Below are positions 1 through 64,000 of a stretch of DNA of 64,000 bases, piece by piece. A program made the translations under genes and the position numbers. The DNA lies in assembly GCA_947184155.2 (NCBI GenBank), contig CAMXCT020002005.1:55792-119791 (forward strand), in the 5' to 3' direction. Each line of letters begins with the position of its first letter. The first letter of the stretch is position 1. This DNA comes from Cladocopium goreaui. Lineage: Eukaryota > Sar > Dinophyceae > Suessiales > Symbiodiniaceae. The notes below the pieces were generated by a model. That model worked only from the letters and a program-made list of their open reading frames with translations, had not been told where the DNA came from and did no database searches.

Positions 1-959
1 GCTAGGTCCTGGTCAACTGGCGCACATCACATCGCATCGCATCACACACGGGCAACGTTTACAATCCAATCGTGTCGCATCGCATTGCATCGCATCGCAT
101 CGCTGCAATGTGCTGCACCTTCAGGCTCAATCGTCTGGCATAGGAAAAACCATAGCCGTACATCCTGTGGCACCGCTGGAAGCATGTGGCAGCATGTAAC
201 AGTCATGTAACAGTCATGTAACATGGTGTGACAGCACCGGGACCTTTGCCGTAGATCTTCTTCGTGAATCCTGCGCAGGGCAGTTCGGATGTGAGCTGAA
301 GACTCCAGAAGTAGACAAGAATCGCAGTAGAGAATGGTCACGCTCACCACAAGTTGGAGCCATTGAAAGCATGTTCGCAGAAGAGAGGACCCCCAAGGTT
401 CCTGCTCCACACTCTTGTGTCAAACAGTGTAAACTGTTAGCAAGTACGTATAGGTGTGTATTGTATGTATGTACATTATATTATGTACCGTAGTCGTTGC
501 TTCTCTTTCTCTCTGCTCTCTCTCTCTCTCTCGCCACGGTCTCCCAGCTGTCCAGGGATCGCTATCTTTTGCCAAATACCAGAAATTGGACCTGGCCGCC
601 GAAATTGGCCCATGACATCCCCAGACCTTCACCAAAGTGATTGAATGGCCCATGGCACAAACCGCCTTGATGTTGATCACGGATGTTAGATGGTGCCATT
701 CTGCATTCCGTTGATGTCTCATATCTTATCAATCTCATCCACGCCTGTGCACAGTCTCCTCAGGCCATATACTGGGATCTGGTTCCATGGCCTGGGGTTC
801 CGCAGTGAGAGCACGGCAACAGAATTGACAGAGTGCAAATGCTACCTCTATGTCTATACCATTTCTCTATGACCCAATTGAAACTTGTTTTTAAGTCCGT
901 TTGAAAGGACAGTGTGTGAAAATAAACACAACTTTACCCATTTATACCAATTTCATGAA
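1..959. other. no supported gene; short CATCG repeats
   Basis: I see no gene here. Bases 25-105 carry a run of CATCG/CATTG pentamers and 502-535 a CT-rich tract. The short open frames on both strands lack motifs and have no convincing splice context. Nothing else was recognised. Confidence 0.5.
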
Positions 960-1204
960 TTCAATGCAGATGTGGTGGGCAAAGACAGAGTCAGTCACCC
1001 GAGTCAGTCGCCCCAAACGTCCGAGTCAGTAACCCCATAGGGCAAAGTCAGTCGCGGATGAACATTGCCACAGGATGCAGGGAAACCATGAACGGGAGAC
1101 AGAGAGTCAGCAACCAAGAGTCAGTCACCCCTCGAAAGCCGGGAGGAGGATGAAGGAACCCGGAGGAAAACAGAAAGTCAGCAACAAAGAATCGGTCACC
1201 CATG
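960..1204. repeat. GTCAGTCACCC-type dispersed repeat block
   Basis: A degenerate repeat built on GAGTCAGTCACCC. Exact copies lie at 988-1000 and 1118-1130, and related ones (GAGTCAGTCGCCCC, GAGTCAGTAACCCC, AAAGTCAGTCGC) between. The exact reverse complement of the 13-mer is found beyond the satellite at 4312-4324. Confidence 0.7.
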
Positions 1205-3310
1205 AAATCTATCTATCTATCTAATCTATCTAATCTATCTAATCTTATCTAATCTTATCTAATCTATCTAATCTATCTAATCTTATCTAATCTTATCTAA
1301 TCTATCTAATCTATCTAATCTTATCTAATCTTATCTAATCTATCTAATCTATCTAATCTTATCTAATCTATCTAATCTATCTAATCTTATCTAATCTATC
1401 TATCTATCTATCTATCTAATCTATCTAATCTTATCTAATCTTATCTAATCTATCTAATCTATCTAATCTTATCTAATCTATCTAATCTATCTAATCTTAT
1501 CTAATCTTATCTAATCTATCTAATCTATCTAATCTTATCTAATCTTATCTAATCTATCTAATCTATCTAATCTTCTAATCTTATCTAATCTATCTAATCT
1601 ATCTAATCTTATCTAATCTTATCTAATCTATCTAATCTATCTAATCTTATCTAATCTTATCTAATCTATCTAATCTATCTAATCTTATCTAATCTTATCT
1701 AATCTATCTAATCTATCTAATCTTATCTAATCTATCTAATCTATCTAATCTTATCTAATCTTATCTAATCTTATCTAATCTATCTAATCTATCTAATCTT
1801 ATCTAATCTTATCTAATCTATCTAATCTATCTAATCTTATCTAATCTATCTAATCTATCTAATCTATCTAATCTTATCTAATCTTATCTGTCTATCTAAC
1901 TATCTACCTATCCTATTTATCTTATCTTATCTTATCTTGTCTTATCTATCTATACTAATCCAATCTAATCTATCTAATTAATCTAATCTTATCTAATCTT
2001 ATCTAATCTTATCTAATCTTATCTAATCTTATCTCATCTGTCTAATCTTATCTAATCTTATCTGTCTATCTAGATATCTATCTACCTATCCTATTTATCT
2101 TATCTTATCTTATCTTGTCTTGTCTTGTCTTGTCTATCTAGACTAATCTAATCTATCTAATCTATCTAATTTATCTAATCTATCTAATCTATCTAATCTA
2201 TATAATCTATCTAATCTATCTAATCTTATCTAATATTATCTAATCGTATCTAATCTTATCTAGTCTTATCTAATCTTATCTAATCTTATCTGTCTATCTA
2301 GCTATCTATCTACCTATCCTATTTATCTCATCTTATCTTATCTTGTCTTATCTATCTAAACTAATCTAATCTATCTAATCTATCTAATCTATCTAATCTA
2401 TCTAATCTTACTCATATTATCTAATATTATCGAATCTTATCTAATCTTATCTAATCTTATCTAGTCTTATCTAATCTTATCTGTCTATCTAGCTAGCTAT
2501 CTACCTATCCTATTTATCTTATCTTATCTTATCTTATCTTGTCTTGTCTTGTCTTATCTATCTAATCTATCTAATCTATCTAATCTATCCAATCTATCTA
2601 ATTTATCTAATTTATCTAATCTATTTAATCTATCTGATCTATCTAATCTAATCTATCTAATCTATCTAATCTATCTAATCTATTTAATCTATCTAATCTA
2701 TCTAATCTATCTAATCTATCTAACCTATCTAACCTATCTAACCTATCTAATCTATCTAATCTATCTAATCTATCTAATCTATCTAATCTATCTACTCTAT
2801 CTACTCTATCTACTCTATCTAATCTTTCTAGTCTATCTAGTCTATCTAATCTGTCTAATCTATCTAATCTATCTAATCTATCTAATCTATCTTATTTTAT
2901 CTAATCTTATCTAATCTTATCTAATCTTATCTAATCTATCTAATCTATCTAATCTATCTAACCTGTCTAACCTATCTAATCTATCTAATCTATCTAATCT
3001 ATCTAATCTATCTAATCTATCTAATCTTTCTACTCTATCTACTCTATCTACTCTATCTACTTTTTCTAATCTATCTAGTCTATCTAATCTGTCTAATCTA
3101 TCTAATCTATCTAATCTATCTAATCTATCTTATTTTATCTAATCTTATCTAATCTTATCTAATCTAATCTTATCTAATCTTATCTAATCTTATCTAATCT
3201 TATCTAATCTTATCTAATCTTATCTAATCTTATCTGTCTATCTATCTATCTATCTACCTGTCCTAATTATCTTATCTTATCTAATCTAATCTAATCTATC
3301 TATTCTATGG

Positions 3311-3348
<38 letters not shown>

Positions 3349-3431
3349 ATGTCTATCTATTCTTATCTTATCTTATCTTATCTTTTCTATCTTATCTTAT
3401 CTTATCTTATCTTATTTATCTTATCTATCAG
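1205..3431. repeat. 2.2 kb TCTA/ATCT satellite block
   Basis: Long array of ATCTATCTA and ATCTTATCTA variants with higher-order alternation of TCTAATCTATC and TCTAATCTTATC. Homogeneous sub-blocks (1205-1880) give way to more varied ones (1880-3430) with recurring TGTCTATCTAGCTATC and CCTATTTATCTTATC segments. Open frames rich in Ile, Tyr and Leu inside it are repeat artefacts. Confidence 0.95.
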
Positions 3432-4065
3432 GAACATCGAAAAACAGAACGTCAACAACGAAGAGTCCCTCAAGAAACCTTAACGCAACCCTAAAGAAAC
3501 CCCAAAGCAACACTAAATAGAGCCTAAACCAACCCTCACGCAAACCCTGAAAAAACCCTACATAAACCCTAAACCAAATCTAAATAAACCCTACGACCCA
3601 AACCCTACAGAAACCCTAAACCAACCCTCAATCAAACCCTGACGAAACCCAAATTTCACCTGAAACCAAACCTAAATAAACCCCTAAACCAAGCCTAAAT
3701 AAATCCAAAACCAACACTAAGCAAACCCTAAAGAGACCCTAAAACAAACCTTGACGAAACCCGACATTAACCATTAACCCGAAGCTAACCTCAAATAAAA
3801 CCTAAACCAAGCCTGACTATACCCTACATAAAGCCGAAATAAACCCTAATCCAGCCTTCGCACAAACCCTGATGAAACCCTGATGAAACCCTAACTCAAG
3901 TTGAAACCAACCTTCTAAAGGCCTAAACCAGGCCTAAATAAACCGCAAACCAACGCTAAGTAGACTATAAATAGACCCTAAACCAAACCTTGACGAAACC
4001 CTACATTAGCCCTAAACCAACCCTAAATAAAACCTAAATCAAGCCTGAATATACCCTAAACCGTA
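3432..4065. repeat. degenerate telomere-like AAACCCTAAA block
   Basis: About 630 bp of irregular AAACCCTAAACC, CCCTAAATAAACC and CCCTAACC units, mixed with variants such as AACCCTGACG. The core CCCTAAA is the complement of the TTTAGGG telomere repeat of plants and dinoflagellates. The units are too degenerate and too internal to be an active chromosome end. Confidence 0.7.
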
Positions 4066-4128
4066 TGTTGAGTTGTAAGCTAGAAAGGTCAATGAGTAAT
4101 CATCTGAAGAGCCAGTGCCTGAAAGAGA

Positions 4129-4245
4129 CATGCATGTTGCATGTTTCAAAAAAACATGCATGTATTATATTATATAATATAATATAATACAATAAAATAT
4201 TATATTATATTATATTATGTTATGTTATGTTATGTTATATATACA
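4129..4245. repeat. inverted repeat followed by TATAT/TGTTA tract
   Basis: CATGCATGTT at 4129-4138 is exactly complementary to AACATGCATG at 4153-4162, a 10-bp stem with a 14-nt loop. A TATTATA/GTTAT simple-sequence run follows to about 4245. Confidence 0.6.
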
Positions 4246-4263
4246 ATATGGACATGGAAGCAC

Positions 4264-4390
4264 GTCGCAGTGCAGTCACTCCTCACCCCCAGTGGGGGGG
4301 TGGGCGGCGGAGGGTGACTGACTCTGACGTGGGGGGTGATTGACTCACTGCGCTCTGACTCTGTCAGTGGGTGACTGATTCCGTCTGCTC
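4264..4390. repeat. inverted counterpart of the GTCAGTCACCC block
   Basis: Contains GGGTGACTGACTC (4312-4324), the exact reverse complement of the 13-mer at 988-1000 and 1118-1130. Further degenerate GGGTGATTGACTC and GGGTGACTGATTC copies follow. The satellite between 1205 and 4245 is therefore bracketed by the same motif in opposite orientation. Confidence 0.6.
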
Positions 4391-4850
4391 TCCCTCTCAT
4401 TTTGAAAATGTTCCATGTGTTTCCTTTCAGCTTGTGTCTCGCTGTTCCATACTCTCGTTGGACCCAAGACCTACGTAGATCACAGCAGCTAACTTCAATG
4501 ATTGTCAGTCCAGTCCAGCCACTTGAAAGTTTCTCTCAGCGTCAAATTCTTGATCACTTCACAGCCAAATGACAGGAGCGTCCACGATCCGTGAACCTGC
4601 CACTTGCTCGACACAGCAATTTGATTCTCAGAAGTTGAGACTCAGGGACCTACAACTGATCAGCTGATTGGCCGAAATATTAAATCTTTCCCACATGTCT
4701 TAAGGTCTCAAGTCAATGGCACAAACCACACCAGATCCTGGGCTTCATGCTTCAACTTTCCAACAGTCACAACTACTGGAGCCACGCTGATTGCAAAGAC
4801 ATGACCATGAGGAAAACTTTGATACCTTAATACTGCAAAAATCAAACACT
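4391..4850. other. unassigned spacer
   Basis: No open frame, repeat or RNA signature recognised. Low-complexity sequence resumes at about 4853. Confidence 0.4.
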
Positions 4851-4852
4851 CC

Positions 4853-5180
4853 ATACATACATTACATTACATTACATTGCATTACATTGCATTGAATTAC
4901 ATTACCTTGCATGACATTCCACTACATTACATTACATTGCATTACATTACATTAACATTACATTACATTGCATTGCATTACATTACATTACATTGCATTG
5001 CAGTACATTACATTACATTGCATTGCATTGCATTACATTGCATTGCATTACATTGCATTGAATTACATTACCTTGCATGACATTCCACTACATTACATTA
5101 CATTGCATTACATTACATTACATTCCATTGCATTACATTACATTACATTACATTGCATTGCATTGCATCACATTACATCC
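4853..5180. repeat. ACATT/GCATT pentamer satellite
   Basis: Array of ACATT with ACATTGCATT variants and two longer duplicated segments; the block near 4890-4935 recurs near 5065-5105. The His-, Ile- and Leu-rich open frames across it follow from the pentamer. Confidence 0.9.
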
Positions 5181-5940
5181 ATACCTATATATATATACAT
5201 ATACTGTCAATAATGAAAAAGAAGAAAACACATTTATTCATGAACGTGATTGAAGATGTACACACTCCTGGTGACTTCAAGGCTGAAGGCGAAGGTGACG
5301 CTCCCGTTTCTCACGTTTCTCAGCCTCCCAGCCTGGCCACTGTCGGAGCAAGGCATGGAGCCCCAGAAAGATGCCAATGCTCACGGGACCCTGCCAGCCA
5401 TCGCCTGCCAGGAGCACACGATTCAAATGAAGAGCATTGAAGAGCACATGATTCAAATTTCAGAATATTTCAGACAGGATACCCAAACTGAAGGTATCCA
5501 ATTTGTTGCACTCATTTAGGGACTCCAGCTCATGCCCATCAAACGCAGTCGAGCCTGCACCACTAAACCCAAAGCCACAGGTGATGTACCTGCAGTTTCA
5601 AGAGGAATCCTCAAACAACCAAAGATCCATCCATGTCCCAGCCCCATAATCTCACTATGTGAAAGAATGAAGATAGATGATGCGATATGTTCCAACCAAA
5701 ACAAACTGGGCACCAGTTTGTTGGTCATGATAATCCTGGGTTTCTTGGACATCAACCCAGTCATCATTTTGAAGGCCACCATCCCCGCCAGCAGCTGTGG
5801 CATCGCACAGGAGCCGCAAGGGTCGTTGCGTAGGCCACAGGCCCATCTCCCTCAGAACCTCAGCTGCTGCGGGGTTCACTGTGATGGGGATTGGGCCAAG
5901 GGCTGTGGAAAAACAGGGAGAAAAGGATTCAGAACCGTTG
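5181..5940. other. unassigned; weak coding-like patch on minus strand
   Basis: One minus-strand frame at about 5655-5879 begins with PAAAEVLREMGLWPTQR, which looks like real coding composition. I see no family motif, start codon or partner exon, so no gene is called. The rest has no recognisable feature. Confidence 0.25.
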
Positions 5941-6345
5941 GGTATGTGCGTGTGTGTGTGTGTGATTGTGTGATTGTGTGATTGTGTGATTGTGTGTGTG
6001 TGTGATTGTGTGTGTGTGATTGTGTGTGTGTGATTGTGTGTGTGTGTGATTGTGTGTGTGTGATTGTGTGTGATTGTGTGTGATTGTGATTGTGTGTGTG
6101 TGTGATTGTGTGTGTGTGATTGTGTGTGTGTGTACTATAAAGGTGTATATATATATATATATATATACATGTCTATAAATATATATATATATGTATATAT
6201 ATATGTATGTATGTATGTAAATATATATATATACACATTTATATATATATATATACACTTTTATATATATATACATATATATATATATGCACTTATGTAT
6301 ACACTTGTCTATACTATTATACATCTACCTATATATAGATAAACA
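5941..6345. repeat. GT/GATTGT microsatellite followed by TA-rich tract
   Basis: TGTGTGTGATTGTG units run from 5945 to 6132, then a long TATATA/TGTATG tract to about 6345. Open frames here are repetitive His/Thr or Tyr/Ile strings and are not genes. Confidence 0.95.
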
Positions 6346-6407
6346 CAATTGCATTGTATATGTATGTACATATACATATCTATATATCAAAAATATTCTC
6401 GATATGT

Positions 6408-6537
6408 CAACATCTTCAAATCGTTGCTTGATAAGACCCCCGCTCGCGCTGCCATGGACTCTGCCGTCAGACACCTGAAGAAAATTGACGAGGTGCCACC
6501 CGTTCTGCCCGAACATCAAAGCTGTTATGATGCATAG
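6408..6537 (+). CDS. possible terminal exon, unrecognised
   Basis: A 3' frame ending in TAG at 6535-6537 contains FKSLLDKTPARAAM and KIDEVPPVLPEHQ, with the amphipathic and proline pattern of real protein. It is open upstream only into TA-rich repeat, and I see no clear AG acceptor at its left edge. No family recognised. It could be a chance open frame or a gene relic. Confidence 0.25.
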
Positions 6538-6540
6538 TCG

Positions 6541-9500
6541 TTAGTTGCAGCACCAAAATGCTAGCAAAACGGAGGCTGAGTTTCCTAAAAAGTTTCGCCT
6601 TTGGCCACTACATCAAGCTACTAATGTTTGGCCGAAGGGATCCGAAGGGATCCGAAGGGCTTGGAAATCATGGCGAATCAGCTGCCTCCTGGTATGGTCA
6701 AGCAGTTGTTCCACCGTGGCCTCAGTCCAAAGCAGTCGCAGACATATTTCGGCCTTAAAGAAAGCACCTGCTTCAGTGGTCATTTCGACTGGGACCCACC
6801 CACGTTGTAAGCAGCTTCCAAACGCTTGGAGTATGGCAGCAACCTCGAACCATGAGGCAGCAAAATTCAGTCAGAACATGTCAGAACAAACAAAAAATAC
6901 TTGAATCATCTTGAATCCCCCTGCCACAATGATGATGCCATGATACCATCAGATCAGGGTCCTTCAATCATCACGTGCCAAAGCTGAACCCCTGCAGCTG
7001 AGCATCATCGGAATCCCATTTCTCCACGTTTCTCCAAGGTCCCGTCTCTTCGGTTTTCAGCAACAAGGCTTTCGGCACGAAGGGCACTGCCAGGTGTGGC
7101 GCCTGTGTGGAATCGTCAAGTCTATGGGCTGACCTCACCAAAACCGGCGGACTTTGAAGGTAAAGCGGGAACTCAACGCAAGAAAATGCAAGAAACCCAC
7201 TAAGTATGAGGATACATCATCCAAAAGGTTTGGCATGAAGATCTGCAGATCCAGACTTGCAGTTGTCTCCAAATTTTGGGGTCTCAAGTTACTTATTAGT
7301 GAGATTCCGTACGTCATCCGGTGCCCTCTTTTCAGCCAAAGGTAGCTTTCCTACCAAAGCCATAAATTGCATTGAATACCCATACAATGCCCATAAGCTG
7401 GAATGACTGGAATGTTCCCACTAAACTTATTAACCCCAGCATCTTTGATTTTGAAGAATCTGATTTGTTTTGCACCCCTGTACCTTGTCCAAACCAGCAA
7501 AGTTTGGCACCTCAGGGGTCGAATCAATTTGGATTCCTAGGTGGCAAAAAGCCCTTCTTGAAACCAATGAGTGAAAGTTTTGAAGACTTACTCTTGGAGT
7601 TCATGTTCTGCTTCGGGAAAGGTCAGGAGCTCATCTGCTCACACCTTCGGGAAAACAGTCATCTCACTCTAACAGATCTTTCACTGGGTGAGTCTCGGAC
7701 GGTTCCCATCGCCAGGATTTCAGCGTGCCTCACAGCCTTAGCGACCAGAGGCATCCGCAGCTTTCAAGGGTTGGCTGTTGGCTGGTAGGGCTGTCTACAA
7801 GGAATGGCGAGAGAAAGCAGCTTCTCCAAAATCCATGGCCACTGGAGTGATGTTTTTTTAATGGAGATCAGCAATTGAAACCAACTTGGGCTGCCAACAT
7901 CCCATCCGCCCTTTCTTTTGGTGTGTGCAAAGCGGTGTCGCCGGTAGAAGTCCTGATACCTCCACATGTATCTTTGGATTTCACTGCACCTTGCAACATT
8001 TGTTTGGATTGAAAGTACGGAAATATCAAACTGTATTCAACTGATTTCAAATAAAATATGTTCTGGGCAACTCATGGTCTTTGGTTGTTCGTCGTTGTTC
8101 GTACTTGATCGATTACGCTTTGTGATGATGATGATGATGATGATGACGACGACGACGACAAGAAGAATGATCCAGGGCTCCAACCAAATGCCAAATGCGG
8201 TCAGAAAGGGTGTTCACACGCAATCCACATCATTGCTTCAAGATAGCATCTCAACCAACCCAAAGTTGCAGAGAACTCATTCTAGTGATTCTAGTGTCTC
8301 AAAGCTTGAAATGCATGCGCAAAGCGGTGGGTTTCTTTCTAGAATGGACCGCGCAGCTGTCGGGTCGTCCTGGCCTGTCTTCTTCCATTGGTCCAAACTT
8401 GTATTCAGAAACCTGGTGCAACATTTTTTGCAACGCAAGACTACCTGGCTACCTCCATGAGAGCTCTGATCAAAGGCACAGCTGCAATGCAAACTGTCGG
8501 GGCATCTATCGCACTCTTTTGACATTCAAATGATTCAAATGCCAGCACTTACATGTAACACATATATATATATATATGTAAACACAGCATTATAATATGC
8601 ATATGTATAATATTGTATAATAATTGCATAATTATCATTAATTATCACTATATATTGTGGACTACGTATGTATGACTGTGTATAGTTCAGACAACACAGA
8701 TCCGCTGCCCACGGCCCCATCCTCTCCCCCACACGAACTTCCGACAAAGGCAGCATGCACTCTCACCTGCCAAAATTCAAACCTGACATGACCGTGGTAA
8801 CCGAAACATGTAGAAAATTCGCGTTTGAGATCGACTTCGTAGAGATGTCGAGGTTGAAACATGTTGAAACTCCGAAAATTCGCTGCTACATCTGCTACAT
8901 CCACCCAGTCCACTACGCTCTCAGCAACTTGTTGGGAATCTGACACACAATGACCAAAGAAAGCAAGACTAAATTTGACTCAGATGCTTATAGCTCCACA
9001 TTATGTATATAAATGTATATAACACATTATAACACTACTATACACAGCTGAAAAATACAAATCTTGGTCAGTGCTGTTTCAGGGAATCAGTGCTGATCAC
9101 TTTCGAAGGACATCTCGAAAAGCCAAATGTGCCTTTCGCGGAATGGACTCGGCAACCAGATCTGAAGGCACCTGAGATGAAGCACGTGATGAAATGCGAA
9201 GTTCAGCGAACCACGCATAAAAGCATTTGATACGTAAAGTATTTTGCAGCATCCTGATGTCAAGCAAACTACGCATTTCAATCAAATTTGATGCCACAGA
9301 ACACGCAGGTTGGAGATTATCGTCTTACGGTTACTTAAGCATCACTTGAGAGACTACAAACAAGTCTAGCTCCAAATCCTTTTTGTGGGACTCTGTGACA
9401 AAGACTCACTGGACACTTATCTAGATTTCTGGCAGGTCCCGCTCACGCTTATGTATACACATTATGTATATATAATTATGAATTATACATTAGTACATAC

Positions 9501-12500
9501 ATGATTATATACATCATTATACATATATATATATATTGATCTGTTGGTGTTCGCGTTTTGGCCACTTTGGTGTTGTTGTTGCCGGTGGCTGGGATCCGGG
9601 GTCCTCACCGAGATGCCGATGGGAAAGACTGCTGTGTCCTGATCCGGACATGGGCATTGATTTACCGTGGAGTTTCCGGCCCAACTTCATGCTGCATCAT
9701 CTGCAAAGTGCAGAGCTAAGTGTCCCAGGAGGACTCTTGCATGGACAGGTGCAGGGGACCCCCTGATTTCAAGTCTCTGAGTTCTAGGAAAAAGTATTGT
9801 AGATGAGATTTGGAGGTCCTCAATTTCAGTACAAATGGAACTGAAGGCCACGTGGCCAAGCCAAAGACTTCCCTGTGGGCTCCTTCTTGTAGATGAGAAC
9901 CTTCCCAGGCCTCGAACCAAAGCCACAAAGTCCAATTTGGTTCGCTCGCCGCTCGCCAACAGCAATGCCAACAGAAATGCCAAGCGCAAAGCTCACCCCT
10001 AACCCCAGACCTGTGGAAGTGGACGCATTGGGAGCTATCATCGCTGCTGAACCTCAGTGGCACTACAGCGCTGACTCGCAGCAAAAAAATGCAAAAAAGA
10101 CATCAGCAACTGGTTGTTTCTGGCATCAATTCCAAATCGTTGTCGCGCCGACTGCCCAACTCTCAATAGTACCACACAATGAACGCAGTTGCATTTTGCG
10201 TAGCAGTCCAAATTTCAGACCCAAGCATATTTCCAGAGAATTGGGAAAATGGTCAGCATAGAACCAGGTTCTTTGGCACCTACTCATGCCCAAAACATGA
10301 TTATAGAACTTTATAGATTCCCCCATCCGTCCAATCCCTCGTCATGGTGCTCTTGTACTGCACCGACCACAGCCTCACAGGTTCAACAAGAACCGGTGAA
10401 CGAATCCACTAATCAAACCGCCACAGGAATGGTTGGATCACTTGGATGTGTTGCCCCTTTCACAAGGTGGGAAACCATGGGAAACCAGGCCTGGCAGCAA
10501 GCCAACAAGACTGCAAAGCCCATGACATCATTACATGTGTTCCCAGCACTGCACTTTGCAGTGACATCCAATGACCTGTTTTCTGCGGTTGGTCGTTGTG
10601 GTCGTTGGTTCATCCACATGCTACTCCTGCTACTCATTCACCCTCTCCAAGCTGACAAAAAAAGGATTACAACTGTTTGTTTGGGCGGCTATACGTGGCG
10701 GAGCTGTGCGGGAATTACCCAATCACCCAATCATCCAATTCAACTACTCTTTTTTCCATGGTGCTGTGCGGATGGTACTAAGATGTCCTTGTTCCTGAGA
10801 TCTGTGCAGATGGTACATCTTGACTGGTGAACCAAACTTTCAGAAGTTCATTCACCGGTGAATATCTCTCCCTCGTTGAGAGCTTTGGATTCCCATGGTC
10901 CATTCTGCAATCCAACAGTGGGCTGCATCTGCAATGGGGGCCAAGAAGAAGATTCAACAATTTGATATGTAAAATGTCCTACACTGCACATTGCTGTATC
11001 CACAAAATGATTGATTCTGGAACTTCAAGTTCCCTTCCAAGTCTGCCTTTCATTTCATATCGACCAAGAATATAGACTATATACTTCGAAGTTCATCCAG
11101 CAGTCCGATTACAACAGCAGGGTGTTTGGAGCCAATCGCTAGGACAATCCCAAACTACAAGCCAAACCTACATGGCTACCAAGTTTGCTCTGCTATGAAA
11201 CCGCCCCCAAAAGAAGCAGAAACATCTGCAGAAAACTGGACGCAACTGCTATTTTGTATCTGCCAAAATCCGCAGCAGTACAATGTCGTCCGAACCTGAC
11301 AAGAAACTCCATGCATCTCTTCCTTATGAAGTAGCTGCGCGAAGCCGCGAAGCCGAGCGCCAGCGGCATGACACCGTCGCAATTAGCGCGTCGCTCTGTT
11401 CAACAGCTGGACAATGGGGAACAGTCTCATGGGTTTGGACGATCACCGCAGTCCCGCTTTGGAGAGGTCTAAAGAATGCTGTGGCATGTTGAAGCATGCT
11501 GAAGCATATTACCGCATTGCAAGTACAACAGAAAACTCCGGCAGGACACGGTTCTCCAAAAATGCAAACGTCATGTGAGTTCCTACTGGCACCTTGGACG
11601 CAGCCAACTTAACCATCCCCCAAAGGAAAGCAAACACTTTTAGGATCAGATTTAGGATCAGATTGATATATTAGATGCACGTTCAGAAATATGGATGCAT
11701 CATCAATCCAGCAAAAGATATGCAAAAAATATGCAAAATATCCATCGCTATCCGCTATACATCGCTATACCACCCTCTATCACCCCAAGTTCACGGACCT
11801 CCAAGGTGCATGCAGTTGTGATCCGTCCTGTCTACTGCAGGAACACCGGTCAGTGCCGGTTGACACAACCACCGCCTAATAGCAGCAATGCGCCTTTGCG
11901 CTTGCGCTGCACAGAGTGACAGAGTGACTCTGTGTGGATCAGCACGTGAAGCATTTCGGAGACGAAAGATATCGCCTCCCAATCCAGTTGTACTTCTAAA
12001 ATATGTGAATATCTTGTAATCATGTATGGTTCTGTATGATCCGTTAATATTTTCGGATATCATATATATATATATATATATATCATGTATGTATATATAT
12101 ATATATACGGATCCCAAATGAGATCAGCTTGCACCGGCTGCTGTGCACCCCAGTGAAACACCTGGCGACCTGGCAAATCCGGACATGATGAAATCCCAAC
12201 AGTTTCTGAAATCCTTCACCGATACACCCGTGATCCTGGTATATCATAGGTATATTCAATATACCATCTGGTTATTTGTTACATAGCTATGGAAAATCAC
12301 CATTTTTAATAGGTAAACCATCTATAGATGGGCCATCTATACCATGGCGAACTGTTAAATAACCAGATGGTATTTCAACATATTCTGGTGGTGGAATCCA
12401 GCCTGCTGCGTGATTCTTGGTGAGCACGCAGCAAGCCTGGCGATTTCTCCATTTCCGGTTTCGATGGATCCTTGAAGCATGGGAACAGCGGTAGCTCCTT

Positions 12501-13077
12501 ATATCTTAGAATGGGAGCAAAGCTGTTTCTATACAACTTTCACCCAACTTTTACCCAAACTTCATCCAACTTCATCCAACTTCATTCACTTTCACCGTGA
12601 TTCACCGTGTTTCCGGTTTCGGATTCACCGTGTTTCACCCCCGGCCTTGGTCAGAAAGACGCACGCGTCTCAGCCTCCGAAAGATTTCTGTTTTCCAACG
12701 ACCGCTAAGGACCTCTTATAGGTTGTATCAATGCAAGATGTCATATCATACATATACCACACATATACTACCATAATGACCCATATGTGTAGTAAGTATA
12801 GTAAGAGTATAGAGCATCAGAGTACAATATTACGTTTATCATTTTAAATTATATTGTAATGTATTATATGATATTATATCATATGATATTATATTATATA
12901 GCAGTATATGCCAGTATCATCTAGTATCGCCTTGTAAATTCAAAAAACACACAAAAAAAAAAAAACACGGGCTAAAACTTTCGAGAATTCGAAGTGCCAC
13001 TCTGAAAGGGCACTGAAGGGTTGCAAAAATGTGGATCTTTTGGCACCTGGGTGTTTTGGATAGCAACACATCGTACG
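6541..13077. other. 6.5 kb without a supported gene
   Basis: Many short frames on both strands but none with a motif, coherent splice sites or a family match. Visible elements are a GAT/GAC trinucleotide run (8124-8160), AT-rich microsatellites (8560-8660, 9000-9040, 9460-9535, 12058-12110), TATCAT-rich sequence (12820-12910) and an A-tract (12950-12965). The last CDPK exon ends at 13078. The region may hold that gene's 3' UTR next to it and otherwise intergenic DNA. Confidence 0.4.
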
Positions 13078-16000
13078 TCACAAGAATGCGGACACCACAT
13101 TCTTGGCCTCGGCATTGTCGCCCCGCATCATGGCCATGAACTCCTGCCGTGGCCGGGTGAACATCCTGAGTCCTCTCCAGCGTTGAGCGTTAGGTTGCAG
13201 CGTGTAGATATCGGTATAAAATGATATAAAATGATATAAATCCAAAAAAAGGAACTGGAATTTTTCTGGAACTTCAATAAAGAAATACCTCGAAGCTCCC
13301 AGAGGATCCCAAAGGATCCCAGAGGATCCCAGGGCGAGGACGAGGCTTTGCCTCAAAATCGATCGAGCCATCGCCATTGGTGTCCACTGCCTTGGATCAA
13401 CCGGGACCGGGACCTGTCGGACCTTCTGATTCCACAGGATTCCACAGCGGGTTGAAGGGTTGAAGGGTTGAACAAAACATCCTGTACCATCTGTACCTGA
13501 AACTAAAAGTGCCTCAAAAAATCTCAAAAATAAGCGACCCAAGTTATCTGCAAGTTCAAGATCTGTGTTCTGTTTGAGGAGCAGGGAAAACATACTGGAT
13601 GTGACCCTTCTCCAATCTCTGGATGTAAGCACTGCAGGTTTTTTTGGTGGTACACGCGTTAGTACAAACGACACCCGCATTACTTCCCAAAACTTCAGTA
13701 GGGATACTACCTACCAGTTGTACTCCACTCTAATGCTAGGCAAGAAAAATGCGTGTTTCTTTGCCTATACCTCCAGCTTTGTTGAGTTGTATATCTGCAA
13801 TTTTCATTGGTGACCAACTGAATGCCTCCCCGAGCCTTGAGGATTTCCTCGGAGCTCCTCCCATGTAAGGCCTCGCCAAGGGGACGGCTTCTGCTGAGTT
13901 GAAATATGTAAAATGTGAAACCGTAAAGTTATCGATGTTTCTTCAACATGGCTTGAACATGATTGAATCATATTGAATCTATAGGAGTTAAACAGTTAAG
14001 GTGGAGGCTACGGTTGAGGCTACGGCTTCGAAAAAAATGCCAGGATTTTACACAGAATGGTGGCTGCGTTCTTCGATGTTTTTATCGTTGCAACGCCTTG
14101 ACGGAGCCCACTCCCGCTCCCACCGCTCCTGGTCGACACTGCCATTTTCCAGGATCTTCTTCAGCTCCTGAAGCGACTGACATGGCTACCCGGCTACCCG
14201 TTACCATCCTTTATCATCTGTTACCCTGACGTGACAAGAAAGACAACATGTACAATACATCAGCTGCAATGCAAGAGAATCCTAAACTTTGTAGTTTGAT
14301 ATAAATCACGTCTACAAGAGTTACTTCACATAAAACCATCTACAACTGGCAGACTTTCAGCCTGTGAGATTGCCAGAGACTAAGTTCAATGACCCAATGA
14401 CCCCTTGCCCAAAATGTGTCGTCATGACTCTTGGAATAGGACTGAGTCATCTGGTCGGGGGCCACGGCCCGTACTAGTGCAGAGACAACTGGCCACAAGT
14501 CCTGTGTGACTATTTGAACCATAGACATGCAGGGAACGAGAACTGCTTTGAAAGCCTTAATACATTTTAATGTTTTCTAAGCTTGAATAGTTTTGACTAC
14601 TTGTCGTCTCAGAAAAATTATCCTGGGACAAAGTGCATGCGAAACCATCAGCTCAGGAGAATCGCCAAAGGTTCCGCCTCCAAAGTGATGTGTCCATCAC
14701 CATCCTGGTCAAAAACACCTCAAGTCGGAGCAAATCGAAGATGTTGTTTGTCTTGTTCATTTGCGTCATTGTCATCCAAATCAGACACATCTTCGAAAAC
14801 CACCATTGTGTCACACATTGACCCTCCATGGGGATCTTGGAAAGCTGTCTTCACAGCAGTGCAGCTGCTGCAGCTTCGGATTCTGAGGCAAGCCACTAAA
14901 AGCTGTATAGCAAACATCCTCTTGCAAGTAACATTTCCTGAGGCACGGCCATCGCCATCATGGCACTTGCCAAGCACTTGCCAAGCTCTTGCCAAGCTCT
15001 TGCCAATTCTGCAACGAATCTTCCAAGAAAGCCCTATCTGAACCCACATGAACCCGCAGTTGGCTGAGGCAAGCGCTTGTCAAGAGTTGCTGCAAGAAAT
15101 TCTGTGTAGTCGATCAAACCGCTGCCGTCGGCATCAATGCCTGTGCTGTGCAGGCGCATAGAGCAAAAGGCAAGGGGGGACTAGGTAGAGCACAACAGCA
15201 GCAATGTCAATGTTCACTCAATGTTCACTTCAGTATCTTCACTCCTACTCCTGTCAGCACTTCAGATCTTCAGCTCCTAATCCTAATATTCTTCAGAGCG
15301 TTGAGTCTCTGCCTTCCATCAAGGCATCCAGGTCCAATCCAGCATGCTCCAGGTTGGCTTTGGCCATTCCATCCTGACAACCACTGAGATCTGGACCAGA
15401 GCAGCTTCGGGTCACTTGGTTTCACTTAGTCTATGACAAGATATGGCTTAGATATGATGGCATTAATGCATGGTAATGATGGTAATGCTAGATATGGGGC
15501 AAGATGCAGCTTCACCATGCTTCACAAAGTTACCGGCTTCACAAATGTGTCGCCAAAGTTCTGATGTGCTCGGCGCACCTTGAGCTCTTGGGAGGTCAGC
15601 AGGCCATCGCCGTTGGCATCCAAGGCCTCAAAGGTTTGCCTCAGCACCTGCCGGGGTCAACTGAGTCCAAACATGTCGAAACATGTCGAAACATGTCGAA
15701 ACATGTCGAAACATGTCGAAACCAAAGGTTGGGAACTTGGAGATCTTGGAGATCTTGGAGATTGATCTTGCGAATTGTCACGATTGAGTCAGGATCAGTT
15801 GATAATTTGAGCACATGGATTTTGAGATTGGGAGTGGCTCGGAGATGGGAACGGAACCTCACGTTCTTTGTGTGGATCCAAAAATGCTTTGGACTCGTGC
15901 TTTAACAAAACTTTGTTTGCAGATTTCAATTCCAAAACGTCGTCAATTTTCAGATCTGGCAAAGTAATATGACATAATATAACAATCTACTGAAGAGATA

Positions 16001-16323
16001 AATGCAGACCATTGGCCACCTATGGCCACCTATGATACTATTGATGCCAGTTCCTCTGAAATGTTCCATTGGTCAATACAGCCTCCATTGGCTGGTCGCA
16101 TGAATGGAAGACTAAGCCAGTCACTGAGTTAAGCAAAAAAAAAAACATGCTTCCAGCAGGTCACTAGAAATAATATGAAATAATGTGTTATACATACATA
16201 CATGTACATACTTACTTGAGTTCTTCCCCTAAAGTGTCCTGCAGGCCCTCCCCACCAGAACGAGCCCACCTTAATTTTCTCCTCACTCAGCTGTCCAGCA
16301 ATGATGTGCAGAGCAGCCTTCCG
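13078..16323 (-). CDS. CDPK C-terminal exons: junction domain and EF-hands 1-4
   Basis: Exon 16270-16323 encodes [18 protein letters not shown], the junction helix that precedes EF1. Exon 15579-15647 holds EF1 (loop [12 protein letters not shown], complete). Exon about 15074-15140 holds EF2 ([12 protein letters not shown], then FLAATLDK, the usual CDPK sequence). Exon 14678-14718 holds EF3 up to loop position 11 ([11 protein letters not shown]); the next exon, ending at 14167, supplies E12 as [13 protein letters not shown]4 ([11 protein letters not shown]) ends at 13352 and again receives E12 from the last exon, [17 protein letters not shown]. All Ca2+-ligand positions I can check are acidic or Asn, so binding is expected at all four sites. 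Introns here include a 10-bp minisatellite at 15667-15722. Confidence 0.9.
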
Positions 16324-19300
16324 CTGCACGTTGGATCATCTCAAAATCTTCAAATGTTAATCCTCAACGGTTGACAAATTCAAACTTTATCATACTTTAC
16401 CCAAATCTGGATAAAACACAGGTGCTAAAACCCAGGTCTTCAATAATGTCCAATCTTGTCGAATTCTGGCCAATATCTGCACCGATCAACCTGTCAGCTA
16501 TCGGCAAACTGAAATGTAGTTGCAATGACAAGGAAGCCAGTGCAGTGGCAGGGTCTTGGGCCAATGCAGCGCGCGATGTTTTTTTGCCAAACTTCAACAG
16601 TCCCCCTGGACGTTACGGCGTTACGGCCTCCCGGCCTGAGGGTATAACAATACAATCTTGAGAAACATCTTGAGCATAATGCAGGCCATGCAGGCACAAG
16701 TGAGGCTTTCAGAGCTATAACACCCACCATGTCCTGCCTGAATTCGCCAACATCTTAGTTGGTTGGAACATGCTAGCCTGGTCAAGCAAGCGCCTCTGAG
16801 CTACGGCTTGAAAGTGAACAGGCCACAAAAGCAACTCTCTACCCATCACGTGCCGCGGCCAGAGGCACCACTATGCGTGCTGACCCACAAAACTAGGGAC
16901 CCGAAGGACTTCAGAAAGCTCAGAACGATGCTCAGCGCCAAAGCGTGCAGTGTCGGCCACCAGAGCAGCGAACACCGCCCCACCAGCCGTTGCGGCAAGT
17001 CACCCAACGGCGGCATCCTCCACCTGCGGGCCTTCTCCTGCCAGGTCCATGCCAGGGGCGTCTGCGTCCTGGACGGTGAGCGGATCTCTCCTTGTCATTC
17101 TCAGCTTCAGCTTCCTCAGCTTCAGCTTCAGGTGCTTCACCATCCAGTTCCTCAAGGACCACTCCCACCTCATCGATCTCATCCTTTGATCCTTCACTGT
17201 CTCCACTAGCAACGGACTCACCCTTTTGCGCTGTGGCATCCAGCTCCTTTTCTGGAACCCCAACAGCATCTGCGTCAGTTGGTCCCTCTGATACTTCCTT
17301 GTCTTTGTTAAGATCAGACTCCTTTTCTGGGACACCGACGCCTGCTGACTCTCCCCGGAGGTTCTTCACTGGATCGTTGCTCTGTACTGGAACACACGCG
17401 AGGGTCAAGAGAAAGAGAACGTTCAAGAGTTTCATGACTACAAGAAGCCTCAAGGGTGTCGCACTTTTTTTGAAGAGTGCTGGTCCGTTTTGAGCCAAAT
17501 GGACTTCAAATCATTCACAATTCTTGGTATGCCTGCAGCAATTTACTGGAATGTTACCATGCAAAAGAGTACATGGAACTACCAGATACAGTATAACATT
17601 TGGAACCTGTCAGCTATCGGCAAACTGAAATGTAGTTGCAATGACAAGGAAGCCAGTGCAGTGGCAGGGTCTTGGGCCAATGCAGCGCGCGATGTTTTTT
17701 TGCCAAACTTCAACAGTCCCCCTGGACGTTACGGCGTTACGGCCTCCCGGCCTGAGGGTATAACAATACAATCTTGAGAAACATCTTGAGCATAATGCAG
17801 GCCATGCAGGCACAAGTGAGGCTTTCAGAGCTATAACACCCACCATGTCCTGCCTGAATTCGCCAACATCTTAGTTGGTTGGAACATGCTAGCCTGGTCA
17901 AGCAAGCGCCTCTGAGCTACGGCTTGAAAGTGAACAGGCCACAAAAGCAACTCTCTACCCATCACGTGCCGCGGCCAGAGGCACCACTATGCGTGCTGAC
18001 CCACAAAACTAGGGACCCGAAGGACTTCAGAAAGCTCAGAACGATGCTCAGCGCCAAAGCGTGCAGTGTCGGCCACCAGAGCAGCGAACACCGCCCCACC
18101 AGCCGTTGCGGCAAGTCACCCAACGGCGGCATCCTCCACCTGCGGGCCTTCTCCTGCCAGGTCCATGCCAGGGGCGTCTGCGTCCTGGACGGTGGGCGGA
18201 TCTCTCCTTGTCATTCTCAGCTTCAGCTTCCTCAGCTTCAGCTTCAGGTGCTTCACCATCCAGTTCCTCAAGGACCACTCCCACCTCATCGATCTCATCC
18301 TTTGATCCTTCACTGTCTCCACTAGCAACGGACTCACCCTTTTGCGCTGTGGCATCCAGCTCCTTTTCCGGAACCCCAACAGCATCTGCGTCAGTTGGTC
18401 CCTCTGATACTTCCTTGTCTTTGTTAAGATCAGACTCCTTTTCTGGGACACCGACGCCTGCTGACTCTCCCCGGAGGTTCTTCACTGGATCGTTGCTCTG
18501 TACTGGAACACACGCGAGGGTCAAGAGAAAGAGAACGTTCAAGAGTTTCATGACTACAAGAAGCCTCAAGGGTGTCGCACTTTTTTTGAAGAGTGCTGGT
18601 CCGTTTTGAGCCAAATGGACTTCAAATCATTCACAATTCTTGGTATGCCTGCAGCAATTTACTGGAATGTTACCATGCAAAAGAGTACATGGAACTACCA
18701 CATATAACATCCAGTCCTGTGGTCATCTGCAAAAACCCTACACGGTGTCAGTGGGCCTTCTTCATCTTGTGCTGACTTTGGAAGGCTCGCAAGTTGTCTA
18801 CAATGCCTGCCTGTCAGAGTTCAGATTCCCAGTGCCCAAAAGAGGAACCCAACATTGATCTCCCAAAAGGCCCAGGGGATCCTTTCAACTAAGCCTCCAT
18901 CAACTTTTAAGCTTGGGAAAATTGGACATCACCACCGCCCGTTGAAGGCAAAAAGATTTTCAAGATCTGGGCCCAGGCCCTCAAAAAGAAAATCAAAACG
19001 CCGTCCTGAAGTGAAACGGTCGTGGCCCGGGGCGCACGGCACCTGCAAGCACGTTTCAAACTGCTCTGTTTCCAAGTGGCATCCAACTTGTTGAATCCGC
19101 TCTCAAGCTGTTTGAATTTGAAGCTCTTTAGAAAAGCCTTGCAATGACAGTACCACCCAGAAACACAGCTCAAGTTATCCGTAAAATGTGTTAATTTCAG
19201 GTCCATATATGTCCATTTATGTCCATATAATCACACCTGCCCTGGTTTCACCTTTTTTCAACGGCCAACTAAACATCCGGCTCCTTGGGAGCTGCGGCAG

Positions 19301-22300
19301 TGAAAACTATTGAGTAGATGCACCTAGTGGACCGAAAAGTTCAAGGATTTCACGTATGGAAAGGTGTAGGTTTTCTATGGTTTTCTTTCAGAAATGGTCC
19401 TCCTTATGACCAAGGTTTTCCACCGTGGAAAACAAACGATGCAAATTATGCAGAACTTTTCGGTGTGACTGGAATCGACATAGCTGACAAAAAACAGTTT
19501 CGATCGCCACCGGCATTGCCACTGACTTCAGACCATCATCCGCCGTGCGTCGGTTTCTTTCCATCAGGCCGCCTGCAGCAAGCGCATGTCCAAGTGGGAC
19601 TGGCCTTTTAACCTCTGAAAAAGTCTCGCAAATGATTCCATTTCCTTCTCTGTGGGCTATTGTAGGAGCCAGAAACCCTTGGATCCCTTGATTTCATTTG
19701 CATTTTCCAATCAATTTCCCAATACACACAACATACATATACAGTCATATACATACATTGTATGACATACATATCTCAATTGTAAAACATTGTAAAATAT
19801 TGTAAAATCATATTGTATAACGTCTCATATTGTAAAATCATGTCTCATCATTTCTCAAGACTTCCTGCCATCGCCTGGTCTTGAGCACCTGAAGGGAACG
19901 ACCCAGTGACTCCACGGTGGGTGCAGCTCCGAGACCTCGCAACTCGACCAAACGAGGCCGTGAGCGGTCAATTCGGTTCAACGATCGTATGGAAAAGGAT
20001 GTGTGCAAAAAAAGAGGCTTAAACAAATGAAGTGTAGTATCTAGTGTATAGATATAATGATATAGTGATATAGATATACAGTATAGTATAGGGTATTGGT
20101 GCCATTGGTGCAGTATCCCCAATGATTTTTAAGGATTGGTTGGTATGTTGCTATCTGTCACACGCCAGAACCCATCTGCGGCCCACGCCTGCTCCATACA
20201 GCGCTTGACCTTCCAATCTCCTGTGACTCTCGTGGCGAGGACTCATCGTGTCACGAGAGTCCCAAAGGAAAAGGCAGACTGTGTTTGTTTTGGATGATTG
20301 GAATTCAACGATTCAACGGATTCTTCAGTAAAACTCGCTTTATATCTCAAAGATTCTCAAAGTCTCTTTCATCGATGGAAAAGACAAATTGCCAGTTTCA
20401 TCCATTTCAGCCCAAGTTGCGCTTCTTTTTACAAGTCTGCAACAATGGCTGCGGACGCGGTGAGCCACAACACGGTGCAACAAAGTATGGACACCGGTGC
20501 CACCGTGATCCGTACCCTTGGATTTGAGGCAAGGGTTGGTCCTCATCCAATCTGAGGAATGGTTCTGGTACTTCAGCATCTGGGCGAGAGGAAGCCATTG
20601 ATCAGTGTGGTGTTCAAATCCACTTCTGATATCAATAGGAGTTGCTAGACAATCATCTTTAAACCAAACATTGCCCAATGACCATAGACATGTTCCCAAT
20701 AATCTACATACAAAATATCAAATGAAGCTTTAACATTATGCATTAAATTATATATTTGTGCAAGATTTAAAGACCTTTGTTTCGTACCAAAAAAAACACC
20801 GTGGCCCACTGGGCACTTGGCACCTCCGGGGGTGCCGAAGACGGACATGCGGACACCGTGGACGCCTGGCACTATCTTGAAACGCCCTGCACTCGGCAAA
20901 GTCAGACTGTATCCAAAATGACATAATTGACAACGAACAACATCGAACAACATGATGACATAATGACATAATGAATCATAGAAATGATTGGTCTTTTGAT
21001 AGTTCCGATCACCAATCCTGTTGGTTGCGATTCTGATCGGTCATCCCATCTTGCTTCAAGGATATTGCGCGATTCTGATCGATTTAGGCGTCATCCCATC
21101 TGCAAAGGTGCACCGATGCCTCTTCTGGCTGCAAATCCGTAAGAGGCAAGCCCAGAGGCCTCCCACTTGGGACTTCGGAATGAGTTGTGTAAACAAGTTT
21201 CGGAATGAGTTGGCATCAGGCAAAAGATGTAGTGCCAAAAATCGAAAATAGACCCACAGCCCCGTTTTGGCACGGCATGATCCCATCTGTTTTAGCCAGG
21301 TGCCAGGCTGATTCAGCTCCAGCTGTGAGAGACGCGTGGCGCCAATGCCTCTGAAGGAACCAAAACCTGGGTACATATGTAATATGATAAATATATTTTT
21401 TGTTTTTTGCCCACAAACATCTTGCATATCATCAAACCTTAGATTAGATTGTTTGATGACATGATTATTACCTCATCTTGGAGAATCGAAGAGGAAATAT
21501 GTTTATGGGCCCCAATCGCAAATACTGGAGAGAAGCATACCCACCTGTTTCTATAATTCCTGAGTTCCTTAAAACTGGGGAAAATATTAAAACTGTTCGT
21601 TTTGGGGTTGTTATGTTTTTTTTGTTGGCCCCTGTTAGCCTGTTTGTTCCATGATTGTTGTCCCTCGTATTTCTAACATGTTGAACGCTGTTCCAAAATT
21701 GTGTATTCTATGAATATTTTTCCGGGGGCACTGCAGTTGTATAATATGTACATATAGGGTATGTATGTATGTATGTATGTATGTATGGATGGATGGATGG
21801 ATGGATGGATGGATGGATGGATGTATGTATGTATGCATGCATGGATGGATGGATGGATGGATGGATGGATGTACAAGTGGTAACATCCTACAGAGCCTGA
21901 TACCCACAATGACCATTCTAGAACAGTCACCGACATCATTATCGAACAGAACAGACTATAGATCAAATAAGACTTGGAAAACGAACTGCAAAATAAGGAT
22001 CGCAAAAGTACGTTTGATTTCCCTTACTTTTGCGATCCTCTTTTTGTTCCATTCATCTGTCGGGGCCTGGATTAATGTCTAAAGTCAACTCCGAAGCACT
22101 AGGCACCTGTAACCAAACTGGCAATGGCACTGCATTGCGACTCCCTGGCGCACTGTGTCAGTTTCGGGAACGGTTTCCACGTTTTACCAACGTGGCTAGA
22201 AAGAGAAAATTTCTCAGCGCCCCATACACATGATACACCATTTCGGCCTGGGAGAGTTGATCCATTTGATGTCCATGTAGGTTGGATGTCGCCTGCAGTT

Positions 22301-25300
22301 TGGGAAAACGAAGAACTCAACCAACTTTTCCGAGATCATCCCTTAAGATATTGGGAAATCCGTTGTCAAGGCTGCCAATTTTCCGACAAGATCTGACGCA
22401 ATGATTTCAAGTTCAGGAGCAACTGGTGATTGAGACAGCTGATCGTAGCAAGCCACGATTCGTTCACGGATTGAGCAAGTGACCGAGGACTGTGTCATAC
22501 GAAATATAGAAATTGTTGGGCAATGGGCGAGTTTTAAATGCGCAACATGATCCCTGCCAAAGCCAGCATGTCCACTTCCCAATATAGCAGAAATTGTCAT
22601 ATATAACTCCGTGATGACTGAGTGATGACTGAGTAATGATTGAGTGATGATTGAGTGATGATTAAGTGATGACCAAGTGATGATTGAACGATGATTGGGT
22701 GATGATTGATGATTGAGCGATGATTGAGTGATGGTTCAGTGATGATTAAGTGATGGTTAAGTGATGACCAAGTGTTGATTCAGTGACGGTTATGTGATGA
22801 TTGGATGATGATTACGTGATGATTGACTGTTGGTTGGATGATGATTAAGTAATGATTAAGTGATGATTAAGTGACGGTTAAGTGACGGTTAAGTGATGGT
22901 TAAGTGATGATTTGGTGGTGGCTAAGTGATGATGAAGTGAGGGTTAAGAGATGATCAAGTGATGATTAAGTGATGATTAAGTGATGCTTGAGTGATGGTT
23001 GAGTGATGATTAAGTGATGATTCAGTGATGGTTCAGTGATGGTTCAATGATGAATAGGTGATTCAGTGATTGGTCAGTGATGATTAAGTGATAATTGAGT
23101 GATGATGACGTGCAGATTACGTAATGATTACGTGATGATTGAGTGATGGTTGGGTGATGATTGAGTGATGATTAAGTGATGGTTTAGTGATGATTTAGTG
23201 ATGAATAAGTGATGATTAAGTGTGATGATCAAATGTAGTGATGAAGTGATGGTTAAGTGACGATTGAGTGATGACCAGGTGATGATTAAGTGCTGATTAA
23301 ATGATGATTAAGTGTTGGTTAAGTGATGGTTAAATGATGATTAAGTGATGATTAAGTGATGATTAAGCGATAATTAATGAATAAGTAATGATTAAGTGAT
23401 GGGTAAGTGATGATTAAGTGATGATTGAGTGTTGATTAAGCGACGAATAAGTGAAGATTAAGCGATGATTCAGTATGGTCAAGTGATGATTAAGTGATGA
23501 TTGAGTGATGATTCAGTGATGATTAAGTGATGGTTAAACCGAGATTAAGTGATGATTACGTGATGACGAAGTGATGATTAAAAGGGTTGTTAAGCGATGA
23601 TTAAGTGGTGGTTAAGTGATGATTAGGTGATGATTAAGTGATGATTAGGTGATGATTAAGTGATGACAAAGTGATGACAAAGAGATGATTAAGTGATGAT
23701 GAAGTGATGATTAAGTGATAATTTTGTGCTGATTAAGTGGTGATTAAGTGATGATTGAGTGACTATTACTTAATGATGACTAAGTGATGTTCAAGTGATG
23801 ATTCAGTGATGATTAAGTGAGATGATAAAGTGTGATTATTAAGTGATGAATGGGTGATGATTAAGTGATGATTACGTGATGATTGGGTGATGTTGAGTAA
23901 TGATCAAGTGATGGTTAAGTGATGATTGAGTGATGACTGAGCAAAAATTAAGTGATGACTGAACGATGAAAGAGTGATGATTGATGATTGACTGATGATG
24001 GGGCAGTGGTTAAGTGATAATTCAATCATGATTAAATCATGATTAAGTAAGGATTGAGTAATGATTAAATGATGATTAAGTGGTGGTTAAATCATGACTA
24101 AGTGTGATGATCAAGGTTTGATTGAGTGATGATTGGGTGATGATTCACTGATGATTACGTGACGATTGAGTGATGATTAAGTGATGATTAAGTGATGGTT
24201 AAGTGATGATTAAGTGATGATTAAGCGATAGTTCAATGATGATTGAGTGGTGACTGGGCGATTACAAAGTGATGACTAAGTGGTTATTAAGTGATGATTA
24301 AGTGATGGTTGAGTGATGATTAAATTTTGGTTAAGTACCGATTAAGTGATGATTAAGTGGTGTTTCAGTGATGGTTAAGTGATGATTCAGTGATGATTAA
24401 GTGATGTTTGAGTGATTATTACGTGAAGATTAGGTGATGGTTACGTGATGGTTGAGTGATGGTTGGGCGATGGTTAAATGATGATTCAGTGATGATTAAG
24501 CGATGGCAAAGTGATGATTAAGTGGTGAATAAGTGATGATTAAGTGATGGTTAAGTGATGATGAAGTGATGATTTAGTGATGGTTAAATGATGATTGAGT
24601 GATGTTTAAGCCATGACAAATTGATGACTGAGTGGTGATTAAGTGATGATTAAGTGATGGTTGAGTGATGATTAAGTGATGATTGGGTGATGATTAAGTG
24701 ATGATTAAGTAGTGGTTAAGTAATGATTGAGTGATGATTTAATGCTGAAGTGATGATTTAGTGATGGTTAAATGATGATTGAGTGATGTTTAAGCCATGA
24801 CAAAGTGATGACTGAGTGGTGATTAAGTGATGATTAAGTGATGGTTGAGTGATGATTAAGTGATGATTAAGTGATGATTAAGTAATGGTTAAGTGACGGT
24901 TAAGTGATGATTAAGTGATGATTAAGTCATGATTACGTGATGGTTAAGTGATGATTAAGCGATGATTAGGTGATCGTTGGGTGATGGTTAGGTGATGATT
25001 AGTGTTCAATGACATTTTCAGTTGATCAGACGGGAGGTCACTGAGAGCCAGACACCAGCTCGAAATTGCCGATCTTCCCAAGGCGTTTCCGGCCCCTGGG
25101 AATCAAAATTGGATTCTGACCATCTTTCCTGGGTCGTGTGAGTCATGTGGGTCACATTCACCCTCTCTGCCACGCTCTGCCACTGGTAGCAGCCGGTCGT
25201 ATCATATTGGCTGAGGTTTTGATGGTTCTCCACTGATTATCTCCAGAATCTGAGTCTTTTGATTGTCTGTGTTTTGTTTGAAATCAACTTCCACACCGGG

Positions 25301-28300
25301 TTCCCTCCTCACAAACCTGCCGAGCACCCAACTTTGGAGGATGCTGCGTTCGCGCGCGGACGTACTGCAGCTCTTCTTCACTTTTCCTGTTTTACAGATC
25401 TTTACCGTGTAAGTTTGGCCGATGTAAATTGAATAAATTGATCATTGTCCAACTCCACTGATCAAGATAAGTCAAGAACGCTTGGAAAACCCTCTATCGA
25501 TTCTCTTTGCGACCCCAAGGCACCTCGCCCAAATGAGCTCACTTTGTACACGAGTGTACTCGGAAGAAATGCCTCACGTGCAAAGAAATATGCCTTGGGT
25601 TTGGTCCTAAATTCACTTTAAAAAAAGGACCCCTCTGCTTTCAAAGCAGCGCCTGGGAGATTTGGGCGGCCTCCAGCACCTTGAGAAGGACCTCACCAGA
25701 GCCGTATTATTTCCCCCCAAAAGTCTGTCAGCGTTTTTGGATGACACACAGATCTAAAGTTTGGGCACCTGAGCTTTGATGGGCCATTTGAATTCAGTTT
25801 GGGTAGATTTGTATGTTTCCCAATGTCCAAACACACCTGTTTGTCACAAACACCATCACACCAGATGCTGCTCTCCAGCCCCCATGGGTTGCACCTTCCG
25901 GCATTGCAACAGCGCCCGCGGCTAATGCTTGCGGTGGACGCGCGTAGCAGGACGTGATGAATAGATGAAAAGCGCTTCGTCAAAAGCTTGACTAATTGTG
26001 TTTTGCACTGGCAGTGAATCCTATCTTCCGTTTCTGCACAAATCGGAATATGGTATGTGCTCAACTGTCTCCAAGTTGCACAGCACTGCTATGTACATCT
26101 AAGTCACCTAGAGCCAAATGGACAATTCACAAAGATCTGAGGAGTCATCCTTTTCCAGCTTCAAAACATCTCATAAACATTCAAGAACTACTTATCAATA
26201 ACAATGGTTCGTCATATTCATCGTTGAGTCATGAGTCACACCGACACCATTGATTGGCGCCTGATCCATTCGTGCTGCAGCGCCTGCTCCGGAGAGGGCG
26301 GCAACGCAAAGGTGGTACTACGAATAGCAGTGTTGGAATTGGGAAATATGTCCTGCTAAGTTCCTGGTGCGAACGATTTCACCCAGGAAATTCTATGTAA
26401 TTTTCACCTGTGACTGCACAAAGTGGATCTGCAGAGGAGTTAACCAATACTGATTTCTCGCTGTCGTTTGGTAAGTTCTGACACCTTGGCTTCTGGAGAA
26501 CTTTGCGGAGCCACTGATAATAGACTCCTTCGAATATGTGAAAATCCACCAAATCTGACAACATCAAGACAACTGCCCGCCTGCTCCGCTGTCAGGCGTT
26601 GCATCGGATCAAATTTCAACAGCATCCTGATCAGCCCCTGGGCACAGGGCCGTGGCTCAAATGGCTTCAAGATAGAAAATGATACAAGCAACCTTTTCTC
26701 AGACATGGCCACACTGTAAAAATGTCGCCATTTGGGCCGTCAATTCAATGTTGATTGTTGATATGTATATGTATATGTATATATGTGCATATACATTGAT
26801 GAAATCACGGCACGGATGAAATCGTGCACAAGGGCCACTGGTGTTTTCCACCAGGCGCAGCAACGTAAGCACAGCTCTCCTTAGAGCTGGCTCAAGGGCC
26901 CCGGGGCAAATCGGAAGATGCATGTCGATCTCATATGAACCCAGCTGGATATGGACGTATCAATCCATCATGCATGCAACCATCAAGCTTGCAATCCACT
27001 GGTTTTTACACGCCCTGGATCGGCACTTTGCAGTATCGAATTGCACTCACAGGCTCACCCATTGTATGGCACCATGGACTCTGTCAGTCCGCAAACTCTC
27101 GCACGAACGGTGCATCTGCCTCTTCATCCATCCATCCCATACGCTCTAAATAAAGCGCTAGGTCAACTGCAGGAGTGATCTTCTTCTTAACAATGCCCGA
27201 CCCACCAGTTCTGAAGGCCTTTTTGATCCACTTCAGGTAGGCGCAAATCTCGGCAGATTTCTTGGCATCCTCAATCAGTCCCACACAGGAGCGGCCATTG
27301 GGCGACCATTCTTTCACCTTGTCCATCGTGCAGAAGCTCTTTCCCCATGCGATCTCATTCAATCCCTTGGGCAAAGGAATCTTGCCATTGATGACTGGCA
27401 ACTGCGGCATGGTCTGGTTCTGCATTTTGGGCATAGGAGCTTCATATCCTGGGTTGCCCACATAGGACGGTGCTGGCTGATAGCCACTGTGCGGATAGTT
27501 GTCCCCATAGTAGAAGACATTCCAGCTTGACGTACCATCATCTCCATCATCCTCAACTTCACGAAGACGCTTCGTAGCATTGGTCATGTTCTCACACTGT
27601 TGCGGCAAGCACGTTGGGGCACATAGTTGGACTTGGGAGCGTGGGACATCTGATAGGCGGTCAGGACCCGGTTGGTCTGCTTGAACTTGATGGCTCGGTG
27701 CAACAACCCAGTCGCAAGACAAATCTCACGCTGGCTGAGCGGCCCCTACTAGCGGCGACCTTCTTGGCTGGAGGCGCTGACACGGTGCTAGGCAAACGTA
27801 TTCACACCTGAGTGGATCGGATCCCTCTCGTTCCGGCCCAGCTTGACACCAAAAGCTCTGGCATTTGGCTCGCTTACAAACTGAACAACGTTCACACTGC
27901 TGGCAAAAACGAATGTGCATACCTGCAGTTTATTTGGTTACGACTAAAGTCCCATCCAACTTATCTATACAAAAACTTATTGTCCCATTATGGTCTTACA
28001 CAAGCAGGGTGTGGATCGCCATCATTGGCGTGCAGCTCTGGATTACACGGCTTATTGCCCTATACATTTAGCTACCTGCATTCACCAAGTATGGACACTA
28101 TGCACTTCTTTTGGATGAAACTATATATTCATTTGGTGGAGGTTCGGACACTGACTCTTGTGCTTTCTCCTTTCTTCCGGACTGTGTGCCTATGGTGATG
28201 TGGTAAGTACCACCTTCCAAGATCTCAAACAGCGGCTTCGTGTCCCCACGTAGTTTTGTGAAACAGTCAGCACTCATTCTCAAATTGTTAACCCAAAACG

Positions 28301-31300
28301 CCAGTATGTTCTGATTTTTCATTGTTTCCTTGGCAATGGCACAATCAATTTGGAGGCGGAGCTCAATAGAAATGGCTTGAATGCAGCAGCTACGTGTTAT
28401 TGCAGCATAGAAACCTGTGCTATCTATTACCAACCCGGCTGGATAGTTTGGAGTTTGGGATCTAAAGGCTTTGGGGCTGACACCACGGAGTGTCTCTTCA
28501 ACCAAAGCTTGAGCCTGTCCAATCCATTTTGCCCGGCTAGGGTTTCAGCTGCAAGGGACGATCTCACTGCCCTACGAAGCTTGTGGGATTGCCAGTCAAC
28601 AACCCAGGCTTTGGTTCGTTTCCTCTCAAACATTTCTTGGGCAATTAGCCAAAGGGCTTAACCCCCTTGGGACTCACCATTGCCCCTTGTACCCCAACCT
28701 GCATCAGCTAAGCAAAGAATTCTCCATTGGCTGTCTGAGATGTTGCTTGAGTCCTGAGGCATACCTTGCTTTCTTTCATTTCTCTACAGGCCTTGTTATA
28801 CATCTGAACATGTGCAACAGTTCCCTTATCCTGAGCACCTAGCAAGTAACACACAAGAAACGACTGGTCTGGCCGAGTGCTGTTGGCTACCCATGCCAAT
28901 TGTCCGGCACAAGTTCGAAAGATCTTGGGATCTTGAAACGGTGTTGAGGCATTTCCCAACGGCTTTGTTGGTACTGGCTCCAGGGCATCTATGTATGCTT
29001 CCTGACCTACTTCAATCTCCATAGTCTGAAGGTTTTGGCGGATTTCCACTCCGTTGTATCGGATGGGGTAAGTCCTATATTCCCCAAATGGCATCTTTTT
29101 CTTGAATGCTTTCAGGGTCTTATCCATTTCAGGGGTCCCACTTGCTATCAAGTCGTCAACATGGATACCACAAATTCCCAATAGTATCCCATTTCTCCTC
29201 AAGGTATATAGGCAAGGGTCTAGCTGGGAGCAAAACATATTAACCTCAAGTAGTTCCCGAGATAGCCGCAGGTACCAGGCTCTGGGGGCTTCGGCTAGGC
29301 CGTACGCTGCGTTTTCGGATCCTGCTGAATGCAACACCCACAAGCCAGGACAGGCTATTGCAAACCTTGGGTGCAGTGAAGCACTTCACGCGGTTTCCAA
29401 AGGCGCAGAGCTGGAGCTTATTGCGCCGCTACCGTGATGAAATCATGGCACGGATGAAATCGTGCACAAGGGCCACTGGTGTTTTCCTCCAGGCGCAGCA
29501 ACGTAAGCACAGCTCTCCTTAGAGCTGGCTCAAGGTCCCCGGGGCAAATCGGAAGATGCATGTCGATCTCATATGAACCCAGCTGGATATGGACGTATCA
29601 ATCCATCATGCATGCAACCATCAAGCTTGCAATCCACTGGTTTTTAAATATAATTATATATATATATTGCACGAAATATCAATATATATATAATATATAA
29701 TTATATATAATTATATATATACACATGTGTTGATCCATTATTAGCAGTTTTGCTCCTGTTTGACCTGCCTTCAAATTGAAAATTCGAGAACAATCTCCTC
29801 GCCTTGGCATCTTCGGAGATGTGCCTCCAGTCCTGGCCACAGCATCATTGGAATCATCCAATCATCATCCTAATCAAGGTCCTTATCTATATGATGCTGC
29901 CAAATCTTCCTTTGTTCATTCCTTTGTTCAAAATCACAAAATCTTTGATTTGTTCATTGCACTGACAGAATCTCCTTGTTTTCAAAAGTGAAGTTGCCAC
30001 TCTTAACTTTCTGGAGAACCTGACTGCACGCGTGGGATTCACAAACACCAGTGGTAATCCTACGGCCAGAATTTCGGAGGCATACTACGATCCTGCAACG
30101 GTGTTGTTTCGGACGTTCTAAAGAAAAACCGCTCTTACCACATATGTTGATAAAAGAATGGAAAAATGCTTCATGGTGTTTCATGATGCTTCTTCCTGCG
30201 ACATCCCTCGGTCATGGACCTCTTGACACGCACACTGTTTTTTCCATGCAATAGTTTATGATACAATCTAAGTCACGGGTTTCTTTTCTCCCCTTTTGAC
30301 ACTCTATATTGCCAATACATGCCAATACTATGTTCTATGTTCAAAGAACGTGGGAATTTTGATTCCTCATGAGACATTACTGTTTTCTCTTTTGAAACTC
30401 TATCATCAATATTTTGTTTCAAGTCAATGGCGGTTTTGGTTGCTCATGAGACAATTTAAGTACTGTATATTTCAGTACCGGTTTGTTTATTTTCCCTTTA
30501 GAACGCTATATAACGCTATGACATGCTATGATCACTATGTTGTCGTTGGGAAGTGGTGGGGTTGATTCCGCATGAGACAATCTAATAAGTAACGGTCCTC
30601 CTCTTTACCCTTGGACCCTTGGCTGGTTGATGGGAATGGGAGGCTGGACGCTTGAGTTGTACCAGTGGTACAACCCCAGCACTGTACTAATCTTACTTGT
30701 CCGGAGAAGAGGTTGTTAAATCCGGAAAGACAAAAGTCCACCAGTTGCTGCCAACTGTTTTCCACCTCCTGGTCTGTTTTCCCATAAAAGGGAGGATAGC
30801 CACAGAGCAAAGTATACCTCAGGGTTCACCAGAATGAAGGATTCAGAGACCACACTGCGGCACCGTCTGTCAGCTATAAGATGCGTGGAGTATCGTGACA
30901 GTATCGTGACAGTATCGAGGAGTCACGAAAAGAAGTGCTTTTTATATTATTTTTATTTGCCTTAGGGACATCCTTCAACTGCTTTGACTTAGGACAGTGT
31001 CACAAACGGCAACAGCTGGCCCAAAATCCTGGCGTGTCAGCGTCCTGAGTTCCACACATTATCACGCCGCAACTCCAAATGTCGCAGGAGTGATTATAAC
31101 TGCCTTGCAACACCTCAAAATCAGCACATAGCAGTGCCATGACCAGATGCGACAGGTCTTGCATAAACAGCACAGAACCTGCGGCGCCACATAGTACGGC
31201 GTTCCAGCTTTCGTGGACATTGCCTGTGACAAGGACATCCTGCTTCAAAACTGCGCTTCTGACGCTTACAGTTCGGATTGTTGCTGCAAAAGGAAACGTA

Positions 31301-34300
31301 ACCACACATATTGCAGCTATCCTCACTACAGGTCAGACGGTAAGATGAGGTTAAACTGCTGAAACTTATTACAGGCACAATTTGGACGGTTGGCCTCCCA
31401 CAAGACTCCCACAAAGCTAAGAAAGCCAAGACTTTCTATGACTTTAAAAAGCCTCTAAAAAGCGCAAGTTTGGAAAGAAATGGTTTGGGGTTCCACAATT
31501 TCGGGATCTGCATCGCTGCATCGCAGAGCGTGCCTTTCCATTGCCCATCAGACTTGACAAGCCAAAGTCCTGCGCAGGGCCACGCAGCTTCCAAAATTCA
31601 TGGGAATTCTCTCAGATTCCCGGCAGCCCGCAGGGCCAAGAGTTGGCAAAAATATGGAATTATTATGAATTATTCGCAATGACTTGATGGTTTGAGCTTC
31701 TGGGTGCCCGGACAATCAACTTCAGCTGGTTCTGGTCGATGGGATCCTGTCACTGAGAATTGAGGCCAAAAAGAAAAGAGGCTCCGGAAAATCTGTCACA
31801 TTAGGATGACATGCATGAAATATCATGAAATACCGCTCTCCTTCGAAAGAAACCTGGGTGCACCAGGGGCAATTCAATGGATGTCTGATGAAAAAATCAA
31901 ACGTCATGCCATGATGCATAATTTGAAGCATAAAGGTCAGCCAAAAATTGTGAAGCCTTGAAAGAAATCCAGTCTGGACTATAGTTGTGCCGTATGCCGT
32001 ATGGCAAGGAGCAAGAAGTTCTCCGGCTTCAAATCACGGTGACCTCAGAGTGCGGTGACCACAGTGACCATGGTGACCGCGTGTTGAAGATTCTGGAGAC
32101 ATCTGGAGACCATGAAACGGCAATGAAACGGCAATGAAACATCAAGAAATAATGAGGATTTCTGCTCAAAACTTCATAGTGAAACTGAGGGTCACACAAA
32201 CACCATTCCTGAGCAAGCTGAAAACAACTCCCAACAACCCCCAGCAAAAAAGTAGGCTGGCCCTGTAGTCTACAGCGCATAGACTGCGTACAGCGCCTAC
32301 AATACTGGTTGGAATGGGTTCAACCGTTTTTTCGCCAATTTTTGTCCAACCGTTTCAGCGCCGAGGTTCTTGTGCATGTAGAAGATCGCGTGCAAAATGT
32401 GTGACCTCACTGCCACACGAGATACGAAGATTGAACAAATTGAAAGCCCAATTGCCAAGGAGAGCACACCACAACTGCAGCATCCATCTCTCTGAAGTGA
32501 CCAGCCTGAAAAAGCAAGGAGTATTTTGGGTGTTTTGGGTGTTTTGGCCACTGGTCCACATGACAGCCACTTGTTTATGCATCATGTTCAATATGCATGC
32601 AGAACTCAGAAAATCCAGTGTCCTGTCCGCCTTGCAAGCTTCTCACAAGTGCCTGCCGTCCTATGCTGCCACTGCGCCACTGCCTCAATGATCTTGTCAA
32701 AGAGTTCTCCGCCGGTACAAAGCTCCATGACCAGATACAAATGACGACCTTGCGGAGCTGTTCGCTGCGAATTCCTAATGTCCGCACCTTTGGCAATCTA
32801 CTTGGAAAACAAAGGGCTGAGGTGCCCCAGTTTTACAAACAACGAAAGGGCAACGTGGTTTATGTGTTTTGCAACCAACTTCAGGCAAGAACAACCACAA
32901 TAGATTCAATAGAGGTATGAAAGCATCCAAAATATCGCAAAAGACCACCAATTTCGCTGCCTAAATGCGCTGCAGAAACGAAAAACCAGAGCCATGATGG
33001 CCATGATGGCCATGAGCAAATTCGAAAATTTCGGGGGAAAGACATGGAGCCCATGGAGCCGCTGGAGCCGATCTTTGCTCCCAGCGATCTTCAAAAGTCT
33101 CGTAGAGTTTGATGATGTTCGGATGGTCCATGACCTGGCGCCAGATAGTGCGAGTGCGCTTGGGATCGCGATGCGATCTGCGGCCATCAACATGCAACTG
33201 CAGGTGGAAGCTGATCGTTTGAAACGATTTGCTGATCTGTGCATTGTGCCATCCCATGCCATGCCGTGCCGCTGTGCCCGTGCCTTCATGATGGCAATCT
33301 CCTGCTGGAAGCGTTCCATGTTCTTCACATGGCCCTGTGAAACGGTCACACGAAACTTCACATTGAGCATTGTGCCAAGAGTTCGCCATGTGCAGTGTGC
33401 CTCTGTGTGCCTCTGTGTGCCTCTGTGTGCCTCTGTGTGCCTCTGCGTGCCTCTTTGCAGCTTGTTGAAAAATGTTGAAAACAGACAAATATATGGTTTG
33501 AATTGGTTTGATGGTTTGCCATTGTCCAAACCAGCTCGTTCAGCTCAAATCGATCGGACAAAACGGTTTCCCATTTGTGAATGGTGCCCATAGTGCCCAT
33601 AGTGCCCATAGTGCCCATCCTCACGTGCTCACCCTTCCGCCCCGGTCCGACCTTCGACATGGTCTTGACAGCACGCACAGCCCCAGTGGCCTTGTGCCTC
33701 ATTGCTTCGTGGCTGTGTTTTCACTATCCTTTTCAACATGAATCACCATGTATGTTTCTCACAACAATGTTCAATGAGTTTCCAGCCTGGCACAAGACAC
33801 AGATCCATAGGTCCCTTCTCCAAGCTTCTTGGCCTAAGATATTGTTGCCGGGGTTGCCAACCCAGAGACTTCAGAAGACAGAGCCTTGGAAGCGCTGAAA
33901 TGGCCCCCTATATGTTATTGTTTACTTCAATGTTGAATCTGCTTTGTCAGAATGAATGAACTAACGAACGAATGTCATGTCATGTCATGTCATGTCATGT
34001 CTATGACATATGTGTACATATATGTATATAATATACATATATATATATACATATATATATATGTATATGTATATTTATATGTATATGTATATGTATATGT
34101 ATATGCTCTACATATATGATCACACATGTATAAATATAGTTATATAAATGTACACAGGAAGTGATCTGAAGGGTTCCTTGCATGAACAACAAGGTGTGTT
34201 GTGGCACTGAAGTGCAGACCTCGATGTTGTACATGTCCCGAATGTTCCTGGGCCGCGACAGGATGTTTTTTCTGGTGCCATGCCTGCAGGCCATCGCTGC

Positions 34301-35510
34301 CAAGTTTCCCTGGATGATTCGGAATCAATTGCGCACGGGACAGGCAGTCCTGGGACGGCAAACATGTGATACCTGACCTCCGATTCGCATCGCACAATTT
34401 CACTGTTTCCACTGTTTCACTCATGTCGCATTTTGTTGTCCAATTTGAGTTCACCACTGCTTTCGCAGGTTTACTGGGCCTCGGCCGGAGAAGGGTCAAG
34501 GCTGATAGCTGCCAAGTGTTTCATTTACGTTGTGCACAACATGTGTAACCGTTCAAAATCCGGTCATGAGTCTGCTCGAATTTGTTCATAGCGCCAAGTA
34601 TGCCCAAAACCTTTTCAAAATTAAATTTGATGGAAATTTCCATTGCAACCAGCACCGAAATCTTGGCCAATCCTGCAATTGTGTCTACTTGAAGGCTTGT
34701 GTACCAACTGGAGCAAGTCGTTGCGTTGCAAGAGGGGAAAATGCTGCAGCAGAAACGTCACAAAATCGAGCCAGGCACGAAGTGGTCTCCAGCATGGTTG
34801 GAAGGGAGACCTTCCTCAGTGAGAACAACAAAACATCGAATTTTCACAGTTTTTCACAGTTTTTCACAGTTTTTCACGTGCAAATTGGCAACTTCCAAAT
34901 CCATCCCTTTGCCAGACTCCATGGATTCAATGGATTCAATGGATTCAATGGATTCAATGGATCGGAGTCCGGCATCAATTGTGATCAATTGTTGACATCT
35001 GTCAGGCCCAAAGCAAAGTATAACACAATTTCACACAAAACATCACAAAACCAATCCTGTTCTAAACGCGGTTCAAACTGTGAAATTGATCCATTTTTCA
35101 AAATCCTGTTTCTGCAAATTGATGATCACAAGTAAGGAAAAAAATGACAGTTGATTCAGTTGTTTTAACATGTTTTAATTGCACTGCTGTTGCATCGAGC
35201 TGCGAGGCATCAGGTCGTCCTGGCCTCTTCGCCACCACGGCAATCTCCTGACCGCAGGACTGCATACAGCAAACACATTTAAACACGATGTAAGCACTAT
35301 AAAAACACTATGGCATGGATTATCTTGAAACCACCCCTTGCTTAACCTCACAAGTCCGTCAATTTTCATTTTCCACCCTGATTGAACACCGTGAACCAAA
35401 TGTACAAAGTTTGAAGGGGCCAATGTGGTTTCTCCGCTGGTTTTTATGCCCGTGCCACATATGTACCACATCAACATCGCCGCCTGGTTTTTGCCTGAAC
35501 AAACCCCCAT
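13078..35510 (-). CDS. calcium-dependent protein kinase (CDPK), spliced, at least 24 exons
   Basis: A Ser/Thr kinase fused to an autoinhibitory junction and four calmodulin-like EF-hands; in this family Ca2+ binding releases the kinase. Reading the minus strand, I located exons at 35484-35510, 34220-34247, 33787-33833, 33652-33712, 33284-33334, 33086-33134, 32684-32748, about 32369-32405, 32006-32043, 31714-31746, 31554-31569, 31179-31223, 31056-31113, 30766-30816, 29975-30019, 29803-29832, 26581-26637, 26248-26283, 16270-16323, 15579-15647, about 15074-15140, 14678-14718, about 14130-14167, about 13352-13392 and 13078-13143 (TGA at 13078-13080). Junction phases agree across most of them. Not located: part of the variable N-terminus, a short exon after DFG, the exon before 16323, and one between EF2 and EF3. 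The phase of the 31056/30816 junction does not fit as I read it. About half of the donors are GC, one is GA, and acceptors are mostly AG followed by G, as in dinoflagellates. Introns carry nested genes, a retroelement and satellites. Confidence 0.9.
15667..15722. repeat. 10-bp minisatellite (AACATGTCGA)n in CDPK intron
   Basis: Five tandem copies of AACATGTCGA directly upstream (minus strand) of the EF1 exon. Confidence 0.9.
16932..17435 (-). CDS. small secreted acidic protein, copy 1
   Basis: The first ATG (17433-17435) gives a signal peptide [19 protein letters not shown] (short basic n-region, hydrophobic core, small residues before the predicted cut). A Glu/Asp/Ala-rich region with two VGVPEKE-type repeats follows, then a basic Gly/Arg/Trp/Cys-rich tail ([14 protein letters not shown]). 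Total 167 aa. No family recognised. The frame looks real because the two substitutions I find between the copies inside it are both silent in this frame (CCA/CCG Pro, GCT/GCC Ala) but change amino acids in the overlapping frames. A spliced-leader-like sequence lies about 55 nt upstream. The tail could instead be intron read-through, because a sharp composition change occurs after the acidic part. Confidence 0.7.
   Translation of the reverse strand: MKLLNVLFLLTLACVPVQSNDPVKNLRGESAGVGVPEKESDLNKDKEVSEGPTDADAVGVPEKELDATAQKGESVASGDSEGSKDEIDEVGVVLEELDGEAPEAEAEEAEAENDKERSAHRPGRRRPWHGPGRRRPAGGGCRRWVTCRNGWWGGVRCSGGRHCTLWR
17490..17504 (-). promoter_or_regulatory. relic spliced-leader-like sequence, copy 1
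   Basis: Minus strand reads GTCCATTTGGCTCAA. The 3' half of the dinoflagellate spliced leader contains CCATTTTGGCTCAAG, so 13 of 14 bases match with one T lost. It sits at the expected 5' UTR distance from the ATG at 17435. Consistent with a cDNA re-inserted into the genome. Confidence 0.5.
18048..18551 (-). CDS. small secreted acidic protein, copy 2
   Basis: Second copy of the gene at 16932-17435, offset 1116 bp, with the same predicted protein (167 aa from the ATG at 18549-18551). Identical signal peptide, acidic repeats and Trp/Cys-rich tail. Both copies look intact. Tandem same-strand gene copies are typical of dinoflagellate genomes. Confidence 0.7.
   Translation of the reverse strand: MKLLNVLFLLTLACVPVQSNDPVKNLRGESAGVGVPEKESDLNKDKEVSEGPTDADAVGVPEKELDATAQKGESVASGDSEGSKDEIDEVGVVLEELDGEAPEAEAEEAEAENDKERSAHRPGRRRPWHGPGRRRPAGGGCRRWVTCRNGWWGGVRCSGGRHCTLWR
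18606..18620 (-). promoter_or_regulatory. relic spliced-leader-like sequence, copy 2
   Basis: Same 15 bases in front of the second gene copy. The relic was therefore present before the tandem duplication. Confidence 0.5.
18701..22607. other. CDPK intron sequence without a supported gene
   Basis: Lies inside the large CDPK intron. A minus-strand frame at 22343-22600 (contains [20 protein letters not shown]) and one near 19850-19980 ([19 protein letters not shown]) have coding-like composition but no motif. Either could be a missing exon or an unrelated relic. A short AT-rich tract lies near 19730-19850. Confidence 0.35.
21758..21872. repeat. ATGT/ATGG tetranucleotide microsatellite
   Basis: (GTAT)n, (GGAT)n, (GTAT)n, GCAT, (GGAT)n runs in series. 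Open frames of Ile/His/Pro or Met/Asp/Gly over it are artefacts. Confidence 0.95.
22608..25010. repeat. 2.4 kb minisatellite, 11-bp unit GTGATGATTAA
   Basis: About 220 degenerate copies of an 11-bp unit (GTGATGATTAA, with GTGATGGTTAA, GTGATGATTGA and others). A larger duplicated stretch with AAGCCATGACAAA is seen near 24600-24660 and again near 24790-24850. Lies in the CDPK intron. Confidence 0.95.
25011..26247. other. CDPK intron, unassigned
   Basis: No gene recognised. A minus-strand patch near 25640-25690 reads [14 protein letters not shown] but has no partner. The exon that should precede the junction helix was not found here. Confidence 0.35.
26248..34247 (-). CDS. CDPK kinase-domain exons
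   Basis: In order: NIRDMYNIE; glycine loop LGEGTYGSV (33787-33833); ATP-binding lysine in RAVKTMSK (33652-33712); [17 protein letters not shown] with the helix C glutamate (33284-33334); [13 protein letters not shown] (33086-33134); [16 protein letters not shown] (32684-32748); [11 protein letters not shown]; catalytic loop HRDLKPENF (32006-32043); [11 protein letters not shown] (31714-31746); DFGLS on a 16-nt exon (31554-31569); [11 protein letters not shown] (31179-31223); [19 protein letters not shown] (31056-31113); [15 protein letters not shown] (30766-30816); [15 protein letters not shown] (29975-30019); [10 protein letters not shown] on a 30-nt exon (29803-29832); [19 protein letters not shown] (26581-26637); [10 protein letters not shown] (26248-26283). 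All catalytic residues seen are intact, so the kinase looks functional. Each exon ends at a G-containing donor, many of them GC. Confidence 0.9.
26797..27008. repeat. 212-bp direct repeat, left copy (LTR-like)
   Basis: Matches 29435-29646 over 212 bp with three substitutions seen. The two copies flank a minus-strand Copia fragment. On the minus strand the unit begins TAAAAACC and ends TTTCATCA, so the TG...CA ends of a typical LTR are only half met. I see no clear target-site duplication. Confidence 0.7.
27084..27587 (-). CDS. retroelement-associated ORF, unrecognised
   Basis: ATG at 27585-27587 ([18 protein letters not shown]) opens a frame of 167 codons. It has an acidic, Tyr/Pro/Met-rich N-terminal half and a compact C-terminal half with [17 protein letters not shown] and [12 protein letters not shown]. 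It lies 3' of the RNase H region and inside the 212-bp repeats, so it probably belongs to the Copia element. No function is assigned. Confidence 0.5.
   Translation of the reverse strand: MTNATKRLREVEDDGDDGTSSWNVFYYGDNYPHSGYQPAPSYVGNPGYEAPMPKMQNQTMPQLPVINGKIPLPKGLNEIAWGKSFCTMDKVKEWSPNGRSCVGLIEDAKKSAEICAYLKWIKKAFRTGGSGIVKKKITPAVDLALYLERMGWMDEEADAPFVREFAD
28200..28633 (-). pseudogene. Copia RNase H fragment
   Basis: One frame carries [15 protein letters not shown] then RSSLAAETL, the usual end of the RNase H core in Copia elements. The continuation lies in another frame (28505 downwards: [18 protein letters not shown]), so at least one frameshift breaks it. It follows the RT fragment on the same strand. 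Confidence 0.75.
28708..29343 (-). pseudogene. Copia-type reverse transcriptase fragment
   Basis: Contains [17 protein letters not shown], the fingers-palm region of Ty1/copia RTs, and HVDDLIA as the YVDD-type catalytic motif. The C-terminal part has the [14 protein letters not shown] connection to RNase H. The N-terminal RT, integrase and gag are absent, so it is a truncated copy. It sits in the CDPK intron between exons at 29803-29832 and 26581-26637, antisense to nothing and on the same strand as the kinase. Confidence 0.85.
29435..29646. repeat. 212-bp direct repeat, right copy (LTR-like)
   Basis: Partner of 26797-27008. If these are LTRs this is the 5' LTR of the minus-strand element; RT sequence starts only about 90 bp inside it, so gag and integrase are missing. 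Confidence 0.7.
29650..29722. repeat. AT-rich microsatellite
   Basis: ATATAATTATATA tract immediately right of the 212-bp repeat and left of a CDPK microexon (29803-29832). Confidence 0.8.
33390..33460. repeat. 12-bp minisatellite GTGCCTCTGTGT in CDPK intron
   Basis: Five to six tandem copies of GTGCCTCTGTGT lie between the exons at 33284-33334 and 33652-33712. A separate 12-bp array, GTGCCCATA(GTG), lies at 33584-33622 in the same intron. Confidence 0.9.
33964..34130. repeat. ATGTC pentamers and TATATG/TATA tract in CDPK intron
   Basis: Five ATGTC copies (33968-34000) followed by ATATATAC/ATGTATAT dinucleotide-type repeats. Confidence 0.85.
34918..34961. repeat. 10-bp minisatellite GGATTCAAT(G)
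   Basis: Four to five copies of ATGGATTCA(AT) in the region between the putative first CDPK exon and the kinase exons. A TTTTTCACAG decamer array lies nearby at 34845-34880. Confidence 0.85.
35484..35510 (-). CDS. probable first exon of the CDPK (acylated N-terminus)
   Basis: ATG at 35508-35510 starts MGVCSGKNQ and is followed by a GC donor (CAG then GCGGCG). Gly2 and Cys4 match the N-myristoylation and palmitoylation signal common at CDPK N-termini, so membrane anchoring is expected. A CCAG acceptor lies just upstream and could serve for spliced-leader addition. The link to the kinase is inferred from strand, position and motif; no intermediate exon between 35484 and 34247 is certain. Confidence 0.6.
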
Positions 35511-37045
35511 GGCGACTTCGCCTGGCATTGAGAACGAAAGCGAACAAAAATCGTCGAGAAACGGCAGAAACAACATAGATCCATGGTCAATGATCAGAGT
35601 GGAAACGCGCTACTCTTGCAAACACATAATTAGAAATCCATTGCCTGATATCCCTCACATGTTGTAAAAAACTGGAACGCCAAAAACAAAGTATTCGTCT
35701 GGCATTGTGTTTTCATACGTTGCAAACCCGACTGCATGCCAAACTGGTGATGACTCTCCCACCAGCGTTTCCCGCCAACCTGGGGATGCCAAACCAATTG
35801 TTTCAACTACACTTGAGACCAGCAATAATGCAATCATTGATGGTTTCATTTGCTGAGGTTGCAAACTGCGTTTCATTCTTATATCCTACATTCAGCAAGG
35901 GTTAAATTATATTTCTTTGTTTGGCGCGGAATGCGTTTTTTGATTAGTTTTCAATCCAATCACGTCTTCAATTGTGAAAACACACCCGCACAAAAAACTC
36001 ACAGGATTTGAAGCAAATGAAAAGGGTTGCAAAATATCAAGTTGAATCGTGTTTTGTTTGCATAAAACTGTGCAATGTGAAAATCAAATCATAATTTGCG
36101 AGTGTTTGTGCTGATCGTTGATTGTCACATGGTGCCCGAAAGTGTGTTCAATATGATTTTCAAGAAAAACATGCCCCTCTATTTTGACGGCACTTCAAAG
36201 CTACATGCGATGAAATCAAACATGTACTACAGTACCCTACACAATTTCAAACAAGCATCATGCAAACATTCCACTTCAAACACCCCAACTTGTGCACATG
36301 CGCGCGTGGGCATTTTCACACGTGTTGGCATGGGTTTGAATGACAAATTCTAGGAGAGGTTCCCTTTGAAAAATGCACTCGTTTTCGACTGTTAATTTCG
36401 ATTTTGAGAAGCAATGGACGAAAATGACGCACCTGTTTTGTGCCCAAAAGGGCCTCGACGATCACAGAGTCATCCATGGTTTTCATGATGCTCAAACGTG
36501 ACACATGACAACTAAATTCATCTCGATTTGTGCTGTGAGCTGTGTCATCCTTGCAAGTCTGGGACATGAATAGGATCTACGGTACAAATTTTTGCGTTCC
36601 TCCTTTGGAATTTGAGTCCTCCAATCAAAGTCCAGCCTTGTCAACGCATGTGCAGCCATAGTTTGCTGGATAAGCATATCCGTCCCAGTTTCTTTTCCAT
36701 CATTGCATCAATGAGTTCATGTTTTCAACATGAATTTGAAACTGCAAAGACTCAAGCGAAAACGCTGCAGTCTATTTTCACTCGTGCCGAAAAGGGTCTC
36801 ACAAGTTTCAACTGCACATGCTGTTCATGTCAGTCTATGAAGTGAAATGACAAATGCAACTCTCTTATCGATTTGTGCGTGTCATCCTGGCACATGTGAG
36901 TGGGCTCCACAACTTTCCACACTCCTCCTTTGTGGTTTGAGCGTGGCTCATTCCACAACTCCAAAATTTTCACTTCTCAACGCAAATTTCAGCTCTGCTG
37001 TCTGACTCTGCATCATCCAGTGAAAATGTTTTCGAATTCAATCTT
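35511..37045. other. unassigned, 5' of the CDPK
   Basis: No gene or repeat recognised. It may hold the CDPK 5' flank. No spliced-leader relic was found here. Confidence 0.4.
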
Positions 37046-38150
37046 TCAAATCATCAAGCTCTGCATGTCTTCGACATAGAGCCTAAACCTGTCTCGACGT
37101 TCATCATCTCCTCTGTTACGGTGAAAACGATATAGCCTCTGGAATACGTTTCTGATCTCATTTGAAATTCTTGTACTGAATCCCTCTGTTAGAGTGGAAT
37201 CTAGCACCAGACAAATTGCCTGCTGAATCATGTTGGCCTCATGCCAGCGTTCTGCTGCAAGAGCTTGGTTCTGATCTGCCCTCATGTTCTGTAAGAGGGC
37301 TTCCATTCCAGTAGGTCTATTGGATTGGTTGTCCTCCACATCTGTTGTCGGACTTTCTTCTTCTCCTCCTTCGTGATCTTCTTGCTGATGTACAATTGGG
37401 TCAGTTGAATCTGCACGGTTTCTATGATTCCAAAGCACCAGGTTTCCTCTTTCTTGCGTTAGCATGTGTCGATACTGCTCGGCTGTCAGTTTAGCGTTCC
37501 TGACAAAACCACCTATCTCCATCAGTCCATACCTCACGCAATTTGAGGTTTCCTCCAGAGCATTGAAACCTTCTATAGTTTCCTGTTCAAAACCAGTCTG
37601 TCTAGCCATCACCGTGTCAATTCTGTTTGACGCATCTGTTGCCAAAGCGTTGCAATCTTCTATTCTTCCATTCAAATCAGCTGCATACTCATAGTGATCG
37701 GCTAACTGGATCTGGGCTTGCTCCAACTCGTTTGAAACTCCCAGCACTTGGTTCTCCAGTTTCTTGATTTTCTCTTCAATCCACTTCCATGCTCTGAATG
37801 CCAGCTTTGAAAACACAGTACCCATGCAAATCACCAAAACCGCAATTGCAAATGAAAACCATGATGTGTCCTTGGTCTCATTGTCCATGTTTGCGCAATC
37901 TGATTGCGCCATCGCCGCAACCGGTCCTGCTGACTCAAGACCCCCAGCAACTCCCATGGCAATACTCATGCGTAAAATGGCTTTGGAAATTCTTTTCAAT
38001 TGTTGGGAATTCAATCTCCTCTCATCTTGAATTGCATACTCATTTACTCCAACCCTTGAAAAGTCTGCAATGAAAACCAGTTCACATTCATATAACAAAT
38101 AGAACAACCTCTGTCTGCTCAAAGCTTTTGTCCCGATGTCTTCTCCTGTA
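37046..38150 (-). CDS. Copia RNase H tail with membrane and coiled-coil extension
   Basis: The frame starts in the RNase H tail (DIGTKALSRQRLFYLLYE, the end motif of Copia pol). It runs on for about 340 residues into a segment not usual in Copia pol: one strong membrane helix (FAIAVLVICMGTVF), then a predicted coiled coil (EKIKKLENQVLGVSNELEQ), an acidic linker (EDHEGGEEESPTTDVED) and a second helical region. TAG or TGA-bounded only at 37046. It could be a fused accessory or envelope-like domain, or a host-derived extension. Confidence 0.65.
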
Positions 38151-38862
38151 TCCATAACAGTTTTCCCGACAGATGCCTCACCTTACCTGACCCTTGCCTG
38201 CTTGCCAATTGCCTTGCTGAGCTTGAGTCGGTAAACTGAAAATGTTCCAAATGTTCATCCAAAACAAAAGCAGCACATGCCTTGATGAATATTCCATCGC
38301 AAACGCAGCTAACCAAACTATGAAGTTCACTTGAGCTAAGTGATACAACTCGTTGACTTCGGCTGATTGAATACATGAAGCATCCATTGATGAAGTGTAT
38401 CCCACATGATGTTGAGCGACGTGTCTGCTTGTTTGCACTCCAATCGGCATCGCTGAAGCTCTCAAGTACCCATCGGTGTTGTCCACTAGAAATCACCTTT
38501 CCTTGACCATCTTCAGGAAACGGCAGGTGCAAACCAATGTCCCCCACAGATTTCATGAAGCCTACCATCTTGCGTGGGCGTGCAAGTGAAGTCAAAGTGG
38601 GAGCACTCATGTATGACGCCAGCTCCTTTATGGTATACATCAAATATGGCCTTTCACGGCCTGCATACAGACATAGGTCCACAACTGAGCGGTATCCCTT
38701 GGAGTCTTTCTCTGAAAGTCTTTTAGAATTGTCAGACAACTGGATACTTGCATCGCATGGCACTTTCTGTGATCGTGCCGATCCAAGCATCCTCTGAAAC
38801 AAAGAAACCACTTTGTCCACAGTTGTACCCGAGGCTAAACCTAGGCCATCTCCAACCTCCAT
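38119..38862 (-). pseudogene. Copia RNase H, frameshifted
   Basis: Encodes SKGYRSVVDLCLYAGRERPY, ESFSDADWSANKQTRRSTS (RNase H catalytic Asp), VVSLSSSELHSLVS and SGKLLWIQEK. After LLWIQEK the sequence expected before DIGTK is missing and the frame changes, so a short deletion or frameshift joins this frame to the one at 37046-38150. Confidence 0.85.
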
Positions 38863-39610
38863 GATTTTCCTCCTCAGGAAGGTATGCTTGATTCTGGGCC
38901 TTTCAACTCATCATGACTCACTGAAAATCTCTCTTTCATCTTCTTCAGAAAAACGTTGTTCCAGAAGATTTCAATCCCACAAAAAGGATGTCATCGACAT
39001 GTATCATGATCGTGGCCTCAGGTGTTCTCGCCAAGCATGGTTGCTCCGGGCAAAACTCGAAATTCATGCTTTCCATCAAGAATGATTTCAAACACAAAAA
39101 CTACTGTTTTGCTTCAAGACGTTGGCCTGGGAGATTTCTCTTTATGATAAAAGGCTGTCCCTGCAAAACCACACGCACCGGATCATCTTGTTCAACCTGC
39201 AGAAAGGCATCACGCACATCCAAGCTTCCCATAACAACATCGTAATCCTCCTTGCATGCTGTCTCACAAATCTTGCTTTTCATTCCAAGATATTTCAACT
39301 GCAGAAGGTTTGCTGTATGGGTTTCAGTGGCAGGACTGAATGTGTCCAATCTTTTCGTTGTTGCAAATTCACGCGCCACCAGTCTGGATCTGCGCATCCA
39401 TCTTTTCCTTTTACCTTCACCTTCTCCATAAGACTTCAAACGCCAATCCCTGACCATCTTTGTAGGCAAAGAACCTGTGATTTCGCCTTGGAACTCGGAT
39501 TGTGGCACCAAGACTTGCATGCTGCACAAACGGTCAATCTCCACCTTATCTGCAAGGTCATCAATCCAATTTTCTCTGCCAGGCGCGGGTTGATCTGTGT
39601 CTGACCACAA
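38863..39610 (-). pseudogene. Copia reverse transcriptase, interrupted
   Basis: 39101-39610 has RSRLVAREFA, DTFSPATETHTANLLQLKYL and SLDVRDAFLQVEQDDP, the N-terminal half of a Copia RT. The catalytic motif HVDDILFVG is found near 38990-39010 in another frame, and the expected middle region is short. A decayed member of the same class as the element at 26797-29646, but a different subfamily. Confidence 0.85.
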
Positions 39611-39933
39611 ATACTAGGGAGGTCCACTGGAGCGAAGCCACTTTGCAGCTCAGTTTGCGGTCCCAGAAATAGGACCGGCTAAAACAAGTTTGTTTGCAAA
39701 AAGATCGTGCGGCAGTCTTGTAGTTCACGGGGCGCTGATGCATGTCCACACGCATGTCGTTTAGAGTTCGTCAGGTGGACAGTTGAGTAGGTGAAGCCAG
39801 GCAGGTAGGTAGTCATCGCATTCAGCCTGGCATCACCCAGTGATCCATGCCCCCCATGCCAGTTCACCTTGAGTGGGCATCCTATCCTTGGGAATCTGTG
39901 TTGGGGTGATTTTGGGGACGACTGTAGTCTGTT
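39611..39933. other. unassigned spacer
   Basis: Between the Copia relic and the small three-exon gene. A further minus-strand frame here has no motif. Nothing else recognised. Confidence 0.35.
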
Positions 39934-40331
39934 ATGTGTGAGGCCGTGCTGTGTGAACAGCTCCAAGATTTGAAGCACAAGCATGAAGCTGCGAAGAAAG
40001 CAGCCCGCGAAGCCAAGAAGATGGAAAAGAATGCCCTCCGCAAACGGACCCGTCTAATCAAGGTGCCTCTCTGCCTCTGCGTGAGTGCTGGGCGGACTTT
40101 CACGTGCAGGACGCTGTGTGTCCTCATGTTCATGAATGGCAGGCTGCCAAAGGGTTGTCAAAGGCAGATCTGCAACTCCTAGATGCAAAGAGCAAGGAAG
40201 TTGAGGAGGCCGGGTGGCCTTCTTTTGATTGTGTAAGATCATTCCCAGCGTCTCCCCCATTTTCGTTTTCATGCTTTCGCTTTCCATCCAAGGCAAAGGA
40301 AGTGGAGGGGCCGGCCTCCGAGGCTAAGTGA
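39934..40331 (+). CDS. small basic helical protein, three exons
   Basis: Exon 1 39934-40062 starts at ATG (MCEAVLCEQLQDLKHKHE) and is strongly Lys/Arg/Ala/Glu-rich (AAREAKKMEKNALRKRTR), ending AAG before GT. Exon 2 40143-40208 (AAKGLSKADLQLLDAKSKEV) follows an AG acceptor and ends GAG before a GC donor. Exon 3 40293-40331 (AKEVEGPASEAK, TGA) follows AAG. Phase is 0 throughout, giving 77 aa. All helix-forming, probably a coiled coil or nucleic-acid binder. No family recognised. It is the nearest coding unit 5' of the Rep region and shares its strand. Confidence 0.6.
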
Positions 40332-40730
40332 GAGCAACTGTATGTGTGTAAAGAGCATTTTTCGACCTTCCTCCATTTTTCGAGCTGGCAAGCAGACGCA
40401 TGGAGCCGAAGTTTTGCCCATTGTAACTCGAGGCCAATCTGCTGGGAAAAAGAGCTGTCATTTTGCAGCTTCTTTGTAAGATGAGCAATGTCGCTCACAG
40501 TTTCGGAAAGAAATTGCTCTAGTGACTTAATCTCTACAATGCTGCAAATTTTGTCACTGTTTCTGGACGGTGTGTAATGTACAGCGACTACTTGTAGTTT
40601 TGTTGCTCAAAACATACGCGTGGTTTTGCGTGTGGCCATGTTCACGCAGAAGCGCGGGAATTTGTGTGCAGCACATAAGCAACCAGAAACATTTGCACTC
40701 GTTGGGTAGTGAATCGTTGGGTGTAGGCGC
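40332..40730. other. unassigned spacer
   Basis: No motif-bearing frame. Possible 3' UTR of the gene ending at 40331. Confidence 0.35.
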
Positions 40731-41333
40731 GCTCCCTACAAGGGGATATGCAGGTGGTAGGTGTGACTTGGAATTGTCATAGGTGGAGGTTTGTGGGTCG
40801 TAGGTGCGCTCCCTATACAAGGAGATTTCCAGGTCGCAGGTGTGACCTGGAAGGGTCGTAGGTGGAGGTTTCAGGGTCGTAGGCGGCCTTGCAGGGTTGC
40901 AGGTGGGGTGTACCTTACACACCGTGGTGGTGGTACACCTTAAACACTGGTGTGGTTCACCTTAAACACCGGGTGGTGGTACACCTTAAACACTGGTGTG
41001 GTTCACCTTAAACACCGTGGTGGTGGTACACCTTAAACACTGGTGTGGTTCACCTTAAACACCGGGGGTGTGGTACACCTTAAACACCGGTGTGGTTCAC
41101 CTTAAAACACCAGGGGTGTGGTACACCTTAAACACCGGTGTGGTTCACCTTAAACACCAGGGGTGTGGTACACCTTAAACACCGGTGTGGTTCACCTTAA
41201 ACACCATGGTGGTGGTACACCTTAAACACCGGTGTGGTTCACCTTAAACACCAGGGGTGTGGTACACCTTAAACACCGGTGTGGTTCACCTTAAACACCA
41301 GGGGTGTGGTACACGTTAAACACCGGTGTGAAC
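40730..41333. repeat. GTAGGTG-type repeats, then 46-bp minisatellite with CACCTTAAACACC
   Basis: 40730-40905 holds two copies of a GCGCTCCCTA...AAGG...GTGTGACTTGGA unit. 40905-41333 is a regular array of alternating GGTGTGGTTCACCTTAAACACC and GGTGTGGTACACCTTAAACACC half-units (about 23 bp each). Every half-unit has a small GGTG...CACC inverted repeat. Confidence 0.9.
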
Positions 41334-41642
41334 GGGTTGGCTTTCAAAAACCATTGGTGGGTGGGTGGGAAGAGTTCCGTATGCACCGTTTCACCCGTGC
41401 GTCGGCACACTAACGGGTTAATAACGGCATGGAGCCGTACTTCCTTGGAATAGTTGCAGGACGTACGGATACGTTACGCTTGCGCTGGGAGTTCTAGACT
41501 CCAACTATCTTCGGCGTGTAACTCGTTGCTTGTGCGGTGACCGACTTTATGTACCTCCAAGCATTGTCGCGTTGCGTGCGTTCGCGCCCTTTGCAAACCA
41601 AACATCTCCAAACAAGTTGGGTTTCGTTATTCTTTTGCTTTG

Positions 41643-42002
41643 ATGTCATGTCAAGCGTTTTGTAGCTTCAGTGTGACTTTTGCTGCTTTGTGTTTTCATA
41701 CTGTTGGTGTAACAATGCAACAACGTTTCATTCCATTGCCTCGCGGTGGGTCTGAGTTCCTTGTACCTTCAAAGAAGATAGGTTGTGATTTGAACAAGCT
41801 CAGTTCTGTTTTGCAAGCCTTTCACAACCAGACTTGGCAATTGTGGGGTTGTGCAGTAGCCGTTTGTACCACCATGACGTGTATTTGGGTTTGCAGTTGT
41901 TTATTGCTTTTTTGGGTTGCCGATGTCGTGACCTGTTCTTGTCAATGTAGCACCTGTTCTTGTCAATGTAGCACCTGTTCTTGTCAATGTGAGTGCTCTT
42001 AG
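41643..42002 (+). CDS. possible Cys-rich membrane ORF
   Basis: ATG at 41643 opens 119 codons. There is an N-terminal hydrophobic stretch, a central segment with RFIPLPRGGSEFLVPSKK, a membrane-type helix (TCIWVCSCLLLFWVADVV) and a tail of three near-identical 21-nt repeats that encode CSCQCST units. No homologue recognised. Position 5' of the origin-like module suggests it may be part of the Rep element, but the terminal repeats could equally be chance minisatellite. Confidence 0.35.
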   Translation: MSCQAFCSFSVTFAALCFHTVGVTMQQRFIPLPRGGSEFLVPSKKIGCDLNKLSSVLQAFHNQTWQLWGCAVAVCTTMTCIWVCSCLLLFWVADVVTCSCQCSTCSCQCSTCSCQCECS

Positions 42003-42367
42003 TGGCTGCAGCCGTTTCTCTAGTCACCACAGCACAAGTGACCATTTGTTGTTGGAGTGCGCCGTGCGGACCCCAAAGCAGCTAGTCACATGTGAGAGAG
42101 ACCATGAGACTGGATGGACTAGGACAGCTCGGATTTGTCAGACAGTAGGTTGCATTATAGGAGCCATTCGTGTCAGGAACGATCGTTGTTGCCCCACATT
42201 GCAAGTAGTTTCGCAGAGCTAAAGCTAGGACACACGATTGTAGCCAATTTTTTCCCCATGGTTCCGGTGTCGCCAAGGTCGCACTTCTTCTGGAACTTCC
42301 AGGCAAGAATGGGCGTGCTGCGTGCTGATAGTCGGGCTTGAGTCTTTTGTCTGTACCCCTTTCCCCC

Positions 42368-42604
42368 CTAGACTCCTAACGTTTGTGAACTCTGAAGCAT
42401 GTACACCGACAATTCCGTACATCCCCCTAATCAATAATAGTACTAATTTAAAACGGGATGGAGTAGGCAATTAGACTGCAGAAAGCGTCTGGAAATCTCA
42501 ATTTTCTTGTTCGTCTTACTCCGACCTGTTGCCTGAAATGTCTTTCTGCCTATAGGATCTAGGGGCATCACTTTGCCGGGAGTAGCGGAGTAGGCGGAGT
42601 AGCA
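42368..42604 (+). promoter_or_regulatory. origin-like module upstream of the Rep gene
   Basis: Elements in order: CTAGACTCCTAAC (42368-42380); apex TAGTACTAA (42438-42446), followed by AAAACGGGATGGAGTAGG; inverted iteron CTTACTCCG (42515-42523); three GGAGTAG iterons at 42579, 42587 and 42596. The nonamer resembles the TAGTATTAC/TAATATTAC nick site of CRESS-DNA viruses. The left stem arm is eroded here compared with the array copies. Order and spacing match the modules in the tandem array. Confidence 0.7.
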
Positions 42605-42714
42605 GCTGGACATCATGGTTTTTGTGCTGTTTTTTTGCCACATCCAAAGGCTGTTGCCGCCATTTTTGTTGTTCGAGGGTGACTTGACGTGGCAACTCCT
42701 GTTTGTGCAAAGTC

Positions 42715-44115
42715 ATGGGGTGCTCGGCAGTGCTTGTGGCCAAACGAGCTCTTGTAGCTCTATTGCATGCCTTGGCTCCGCTCTACAACGTGCAGTCGAG
42801 TTGCACACGGGATTCCAGCGATGATGACATTGTGAAAGTGTTCCGGAAGCTTGTGTTGAAGACTCATCCAGATCGTGGCGGAGATGTGCGGCACCAACAG
42901 CAATTGAATGAAGCTAGAGCCTCTTGGGAGCTTGCGAAGAAAAAAGCTCGTGATGGCTCTGCTGCCAGCAGAAGTGCGGAGCATCCTTTGTCAATGGTTC
43001 CAGCTCCTGCGCAGCGCAATGAGTATCGGGTACGAGGCACATCAGTCTTTCTTACTTACAATGGGTTTGCTGATCCGGCCCAATGGCTTGCCTTGAATGT
43101 CTTTGTCCTCAATCACCTCCAGCCTTGGAAAGTGCGCCATTGGTGCACGACATTGGAGACTTGTGCGTCAGGCAAATTCCATGCCCATGTCATGCTCCAG
43201 TTCAAGTCCGAAGTTGATAGAACCGTTTCTGCTTTTGTTTTCGAAAGGCTTAAACCAAATGTCTCGCCAACGGACTTGTGTGGCGATGGTTTGTGCAGGA
43301 AGAAACTGCAGATGAGCATAGACCGTGGAATTTTCTATGTCTGGGCAAACAAAATTGGCACGGCTCGCCTGTCTTGTGGCGGACTCTGTGTGGCCGGAAA
43401 CTATGCCCCTGTCTGGACAGACGAGCTGTTTCGTTACCAGGTCTTGGGCGCATGGCCTGAGAAGCTTTGGAAGCAACGGAAAGTCACAACGGAGGTGTAC
43501 AAGGAGTACTTGTACTTGACTAGGGATGGCGTACCAGCCCGAAAACGCAACTTAGACGCTGTCGTGCAAGAAGAAGAAAAGCAAGAGCTTCAGGCCCTCA
43601 TTGCCAGCAACACGAAGAGAATCAGATCCAATCCTGAACTCTACAAAACGTTTCCGGAAATTGCAGAGGTGACCGCTTGGCTGAAGCTTTTCGAGATGGA
43701 TGCCTTGCGGTATCCTGTTTTGTTGCTCCTGGGTGCCTCTATGTCTGGCAAGACCGAATATGCCAACTCCTTGTTTCGAAGCCCGTTGGAACTCAAGGTT
43801 GGTCCCCTCCTGCATTTCCCTGACGGTTTGCGTGAATTCAATCGGAAGATCCACGATGGCATCATTTTAGACGATGTCCGAGATTTGAGCTTTTTGACGG
43901 AGAACCAGGACAAGATTCAAGGCAAATACAATGTACAGCTGGAGTTTGGTGTCACGCCTGGTGGCCAATGTAAATATGAGAAATATCTGTTCCGAATTCC
44001 AATTGTAGCGACATTGAATTACTCCACGCAAAATTTGTCATTGCTGGACACGCATGATTGGCTTTCCAAGGCTGGCAATCGTGTTGTGGTGCATTTCCGT
44101 GCTTTTGTTGCTTAA
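42715..44115 (+). CDS. J-domain-Rep fusion: CRESS-type HUH endonuclease plus SF3 helicase
   Basis: An intact, intronless frame of 466 aa from the first ATG (42715). Residue numbers here count from that Met. J-domain: helix KVFRKLVLK followed by HPDRGGD (HPD 51-53), then QLNEARASWELAKK. HUH endonuclease: motif I FLTYNG (112-117), motif II HAHVMLQF (156-163) with both metal-binding His, motif III FYVWANK (207-213), where Tyr208 and Lys213 have an unusual Y-x4-K spacing. SF3 helicase: Walker A GASMSGKT (340-347), Walker B GIILDDV (382-388), motif C IPIVATLN (428-435) and a possible Arg finger near 456. Expected role: nick a hairpin origin and unwind DNA for rolling-circle replication; the J-domain would recruit Hsp70. 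All three domains look active. The origin module ends 110 bp upstream. Confidence 0.9.
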   Translation: MGCSAVLVAKRALVALLHALAPLYNVQSSCTRDSSDDDIVKVFRKLVLKTHPDRGGDVRHQQQLNEARASWELAKKKARDGSAASRSAEHPLSMVPAPAQRNEYRVRGTSVFLTYNGFADPAQWLALNVFVLNHLQPWKVRHWCTTLETCASGKFHAHVMLQFKSEVDRTVSAFVFERLKPNVSPTDLCGDGLCRKKLQMSIDRGIFYVWANKIGTARLSCGGLCVAGNYAPVWTDELFRYQVLGAWPEKLWKQRKVTTEVYKEYLYLTRDGVPARKRNLDAVVQEEEKQELQALIASNTKRIRSNPELYKTFPEIAEVTAWLKLFEMDALRYPVLLLLGASMSGKTEYANSLFRSPLELKVGPLLHFPDGLREFNRKIHDGIILDDVRDLSFLTENQDKIQGKYNVQLEFGVTPGGQCKYEKYLFRIPIVATLNYSTQNLSLLDTHDWLSKAGNRVVVHFRAFVA

Positions 44116-44574
44116 TTAGGAACAGGTTGTTTGTCCTCCGAGCGAAAACGTTTGGATTGCTAATGTGTCTCTCTGAAATTCGCTTGCAAGCTGCATGTTA
44201 AGATTACCCAGTCCAGCGTGGTTGAGAAAACAGCAGCCTGAAGCCACTGCTCAGGGAACCGCGGAAAGTGTTTTTGCTGCAGGCGTTTGCACGGGCGGGT
44301 GCCATTGGGTTTGTTGTTTCAGGGCCAAACATGTTATCAGCGATTCTGTTCGCATGGAAGAAGTCTGGGGTTTGTGATACGCTGCTTTGTTGTGGCGTGC
44401 TTGCAGGTGATGCCGCCCAAAGCAAAGGCAAAGGCAGCTGGCAAGCAGAATGCGCTGCAGGCTGAGGGCTGGTGTTGCTCTGGTGGTTCTGGGTCTAATG
44501 TGGGAGGTCCTGTTTTTGGTACCGTTTGCTGCTCCTTGGATTGGCTTCGGAGTTTTGGGCCTCCCCTGTATCTC
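44116..44574. other. spacer 3' of Rep
   Basis: No long gene. Holds a candidate short exon (44410-44460). The sequence between has acceptor-like TTTGCTGCAGG and TTGCAGG tracts. It may be the 3' part of the Rep element. Confidence 0.35.
44410..44460 (+). CDS. possible short lysine-rich first exon
   Basis: ATG at 44410, right after a TTGCAGG acceptor-like sequence, encodes MPPKAKAKAAGKQNALQ and stops at CAG before a GC donor. A basic N-terminus directly 3' of a Rep gene is where CRESS elements often carry a capsid gene, but no downstream exon was found. Weak. Confidence 0.25.
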
Positions 44575-45309
44575 TGAACCGAACTCCAGAGATGCTTGCA
44601 TAGACCACGTTACTAAATCTCCGATGTAGGTTGACCACCCAAGATTTCGAGCTCTCTGTTGCTCCATTTTGCTGTCAGGTGTTGGTGGATTACCTATCCA
44701 TTTTTCTGAGCGTGCAAAAACGTCTAACGTGCCATCCCCATTGGTTCCTACGTGCATTGGATTGTATCCATTTGGGAACATACCATCCCTTTGACCAAAC
44801 AACTCAGGCACACCCCTCACTTGGTTCACTTGCTCTCCTAATGCCTGTCTCAACCTCAGCACCTGCATAGGGTCCAAACCTTGCGTCATCCTAAGGATTT
44901 CCTGCATTCGTTCATTCTGTGGTGTCACACCGCCAACATTCGGTCCTTGACAACCTGTCAGTCCTTGTCGTTCCAGTCCTACCTGACCTCGACCTTGACT
45001 CAAGTTCTGTCCTTGACCTGAAACACATGGCATTCCTTGACCACAGCCTTGACCTGAACATGCAGTTCCTAAACATGCACCTTGCTGAACTCCACAGCCT
45101 GTGCAACCTTGAAATCCTTGACATCCTTGTTGAAAACCGTGGCATGCACCCTGCTGAACTCCACAGCCCGTGCATCCACTAAAACCTTGACATGCACCTT
45201 GTTGAAACCCACAACCTGTGCAACCTGTCACACCTTGGAAACTTTGTCCATTCAAACTCACATTTCTTGGGCTACTTTGGCCATACATTCCGTAGTTTCT
45301 TGGATCCAT
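44575..45309 (-). pseudogene. Gag-like ORF of a dinoflagellate Copia element
   Basis: ATG at 45307-45309 (MDPRNYGMYGQ) follows a TTTCAG acceptor. Then come four to five CTGCG(V/F)QQGAC repeats, a Gln/Gly-rich stretch, a helical segment (RMQEILRMTQGLDPMQVLRL) and a C-terminal block RARNLGWSTYIGDLVTWSMQ followed by ASLEFGSEI. That last block has the Trp/helix pattern I associate with Gag of dinoflagellate Copia elements (from memory). The frame stays open to 44251 with altered composition, probably non-coding. It lies antisense between the Rep gene and the array. Confidence 0.5.
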
Positions 45310-45875
45310 GAGACCTCCTTGTCTCCTTTCAGGACCGTACCCGGCAGTCATCGGCAGCATTGACGGCCAGCAACTAAGGTCCCGGCACCAACTAAGTTCC
45401 CAGCTGTCGTGCCTAGAATTCCTACTCCTGCCCTGCATTTACATTACCGGTTGGCGAAGTCGCTTCAGCACCATTCGCTTGACCTGCTTCTAGCCTAGTC
45501 GGCGAACCTGGTGGCATCGGCATTCCTAATCCTGGTGGTTGCATCTCAGCTCCTGAATTACCTCCTCCCTGGATCATCTTACTCGTGTCCTACGCGTGAG
45601 CCGAAGCTCCGCTACCATGCGAAAATTCAGGCTTACAACCACTAGCCGCGACGCTCGCGAACGCCAATCCTACGCGTTGGGGTCCGAGCCTAAGCGGCGA
45701 TGCCGATGAATAAACTTGCAAACACACGCAAGTCAAAAACCCACAAATTCTCACTTGACCTCGCTCTCACCTTTTTCTCGCAACACACGAAAAGACAGGT
45801 AAAGTGTCTTAGGCTGTCTGCTAACCTCTGTGCCGTGTTGTCCTTGCCTCTTTTATTCTGTCGTGCAACATGCTT
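45310..45875. other. spacer before the tandem array
   Basis: No motif-bearing frame. The minus-strand Gag-like frame stays open upstream to ATG at 45436-45438. Nothing else recognised. Confidence 0.35.
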
Positions 45876-46685
45876 GTCTGGGTGGTGCTGCAGCGCAAAT
45901 CGCCACATTGGACCTAGGGAACGGAGACAGCTGATACCGCTTTCAGGTTCCATTTCTGGGGCCGGAAAGTCAATTGAAATAAGACTTCGCATGTGCGGGC
46001 CTCCTCTGTTCCAAATCTATATGCTGGTTGCTTAAATTAAACCCAGTTGTAATTTTTTGTTTGTTGCAAGGGTCGGCCTTTGCTGTGGATTTTGCGATTT
46101 TGCGGTCTCATTTTTGGTACCGCCAGACGGTCCCAAAAATGGGACCGTGAAAGTGCTTTTCTTTTGTTCTTTTACTAAGCTGTGCATGCGGTCCCAAAAT
46201 GGGACCGCCAGGCGGTCCCATTTTTGGGACCGTGTTTAGGTTCATTTTTTGAAGTTTTTTGTATCAGGGTTGCAGAAGCGCAACGTTTTGGTTTCAATGA
46301 AACTTTGTGGCTTATGGCGACCGGAAGGGCAACTAGGGAGGCCCTTTTGAGCGAAGCCGGTTTTGAGAAGGTTTTCCGGACCCAGAATTGGGTCCGTCGG
46401 AGGAAGCTGTTTTGTAGATGATTTTGTTTCTTGTTGGAGCAAGCGGGGTGCATATCGGTTGCTGCTTGAACCCACTTGAAGTTAGCTTCTTATGATTTCG
46501 TTGCGTCTGGTGGCTTGATTGTTTGCCGCTACAAGAAGGCCCATCAGCCTTTTGCAACCCTTAGGTGATTGCTTGAGGTGTTTCTTGCTGTTGCGGAGTT
46601 TGTGGGTTTTCGCGCAGGTGGCCGGCTTCCATTTGAATGATTGTATTGAATACTGTACTGCCCCTTGTTGGCCCCCCTTGCCCCT

Positions 46686-46926
46686 CTAGACTCCTACCGA
46701 AGTTTTCCGCCGAGAAAGAACATGAATCATGATCTTTTCAGTCAATCCCGTTATTAATTAATAGTATTAATTTATAACGGGATGGAGTAGGAATCTGCTT
46801 AGGAAAAGATGTGGGAAGATGAAATATTGAAGGCTTTCTTACTCCGCCATCGTTTCGATATCGTGTCAATTACATTGGGTAATTGAATGAAAACACAGCA
46901 CGGAGTAGCGGAGTAGCGGGAGTAGC
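46686..46926 (+). promoter_or_regulatory. origin-like module, array unit 1
   Basis: CTAGACTCCTACC at 46686; a 35-nt palindrome at 46747-46781 (17-bp arms with one mismatch around a central G) whose apex carries TAGTATTAA (46762-46770); GATGGAGTAGG directly after it; CTTACTCCG at 46838-46846; GGAGTAG at 46902, 46910 and 46919. The spacing of apex to iterons (140 nt) and of inverted iteron to iterons (64 nt) equals that at the Rep gene. Confidence 0.75.
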
Positions 46927-47759
46927 GAAGGATTGGTGAATGTTGCCTGGGTGGTGCTGCAGCGCAAATCGCCACATTGGAGCTAGGGAACGGAGACAGC
47001 TGATACCACATGTGCGCTTTCAGGTTCCATTTCTGGGGCCGGAAAGTCAATTGAAATAAGGCTTCGCATGTGCGGGCCTCCTCTGTTCCAAATCTATATG
47101 CTGGTTGCTTAAATTAAACCCAGTTATAATTTTTTGTTTGTTGCAAGGGTCGGCCTTTGCTGTAGATTTTGCGATTTTGCGGTCTCATTTTTGGTGCCGC
47201 CAGATGGTCCCAAAAATGGGACCGTGAAAGTGCTTTTCTTTTGTTCTTTTACTAAGCTGTGCATGCGGTCCCAAAAATGGAACCGCCTGGTCCCATTTTT
47301 GGGACCGTGTTTAGGTTCATTTTTTGAAGTTTTTTGTATCAGGGTTGCAGAAGCGCAACGTTTTGGTTTCAATGAAACTTTGTGGCTTATAGCGACCGGA
47401 AGGGCAACTAGGGAGGCCCTTTTGAGCGAAGCCGGTTTTGAGAAGGTTTTCCGGACCCAGAATTGGGTCCGTCGGAGCAAGCTGTGTTTTGTAGATGATT
47501 TTGTTTCTTGTTGGAGCAAGCGGGGTGCATATCGGTTGCTGCTTGAACCCGCTTGAAGTTAGCTTCTTATGATTTCGTTGCGTCTGGTGGCTTGATTGTT
47601 TGCCGCTACAAGAAGGCCCATCAGCCTTTTGCAGCCCTTAGGTGATTGCTTGAGGTGTTTCTTGCTGTTGAGGAGTTTGTGGGTTTTCGCGCAGGTGGCC
47701 GGCTTCCATTTGAATGATTGTATTGAATACTGTACTGCCCCTTGTTGGCCCCCCTTGCC

Positions 47760-48003
47760 CCTCTAGACTCCTACCGAAGTTTTCCGCCGAGAAAGAACAT
47801 GAATCATGATCTTTTCAGTCAATCCCGTTATTAATTAATAGTATTAATTTAAAACGGGATGGAGTAGGAATCTGCTTAGGAAAAGATGTGGGAAGGTGAA
47901 GTATTGAAGGCTTTCTTACTCCGCCATCGTTTCGATATCGTGTCAATTACATTGGGTAATTGAATGAAAACACAGCACGGAGTAGCGGAGTAGCGGGAGT
48001 AGC
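47760..48003 (+). promoter_or_regulatory. origin-like module, array unit 2
   Basis: Apex TAGTATTAA at 47839-47847 in a hairpin with 15 of 17 arm bases paired. CTTACTCCG at 47915-47923. GGAGTAG at 47979, 47987 and 47996. Spacing identical to unit 1. Confidence 0.75.
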
Positions 48004-48814
48004 GAAGGATTGGTGAATGTTGCCTGGGTGGTGCTGCAGCGCAAATCGCTACATTGGAGCTAGGGAACGGAGACAGCTGATACCACATGTGCGCTTTCAG
48101 GTTCCATTTCTGGGGCCGGAAAGTCAATTGAAATAAGGCTTCGCATGTGCGGGCCTCCTCTGTTCCAAATCTATATGCTGGTTGCTTAAATTAAACCCAG
48201 TTGTAATTTTTTGTTTGTTGCAAGGGTCGGCCTTTGCTATGGATTTTGCGATTTTGCGGTCTCATTTTTGGTACCGCCAGACGGTCCCAAAATGGGACCG
48301 TGAAAGTGCTTTTCTTTTGTTCTTTTACTAAGCTGTGCATGCAGTCCCATTTTTGGGACCGTGTTTAGGTTCATTTTTTGAAGTTTTTTGTATCAGGGTT
48401 GCAGAAGCGCAACGTTTTGGTTTCAATGAAACTTTGTGGCTTATGGCGACCGGAAGGGCAACTAGGGAGGCCCTTTTGAGCGAAGCCGGTTTTGAGAAGG
48501 TTTTCCGGACCCAGAATTGGGTCCGTCGGAGCAAGCTGTTTTGTAGATGATTTTGTTTCTTGTTGGAGCAAGCGGGGTGCATATCGGTTGCTGCTTTAAC
48601 CCACTTGAAGTTAGCTTTTTATGATTTCGTTGCGTCTGGTGGCTTGATTGTTTGCCGCTACAAGAAGGCCCATCAGCCTTTTGCAGCCCTTAGGTGATTG
48701 CTTGAGGTGTTTCTTGCTGTTGCGGAGTTTGTGGGTTTTCGCGCAGGTGGCCGGCTTCCATTTGAATGATTGTATTGAATACTGTACTGCCCCTTGTTGG
48801 CCCCCCTTGCCCCT

Positions 48815-49060
48815 CTAGACTCCTACCGAAGTTGTCGCCGAGAAAGAACATTGAATCATTATCTTTCAGTCCAAATCCCGTATTATTATCAGTATAATTT
48901 TTTAAAACGGGATGGAGTAGGAATTCTGCTTAGGAAAAGATGGCTGGGAAGGTGAAGTATGAAGGGCTTTCTTACTCCGCCATCGTTCGAGATCGTTGTC
49001 AATTACATGGTAACTGAATGAAAAAATACCACGGAGTCGCGGAGTAGCGCGGAGCAGCGA
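48815..49060 (+). promoter_or_regulatory. degraded origin-like module, array unit 3
   Basis: The apex is changed to TCAGTATAAT near 48889-48898, and the iterons read GGAGTCG, GGAGTAG and GGAGCAG (49033-49057). Many indels lie around it. This unit appears to have lost function. Confidence 0.6.
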
Positions 49061-49804
49061 CGGGTTGGTGAATGTTGCCTGGGTGGTGCTGCATTGCAAT
49101 CGCCGCATTGGAGCTGGGGAACGGAGACAGCTGATACCACATGTGCGCTTTCAGGTTCCATTTCTGGGGCCGGAAAGTCAATTGAAATAAGGCTTCGCAT
49201 GTGCGGGCCTCCTCTGTTCCAAATCTACATGCTGGTTGCTTAAATTAAACCCAGTTGTAATTTTTTGTTTGTTGCAAGGGTCGGCCTTTGCTGTGGATTT
49301 TGCGATTTTGCGGTCTCATTTTTGGTACCGCCAGACGGTCCCAAAAATGGGACCGTGAAAGTGCTTTTCTTTTGTTCTTTTACTAAGCAGTGCATGCGGT
49401 CCCAAAAATGGGACCACCGTGTTTAAGTTCATTTTTTGAAGTTTTTTGTATCAAGGTTGCAGAAGCGCATCGTTTTGGTTTCAATGAAGCTTTGTGGCTT
49501 ATGGCGGCCGGAAGGGCAACTAGGGAGGCCCTTTTGAGCGAAGCCGGTTTTGAGAATGTTTTCCGGACCCAGAATTGGGCCCGTCGGAGGAAGCTGTTTT
49601 GTAGATGATTTTGTTTCTTGTTGGAGCAAGCGGGGTGCATATCGGTTGCTGCTTGAACCCAGTTGAAGGTAGCTTTATATTATTTCGTTTCGTCTGGTGG
49701 CTTGATTGTTTGCTGCTAAAAGAAGGCGCATCAGCCTTTTGCAGCCTTATAGGTGATTGCTAGTTTGTGGGTTTTCGCGCAGGTGGCCGGCTTCCATTTG
49801 AATG

Positions 49805-50048
49805 ATTGTATTGCCTACCGAAGTTTTCAGCCCAGAAAGAACATGAATTATGATCTTTTCAGTCAACCCCGTTATTAATTAATAGTATTAATTTAAAACG
49901 GGATGGAGTAAGAATCTGCTTAGGGAAAGATGTGGGAAGGTGAAGTATTGAAGGCTCTCTTACTCCGCCATCGTTTCGATATCGTGTCAATTACATTGGG
50001 TAATTGAATGAAAACACAGCACGGAGTAGCGGAGTAGCGGGAGTAGCG
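49805..50048 (+). promoter_or_regulatory. origin-like module, array unit 4
   Basis: Apex TAGTATTAA at 49883-49891. CTTACTCCG at 49959-49967. GGAGTAG at 50023, 50031 and 50040. The CTAGACTCC motif present in the other units is deleted here, while the palindrome and iteron spacing are kept. Confidence 0.75.
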
Positions 50049-50206
50049 AAGGATTGGTGAATGTTGCCTGGGTGGTGCTGCAGCGCAAATCGCTACATTG
50101 GAGCTAGGGAACGGAGACAGCTGATACCACATGTGCGCTTTCAGGTTCCATTTCTGGGGCCGGAAAGTCAATTGAAATAAGGCTTCGCATGTGCGGGCCT
50201 CCTCTG

Positions 50207-50473
50207 TGGCACTACCACGCTAGTGCTCTTGCAATGCATCTTCGTGATATGGGAGATTGTATCCATATATGGGAGCTGCAGTGCACTCTGGCGGTGTATA
50301 CCGCTTACAAAACTGAATCCAATGCGATCGAGTTCGCGAAGGGCGAGCTCGACAGCATGGATGCAGGCTTGCAAGCGTTTCGCAGCTCGAGCGGTCAACT
50401 TGCAGGTGTTGAAATCAACTGCATTAGATGCGGTCAGGTGATCATGGCAGCTGGCTCAATTACATTGGTGTAG
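50207..50473 (+). CDS. partial ORF at the right edge of the array, unrecognised
   Basis: Directly after the array breakpoint the frame reads WHYHASALAMHLRDMGDC, then YKTESNAIEFAKGELDSM and a Cys pair (INCIRCGQ), ending TAG at 50471-50473. It looks like genuine coding sequence cut by the array insertion, as the only upstream codons come from the repeat unit. No family recognised. Confidence 0.4.
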   Translation, partial: WHYHASALAMHLRDMGDCIHIWELQCTLAVYTAYKTESNAIEFAKGELDSMDAGLQAFRSSSGQLAGVEINCIRCGQVIMAAGSITLV

Positions 50474-50915
50474 GAATACGAGCGTTTTTCTCTGCCCAGG
50501 GACCAGGTCTATCCTCAAAGTGTTCAAAAGAGGTTCTGGACAGGCAACTTGTGTCAGCAGTGTTAAGGTCCTCAGTCCGGTAATGTTGTACGCTCGCATG
50601 CATGAGCTGTAGCTGTTGACTTATCACTTCACATTCTGTGACATTGGCACGGGCTTCCACTCGAATGCGCAGACTTCTTATACAACAGCAGGCTGTGCGA
50701 ATGTCTCTGCAGTCTTGCTCGTTGATAACACCTGCGAGGAGTTCAGATTGCTGCAATACGGCGTGGGTGTCTTCCAAAGTTCTGAGAGTATTCGTCAGTC
50801 TGTGCACATAGTCCTGCAAAAGGAGGAGATCCTGTGCCTCATTTTGAGTCTGGGGTTCTTGAGGCAGGTATACGACCTCACTTGGTTGCACGGAACTCAT
50901 ACGGTCAGGTGGCAT
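50460..50915 (-). CDS. coiled-coil ORF (151 aa), unrecognised
   Basis: ATG at 50913-50915. Helical throughout: LLLLQDYVHRLTNTLRTLED, then ELLAGVINEQDCRDIRTACC. Its spacing of LL-x-Q, HR and Asn resembles the plus-strand ORF at 58676-58945, so the two may be distant copies. Same strand as the ORF at 51246-52052. Confidence 0.45.
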   Translation of the reverse strand: MPPDRMSSVQPSEVVYLPQEPQTQNEAQDLLLLQDYVHRLTNTLRTLEDTHAVLQQSELLAGVINEQDCRDIRTACCCIRSLRIRVEARANVTECEVISQQLQLMHASVQHYRTEDLNTADTSCLSRTSFEHFEDRPGPWAEKNARIPTPM

Positions 50916-51245
50916 TCAAGCAATGCAGGTACTGGATTGCACTGAGCAAAACAGCAACGGGCGCCATGGCTTGATGTACTTTGACATCGCACTAACCTAC
51001 CATGCAACAATTAATGTAGCACAACATGAACAAATACAAATAAAAACCCAGAACAGGATTATGATACCCGCCCCCACCCGCCTTCCTTCCCAGATTGGCT
51101 CCGACATGCTGACAGCAAAAGTAATTGCAGCGGGTGGCAATCAACCATGGGTACCCCATGGTGACAACACCGCTCAACCTGAGGCAAGTTATACGCTAAA
51201 TGCATGGATGATTATCTGGGGGACTCTGCGTCACTTGATGTGGCT

Positions 51246-52052
51246 TCACTGGAACTGCTCGTATGAGGCAGCGCGAGGCTCTCCACTGCTACTAGCACCA
51301 CTGGCTGCAGCAGCATCGGGGGGTGGATCACTGCTTGCCGCTGGTTTCATCATTTGGGCGATAAGCGGGTGGGTTTGTTTATCACGTAGGATCCACGTCA
51401 TTTCGCGAGTGAATGCCGCAGGGTCATCCACTAGTGCTTTTGCTTCCGCCAGTGGCCTATCAAGGACAATGGCAATGAGCATTTCACCCCCATCTTTGTG
51501 GATTATGGTTGGTCGGCCTGCTTGGATCTCGGCGAGGATTGCCACTGCCTTGTTTTCACACAAAGTGCGTTCCCATTCTTCCAGAGCTCTTTGCGCTAGG
51601 GTGTCCGTTTGCGGTGGGGCTTTCAGGGCCGCCGGTGTCCCTAGTGTTCTTATGAAGAGGCTATCAGGGGGAACGAGGGATGGGAAGTGCTGAATGGCCG
51701 CTACTGCACGTTGCACGTCACTTGTTTGTACATCATATGACGTGGTTGTTTTTTTGCTTATGGCAGGTTCGGAGTCGGCCCATAGTTGCTCTAGTGTGTA
51801 GCCTGGGTTCGGTTCCATAAACTTTCGGTTCCATACTGCATGATGGGACCATTGGGGCGCGTCACGGTTGATTTCTACTGAATCCCTTTTCATGTCATAT
51901 TCTTTGAGCATGTCATCTAATTCTTGTAAGCTCGCAGCTCTGTGAATACAGCATTGTCTGACAGCGCCATCAGTGTGGAGTGGCCATCCCACAGGCATAT
52001 GGGAATCTTCCAGGAGTCCGTCACCATTTTCCTCTATGATTGTACCCAACAT
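51246..52052 (-). CDS. ORF of 268 aa, unrecognised
   Basis: True ATG at 52050-52052. The N-terminal half is soluble-looking (WNRKFMEPNPGYTLEQLWAD). The middle has QRALEEWERTLCENKAVAIL and GEMLIAIVLDRPLAEAKAL. The C-terminus is Ser/Ala/Pro-rich and disordered. No catalytic motif recognised. Its 5' end lies about 150 bp from plus-strand LINE sequence, so an inversion or insertion boundary is likely between. Confidence 0.5.
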   Translation of the reverse strand: MLGTIIEENGDGLLEDSHMPVGWPLHTDGAVRQCCIHRAASLQELDDMLKEYDMKRDSVEINRDAPQWSHHAVWNRKFMEPNPGYTLEQLWADSEPAISKKTTTSYDVQTSDVQRAVAAIQHFPSLVPPDSLFIRTLGTPAALKAPPQTDTLAQRALEEWERTLCENKAVAILAEIQAGRPTIIHKDGGEMLIAIVLDRPLAEAKALVDDPAAFTREMTWILRDKQTHPLIAQMMKPAASSDPPPDAAAASGASSSGEPRAASYEQFQ

Positions 52053-52206
52053 TGGGACATCGATAGTTGCTTTAAGACTGACCTGTGCACGTTTGCACTT
52101 CCATGTCAGGCGCTAAGAGACCTCGGCCAGCCAGAAGCTCAAGTGACTGGAATTGTGGTTGGTCAGTCGCTGGTAGCACCTCTTCTTTGATGACTAACTT
52201 TAGTCC

Positions 52207-53372
52207 ATGCAGTGGCTGGGGTTGCTCTTTCTGAGGGTCTTGGACGACATTAACTTATACCAACAACGCTCTGCTAAACTTATCCTTGGGAGACCATGGC
52301 TTGCTGCAAGGTATCTCCCACATATATTCCGTTGGTTAGGTATTGCTCCCGCTTTAGACCCGGCTGTTACGCTCACTGCAGCGTGTTTGGGCTATTGGCT
52401 TAGACAGAATGGCTCTACGGCCTTTCTCTCACCGGAGTACCCGGATGTAGGGACAAGGCAAGGAGCAGTTGTCCAACGCATATTCCGAACATGGACTCCC
52501 CTGCTAGGCATTGACACAGTTGGTAACTTGCTACGCATACTTGCAGGACAGAATACCAGAAAAAACAATTCCAATTCCTTCGCCAGTTGAAACTCAGTCT
52601 GTACGAGGCCATCCAAGTGCATGCACTGCAATACTTACAGTCTAGAGTAAGTTCGCAGCTCCTTCCGGGCGGGGTATCGTGGGCTTGGTTGACTCATTTA
52701 GCCGCAGTGCCTAAACTCGCTGTTAATGGAGTTGCACGCTTTGCGGTCTTACGGTGGGCGGTTAATGAGGATGATGATGAATGTCTGCGGCTTCGACTGG
52801 CAGGCTCGCTACAGGCTGAGCAACCATGCCAACTCTGTGGGGTTCCCACCCGACTGTACCCACTCGGACTTAATTTTGCTCCCGCTTGTGAAAAATGCTG
52901 TCATGACCATGGTATCAACGCCACTACCCTGCACAGCAGTGAGAGATGGAGGATCCCGACCACGTCCCCCTGGCATGCCATCGCGGAGTCGGCTCGGGGA
53001 TCCTTTTCCATTCCTGCCTCATGGCGTGACCGGGCACGAAATCTTCCCCCTTGCGTAGCATGTGGCTATGGGGACAATTTCTCTCAGCAGTGGGCTCGTT
53101 TCTGCATTGTGCCTGTCCTGGTTGCCAACATCTTCTCACCTACTCCCACTCCAGTTAAATCTTTGGATCAACTAGCCCGAGTCAACACAGCTGGATGTGT
53201 AATCGCGAGCCACATTTTGCATCAGTTCCGCCGACTCTTGCTTGAGCATGGAGGCATGCAACATGCACCATCCTCAGTTCCCCTAAGTGTCCCCGAATGG
53301 TTAATCCGCCTGCATGATAATGCCCTGCAAGCGATACCAACTCGTTCCTTCCGGAGCCTGCGTCACCGATAA
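52207..53372 (+). pseudogene. LINE-type RT C-terminal region with zinc-binding motif, frameshifted
   Basis: The first frame (52207-52590) carries INLYQQRSAKLILGRPWLAA, the post-RT region of non-LTR retrotransposons. Around an A-run at 52559-52565 the frame moves by one base. The second part (52587-53372) continues with LKLSLYEAIQVHALQYLQSR, a WAVNEDDDECLRLRL segment, CQLCG...CEKCC zinc ligands and a second pair CVACG. The RT core itself is absent upstream, so the copy is 5' truncated. The shift could also be an assembly error in a homopolymer. Confidence 0.6.
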
Positions 53373-53416
53373 GACCCCGGCATGCAGGCGCAAACAACCA
53401 GAACCATCCCTGCCAC

Positions 53417-54310
53417 ATGCAAACTACTGCTAATGAAGCAGTTACACTTCACTCAGCAGCACTTCCTGATCTGGTTTGCACAGCGTTGACATTCATTGCC
53501 CCGGATCAACCTATTGCGGTGCTCCCACTTGGATATCCATGGCTCAGCCTCATTACCCCAGCCGGGGCCCGGATGGCAGAATTCCGCCCCAATGCTAAAA
53601 TTGTCCCAGCCAGCCCCAGTTCGCCTAATTCTGTCTGCACTGTCACTGCTCTTCAACCCATCAGTGCTAATGAGTTGATCCTAGCAACCTCTCCCGACCA
53701 GGCACCATCCGAAACCGTGATCCAGATCGTAGGTCAATTCGATGGTAGTTGTATTCATGATGACTCATTAGGCGGCGCTGGATACGTTATCTATGTAATA
53801 GAAGGGGGTCGGTCTCGAGTTGTTGCATGTCGGTCGGTCGCCTTACCTCATTGTTCAGACAATATAGAAGCAGAAATCATGGCCTGCTTATATCTGGTTG
53901 AGGAGGTGGCTGTCGTCGTCAAGCAAAGTTTATCAAGCCGCGGCTTCGCACCCAAGGTGGTCATCCAAGGTGACATCCTTCCTGTTATCAAATACTTTCA
54001 ATTTGCAGGCCGCCTCCGAAGGATAGACATGCACCAACCACTGGAAAGCATTCGTTCAGCCGTAAGTCTACACCTTCCGGACAGACTCTTCATATACCTG
54101 CCTCGCGTCGCTAACGGCATTGCAGATGACCTAGCAGGGCAAGCTACCCAATTCCTGTTGACTAGATATAGGAGCGATCCCGCTACTTTCAATAGGGATG
54201 CGGGACCGGTGTCCATTAAGCCATCATTCCCTGCAAGTCTCTTTTTCAGGTCGGAGGTTTCCACATTCAAAGTTTTGAACCACCCTAGAGCCAGCCCACC
54301 CTTACCCTAG
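53417..54310 (+). CDS. RNase H domain ORF of a LINE-type element
   Basis: ATG at 53417, 297 aa. Catalytic set visible: Asp109 in GQFDGSC, Glu153 in IEAEIMACLY, Asp186 in VIQGDILPV, and Asp237/238 in NGIADDLAGQA, as in RNase HI. The first 100 residues are a linker of unknown role. It follows the zinc-binding region in the order usual for plant- and alga-type LINEs. The frame is intact to TAG at 54308-54310. Confidence 0.7.
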   Translation: MQTTANEAVTLHSAALPDLVCTALTFIAPDQPIAVLPLGYPWLSLITPAGARMAEFRPNAKIVPASPSSPNSVCTVTALQPISANELILATSPDQAPSETVIQIVGQFDGSCIHDDSLGGAGYVIYVIEGGRSRVVACRSVALPHCSDNIEAEIMACLYLVEEVAVVVKQSLSSRGFAPKVVIQGDILPVIKYFQFAGRLRRIDMHQPLESIRSAVSLHLPDRLFIYLPRVANGIADDLAGQATQFLLTRYRSDPATFNRDAGPVSIKPSFPASLFFRSEVSTFKVLNHPRASPPLP

Positions 54311-54330
54311 TTGAGAGACCCAGTGTTGAC

Positions 54331-55306
54331 CACGGTCTTCTCCGGAAACACCTGACCCTCCACCCCACCACCGCCAGCTGATCGAATCCTACCTTTCCCC
54401 ATGCCTACCGCAAAATTGTAGTATTGCTATTGACTACTCCCCGAAAGCTGCAGACAACCATGGACGAAAGTATTGCTGCACCATAGGGGGCCAACGGCTA
54501 CCGAGAACTGTCAGAATTTTACTATTCGGGCGGAATCACTGCGAAATTGACCTCAAAGGATCCTTTTATGAACTGGTCCGCTGCCTGGGATTACTGTTTG
54601 CGCCCGACTTTCTTTCCCTCCCAACAATCGATGAGTTCCGCGCGCAGTTAGCCCGGGACCCTTATATTCAGCAAGTAGAAGCAATCTGTCCCGACACCAT
54701 CAAGCAACTTCCACTGAGAATTATTAATAGTCCCCTTGATACCACATACAGATACCTAAGCTCTCTGGTCGACGGCTCCCCCAGTGCGAGTGTAAACGCA
54801 ATTCTGTGCCAACTAAGCTCTCTAAGTACAACCCTGACTACGCAGCTGTTACCGCGTTTTCGCCCAGAGTTCCTGGTCAACCACAATGACAGCGCCTTTC
54901 GATTGCTAGAGTACTTCGAAGCCACAATTGTCGAGGACACTATTCGCGCACTCATTGCTCGCCACCCAACACACTCCTTGATCTGGCTGCATGATGGCTT
55001 CTTAGTTGCTCCCCCGCCTCCTGAACAATTGTTGAGGCAGATCGAGAGGACGTTCTTTCCAAGCATCAGCTGTACTTTGAGCAGACATGGTTCAAAGTCA
55101 CCCCTCTGTGCACGGCGCACAAAGCATACGTTGACACCTTCAAACATACTGCAAGTAGCCATGCCTTAACCCTAGCCCGACGGGCACCCCTTACTTCCCA
55201 ACGTAAACAGCGCAGAGCTCAAGGATCGCCATACATTTACGCCACCCCCTTGGAAGCCCTTGCCAAGCTGCGTGCTCGACGCGAACGTTCTACAGGAGGG
55301 GGTTGA
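54331..55306 (+). pseudogene. ORF with candidate polymerase palm motifs, one frameshift
   Basis: Open from 54331 without a convincing ATG. It contains CEIDLKGSFYELVRCLG (metal-binding-type Asp in an amphipathic strand-helix), LLEYFEATIVEDTIRALI and LIWLHDGFLVAPPPPEQLL (possible motif C, HDG). Near 55045 one base appears lost. The protein then continues in another frame as SKHQLYFEQTWFKVTPL and ends at TGA 55304-55306 with a basic tail. The D-L-K-x-x-x-Y / HDG pair resembles palm polymerases in general, but I cannot place it in a family. Confidence 0.45.
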
Positions 55307-55658
55307 AACGTCCTCCCGGGCTCTGTACTTTCATTGGTGACCATACAACCACCTTTTCTCAGGGACGAATTTAACCCATTATGAGCCTCAGTCTCTTTTG
55401 CGCCACTATAGGCGCCTGGAATTACAAAGAGCAGCCCGCCAAGTTGAAGTAATCTAACAGGTGGTGATGCAACCCTACAGTAAACGGCCTACCACTGACC
55501 AGGCTACTTCCGGCTGCTGATGCGTAGTTATTGCTGCTGGGGTGTCTTCGATCGGTAAATAGCGCTCATCAGCTTACTACTTTTTTTTGGTACCCACCCT
55601 ATGCCAAGTTAGTTCTTATGCCTCATGCATTCTAGTCAGGTCAAAGGAAGGGGGGGCT

Positions 55659-55675
55659 CCCAGGGGTACTCTGGG
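55659..55675. repeat. hairpin CCCAG-GGGTACT-CTGGG
   Basis: Five-bp stem and GGTAC core. A diverged member of the hairpin family at 56281, 57559 and 59242. Confidence 0.6.
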
Positions 55676-56280
55676 TAGCTCTTCCTGCCTGCACAAGACC
55701 CATGAGGACATCCTAATCCTGAACCGTTGCCCTGGATAATTAGAAACCAAGGCCATAATTCCGCAATCTCGCCCAAGTGTCCTATGCGCGTGGGGTTCTA
55801 CTTCAAGAACCCTCAGCCTGCATGACTTTCTGCTGCCAATACAGCAGTTGGCACGTGAAGGGATCGAGTGACCCTACAGACAGGACCCGGCCTTAACCCA
55901 AGCGGGGACTCGGCTACGCCTGAATATCAATTTAATATTAATTTACCAGTGCGATTAGGTTGCCTGGTTGTAGTAGCTACTCAGCATGACCATTTCCACG
56001 AAGCAGTTAACCAAAGGTACAACCCGTTTTACAGTCCTACTCTCTTTTCCCTACTGCTTGTTTTTCTGGGAGCCTAGCAGGACTCCACTTTCCACCCAGG
56101 GCAAGAGGTGGGATGCAGAGAGGGGGAAAAAGGCCCCCCTAACCCCAAAAAAAAAAAAAACTCCTCTAAGCACCCCAGAGCCATAGCAAGCACAGGCAGC
56201 AAAGTGAGCAACAGCTGACCTTTAATTAAACGACTTGCGGTAAGCTACCACCATGCAACTGCCATCTGATCGTGCCTATT

Positions 56281-56297
56281 CCCAAGGGTACCTTGGG
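56281..56297. repeat. hairpin CCCAAGG-GTA-CCTTGGG
   Basis: Perfect 7-bp stem, 3-nt loop, followed by TAATGGAGTAGG. A second small hairpin (GTAGGA...TCCTAC) follows within 40 bp. Confidence 0.8.
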
Positions 56298-56534
56298 TAA
56301 TGGAGTAGGTGTAGGAATAAGTCCTACCCCACATAGAGTCGCCGACACTGCAACCCTTAACTGTCTTGAGTCTCTCGTTTGTCCTTGGTCGGGTCTGTCT
56401 CACACTGTACTTTTGACCCTTCAGTCTAAGAGTGCCTAGCAGTCCATTGCGCTATTCTAAATTCCTGGGTTAGTTGTAGGAACCTCATAGCGTCGGGCCC
56501 TTTACGCAAGCACTGCACCCATGGGTAAATGCAG

Positions 56535-56780
56535 TCTACCGTATTTAAGAGGACCTGTTCTATGATAGTTATTGCCGTGCTGGCGGCGTCGCCAATTTGA
56601 GCAGCGACTGCGGTCAGAACTGCTCCCCAACTTCCATCCTGCCAGCCGGCGCACTATCTTAGTCTCAGTCAACCAATATCCCAATAATTACCAAAACTTC
56701 CTAGCAATTCCAACAAAATGTCCTTAAGTGAGCACTGCTAACGTAAGACAAAGCAGTGCCATAATGACGCCCCCCTTGGG
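56535..56780. repeat. diverged direct repeat, copy A
   Basis: Shares TTTAAGAGGACCTGTTCT, GATAGTTATTGCCGTG, GCCAGCCGGCGCACTATCTT and TCCTTAAGTGAGCAC with copy B at 57045-57290 in the same order. Confidence 0.8.
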
Positions 56781-57044
56781 CAAATGAAGCGTCCCGACGC
56801 AGACACCAATGAATGACACCTCCCGGTTCGTGCTCAGGCGCAACAACAGCTGAGTAGTTAGGCCGATTCGCACGTTCCTTGGTAAGCCTTTGTTTCTATG
56901 CTCCAACAATAATTTGCCTTCAGCACACTACCCAATTTTCCAAATTAAGTACCGCCTCGTCACGTACCGTGCGAGTGAATGCCCCATAAAACTGAATAAA
57001 TGTACATGGTTGCTTCAGAACTAGTTCTTGCCCAAGTGCCTTTG

Positions 57045-57290
57045 TCAGTCTACCACATTTAAGAGGACCTGTTCTCTGATAGTTATTGCCGTGTTGGCAA
57101 CATAGCCAAGCTGAGCAGCGCCTACGCTCAGAACTGCTCTCCCACTCTCAACTGGCCAGCCGGCGCACTATCTTAGCCTGAGTCATAAAATATCCTAATG
57201 ATTATAAGAAATTCCTAACAATTATTATAAAATATCCTTAAGTGAGCACCACCGACGCAGGACAAAGCAGTATCAGGATGACGCCTCCCT
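57045..57290. repeat. diverged direct repeat, copy B
   Basis: Partner of 56535-56780, roughly 75-80 percent alike by eye. The terminal part (ATCCTTAAGTGAGCACCACC) is repeated once more at 57370-57390, followed by a second TAGATAGTGCCCTCGCCGC (57340 and 57474). Confidence 0.8.
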
Positions 57291-57558
57291 CGTGCAGAGT
57301 AATTGAGTCCGCAGGACCTTCAGTATAGCCAAGTTCAAGTAGATAGTGCCCTCGCCGCCCATCACAAAGTATCCTTAGGTAAGCACCACCGACGAGGGTA
57401 AAGCAATCCCAAAGCAATCCCATGATGATGTCTCCCCCGTACAGAGTATGGTGCCGGTAGGACTTCGCGCACGTAGATAGTGCCCTCGCCGCTCATTGCA
57501 CCTCATGCCCCAAGTTTAACATAGCCTAGAAAACCATCACAGTCCGATAGCTGCTGTT

Positions 57559-57575
57559 CCCAAGGGCACCTTGGG
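57559..57575. repeat. hairpin CCCAAGG-GCA-CCTTGGG
   Basis: Same 7-bp stem as at 56281 with one loop change, followed by TAATGGCGAG. The TGTTC before it is also shared with the copy at 59242. Confidence 0.8.
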
Positions 57576-58675
57576 TAATGGCGAGACGTTAGCTGCTATT
57601 CTGCTATGCGTTGCGATTTTCCAAACCAGTGCCTCACAGGGTTTGATACGTACCTCTTGCTGCCGTCCCTTGCCTTGCTCATGCTAGACAGCGGCATGCA
57701 GCCGTAAAGCTTTCGTGGCCAGCGAATCTGGACGCAGGTGCCTCGGACCAAGTGTAATCAGAGTACAAGGCCAATGGTCCAAGGATAGAATGGTGGGGTT
57801 TCCCCTCCTTGACCTATTCGCGGGCATTCCCTTTGGAAGATTTGATAGTGGACCCTTTGACCAACGCCGAGCGACCATCTAGACAAGTCATAATTTTTCA
57901 GCGGATTATGAACTCTTTCGACATGCTGTCAACAGCTGCTGGTAAGACTGGTACGTCCTAGCTGCTGGAGGAATGGCTTCAGCAACACTTGGCTGACACC
58001 ATCAAAGCCATGTCCAGTGTTCTGGGTACAAAGCCCAGCAGATTGAGTGCCGAATAGGTGGTCTCTCTGTAACCCAGAGATGGCTTGCAGTAGTCCAACT
58101 ATTGGACGATTATGCGGACCAAGAGGCTGCGTGAAACGTCACGTCCACTCTCTGTGAGCAGCCTATTGAGTGTCAGGTAGCTAACAAGTTCACAGAAGTT
58201 TTTGGTCTTGTTGTCATTTGTTTATTGTCAAGACCCAAGGACCCAAGGAGCAGTAGACTGGGCATGGAAGAGGCACCTGGGTGGCAGTACGCCCTTAATT
58301 CCAGAGCATAAGAATCACTCACTCTGTTAGCGTCCGCATTCAGAAAATTACTCTTATTGGTTTCTATGGTGATAGGTCAACCATTATCCCCTTTATCAAT
58401 CCAGTCAATTGCCCAAGAGAGGTATTTAAGTAGTACCGTCCATTATAATTACGACCATTCGTCATGCTAAGATGCCCACCTACTAAGAGTATATCTCATC
58501 CCCAGTTCTACCCAAAGAGGATTTTCTCTAGTCATCGGTGTTAGGTGTACACTGCTCCTTATCATTGTCACTGCGTGGGTAAATTTTCGGCTAGAGGTTG
58601 TCTGTTCGTATTTCCTGTCCACCGCCCTGCTTCGAGCAGACCGAACGATCGTGAAGGATAGCAGTACTGACCTCC

Positions 58676-58945
58676 ATGCATAGGGCAGCGCGTAGCATCA
58701 CAGCTGACCATGTCCGAGTTTTACTCCAGCAGCTCCTCTTTATCCATCGGGTTCAACTCTTAGCCATGAGATTACAGTATCAGTTGGAGGAAACCATGGA
58801 TGACCTGGACGACATAGGGTCTGATGAACAGGTACTCAACGGAGTGCTACGAACCACTCACCTTGAGATCATTAGTTTTATTACCCGCTGTGATCGCACG
58901 ATGCTCATGACAGAGCAACGCATCCTGCGAGTACTCCTGCGATGA
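58676..58945 (+). CDS. small helical ORF (89 aa), unrecognised
   Basis: Starts MHRAARSITADHVRVLLQQ at 58676 and ends TGA at 58943-58945. Contains LLFIHRVQLLAMRLQYQLEE and ends in basic helix (TEQRILRVLLR). Possible distant copy of the minus-strand ORF at 50460-50915. It would be the first ORF of the right-hand plus-strand cluster. Confidence 0.4.
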   Translation: MHRAARSITADHVRVLLQQLLFIHRVQLLAMRLQYQLEETMDDLDDIGSDEQVLNGVLRTTHLEIISFITRCDRTMLMTEQRILRVLLR

Positions 58946-59800
58946 AATGCTGAACAGAGATGTACAGGTTGATTTTTTTGAGTGGACTATGCTGAGTGCC
59001 TCTTACCGTTAAGAAACAGTTAAGCAGTCGACACTCCGGATCTCCTGGTAACTACTATTGGTCAACCAGAGAGTTGTTACGTTGAGGGAATACTCTCCTG
59101 GCCAGTCTGAATTTTTTCACAGGTTGCTGACTGCCCCTACATGCTAGCGCACTTAGTCAAGTAGTCCCCATTACCCACCCCCCGCGGTGCCCCTCACATC
59201 AGTAGAAACGCGACATACTGTCCATTATTTCCTCTACTGTTCCCAAGGGCACCTTGGGTAATGGGGAGGGTTTAGCTCAGTGATCATTCTACCGGGTATT
59301 TATCTCCCATGGTTGACTCATACATGACTGCTATCCTCTTCCCGATATTCTGCTGCCCTATCTCCTCTCAATGCTGTGTGCTCCTTACTACCAGTGCTTC
59401 TCAGTGTTTTCCCTTTTCTCGCTTCTACCAGGCCGCCCTTTCTGCCAAGTGTTACTGCTCCACCACACTTTCTGCCCCTACCACCTCCCCCAAACCAGTT
59501 TATTCCTGCATCACACTGTCGTTATTCAATGCGGTCAAGGGTTACATGTTGTGCATCTACCTCGTCGTTTGCTTGATTCGAACATGATTCATTGTTTCCA
59601 TCAGCAGCTATTGGCTCGAACTGTGAGGACACTGCACCTGCATAAGCCAGTTGTCTGGATCCTCACTGACCCCAACTTTTAGCTTTCGCCCGTTCATACA
59701 CCCAAGCCGACACGGGGTTCTCGTTGTTTGGCCGCATCAGCCAACACGGGGTTCTCGTTGTTTGGCTGCTGCCTGCAATAGTGAGTGATTCCGATCCTAA
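58946..59800 (+). pseudogene. decayed coding stretch between ORFs
   Basis: The frame ending TAG at 59682 contains HTVVIQCGQGLHVVHLPRRL and RTVRTLHLHKPVVWILTD, which looks like real protein without a start or recognised family. A 31-bp direct repeat (ACGGGGTTCTCGTTGTTTGGC and flanks) lies at 59710-59770. Confidence 0.35.
59242..59258. repeat. hairpin CCCAAGG-GCA-CCTTGGG
   Basis: Identical 17-mer to that at 57559, again preceded by TGTTC or TGTT and followed by TAATGG. Confidence 0.8.
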
Positions 59801-61411
59801 TTGCCTTTATACTGCCACGACAGGGTACCTGTTGCTGGTATGCCGAGGTCAAACCCATTTCCGTCTGGCCAAATCAGTGTTTCCGATCAGCACTTACTGG
59901 ACATATCGGCTGGAATGAATTGGGACATGCCTGCAGCCAGCAGCGTTCGCTTTCTTGCAGTGAGAGGCACAATATGGGTAGGTGATTGCCATACAACATG
60001 CAATTTCACATTGGTGGAATACCATTTGCATATTGACGAGGTGCCGTGGACTCTCTTCTCTACTCTTGCCGATTCCCTTGAGACCGAATTTGACCCTGCC
60101 TTTTGGGATACCGTCAATTATGGCTGAAAGGAGCGGTGGGGCTTTCTTGAATTACCCTGGGATGGCAAGGTCTACGAGGTGGCACCACCGTATGTCCAAC
60201 TCCGACTCTCCATCTTCAATCGAGACGCTCACACCATGCGTGTGGTGCAACCGTTTGTGTGGAACCATACCCACTTGAAGGTTCACCCAAACGGAGCGTT
60301 GATTTTCCATGAACAAAAGAGATTAGCCTTCCTGTTGCCGTTGATCGTAGAGGCCCATAACTTGCTGCCGCCTAAGCCTTTGTTCTGGGTGAATGATGAC
60401 AAGACCATCCCATTGTGGAGAACCACCCTATGGACGCATGCTGAAACTGTACAGTGGTTAGCGGAGACAGGAGAATCGTACCCATTCGAACTGCGAGATG
60501 AGCTCCAGCCCCGCATTGACCAACTAAAGTCTTCGCAGCATCCGAAACGGACTCAACCTCCGCCGCCACCTCAACCAACTAGGTGGACGGAGCGCTCCAC
60601 AGCCAAACAGCACGTCCAAACAGCACAAACAGACACTCCACATGACCCTAAGGGCACTCAGAGTACGCCGCAGCAAGTGGCTGAACGAGAGCGACAATAT
60701 ATGGAATTGCAGTCTATTATCCATCAGGCAAACCAACAAACGCTGACAGACAGCCGGCCAGCAAAGACCAAACACACCCAGCAACCAGCCAACCTGCTGG
60801 CTGCAAGTCAACAGAGCACAGACAACGCGACAGCCGCTGCGTCATCCGATTCTGCTGCAGGCGATGTGCTTAAAACTCCAGCTCCGCCACAAAGCAAACC
60901 ACCTGATAAAATCAGTGCACAATCGTTATTTAAAATAAGACCAGACCCACCATCGGCCCCGCCTGCGAGCAAAGCACACATGGATACCCCGGGTACCGGC
61001 GTGTTATCCTCTGACTCTCACTCCGCAGCTCACAATAAGGATGATGAGCAACAACAACCTTCGGAACAACAGGCTGCCCAGGACGACACTTCAACAGAGG
61101 AATCGTCGCCTGCAAATTCACCCAAAGAATCGCCAGAGACTCAGGCAACGGACGCTGCTGGTGCTAGCAGCCCTGACCCAGTCAGCGAATCCAAACAGGA
61201 CGATGACCTTGACAACGCTGACATTTCGACGCTACAGAAAATGGAGAAAAGAGCATGTGAGAAAGTGGCATCCTATGAGACAAGGCTCTCCAATGCCCGC
61301 GAACAACTATCTCGCATCAGAAAGCGCCTTAAACGAATGAGCGATGACCGATCATCAGACACTCTACAACCCTCTCCTGGTACAGACATGGAAATGGAAA
61401 TCATTGATTGA
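59801..61411 (+). pseudogene. long disordered ORF with one in-frame TGA
   Basis: One reading frame spans 59801-61411 with a single stop, TGA at 60125-60127. Before it: SVRFLAVRGTIWVGDCHTTC and VPWTLFSTLADSLETEFD. After it: KERWGFLELPWDGKVYEV and RLAFLLPLIVEAHNLLPPK, a folded-looking part. Then about 220 residues rich in Gln, Ser, Thr, Pro and Ala, and a C-terminal basic coiled coil (EKVASYETRLSNAREQL, RIRKRLKRM). No family recognised. The layout (folded head, disordered linker, coiled tail) suits a Gag-like or nucleic-acid-binding protein. Confidence 0.5.
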
Positions 61412-62088
61412 CCAGGCAGACAGCTAGCACTGCGTGCTCCTGACTGTCCGCAACCATTCGACCAGTGCTGATTTAACTTAATGCTGCTTACTTCACAGAG
61501 GCGCCAAAGGAAAAGCAGCCGCGTGCCGGGCTAATACCCCCCAAACCTACCGTAAGGGACAACACCCGCTCAAGGTTACCCCCATAAGCTGCAGCAAGGG
61601 GATTTACGGGGTTTTTGTTTTGTGTGAGTGGATTACTTTAATCTGTCTGTGAAGCCGTTTGGTTAGATGAGTGTCCCAGGTCCCGTCACCGCTAGTCATC
61701 AAGTTATCTGTCGAATCAACATGTCCTGTGAACCAAGTACTTGTTTTCCGAATGTGGGTTATATAATCTGTCAGAGGCTCAACTGTTCGCACTGCAGCTT
61801 TTGTGGCTCCACTAGTTTTCATCGCTAGGTCAGCCATCCGACACCAATTCGTACACCTAGGTGTAACCCAATCCTGATTGTTTTGCTTCTTACCACTTTT
61901 GTTTCCAACACACGGCCCCGCCAGGGGAACCCTGACCCCGGGTGCCGGGTGTTCGGGGTTCTCCCTGGCATAGCCAATCCCGTTCACACGTTTTGCACTC
62001 CCTACCAGCATAGTACTCACTGCCTTCGGCCGGTCGCTTGGCACCTGACATCCGGGTACCGGCTGTTCAGGGTCAACCCGGCGTCAGC
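61412..62088. other. spacer between the disordered ORF and the GT-like ORF
   Basis: No gene recognised. Two similar GC-rich segments, CCGGGTGCCGGGTGTTCGGG (61938 onwards) and CCGGGTACCGGCTGTTCAGG (62051 onwards), form an imperfect direct repeat. The second lies just before the ATG at 62089. Confidence 0.4.
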
Positions 62089-64000
62089 ATGATGCAACAG
62101 CTTATGACATCAAATAGATTCATTTCGTTGACGTCGCCTGACCCTGATGATTCAGATACAGAGATCGAACCAACAGAGCCAATCGTTTCGGACAACGCAG
62201 TTGAGGATGTGTCCATGGACAGCGACACAGAATACTTTGACGCTATCGAAACAGTTGACGTTGATACAGATGATGACGTTCCGTATTTTCAGCAGGGGGC
62301 CGAACCTCCTCCAAGGGAACAGTGGGAAATTGCTGAACCTATCGATTTCCTCGATATACAGGCAGTCACACAATTAAGCCATCAGCTTGACCAACTCTTC
62401 CTCTCTCAGAAAGAGATTGAGACTCCCCTCGGCATGGATGACCTCAAACAATGGTGGAAATGGGATGATGTTGGCTCTTGTCGCATGCCCAGGGCACCCA
62501 CGACATACCCTGCACTCATGATAGATGAAGGGAATGGCATCCAACGTCCAGCAGCCAGCCAGGTACATCACAAAACGCTATTCCAGTGGATCATAGACAA
62601 TCTCTCATGGTTACCAGAGTATGCCACTGTCTATGTGTATGTGGACAATCGCAAGCTGCCAGGCACTGATCCTCCAGCCTATTGGCCACTATTTGCACCC
62701 TGGATCAAAGGCCGATGTACAGTAACTGGCCCCTACTGTGAGAAAACGACTGCTATTCATTTTCCCATTCATGCTGATACAGGTTTACACCTGGTCCATT
62801 ATACCTGGGCTGGTGCCGCAGCTTTGGAGGCACTGTGCCTAATGTTTCCCACAGTAAACTTTGCCCTCATTGACTCTGACTGCGTGCCGACCTCGTTGTT
62901 TGAGATAGCTGAGCTAGTTAATTTTATGACGGATAAGACAAGTAGAGCCGCAGCAATGCAACACAACATAATGGCCAGTTCTAACCAGTGCCCCCCAGCA
63001 GTACTCCTCGCCACGGAGGCCAAGGCAGAACTCAATGCCGGCCTGATCATTGTGACAGGACATATCCCCATTGAGGCAGCTGATGTGGACATGGACCAGG
63101 CAACCCCTGAAGCAGGCATGCCATCCGGCACTGCACCAAGCTCCTCGCCGAGTAATGCACCTGCTCCCAAGGCGCGACGAATAGCCCACCCTGCCAACCG
63201 CCGAACAGCGGAGGATTGGGTCACCGCACTTCGAGAAAGCCGAGCCAGCTTCCTAGCGACAACCGCCGTGCCTGAAGACCCTGTAGAAGCGATGAGAGGT
63301 GGGCTACTGCTCACCCCCCTACTAGGCTGTAAGGCTAGAACTCCGCTTGACTGGACACATGCATGGGCAATGCTAGGTGAATGGGCTGGAGCCATTGCTT
63401 TCCCCATACCGGAGCAAGGAGAATGGCCTCGCCATGGTGATGGACGATATCTTAGACCGGACTTTGTCTAGCGGACACCGCCATTCCTTACCTGGGCACG
63501 CCCCATCTTCGAGCAAGGTGCACTCTCCCCTATGTCAGTCTTCCCAGCCGACTTCCCTATCCTCTGCCTTCCAGGAGACAAATTGTTCCAAAGTAAGGAG
63601 TTGAATATAGGGTATAGCCTGCCACCAATTCTACACGCCTTCCATGGGAGTAAAGTAGGCCTAGGGCACCAACTCCAACAGTGGCTAAGCAAAGGTTTGC
63701 AACCGCTAGCTGTGTCGCTCATAGGAGTTGAAGATGCACCCCCTCTATGGACACACCCCACAGGTTGCGACTTTATTAGAGGGGGTAAGCTAGTCGTCAA
63801 GCCGCAAGTTCCACAAAACAGAAGCCTTACCCCGACACAGGTGCTGCTACTCCAGAGCCTCTGGACGCCAGTCGAAGCCCCCAACAGCAGCAATGGCCAT
63901 ACACCCTGGCCCAAAGATTGCGAGCCTGCCGTTGTTTTCTGTGGTCAGCATGCGAGCCTTAAGCTTCCCACCGCCCCCATCCTCCCCCTGCTCGAAGCGC
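62089..64000 (+). CDS. glycosyltransferase-8-like ORF, in-frame TAG, runs off the window
   Basis: ATG at 62089. An acidic N-terminal region of about 90 residues is followed by a domain with signs of a GT-A nucleotide-sugar transferase. These are TWAGAAALEALCLMFPTVN, then the metal-binding DxD as LIDSDCVPTSLFEI (Asp262 and Asp264), then ELNAGLIIVTGH (Asn316-Ala-Gly), the pattern seen in GT8. TAG at 63469-63471 ends this frame (460 aa). The same frame is then open to the window end and carries LHAFHGSKVG at about 54 codons past the stop, close to the GT8 H-x-x-G-x-K motif. Substrate unknown. Proximity to retroelement ORFs suggests a mobile or repeated gene. Confidence 0.5.

Follow-up and report, generated by a model that had tools for sequence, protein, structure and literature searches.

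How a tandem array without genes of its own comes to carry the same candidate replication origin as a neighbouring Rep gene is the question raised by a 64,000 nt stretch of the Cladocopium goreaui genome (GCA_947184155.2, contig CAMXCT020002005.1, 55,792-119,791 of the forward strand), hereafter the window, to which all coordinates refer. The best explanation, considered probable, is that a Rep-type origin is under selection in two kinds of transposon-like element with related inverted ends; a mechanism combining Rep and a DDE transposase is proposed below.

A common origin-like module

The putative module at the Rep gene (42368-42602, forward strand) comprises CTAGACTCCTA at 42368, the apex TAGTACTAA at 42438, GATGGAGTAGG at 42457, with iterons at 42460, the inverted iteron CTTACTCCG at 42515 and direct GGAGTAG iterons at 42579, 42587 and 42596 on the forward strand. 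The original prediction placed common elements at the Rep gene and in three array units, and all of them were found again. In unit 1 (46686-46925, forward strand), CTAGACTCCTA lies at 46686, the apex, here TAGTATTAA, at 46762, GATGGAGTAGG at 46781, CTTACTCCG at 46838 and the GGAGTAG triplet at 46902/46910/46919; the corresponding sites of unit 2 are 47763, 47839, 47858, 47915 and 47979/47987/47996. Unit 3 has CTAGACTCCTA at 48815, GATGGAGTAGG at 48911 and CTTACTCCG at 48971, the last 62 nt from iterons that are damaged, while in unit 4 the TAGTATTAA apex is at 49883, GATGGAGTAAG stands at 49902, CTTACTCCG is at 49959 and the triplet is at 50023/50031/50040. The window contains 24 copies of GGAGTAG, compared with a mean of 4.3 in shuffled sequence.

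The predicted distances were likewise recovered, with the apex 141 nt from the iterons at Rep and 140 nt in units 1, 2 and 4, and the inverted iteron 64 nt from them at all four; that between CTAGACTCCTA and the apex varies (70 vs 76 nt). The origin regions of units 2, 3 and 4 are 98.8, 85.5 and 95.8% identical to that of unit 1, and because the array units are tandem copies of one another, the agreement of 'all four' amounts to one independent comparison, and the reading of it as four was rejected.

Between Rep and unit 1, the elements are identical at 71 of 75 positions, compared with 20 of 55 in the spacer of equal length between inverted iteron and iterons, which bears out the claim that motifs are kept and the sequence between them is not. 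Similarly, the two spacers 3' of the hairpin match between Rep and unit 1 no better than shuffled sequence does (53 and 163 of 500 shuffles as good), as is also the case for the 90 bases 3' of the iterons (116/500). The stretches 5' of the hairpin retain some likeness (17 and 15 of 500 shuffles as good), and just one shuffle in 500 equalled the match between the hairpin left arms. These comparisons support an origin-like module common to Rep and array, in which motif and spacing appear to have been kept and the intervening sequence has not.

Genome-wide searches used patterns with exact iterons only, leaving decayed modules out of the counts. The inverted-iteron/iteron pattern was found 1,091 times, and never by its reversed control; its spacing was 64 nt in 94 of 100 among the matches listed. 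The apex/iteron pattern was found 581 times (control 0), with a spacing of 139-141 nt in 92 of 100 among the matches listed, and of exactly 141 nt in all 16 beside family A Rep genes among those listed. Many modules stand far from Rep genes, and 32 of 100 iteron modules among the matches listed have the approximately 1.08 kb spacing typical of gene-less arrays. The C in the apex of the window Rep is a variant; like the array, 23 of the 25 Rep-type modules examined have TAGTATTAA there.

The genome also contains two further Rep families, B and C, of similar layout but with iterons and spacings of their own, family C differing from A in iteron orientation as well. The exact spacing belongs to family A iterons only, family B being different, and it is the family A iteron that the window array carries. 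Family-specific iterons in a similar place are what Rep-specific recognition would predict.

The proposal that a hairpin apex with iterons constitutes a CRESS-type origin fared less evenly, in that apex and iterons are present at both Rep and array and the array stem is strong, but the stem at Rep is weak. The array hairpins have folding energies of -12.7, -9.9 and -8.2 kcal/mol, equalled by none of 300 shuffles each, that of unit 1 spanning 46745-46783. By contrast, the Rep hairpin at about 42420-42460, with a 6 bp outer stem and a short inner stem, reaches -2.5 kcal/mol, which 74 of 500 shuffles equalled. It is weak because its left arm matches poorly, a trait common to all 25 Rep-type modules examined. 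The family C hairpin is modest (29 of 300 shuffles as good).

Elements with inverted ends

The Rep module and the array modules are each enclosed in an element, and the inverted ends of these elements, overlooked in the original prediction, are related. The Rep element, denoted E, is 4,955 bp long (39614-44568, forward strand) and has imperfect inverted ends, beginning CTAGGGAGG(C/T)CC and finishing GGGCCTCCCCTG. The left end (39614-39639, forward strand) reads CTAGGGAGGCCCACTGGAGCGAAGCC, against CAGGGGAGGCCCAAAACTCCGAAGCC for the reverse complement of the right end (44543-44568, reverse strand). The element contains a 47 bp tandem repeat (40912-41330, forward strand) and is flanked by TA at 39612-39613 and 44569-44570. 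Among the distinct outer flanks of Rep elements examined, 12 of 13 on the left and 13 of 14 on the right are TA, and 3 bp CTG footprints resembling those of excision also occur. In tandem arrays elsewhere, E alternates with a 2.17 kb segment, S, encoding a DDE_1 transposase, the ORF of which is situated between Rep elements and outside their inverted ends. The repeated unit of 7.26 kb brings together Rep gene, transposase and terminal inverted repeats; the window's match to it is without the DDE_1 ORF. Within these arrays the left junction is GCAA instead of TA.

The window array has the same plan, a gene-less element of about 0.75 kb alternating with a spacer of about 0.3 kb, all on the forward strand. 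It starts with the right part of a truncated element (45879-46008, the left limit approximate), followed by spacer S1 (46009-46332), which contains GGTCCC palindromes. Thereafter come element 2 (46333-47085, 753 bp, with origin unit 1), spacer S2 (47086-47407), element 3 (47408-48162, 755 bp, with origin unit 2 at 47763-48002), spacer S3 (48163-48461), element 4 (48462-49216, 755 bp, with the damaged origin unit 3 at 48815-49057), spacer S4 (49217-49519) and element 5 (49520-50206, 687 bp, with origin unit 4 at 49883-50046, CTAGACTCCTA missing), at the right end of which the array stops. The array is bordered by TG on the right and truncated on the left, TA flanks being seen at Rep elements only. 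Unequal crossing-over is a process that can also enlarge tandem arrays.

The Rep protein

The family A Rep gene (42715-44115, forward strand) starts at an ATG at 42715, the ORF list giving a TTG at 42703, and encodes a J domain, an HUH endonuclease and an SF3 helicase. It is present in high copy number and mostly intact, 89 of 91 rows genome-wide being free of stops. Among 38 aligned homologs, T118, H160 and H162 of rolling-circle replication (RCR) motifs I and II are invariant, and L117 and Y119 nearly so. The usual RCR motif III is YxxK; here Y212 and K217 are invariant but five apart, in the arrangement FYVxAxK. Likewise invariant, across the Walker A, Walker B and sensor N motifs of the SF3 helicase, are G344, G349-K350-T351, L389-D390-D391 and N439. 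Since HxH and Tyr are present, nuclease activity would be expected. The fold matches listed include HUH Reps and also the helicases of large T, E1 and B19V NS1, the latter level with other AAA+ proteins, which make up most of the VIA-align fold rows; the J domain matches polyomavirus large T in sequence, with weak E-values.

Searching IMG/VR with the Rep protein produced no pattern match, while for profile A1 the 214 stretches matching the pattern included none confirmed by tblastn; no hit to the phage collection was obtained at 1e-5. Pfam gave no match for four other window ORFs (two overlapping) nor for the further ORFs scanned, and weak matches under curated cut-offs for one on the minus strand. 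No capsid family appeared among the Pfam-scanned ORFs, which include some of those in the 7.26 kb unit, and no Rfam family reached its gathering score in the window.

Interpretation and alternatives

The common module suggests that the gene-less repeats may live off the replication gene, and the most likely reading of these sequences is a DDE-mobilised, rolling-circle-amplified element accompanied by its gene-less satellite. What would be the autonomous kind, about 5 kb long, carries the J-domain HUH-SF3 Rep and lies in tandem with the 2.17 kb DDE_1 segment, and the window array would represent the satellite kind, retaining the cis parts only: ends, origin and spacer. Family A Rep would bind GGAGTAG iterons and nick at the apex in autonomous and non-autonomous copies alike, acting in trans on the gene-less array; a circular E+S unit may be copied by rolling circle into head-to-tail multimers, and the DDE transposase would insert at TA the pieces delimited by the outermost ends of E. 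The complete scheme, a hybrid mobile DNA combining DDE cut-and-paste at TA with rolling-circle copying of circular E+S by a large-T-like J-domain Rep with nuclease motifs, its satellites replicated in trans and tracked through the iterons of each family, is advanced tentatively, at somewhat below even confidence.

Alternatively, Rep gene and module could be passengers of elements spread solely by DDE cut-and-paste, with arrays enlarged by unequal crossing-over and the module serving as, for instance, a promoter that Rep represses or a site bound by the transposase. Neither the inverted ends nor the TA flanks and CTG footprints require a Rep, the hairpin at Rep is weak, and 20 of 71 left ends among the matches listed, taken whatever their flank, have no exact iteron module inside 3.6 kb. 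Yet gene-less elements, with no Rep to regulate, retain spaced iterons, a nonamer-like apex and a hairpin stronger than that of the Rep copy, and the invariant catalytic motifs and nearly stop-free Rep rows also count against this idea, which appears unlikely. Both kinds probably share an ancestor whichever reading holds, as ends, module and palindromes are common to the two, and the residual likeness 5' of the hairpin, including its left arm, fits an array unit that is a deletion derivative of the Rep element. That leftover ancestry alone accounts for the module is nonetheless quite improbable, because the elements match while the 3' spacers and flank score like shuffles, and spacing has been retained where sequence changed.

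The Rep fold and iterons could also mark CRESS-type virus genomes that integrated recently as endogenous viral elements, together with satellites, but the inverted ends are precise and abut TA, the scanned ORFs provided no capsid match, and IMG/VR (protein and profile) and the phage collection no confirmed relative, making such an origin very improbable. Least credible of all is that Rep itself is the transposase, as in Helitrons or Replitrons; it has the HUH endonuclease fold, but the element ends are precise, with inverted repeats and TA flanks, and the apex is internal rather than terminal.

Comparison with known systems

Were the Rep-origin interpretation true, a eukaryote would harbour helper and satellite replicons side by side in a chromosome, and a mechanism would be available for the tandem repeats of dinoflagellate-type genomes. 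There are many copies with intact Rep genes, and Rep-origin specificity should therefore be readable from sequence and testable. The order J, HUH, SF3 is also relevant to how large-T-like initiators relate to Rep. Among the open-licence PMC titles and abstract openings listed, none described, for dinoflagellates, a Rep with a J domain or an element at TA that carries a Rep.

The origin-binding domain of polyomavirus large T has an HUH-like fold, and its domain order of J, origin-binding and SF3 is that found here, alongside the weak J-domain match and the helicase fold match; unlike large T, this Rep has HxH and Tyr. Geminiviruses and other CRESS viruses follow iteron and nonamer rules, including a link between iteron and Rep, and the HUH-SF3 Rep, GGAG-type iterons and TA-rich nonamer near Rep are similar to theirs, whereas the chromosomal location, N-terminal J domain, FYVxAxK motif, weak Rep hairpin and lack of a capsid match among scanned ORFs are not. 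Satellites and multipartite common regions of CRESS viruses are gene-poor DNAs with the stem-loop and iterons of the helper Rep; those described here differ in that they form arrays in the chromosome and have ends like those of transposons. Tc1/mariner-pogo transposons and MITEs are characterised by TA targets, short CAG/CTG inverted ends, DDE_1 transposases, 3 bp CTG footprints and short gene-less derivatives. All of these have counterparts here, with DDE_1 nearby, but initiator and origin are inside, the transposase is outside the ends and E and S alternate in tandem. Replitrons and Helitrons are likewise eukaryotic elements with an HUH endonuclease, but are described as lacking terminal inverted repeats, Replitrons having 5-11 bp direct repeats (PMC10741241), in contrast to the precise inverted ends observed here.

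The nearest precedent among the sources consulted is the geminivirus-like transposon of Tuber melanosporum (Liu et al. 2011, PMC3198968), described there as carrying transposase ORFs and a microsatellite alongside a high-copy Rep-like gene, with terminal inverted repeats of 37 bp without obvious target site duplication, the Rep being interrupted. A search of that paper's main text found no stem-loop, iteron, nonanucleotide or J domain, and the one hairpin in it belongs to another element. As far as that account extends, both systems combine, within a eukaryotic genome, a high-copy Rep-like gene, transposase and terminal inverted repeats; the Cladocopium system differs in its intact, J-domain Rep, its Rep elements at TA, a transposase located between elements and a gene-less satellite that retains the candidate origin.

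An origin-like module common to the Rep gene and the array

The origin-like module originally described as shared by the Rep gene (42715-44115) and the tandem array of gene-less elements (45879-50206) was found at both sites in the window (contig C2005, positions 55792-119791), with all elements present at the described spacings apart from the following corrections. CTAGACTCCTA is present as described, at unequal distances from the hairpin apex (70 versus 76), and unit 3 of the array is a damaged copy, with 62 nt between the inverted iteron and iterons reading GGAGTCG and GGAGCAG. This unit's origin (48815-49070) has small indels as well as mutated iterons and, at 85.5%, is more diverged than the remainder of the unit, reflecting either decay or a poorly polished assembly. 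The apex at the window Rep gene, TAGTACTAA, is a variant: of 25 Rep-type modules whose right half is exact, 23 carry TAGTATTAA; this tally excludes the two exact modules in the window array, which were counted on their own.

Between Rep and unit 1, 71 of 75 positions within module elements are identical, versus 20 of 55 in the 55 nt spacer of equal length. The gapped score of this spacer was equalled by 163 of 500 shuffles, that of the 46-47 nt spacer preceding it by 53, and the score of the 90 bases following the iterons by 116. Motifs and spacing are therefore kept after the hairpin and the intervening sequence is not. Upstream, likeness exceeds that of shuffles: 17 of 500 were as good for the stretch from CTAGACTCCTA to the hairpin, 15 for the 100 bases preceding and one for the left hairpin arm (10/15 identical).

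Genome-wide distribution of the module

In the 1.17 Gb genome, CTTACTCCG-N(40-70)-GGAGTAGCGGAGTAG occurs at 1,091 places (reversed control, 0) and TAGTAYTAA-N(117-147)-iterons at 581 (control, 0); these counts include many near-copies, and hence gauge abundance and tightness rather than independent events. Among 100 listed of the former, the inverted iteron is 64 nt from the iterons in 94, 58 nt in two, and 61, 63, 66 and 72 nt in one each. Among 100 listed of the latter, apex and iterons are 140 (54), 141 (23), 139 (15), 138 (3) or 142 nt (2) apart, with single outliers at 128, 136 and 153 nt; adjoining family A Rep matches, the distance is 141 nt in all 16 places listed.

Linkage to Rep genes, whose absence would have counted against the original proposal, is partial: among 100 iteron modules listed, 30 have a family A Rep match no more than 1.2 kb away (from 90 of 741 candidates scored), 32 are spaced at approximately 1.08 kb, as in arrays, and 38 are otherwise placed, 20 of them in the 151 bp series shown by Rep elements. 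Modules away from Rep genes are what a satellite, gene-less yet carrying family A iterons, predicts. The iteron block of Rep elements often recurs at 151 bp without a hairpin (upstream of Rep, in genomic pieces L003-L020 and L021-L038), the 64 nt being kept in 58 of 59 such blocks.

Iterons of other Rep families

Named Rep homologues are found in Polarella, Symbiodinium, Karenia and Durusdinium, which makes the host probably a dinoflagellate. One Polarella protein (P0003) appears from its alignment to contain two tandem Rep copies, one incomplete and the other fuller, and in a Symbiodinium necroappetens gene model (P0103) Rep is fused with a match to a Tc1-type transposase.

The family B Rep (P0009) is 99% identical to three matches and 64% identical to the window Rep. 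Two near-identical upstream pieces share CTAGACTCCTA and a hairpin bearing AATAATAGTATATATTTAAAACCGGATG, together with the iterons GACTCCG (inverted) and CGGAGTC (direct); apex and direct iteron are 148 nt apart versus 141 in family A, and inverted and direct iterons 75 versus 61 (from coordinates, measured on ACTCCG and GGAG). In the one upstream piece read for family C (query P0029; 29 matches of equal score), CCCCGTAGACTCTTA is diverged, the hairpin is CCCGA...TTCGGG and the iterons are GCGGAGGA, with a single direct copy preceding the hairpin and inverted ones following it. The three families follow a similar plan, with iteron and spacing varying with Rep family. As the window array has family A's iteron, and nearly its spacing, the predicted iteron link between array and Rep A is supported; the spacing is specific to family A and its satellite, B having a different one.

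Element ends and alternating arrays

The window Rep segment aligns to a tandem 7.26 kb unit over 39613-44570 (98.5-99.7%) and no further. At many sites Rep elements begin (TA)CTAGGGAGGCCC and finish GGGCCTCCCCTG(TA), with TA at 12 of 13 distinct left and 13 of 14 distinct right outer flanks and CA at both exceptions. Duplicate flanks (C5982/C1026; two places on C5934; C203/C3463) were tallied once; four of 14 left-end pieces, without a recognisable end, were excluded, as was L018, which continues into a truncated inter-element (S) segment. One piece, L014, has CTT in place of CTG. The exact left-end motif occurs at 663 places (control, 0), and 51 of the 71 left ends listed (up to C483:52969) have a module inside on the same strand, absent from the other 20. 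Further left-end spacings, about 1.3 kb on C613 and 0.8 kb on C341, suggest additional gene-less families; no exact iteron module was found within 3.6 kb of the C341 ends.

Minus-strand ORFs at 37046-39610 and 44571-45438, flanking the Rep element, give the impression, from sequence, of belonging to a copia-like retroelement into which it has inserted; no supported Pfam match was found for them. Elsewhere in the window (1206-3427 and 3487-4060), a 2.2 kb AATCT-type microsatellite lies beside degenerate telomere-like AACCCTAAA repeats.

In the arrays examined, Rep elements alternate with a 2.17 kb segment containing a DDE_1 ORF (1.6e-9; 73 homologues). The window array is a small-scale version of this plan, comprising gene-less elements of 753, 755, 755 and 687 bp and one truncated copy, with ends CTAGGGAGGCCC and GGGCCTCCTCTG, alternating with 299-324 bp spacers that, like the DDE segment, terminate in GCAA. 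Arrays elsewhere start with a left end and finish with a right end (33 of 860 candidates scored). Where an element is missing, junctions between adjacent S segments read GCAA-CTG-TAGCGACTTC in three of three cases, two within one array and hence not all independent. Following the excision footprint rule of Tc1/mariner transposons, this CTG would be the footprint such excision leaves. GGTCCC/GGGACC palindromes are present at 46100-46240, in other array spacers and in the intron-like gap of the DDE gene (L024, about 7.9-8.04 kb).

Proposed mechanism and relation to known elements

Going by this anatomy and by known families, Rep would bind the iterons and nick the apex, and a circular unit of element plus S segment would yield multimers by rolling circle. 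The DDE transposase would carry pieces bounded by outer element ends to TA, and gene-less units would be copied and moved in trans. Counting against this mechanism are the poor hairpin of Rep A, the ordinary alternative for array growth by unequal crossing-over, the location of the transposase ORF outside the Rep element ends and the window array's own flanks, which are not TA.

Among the titles and abstract openings listed in searches of the open-licence PMC literature, there was no match for a J-domain Rep, a gene-less satellite with a conserved origin, iterons varying with Rep family or alternating arrays. The kind of element is already known: the truffle geminivirus-like transposon combines Rep, transposase, microsatellite and TIRs.
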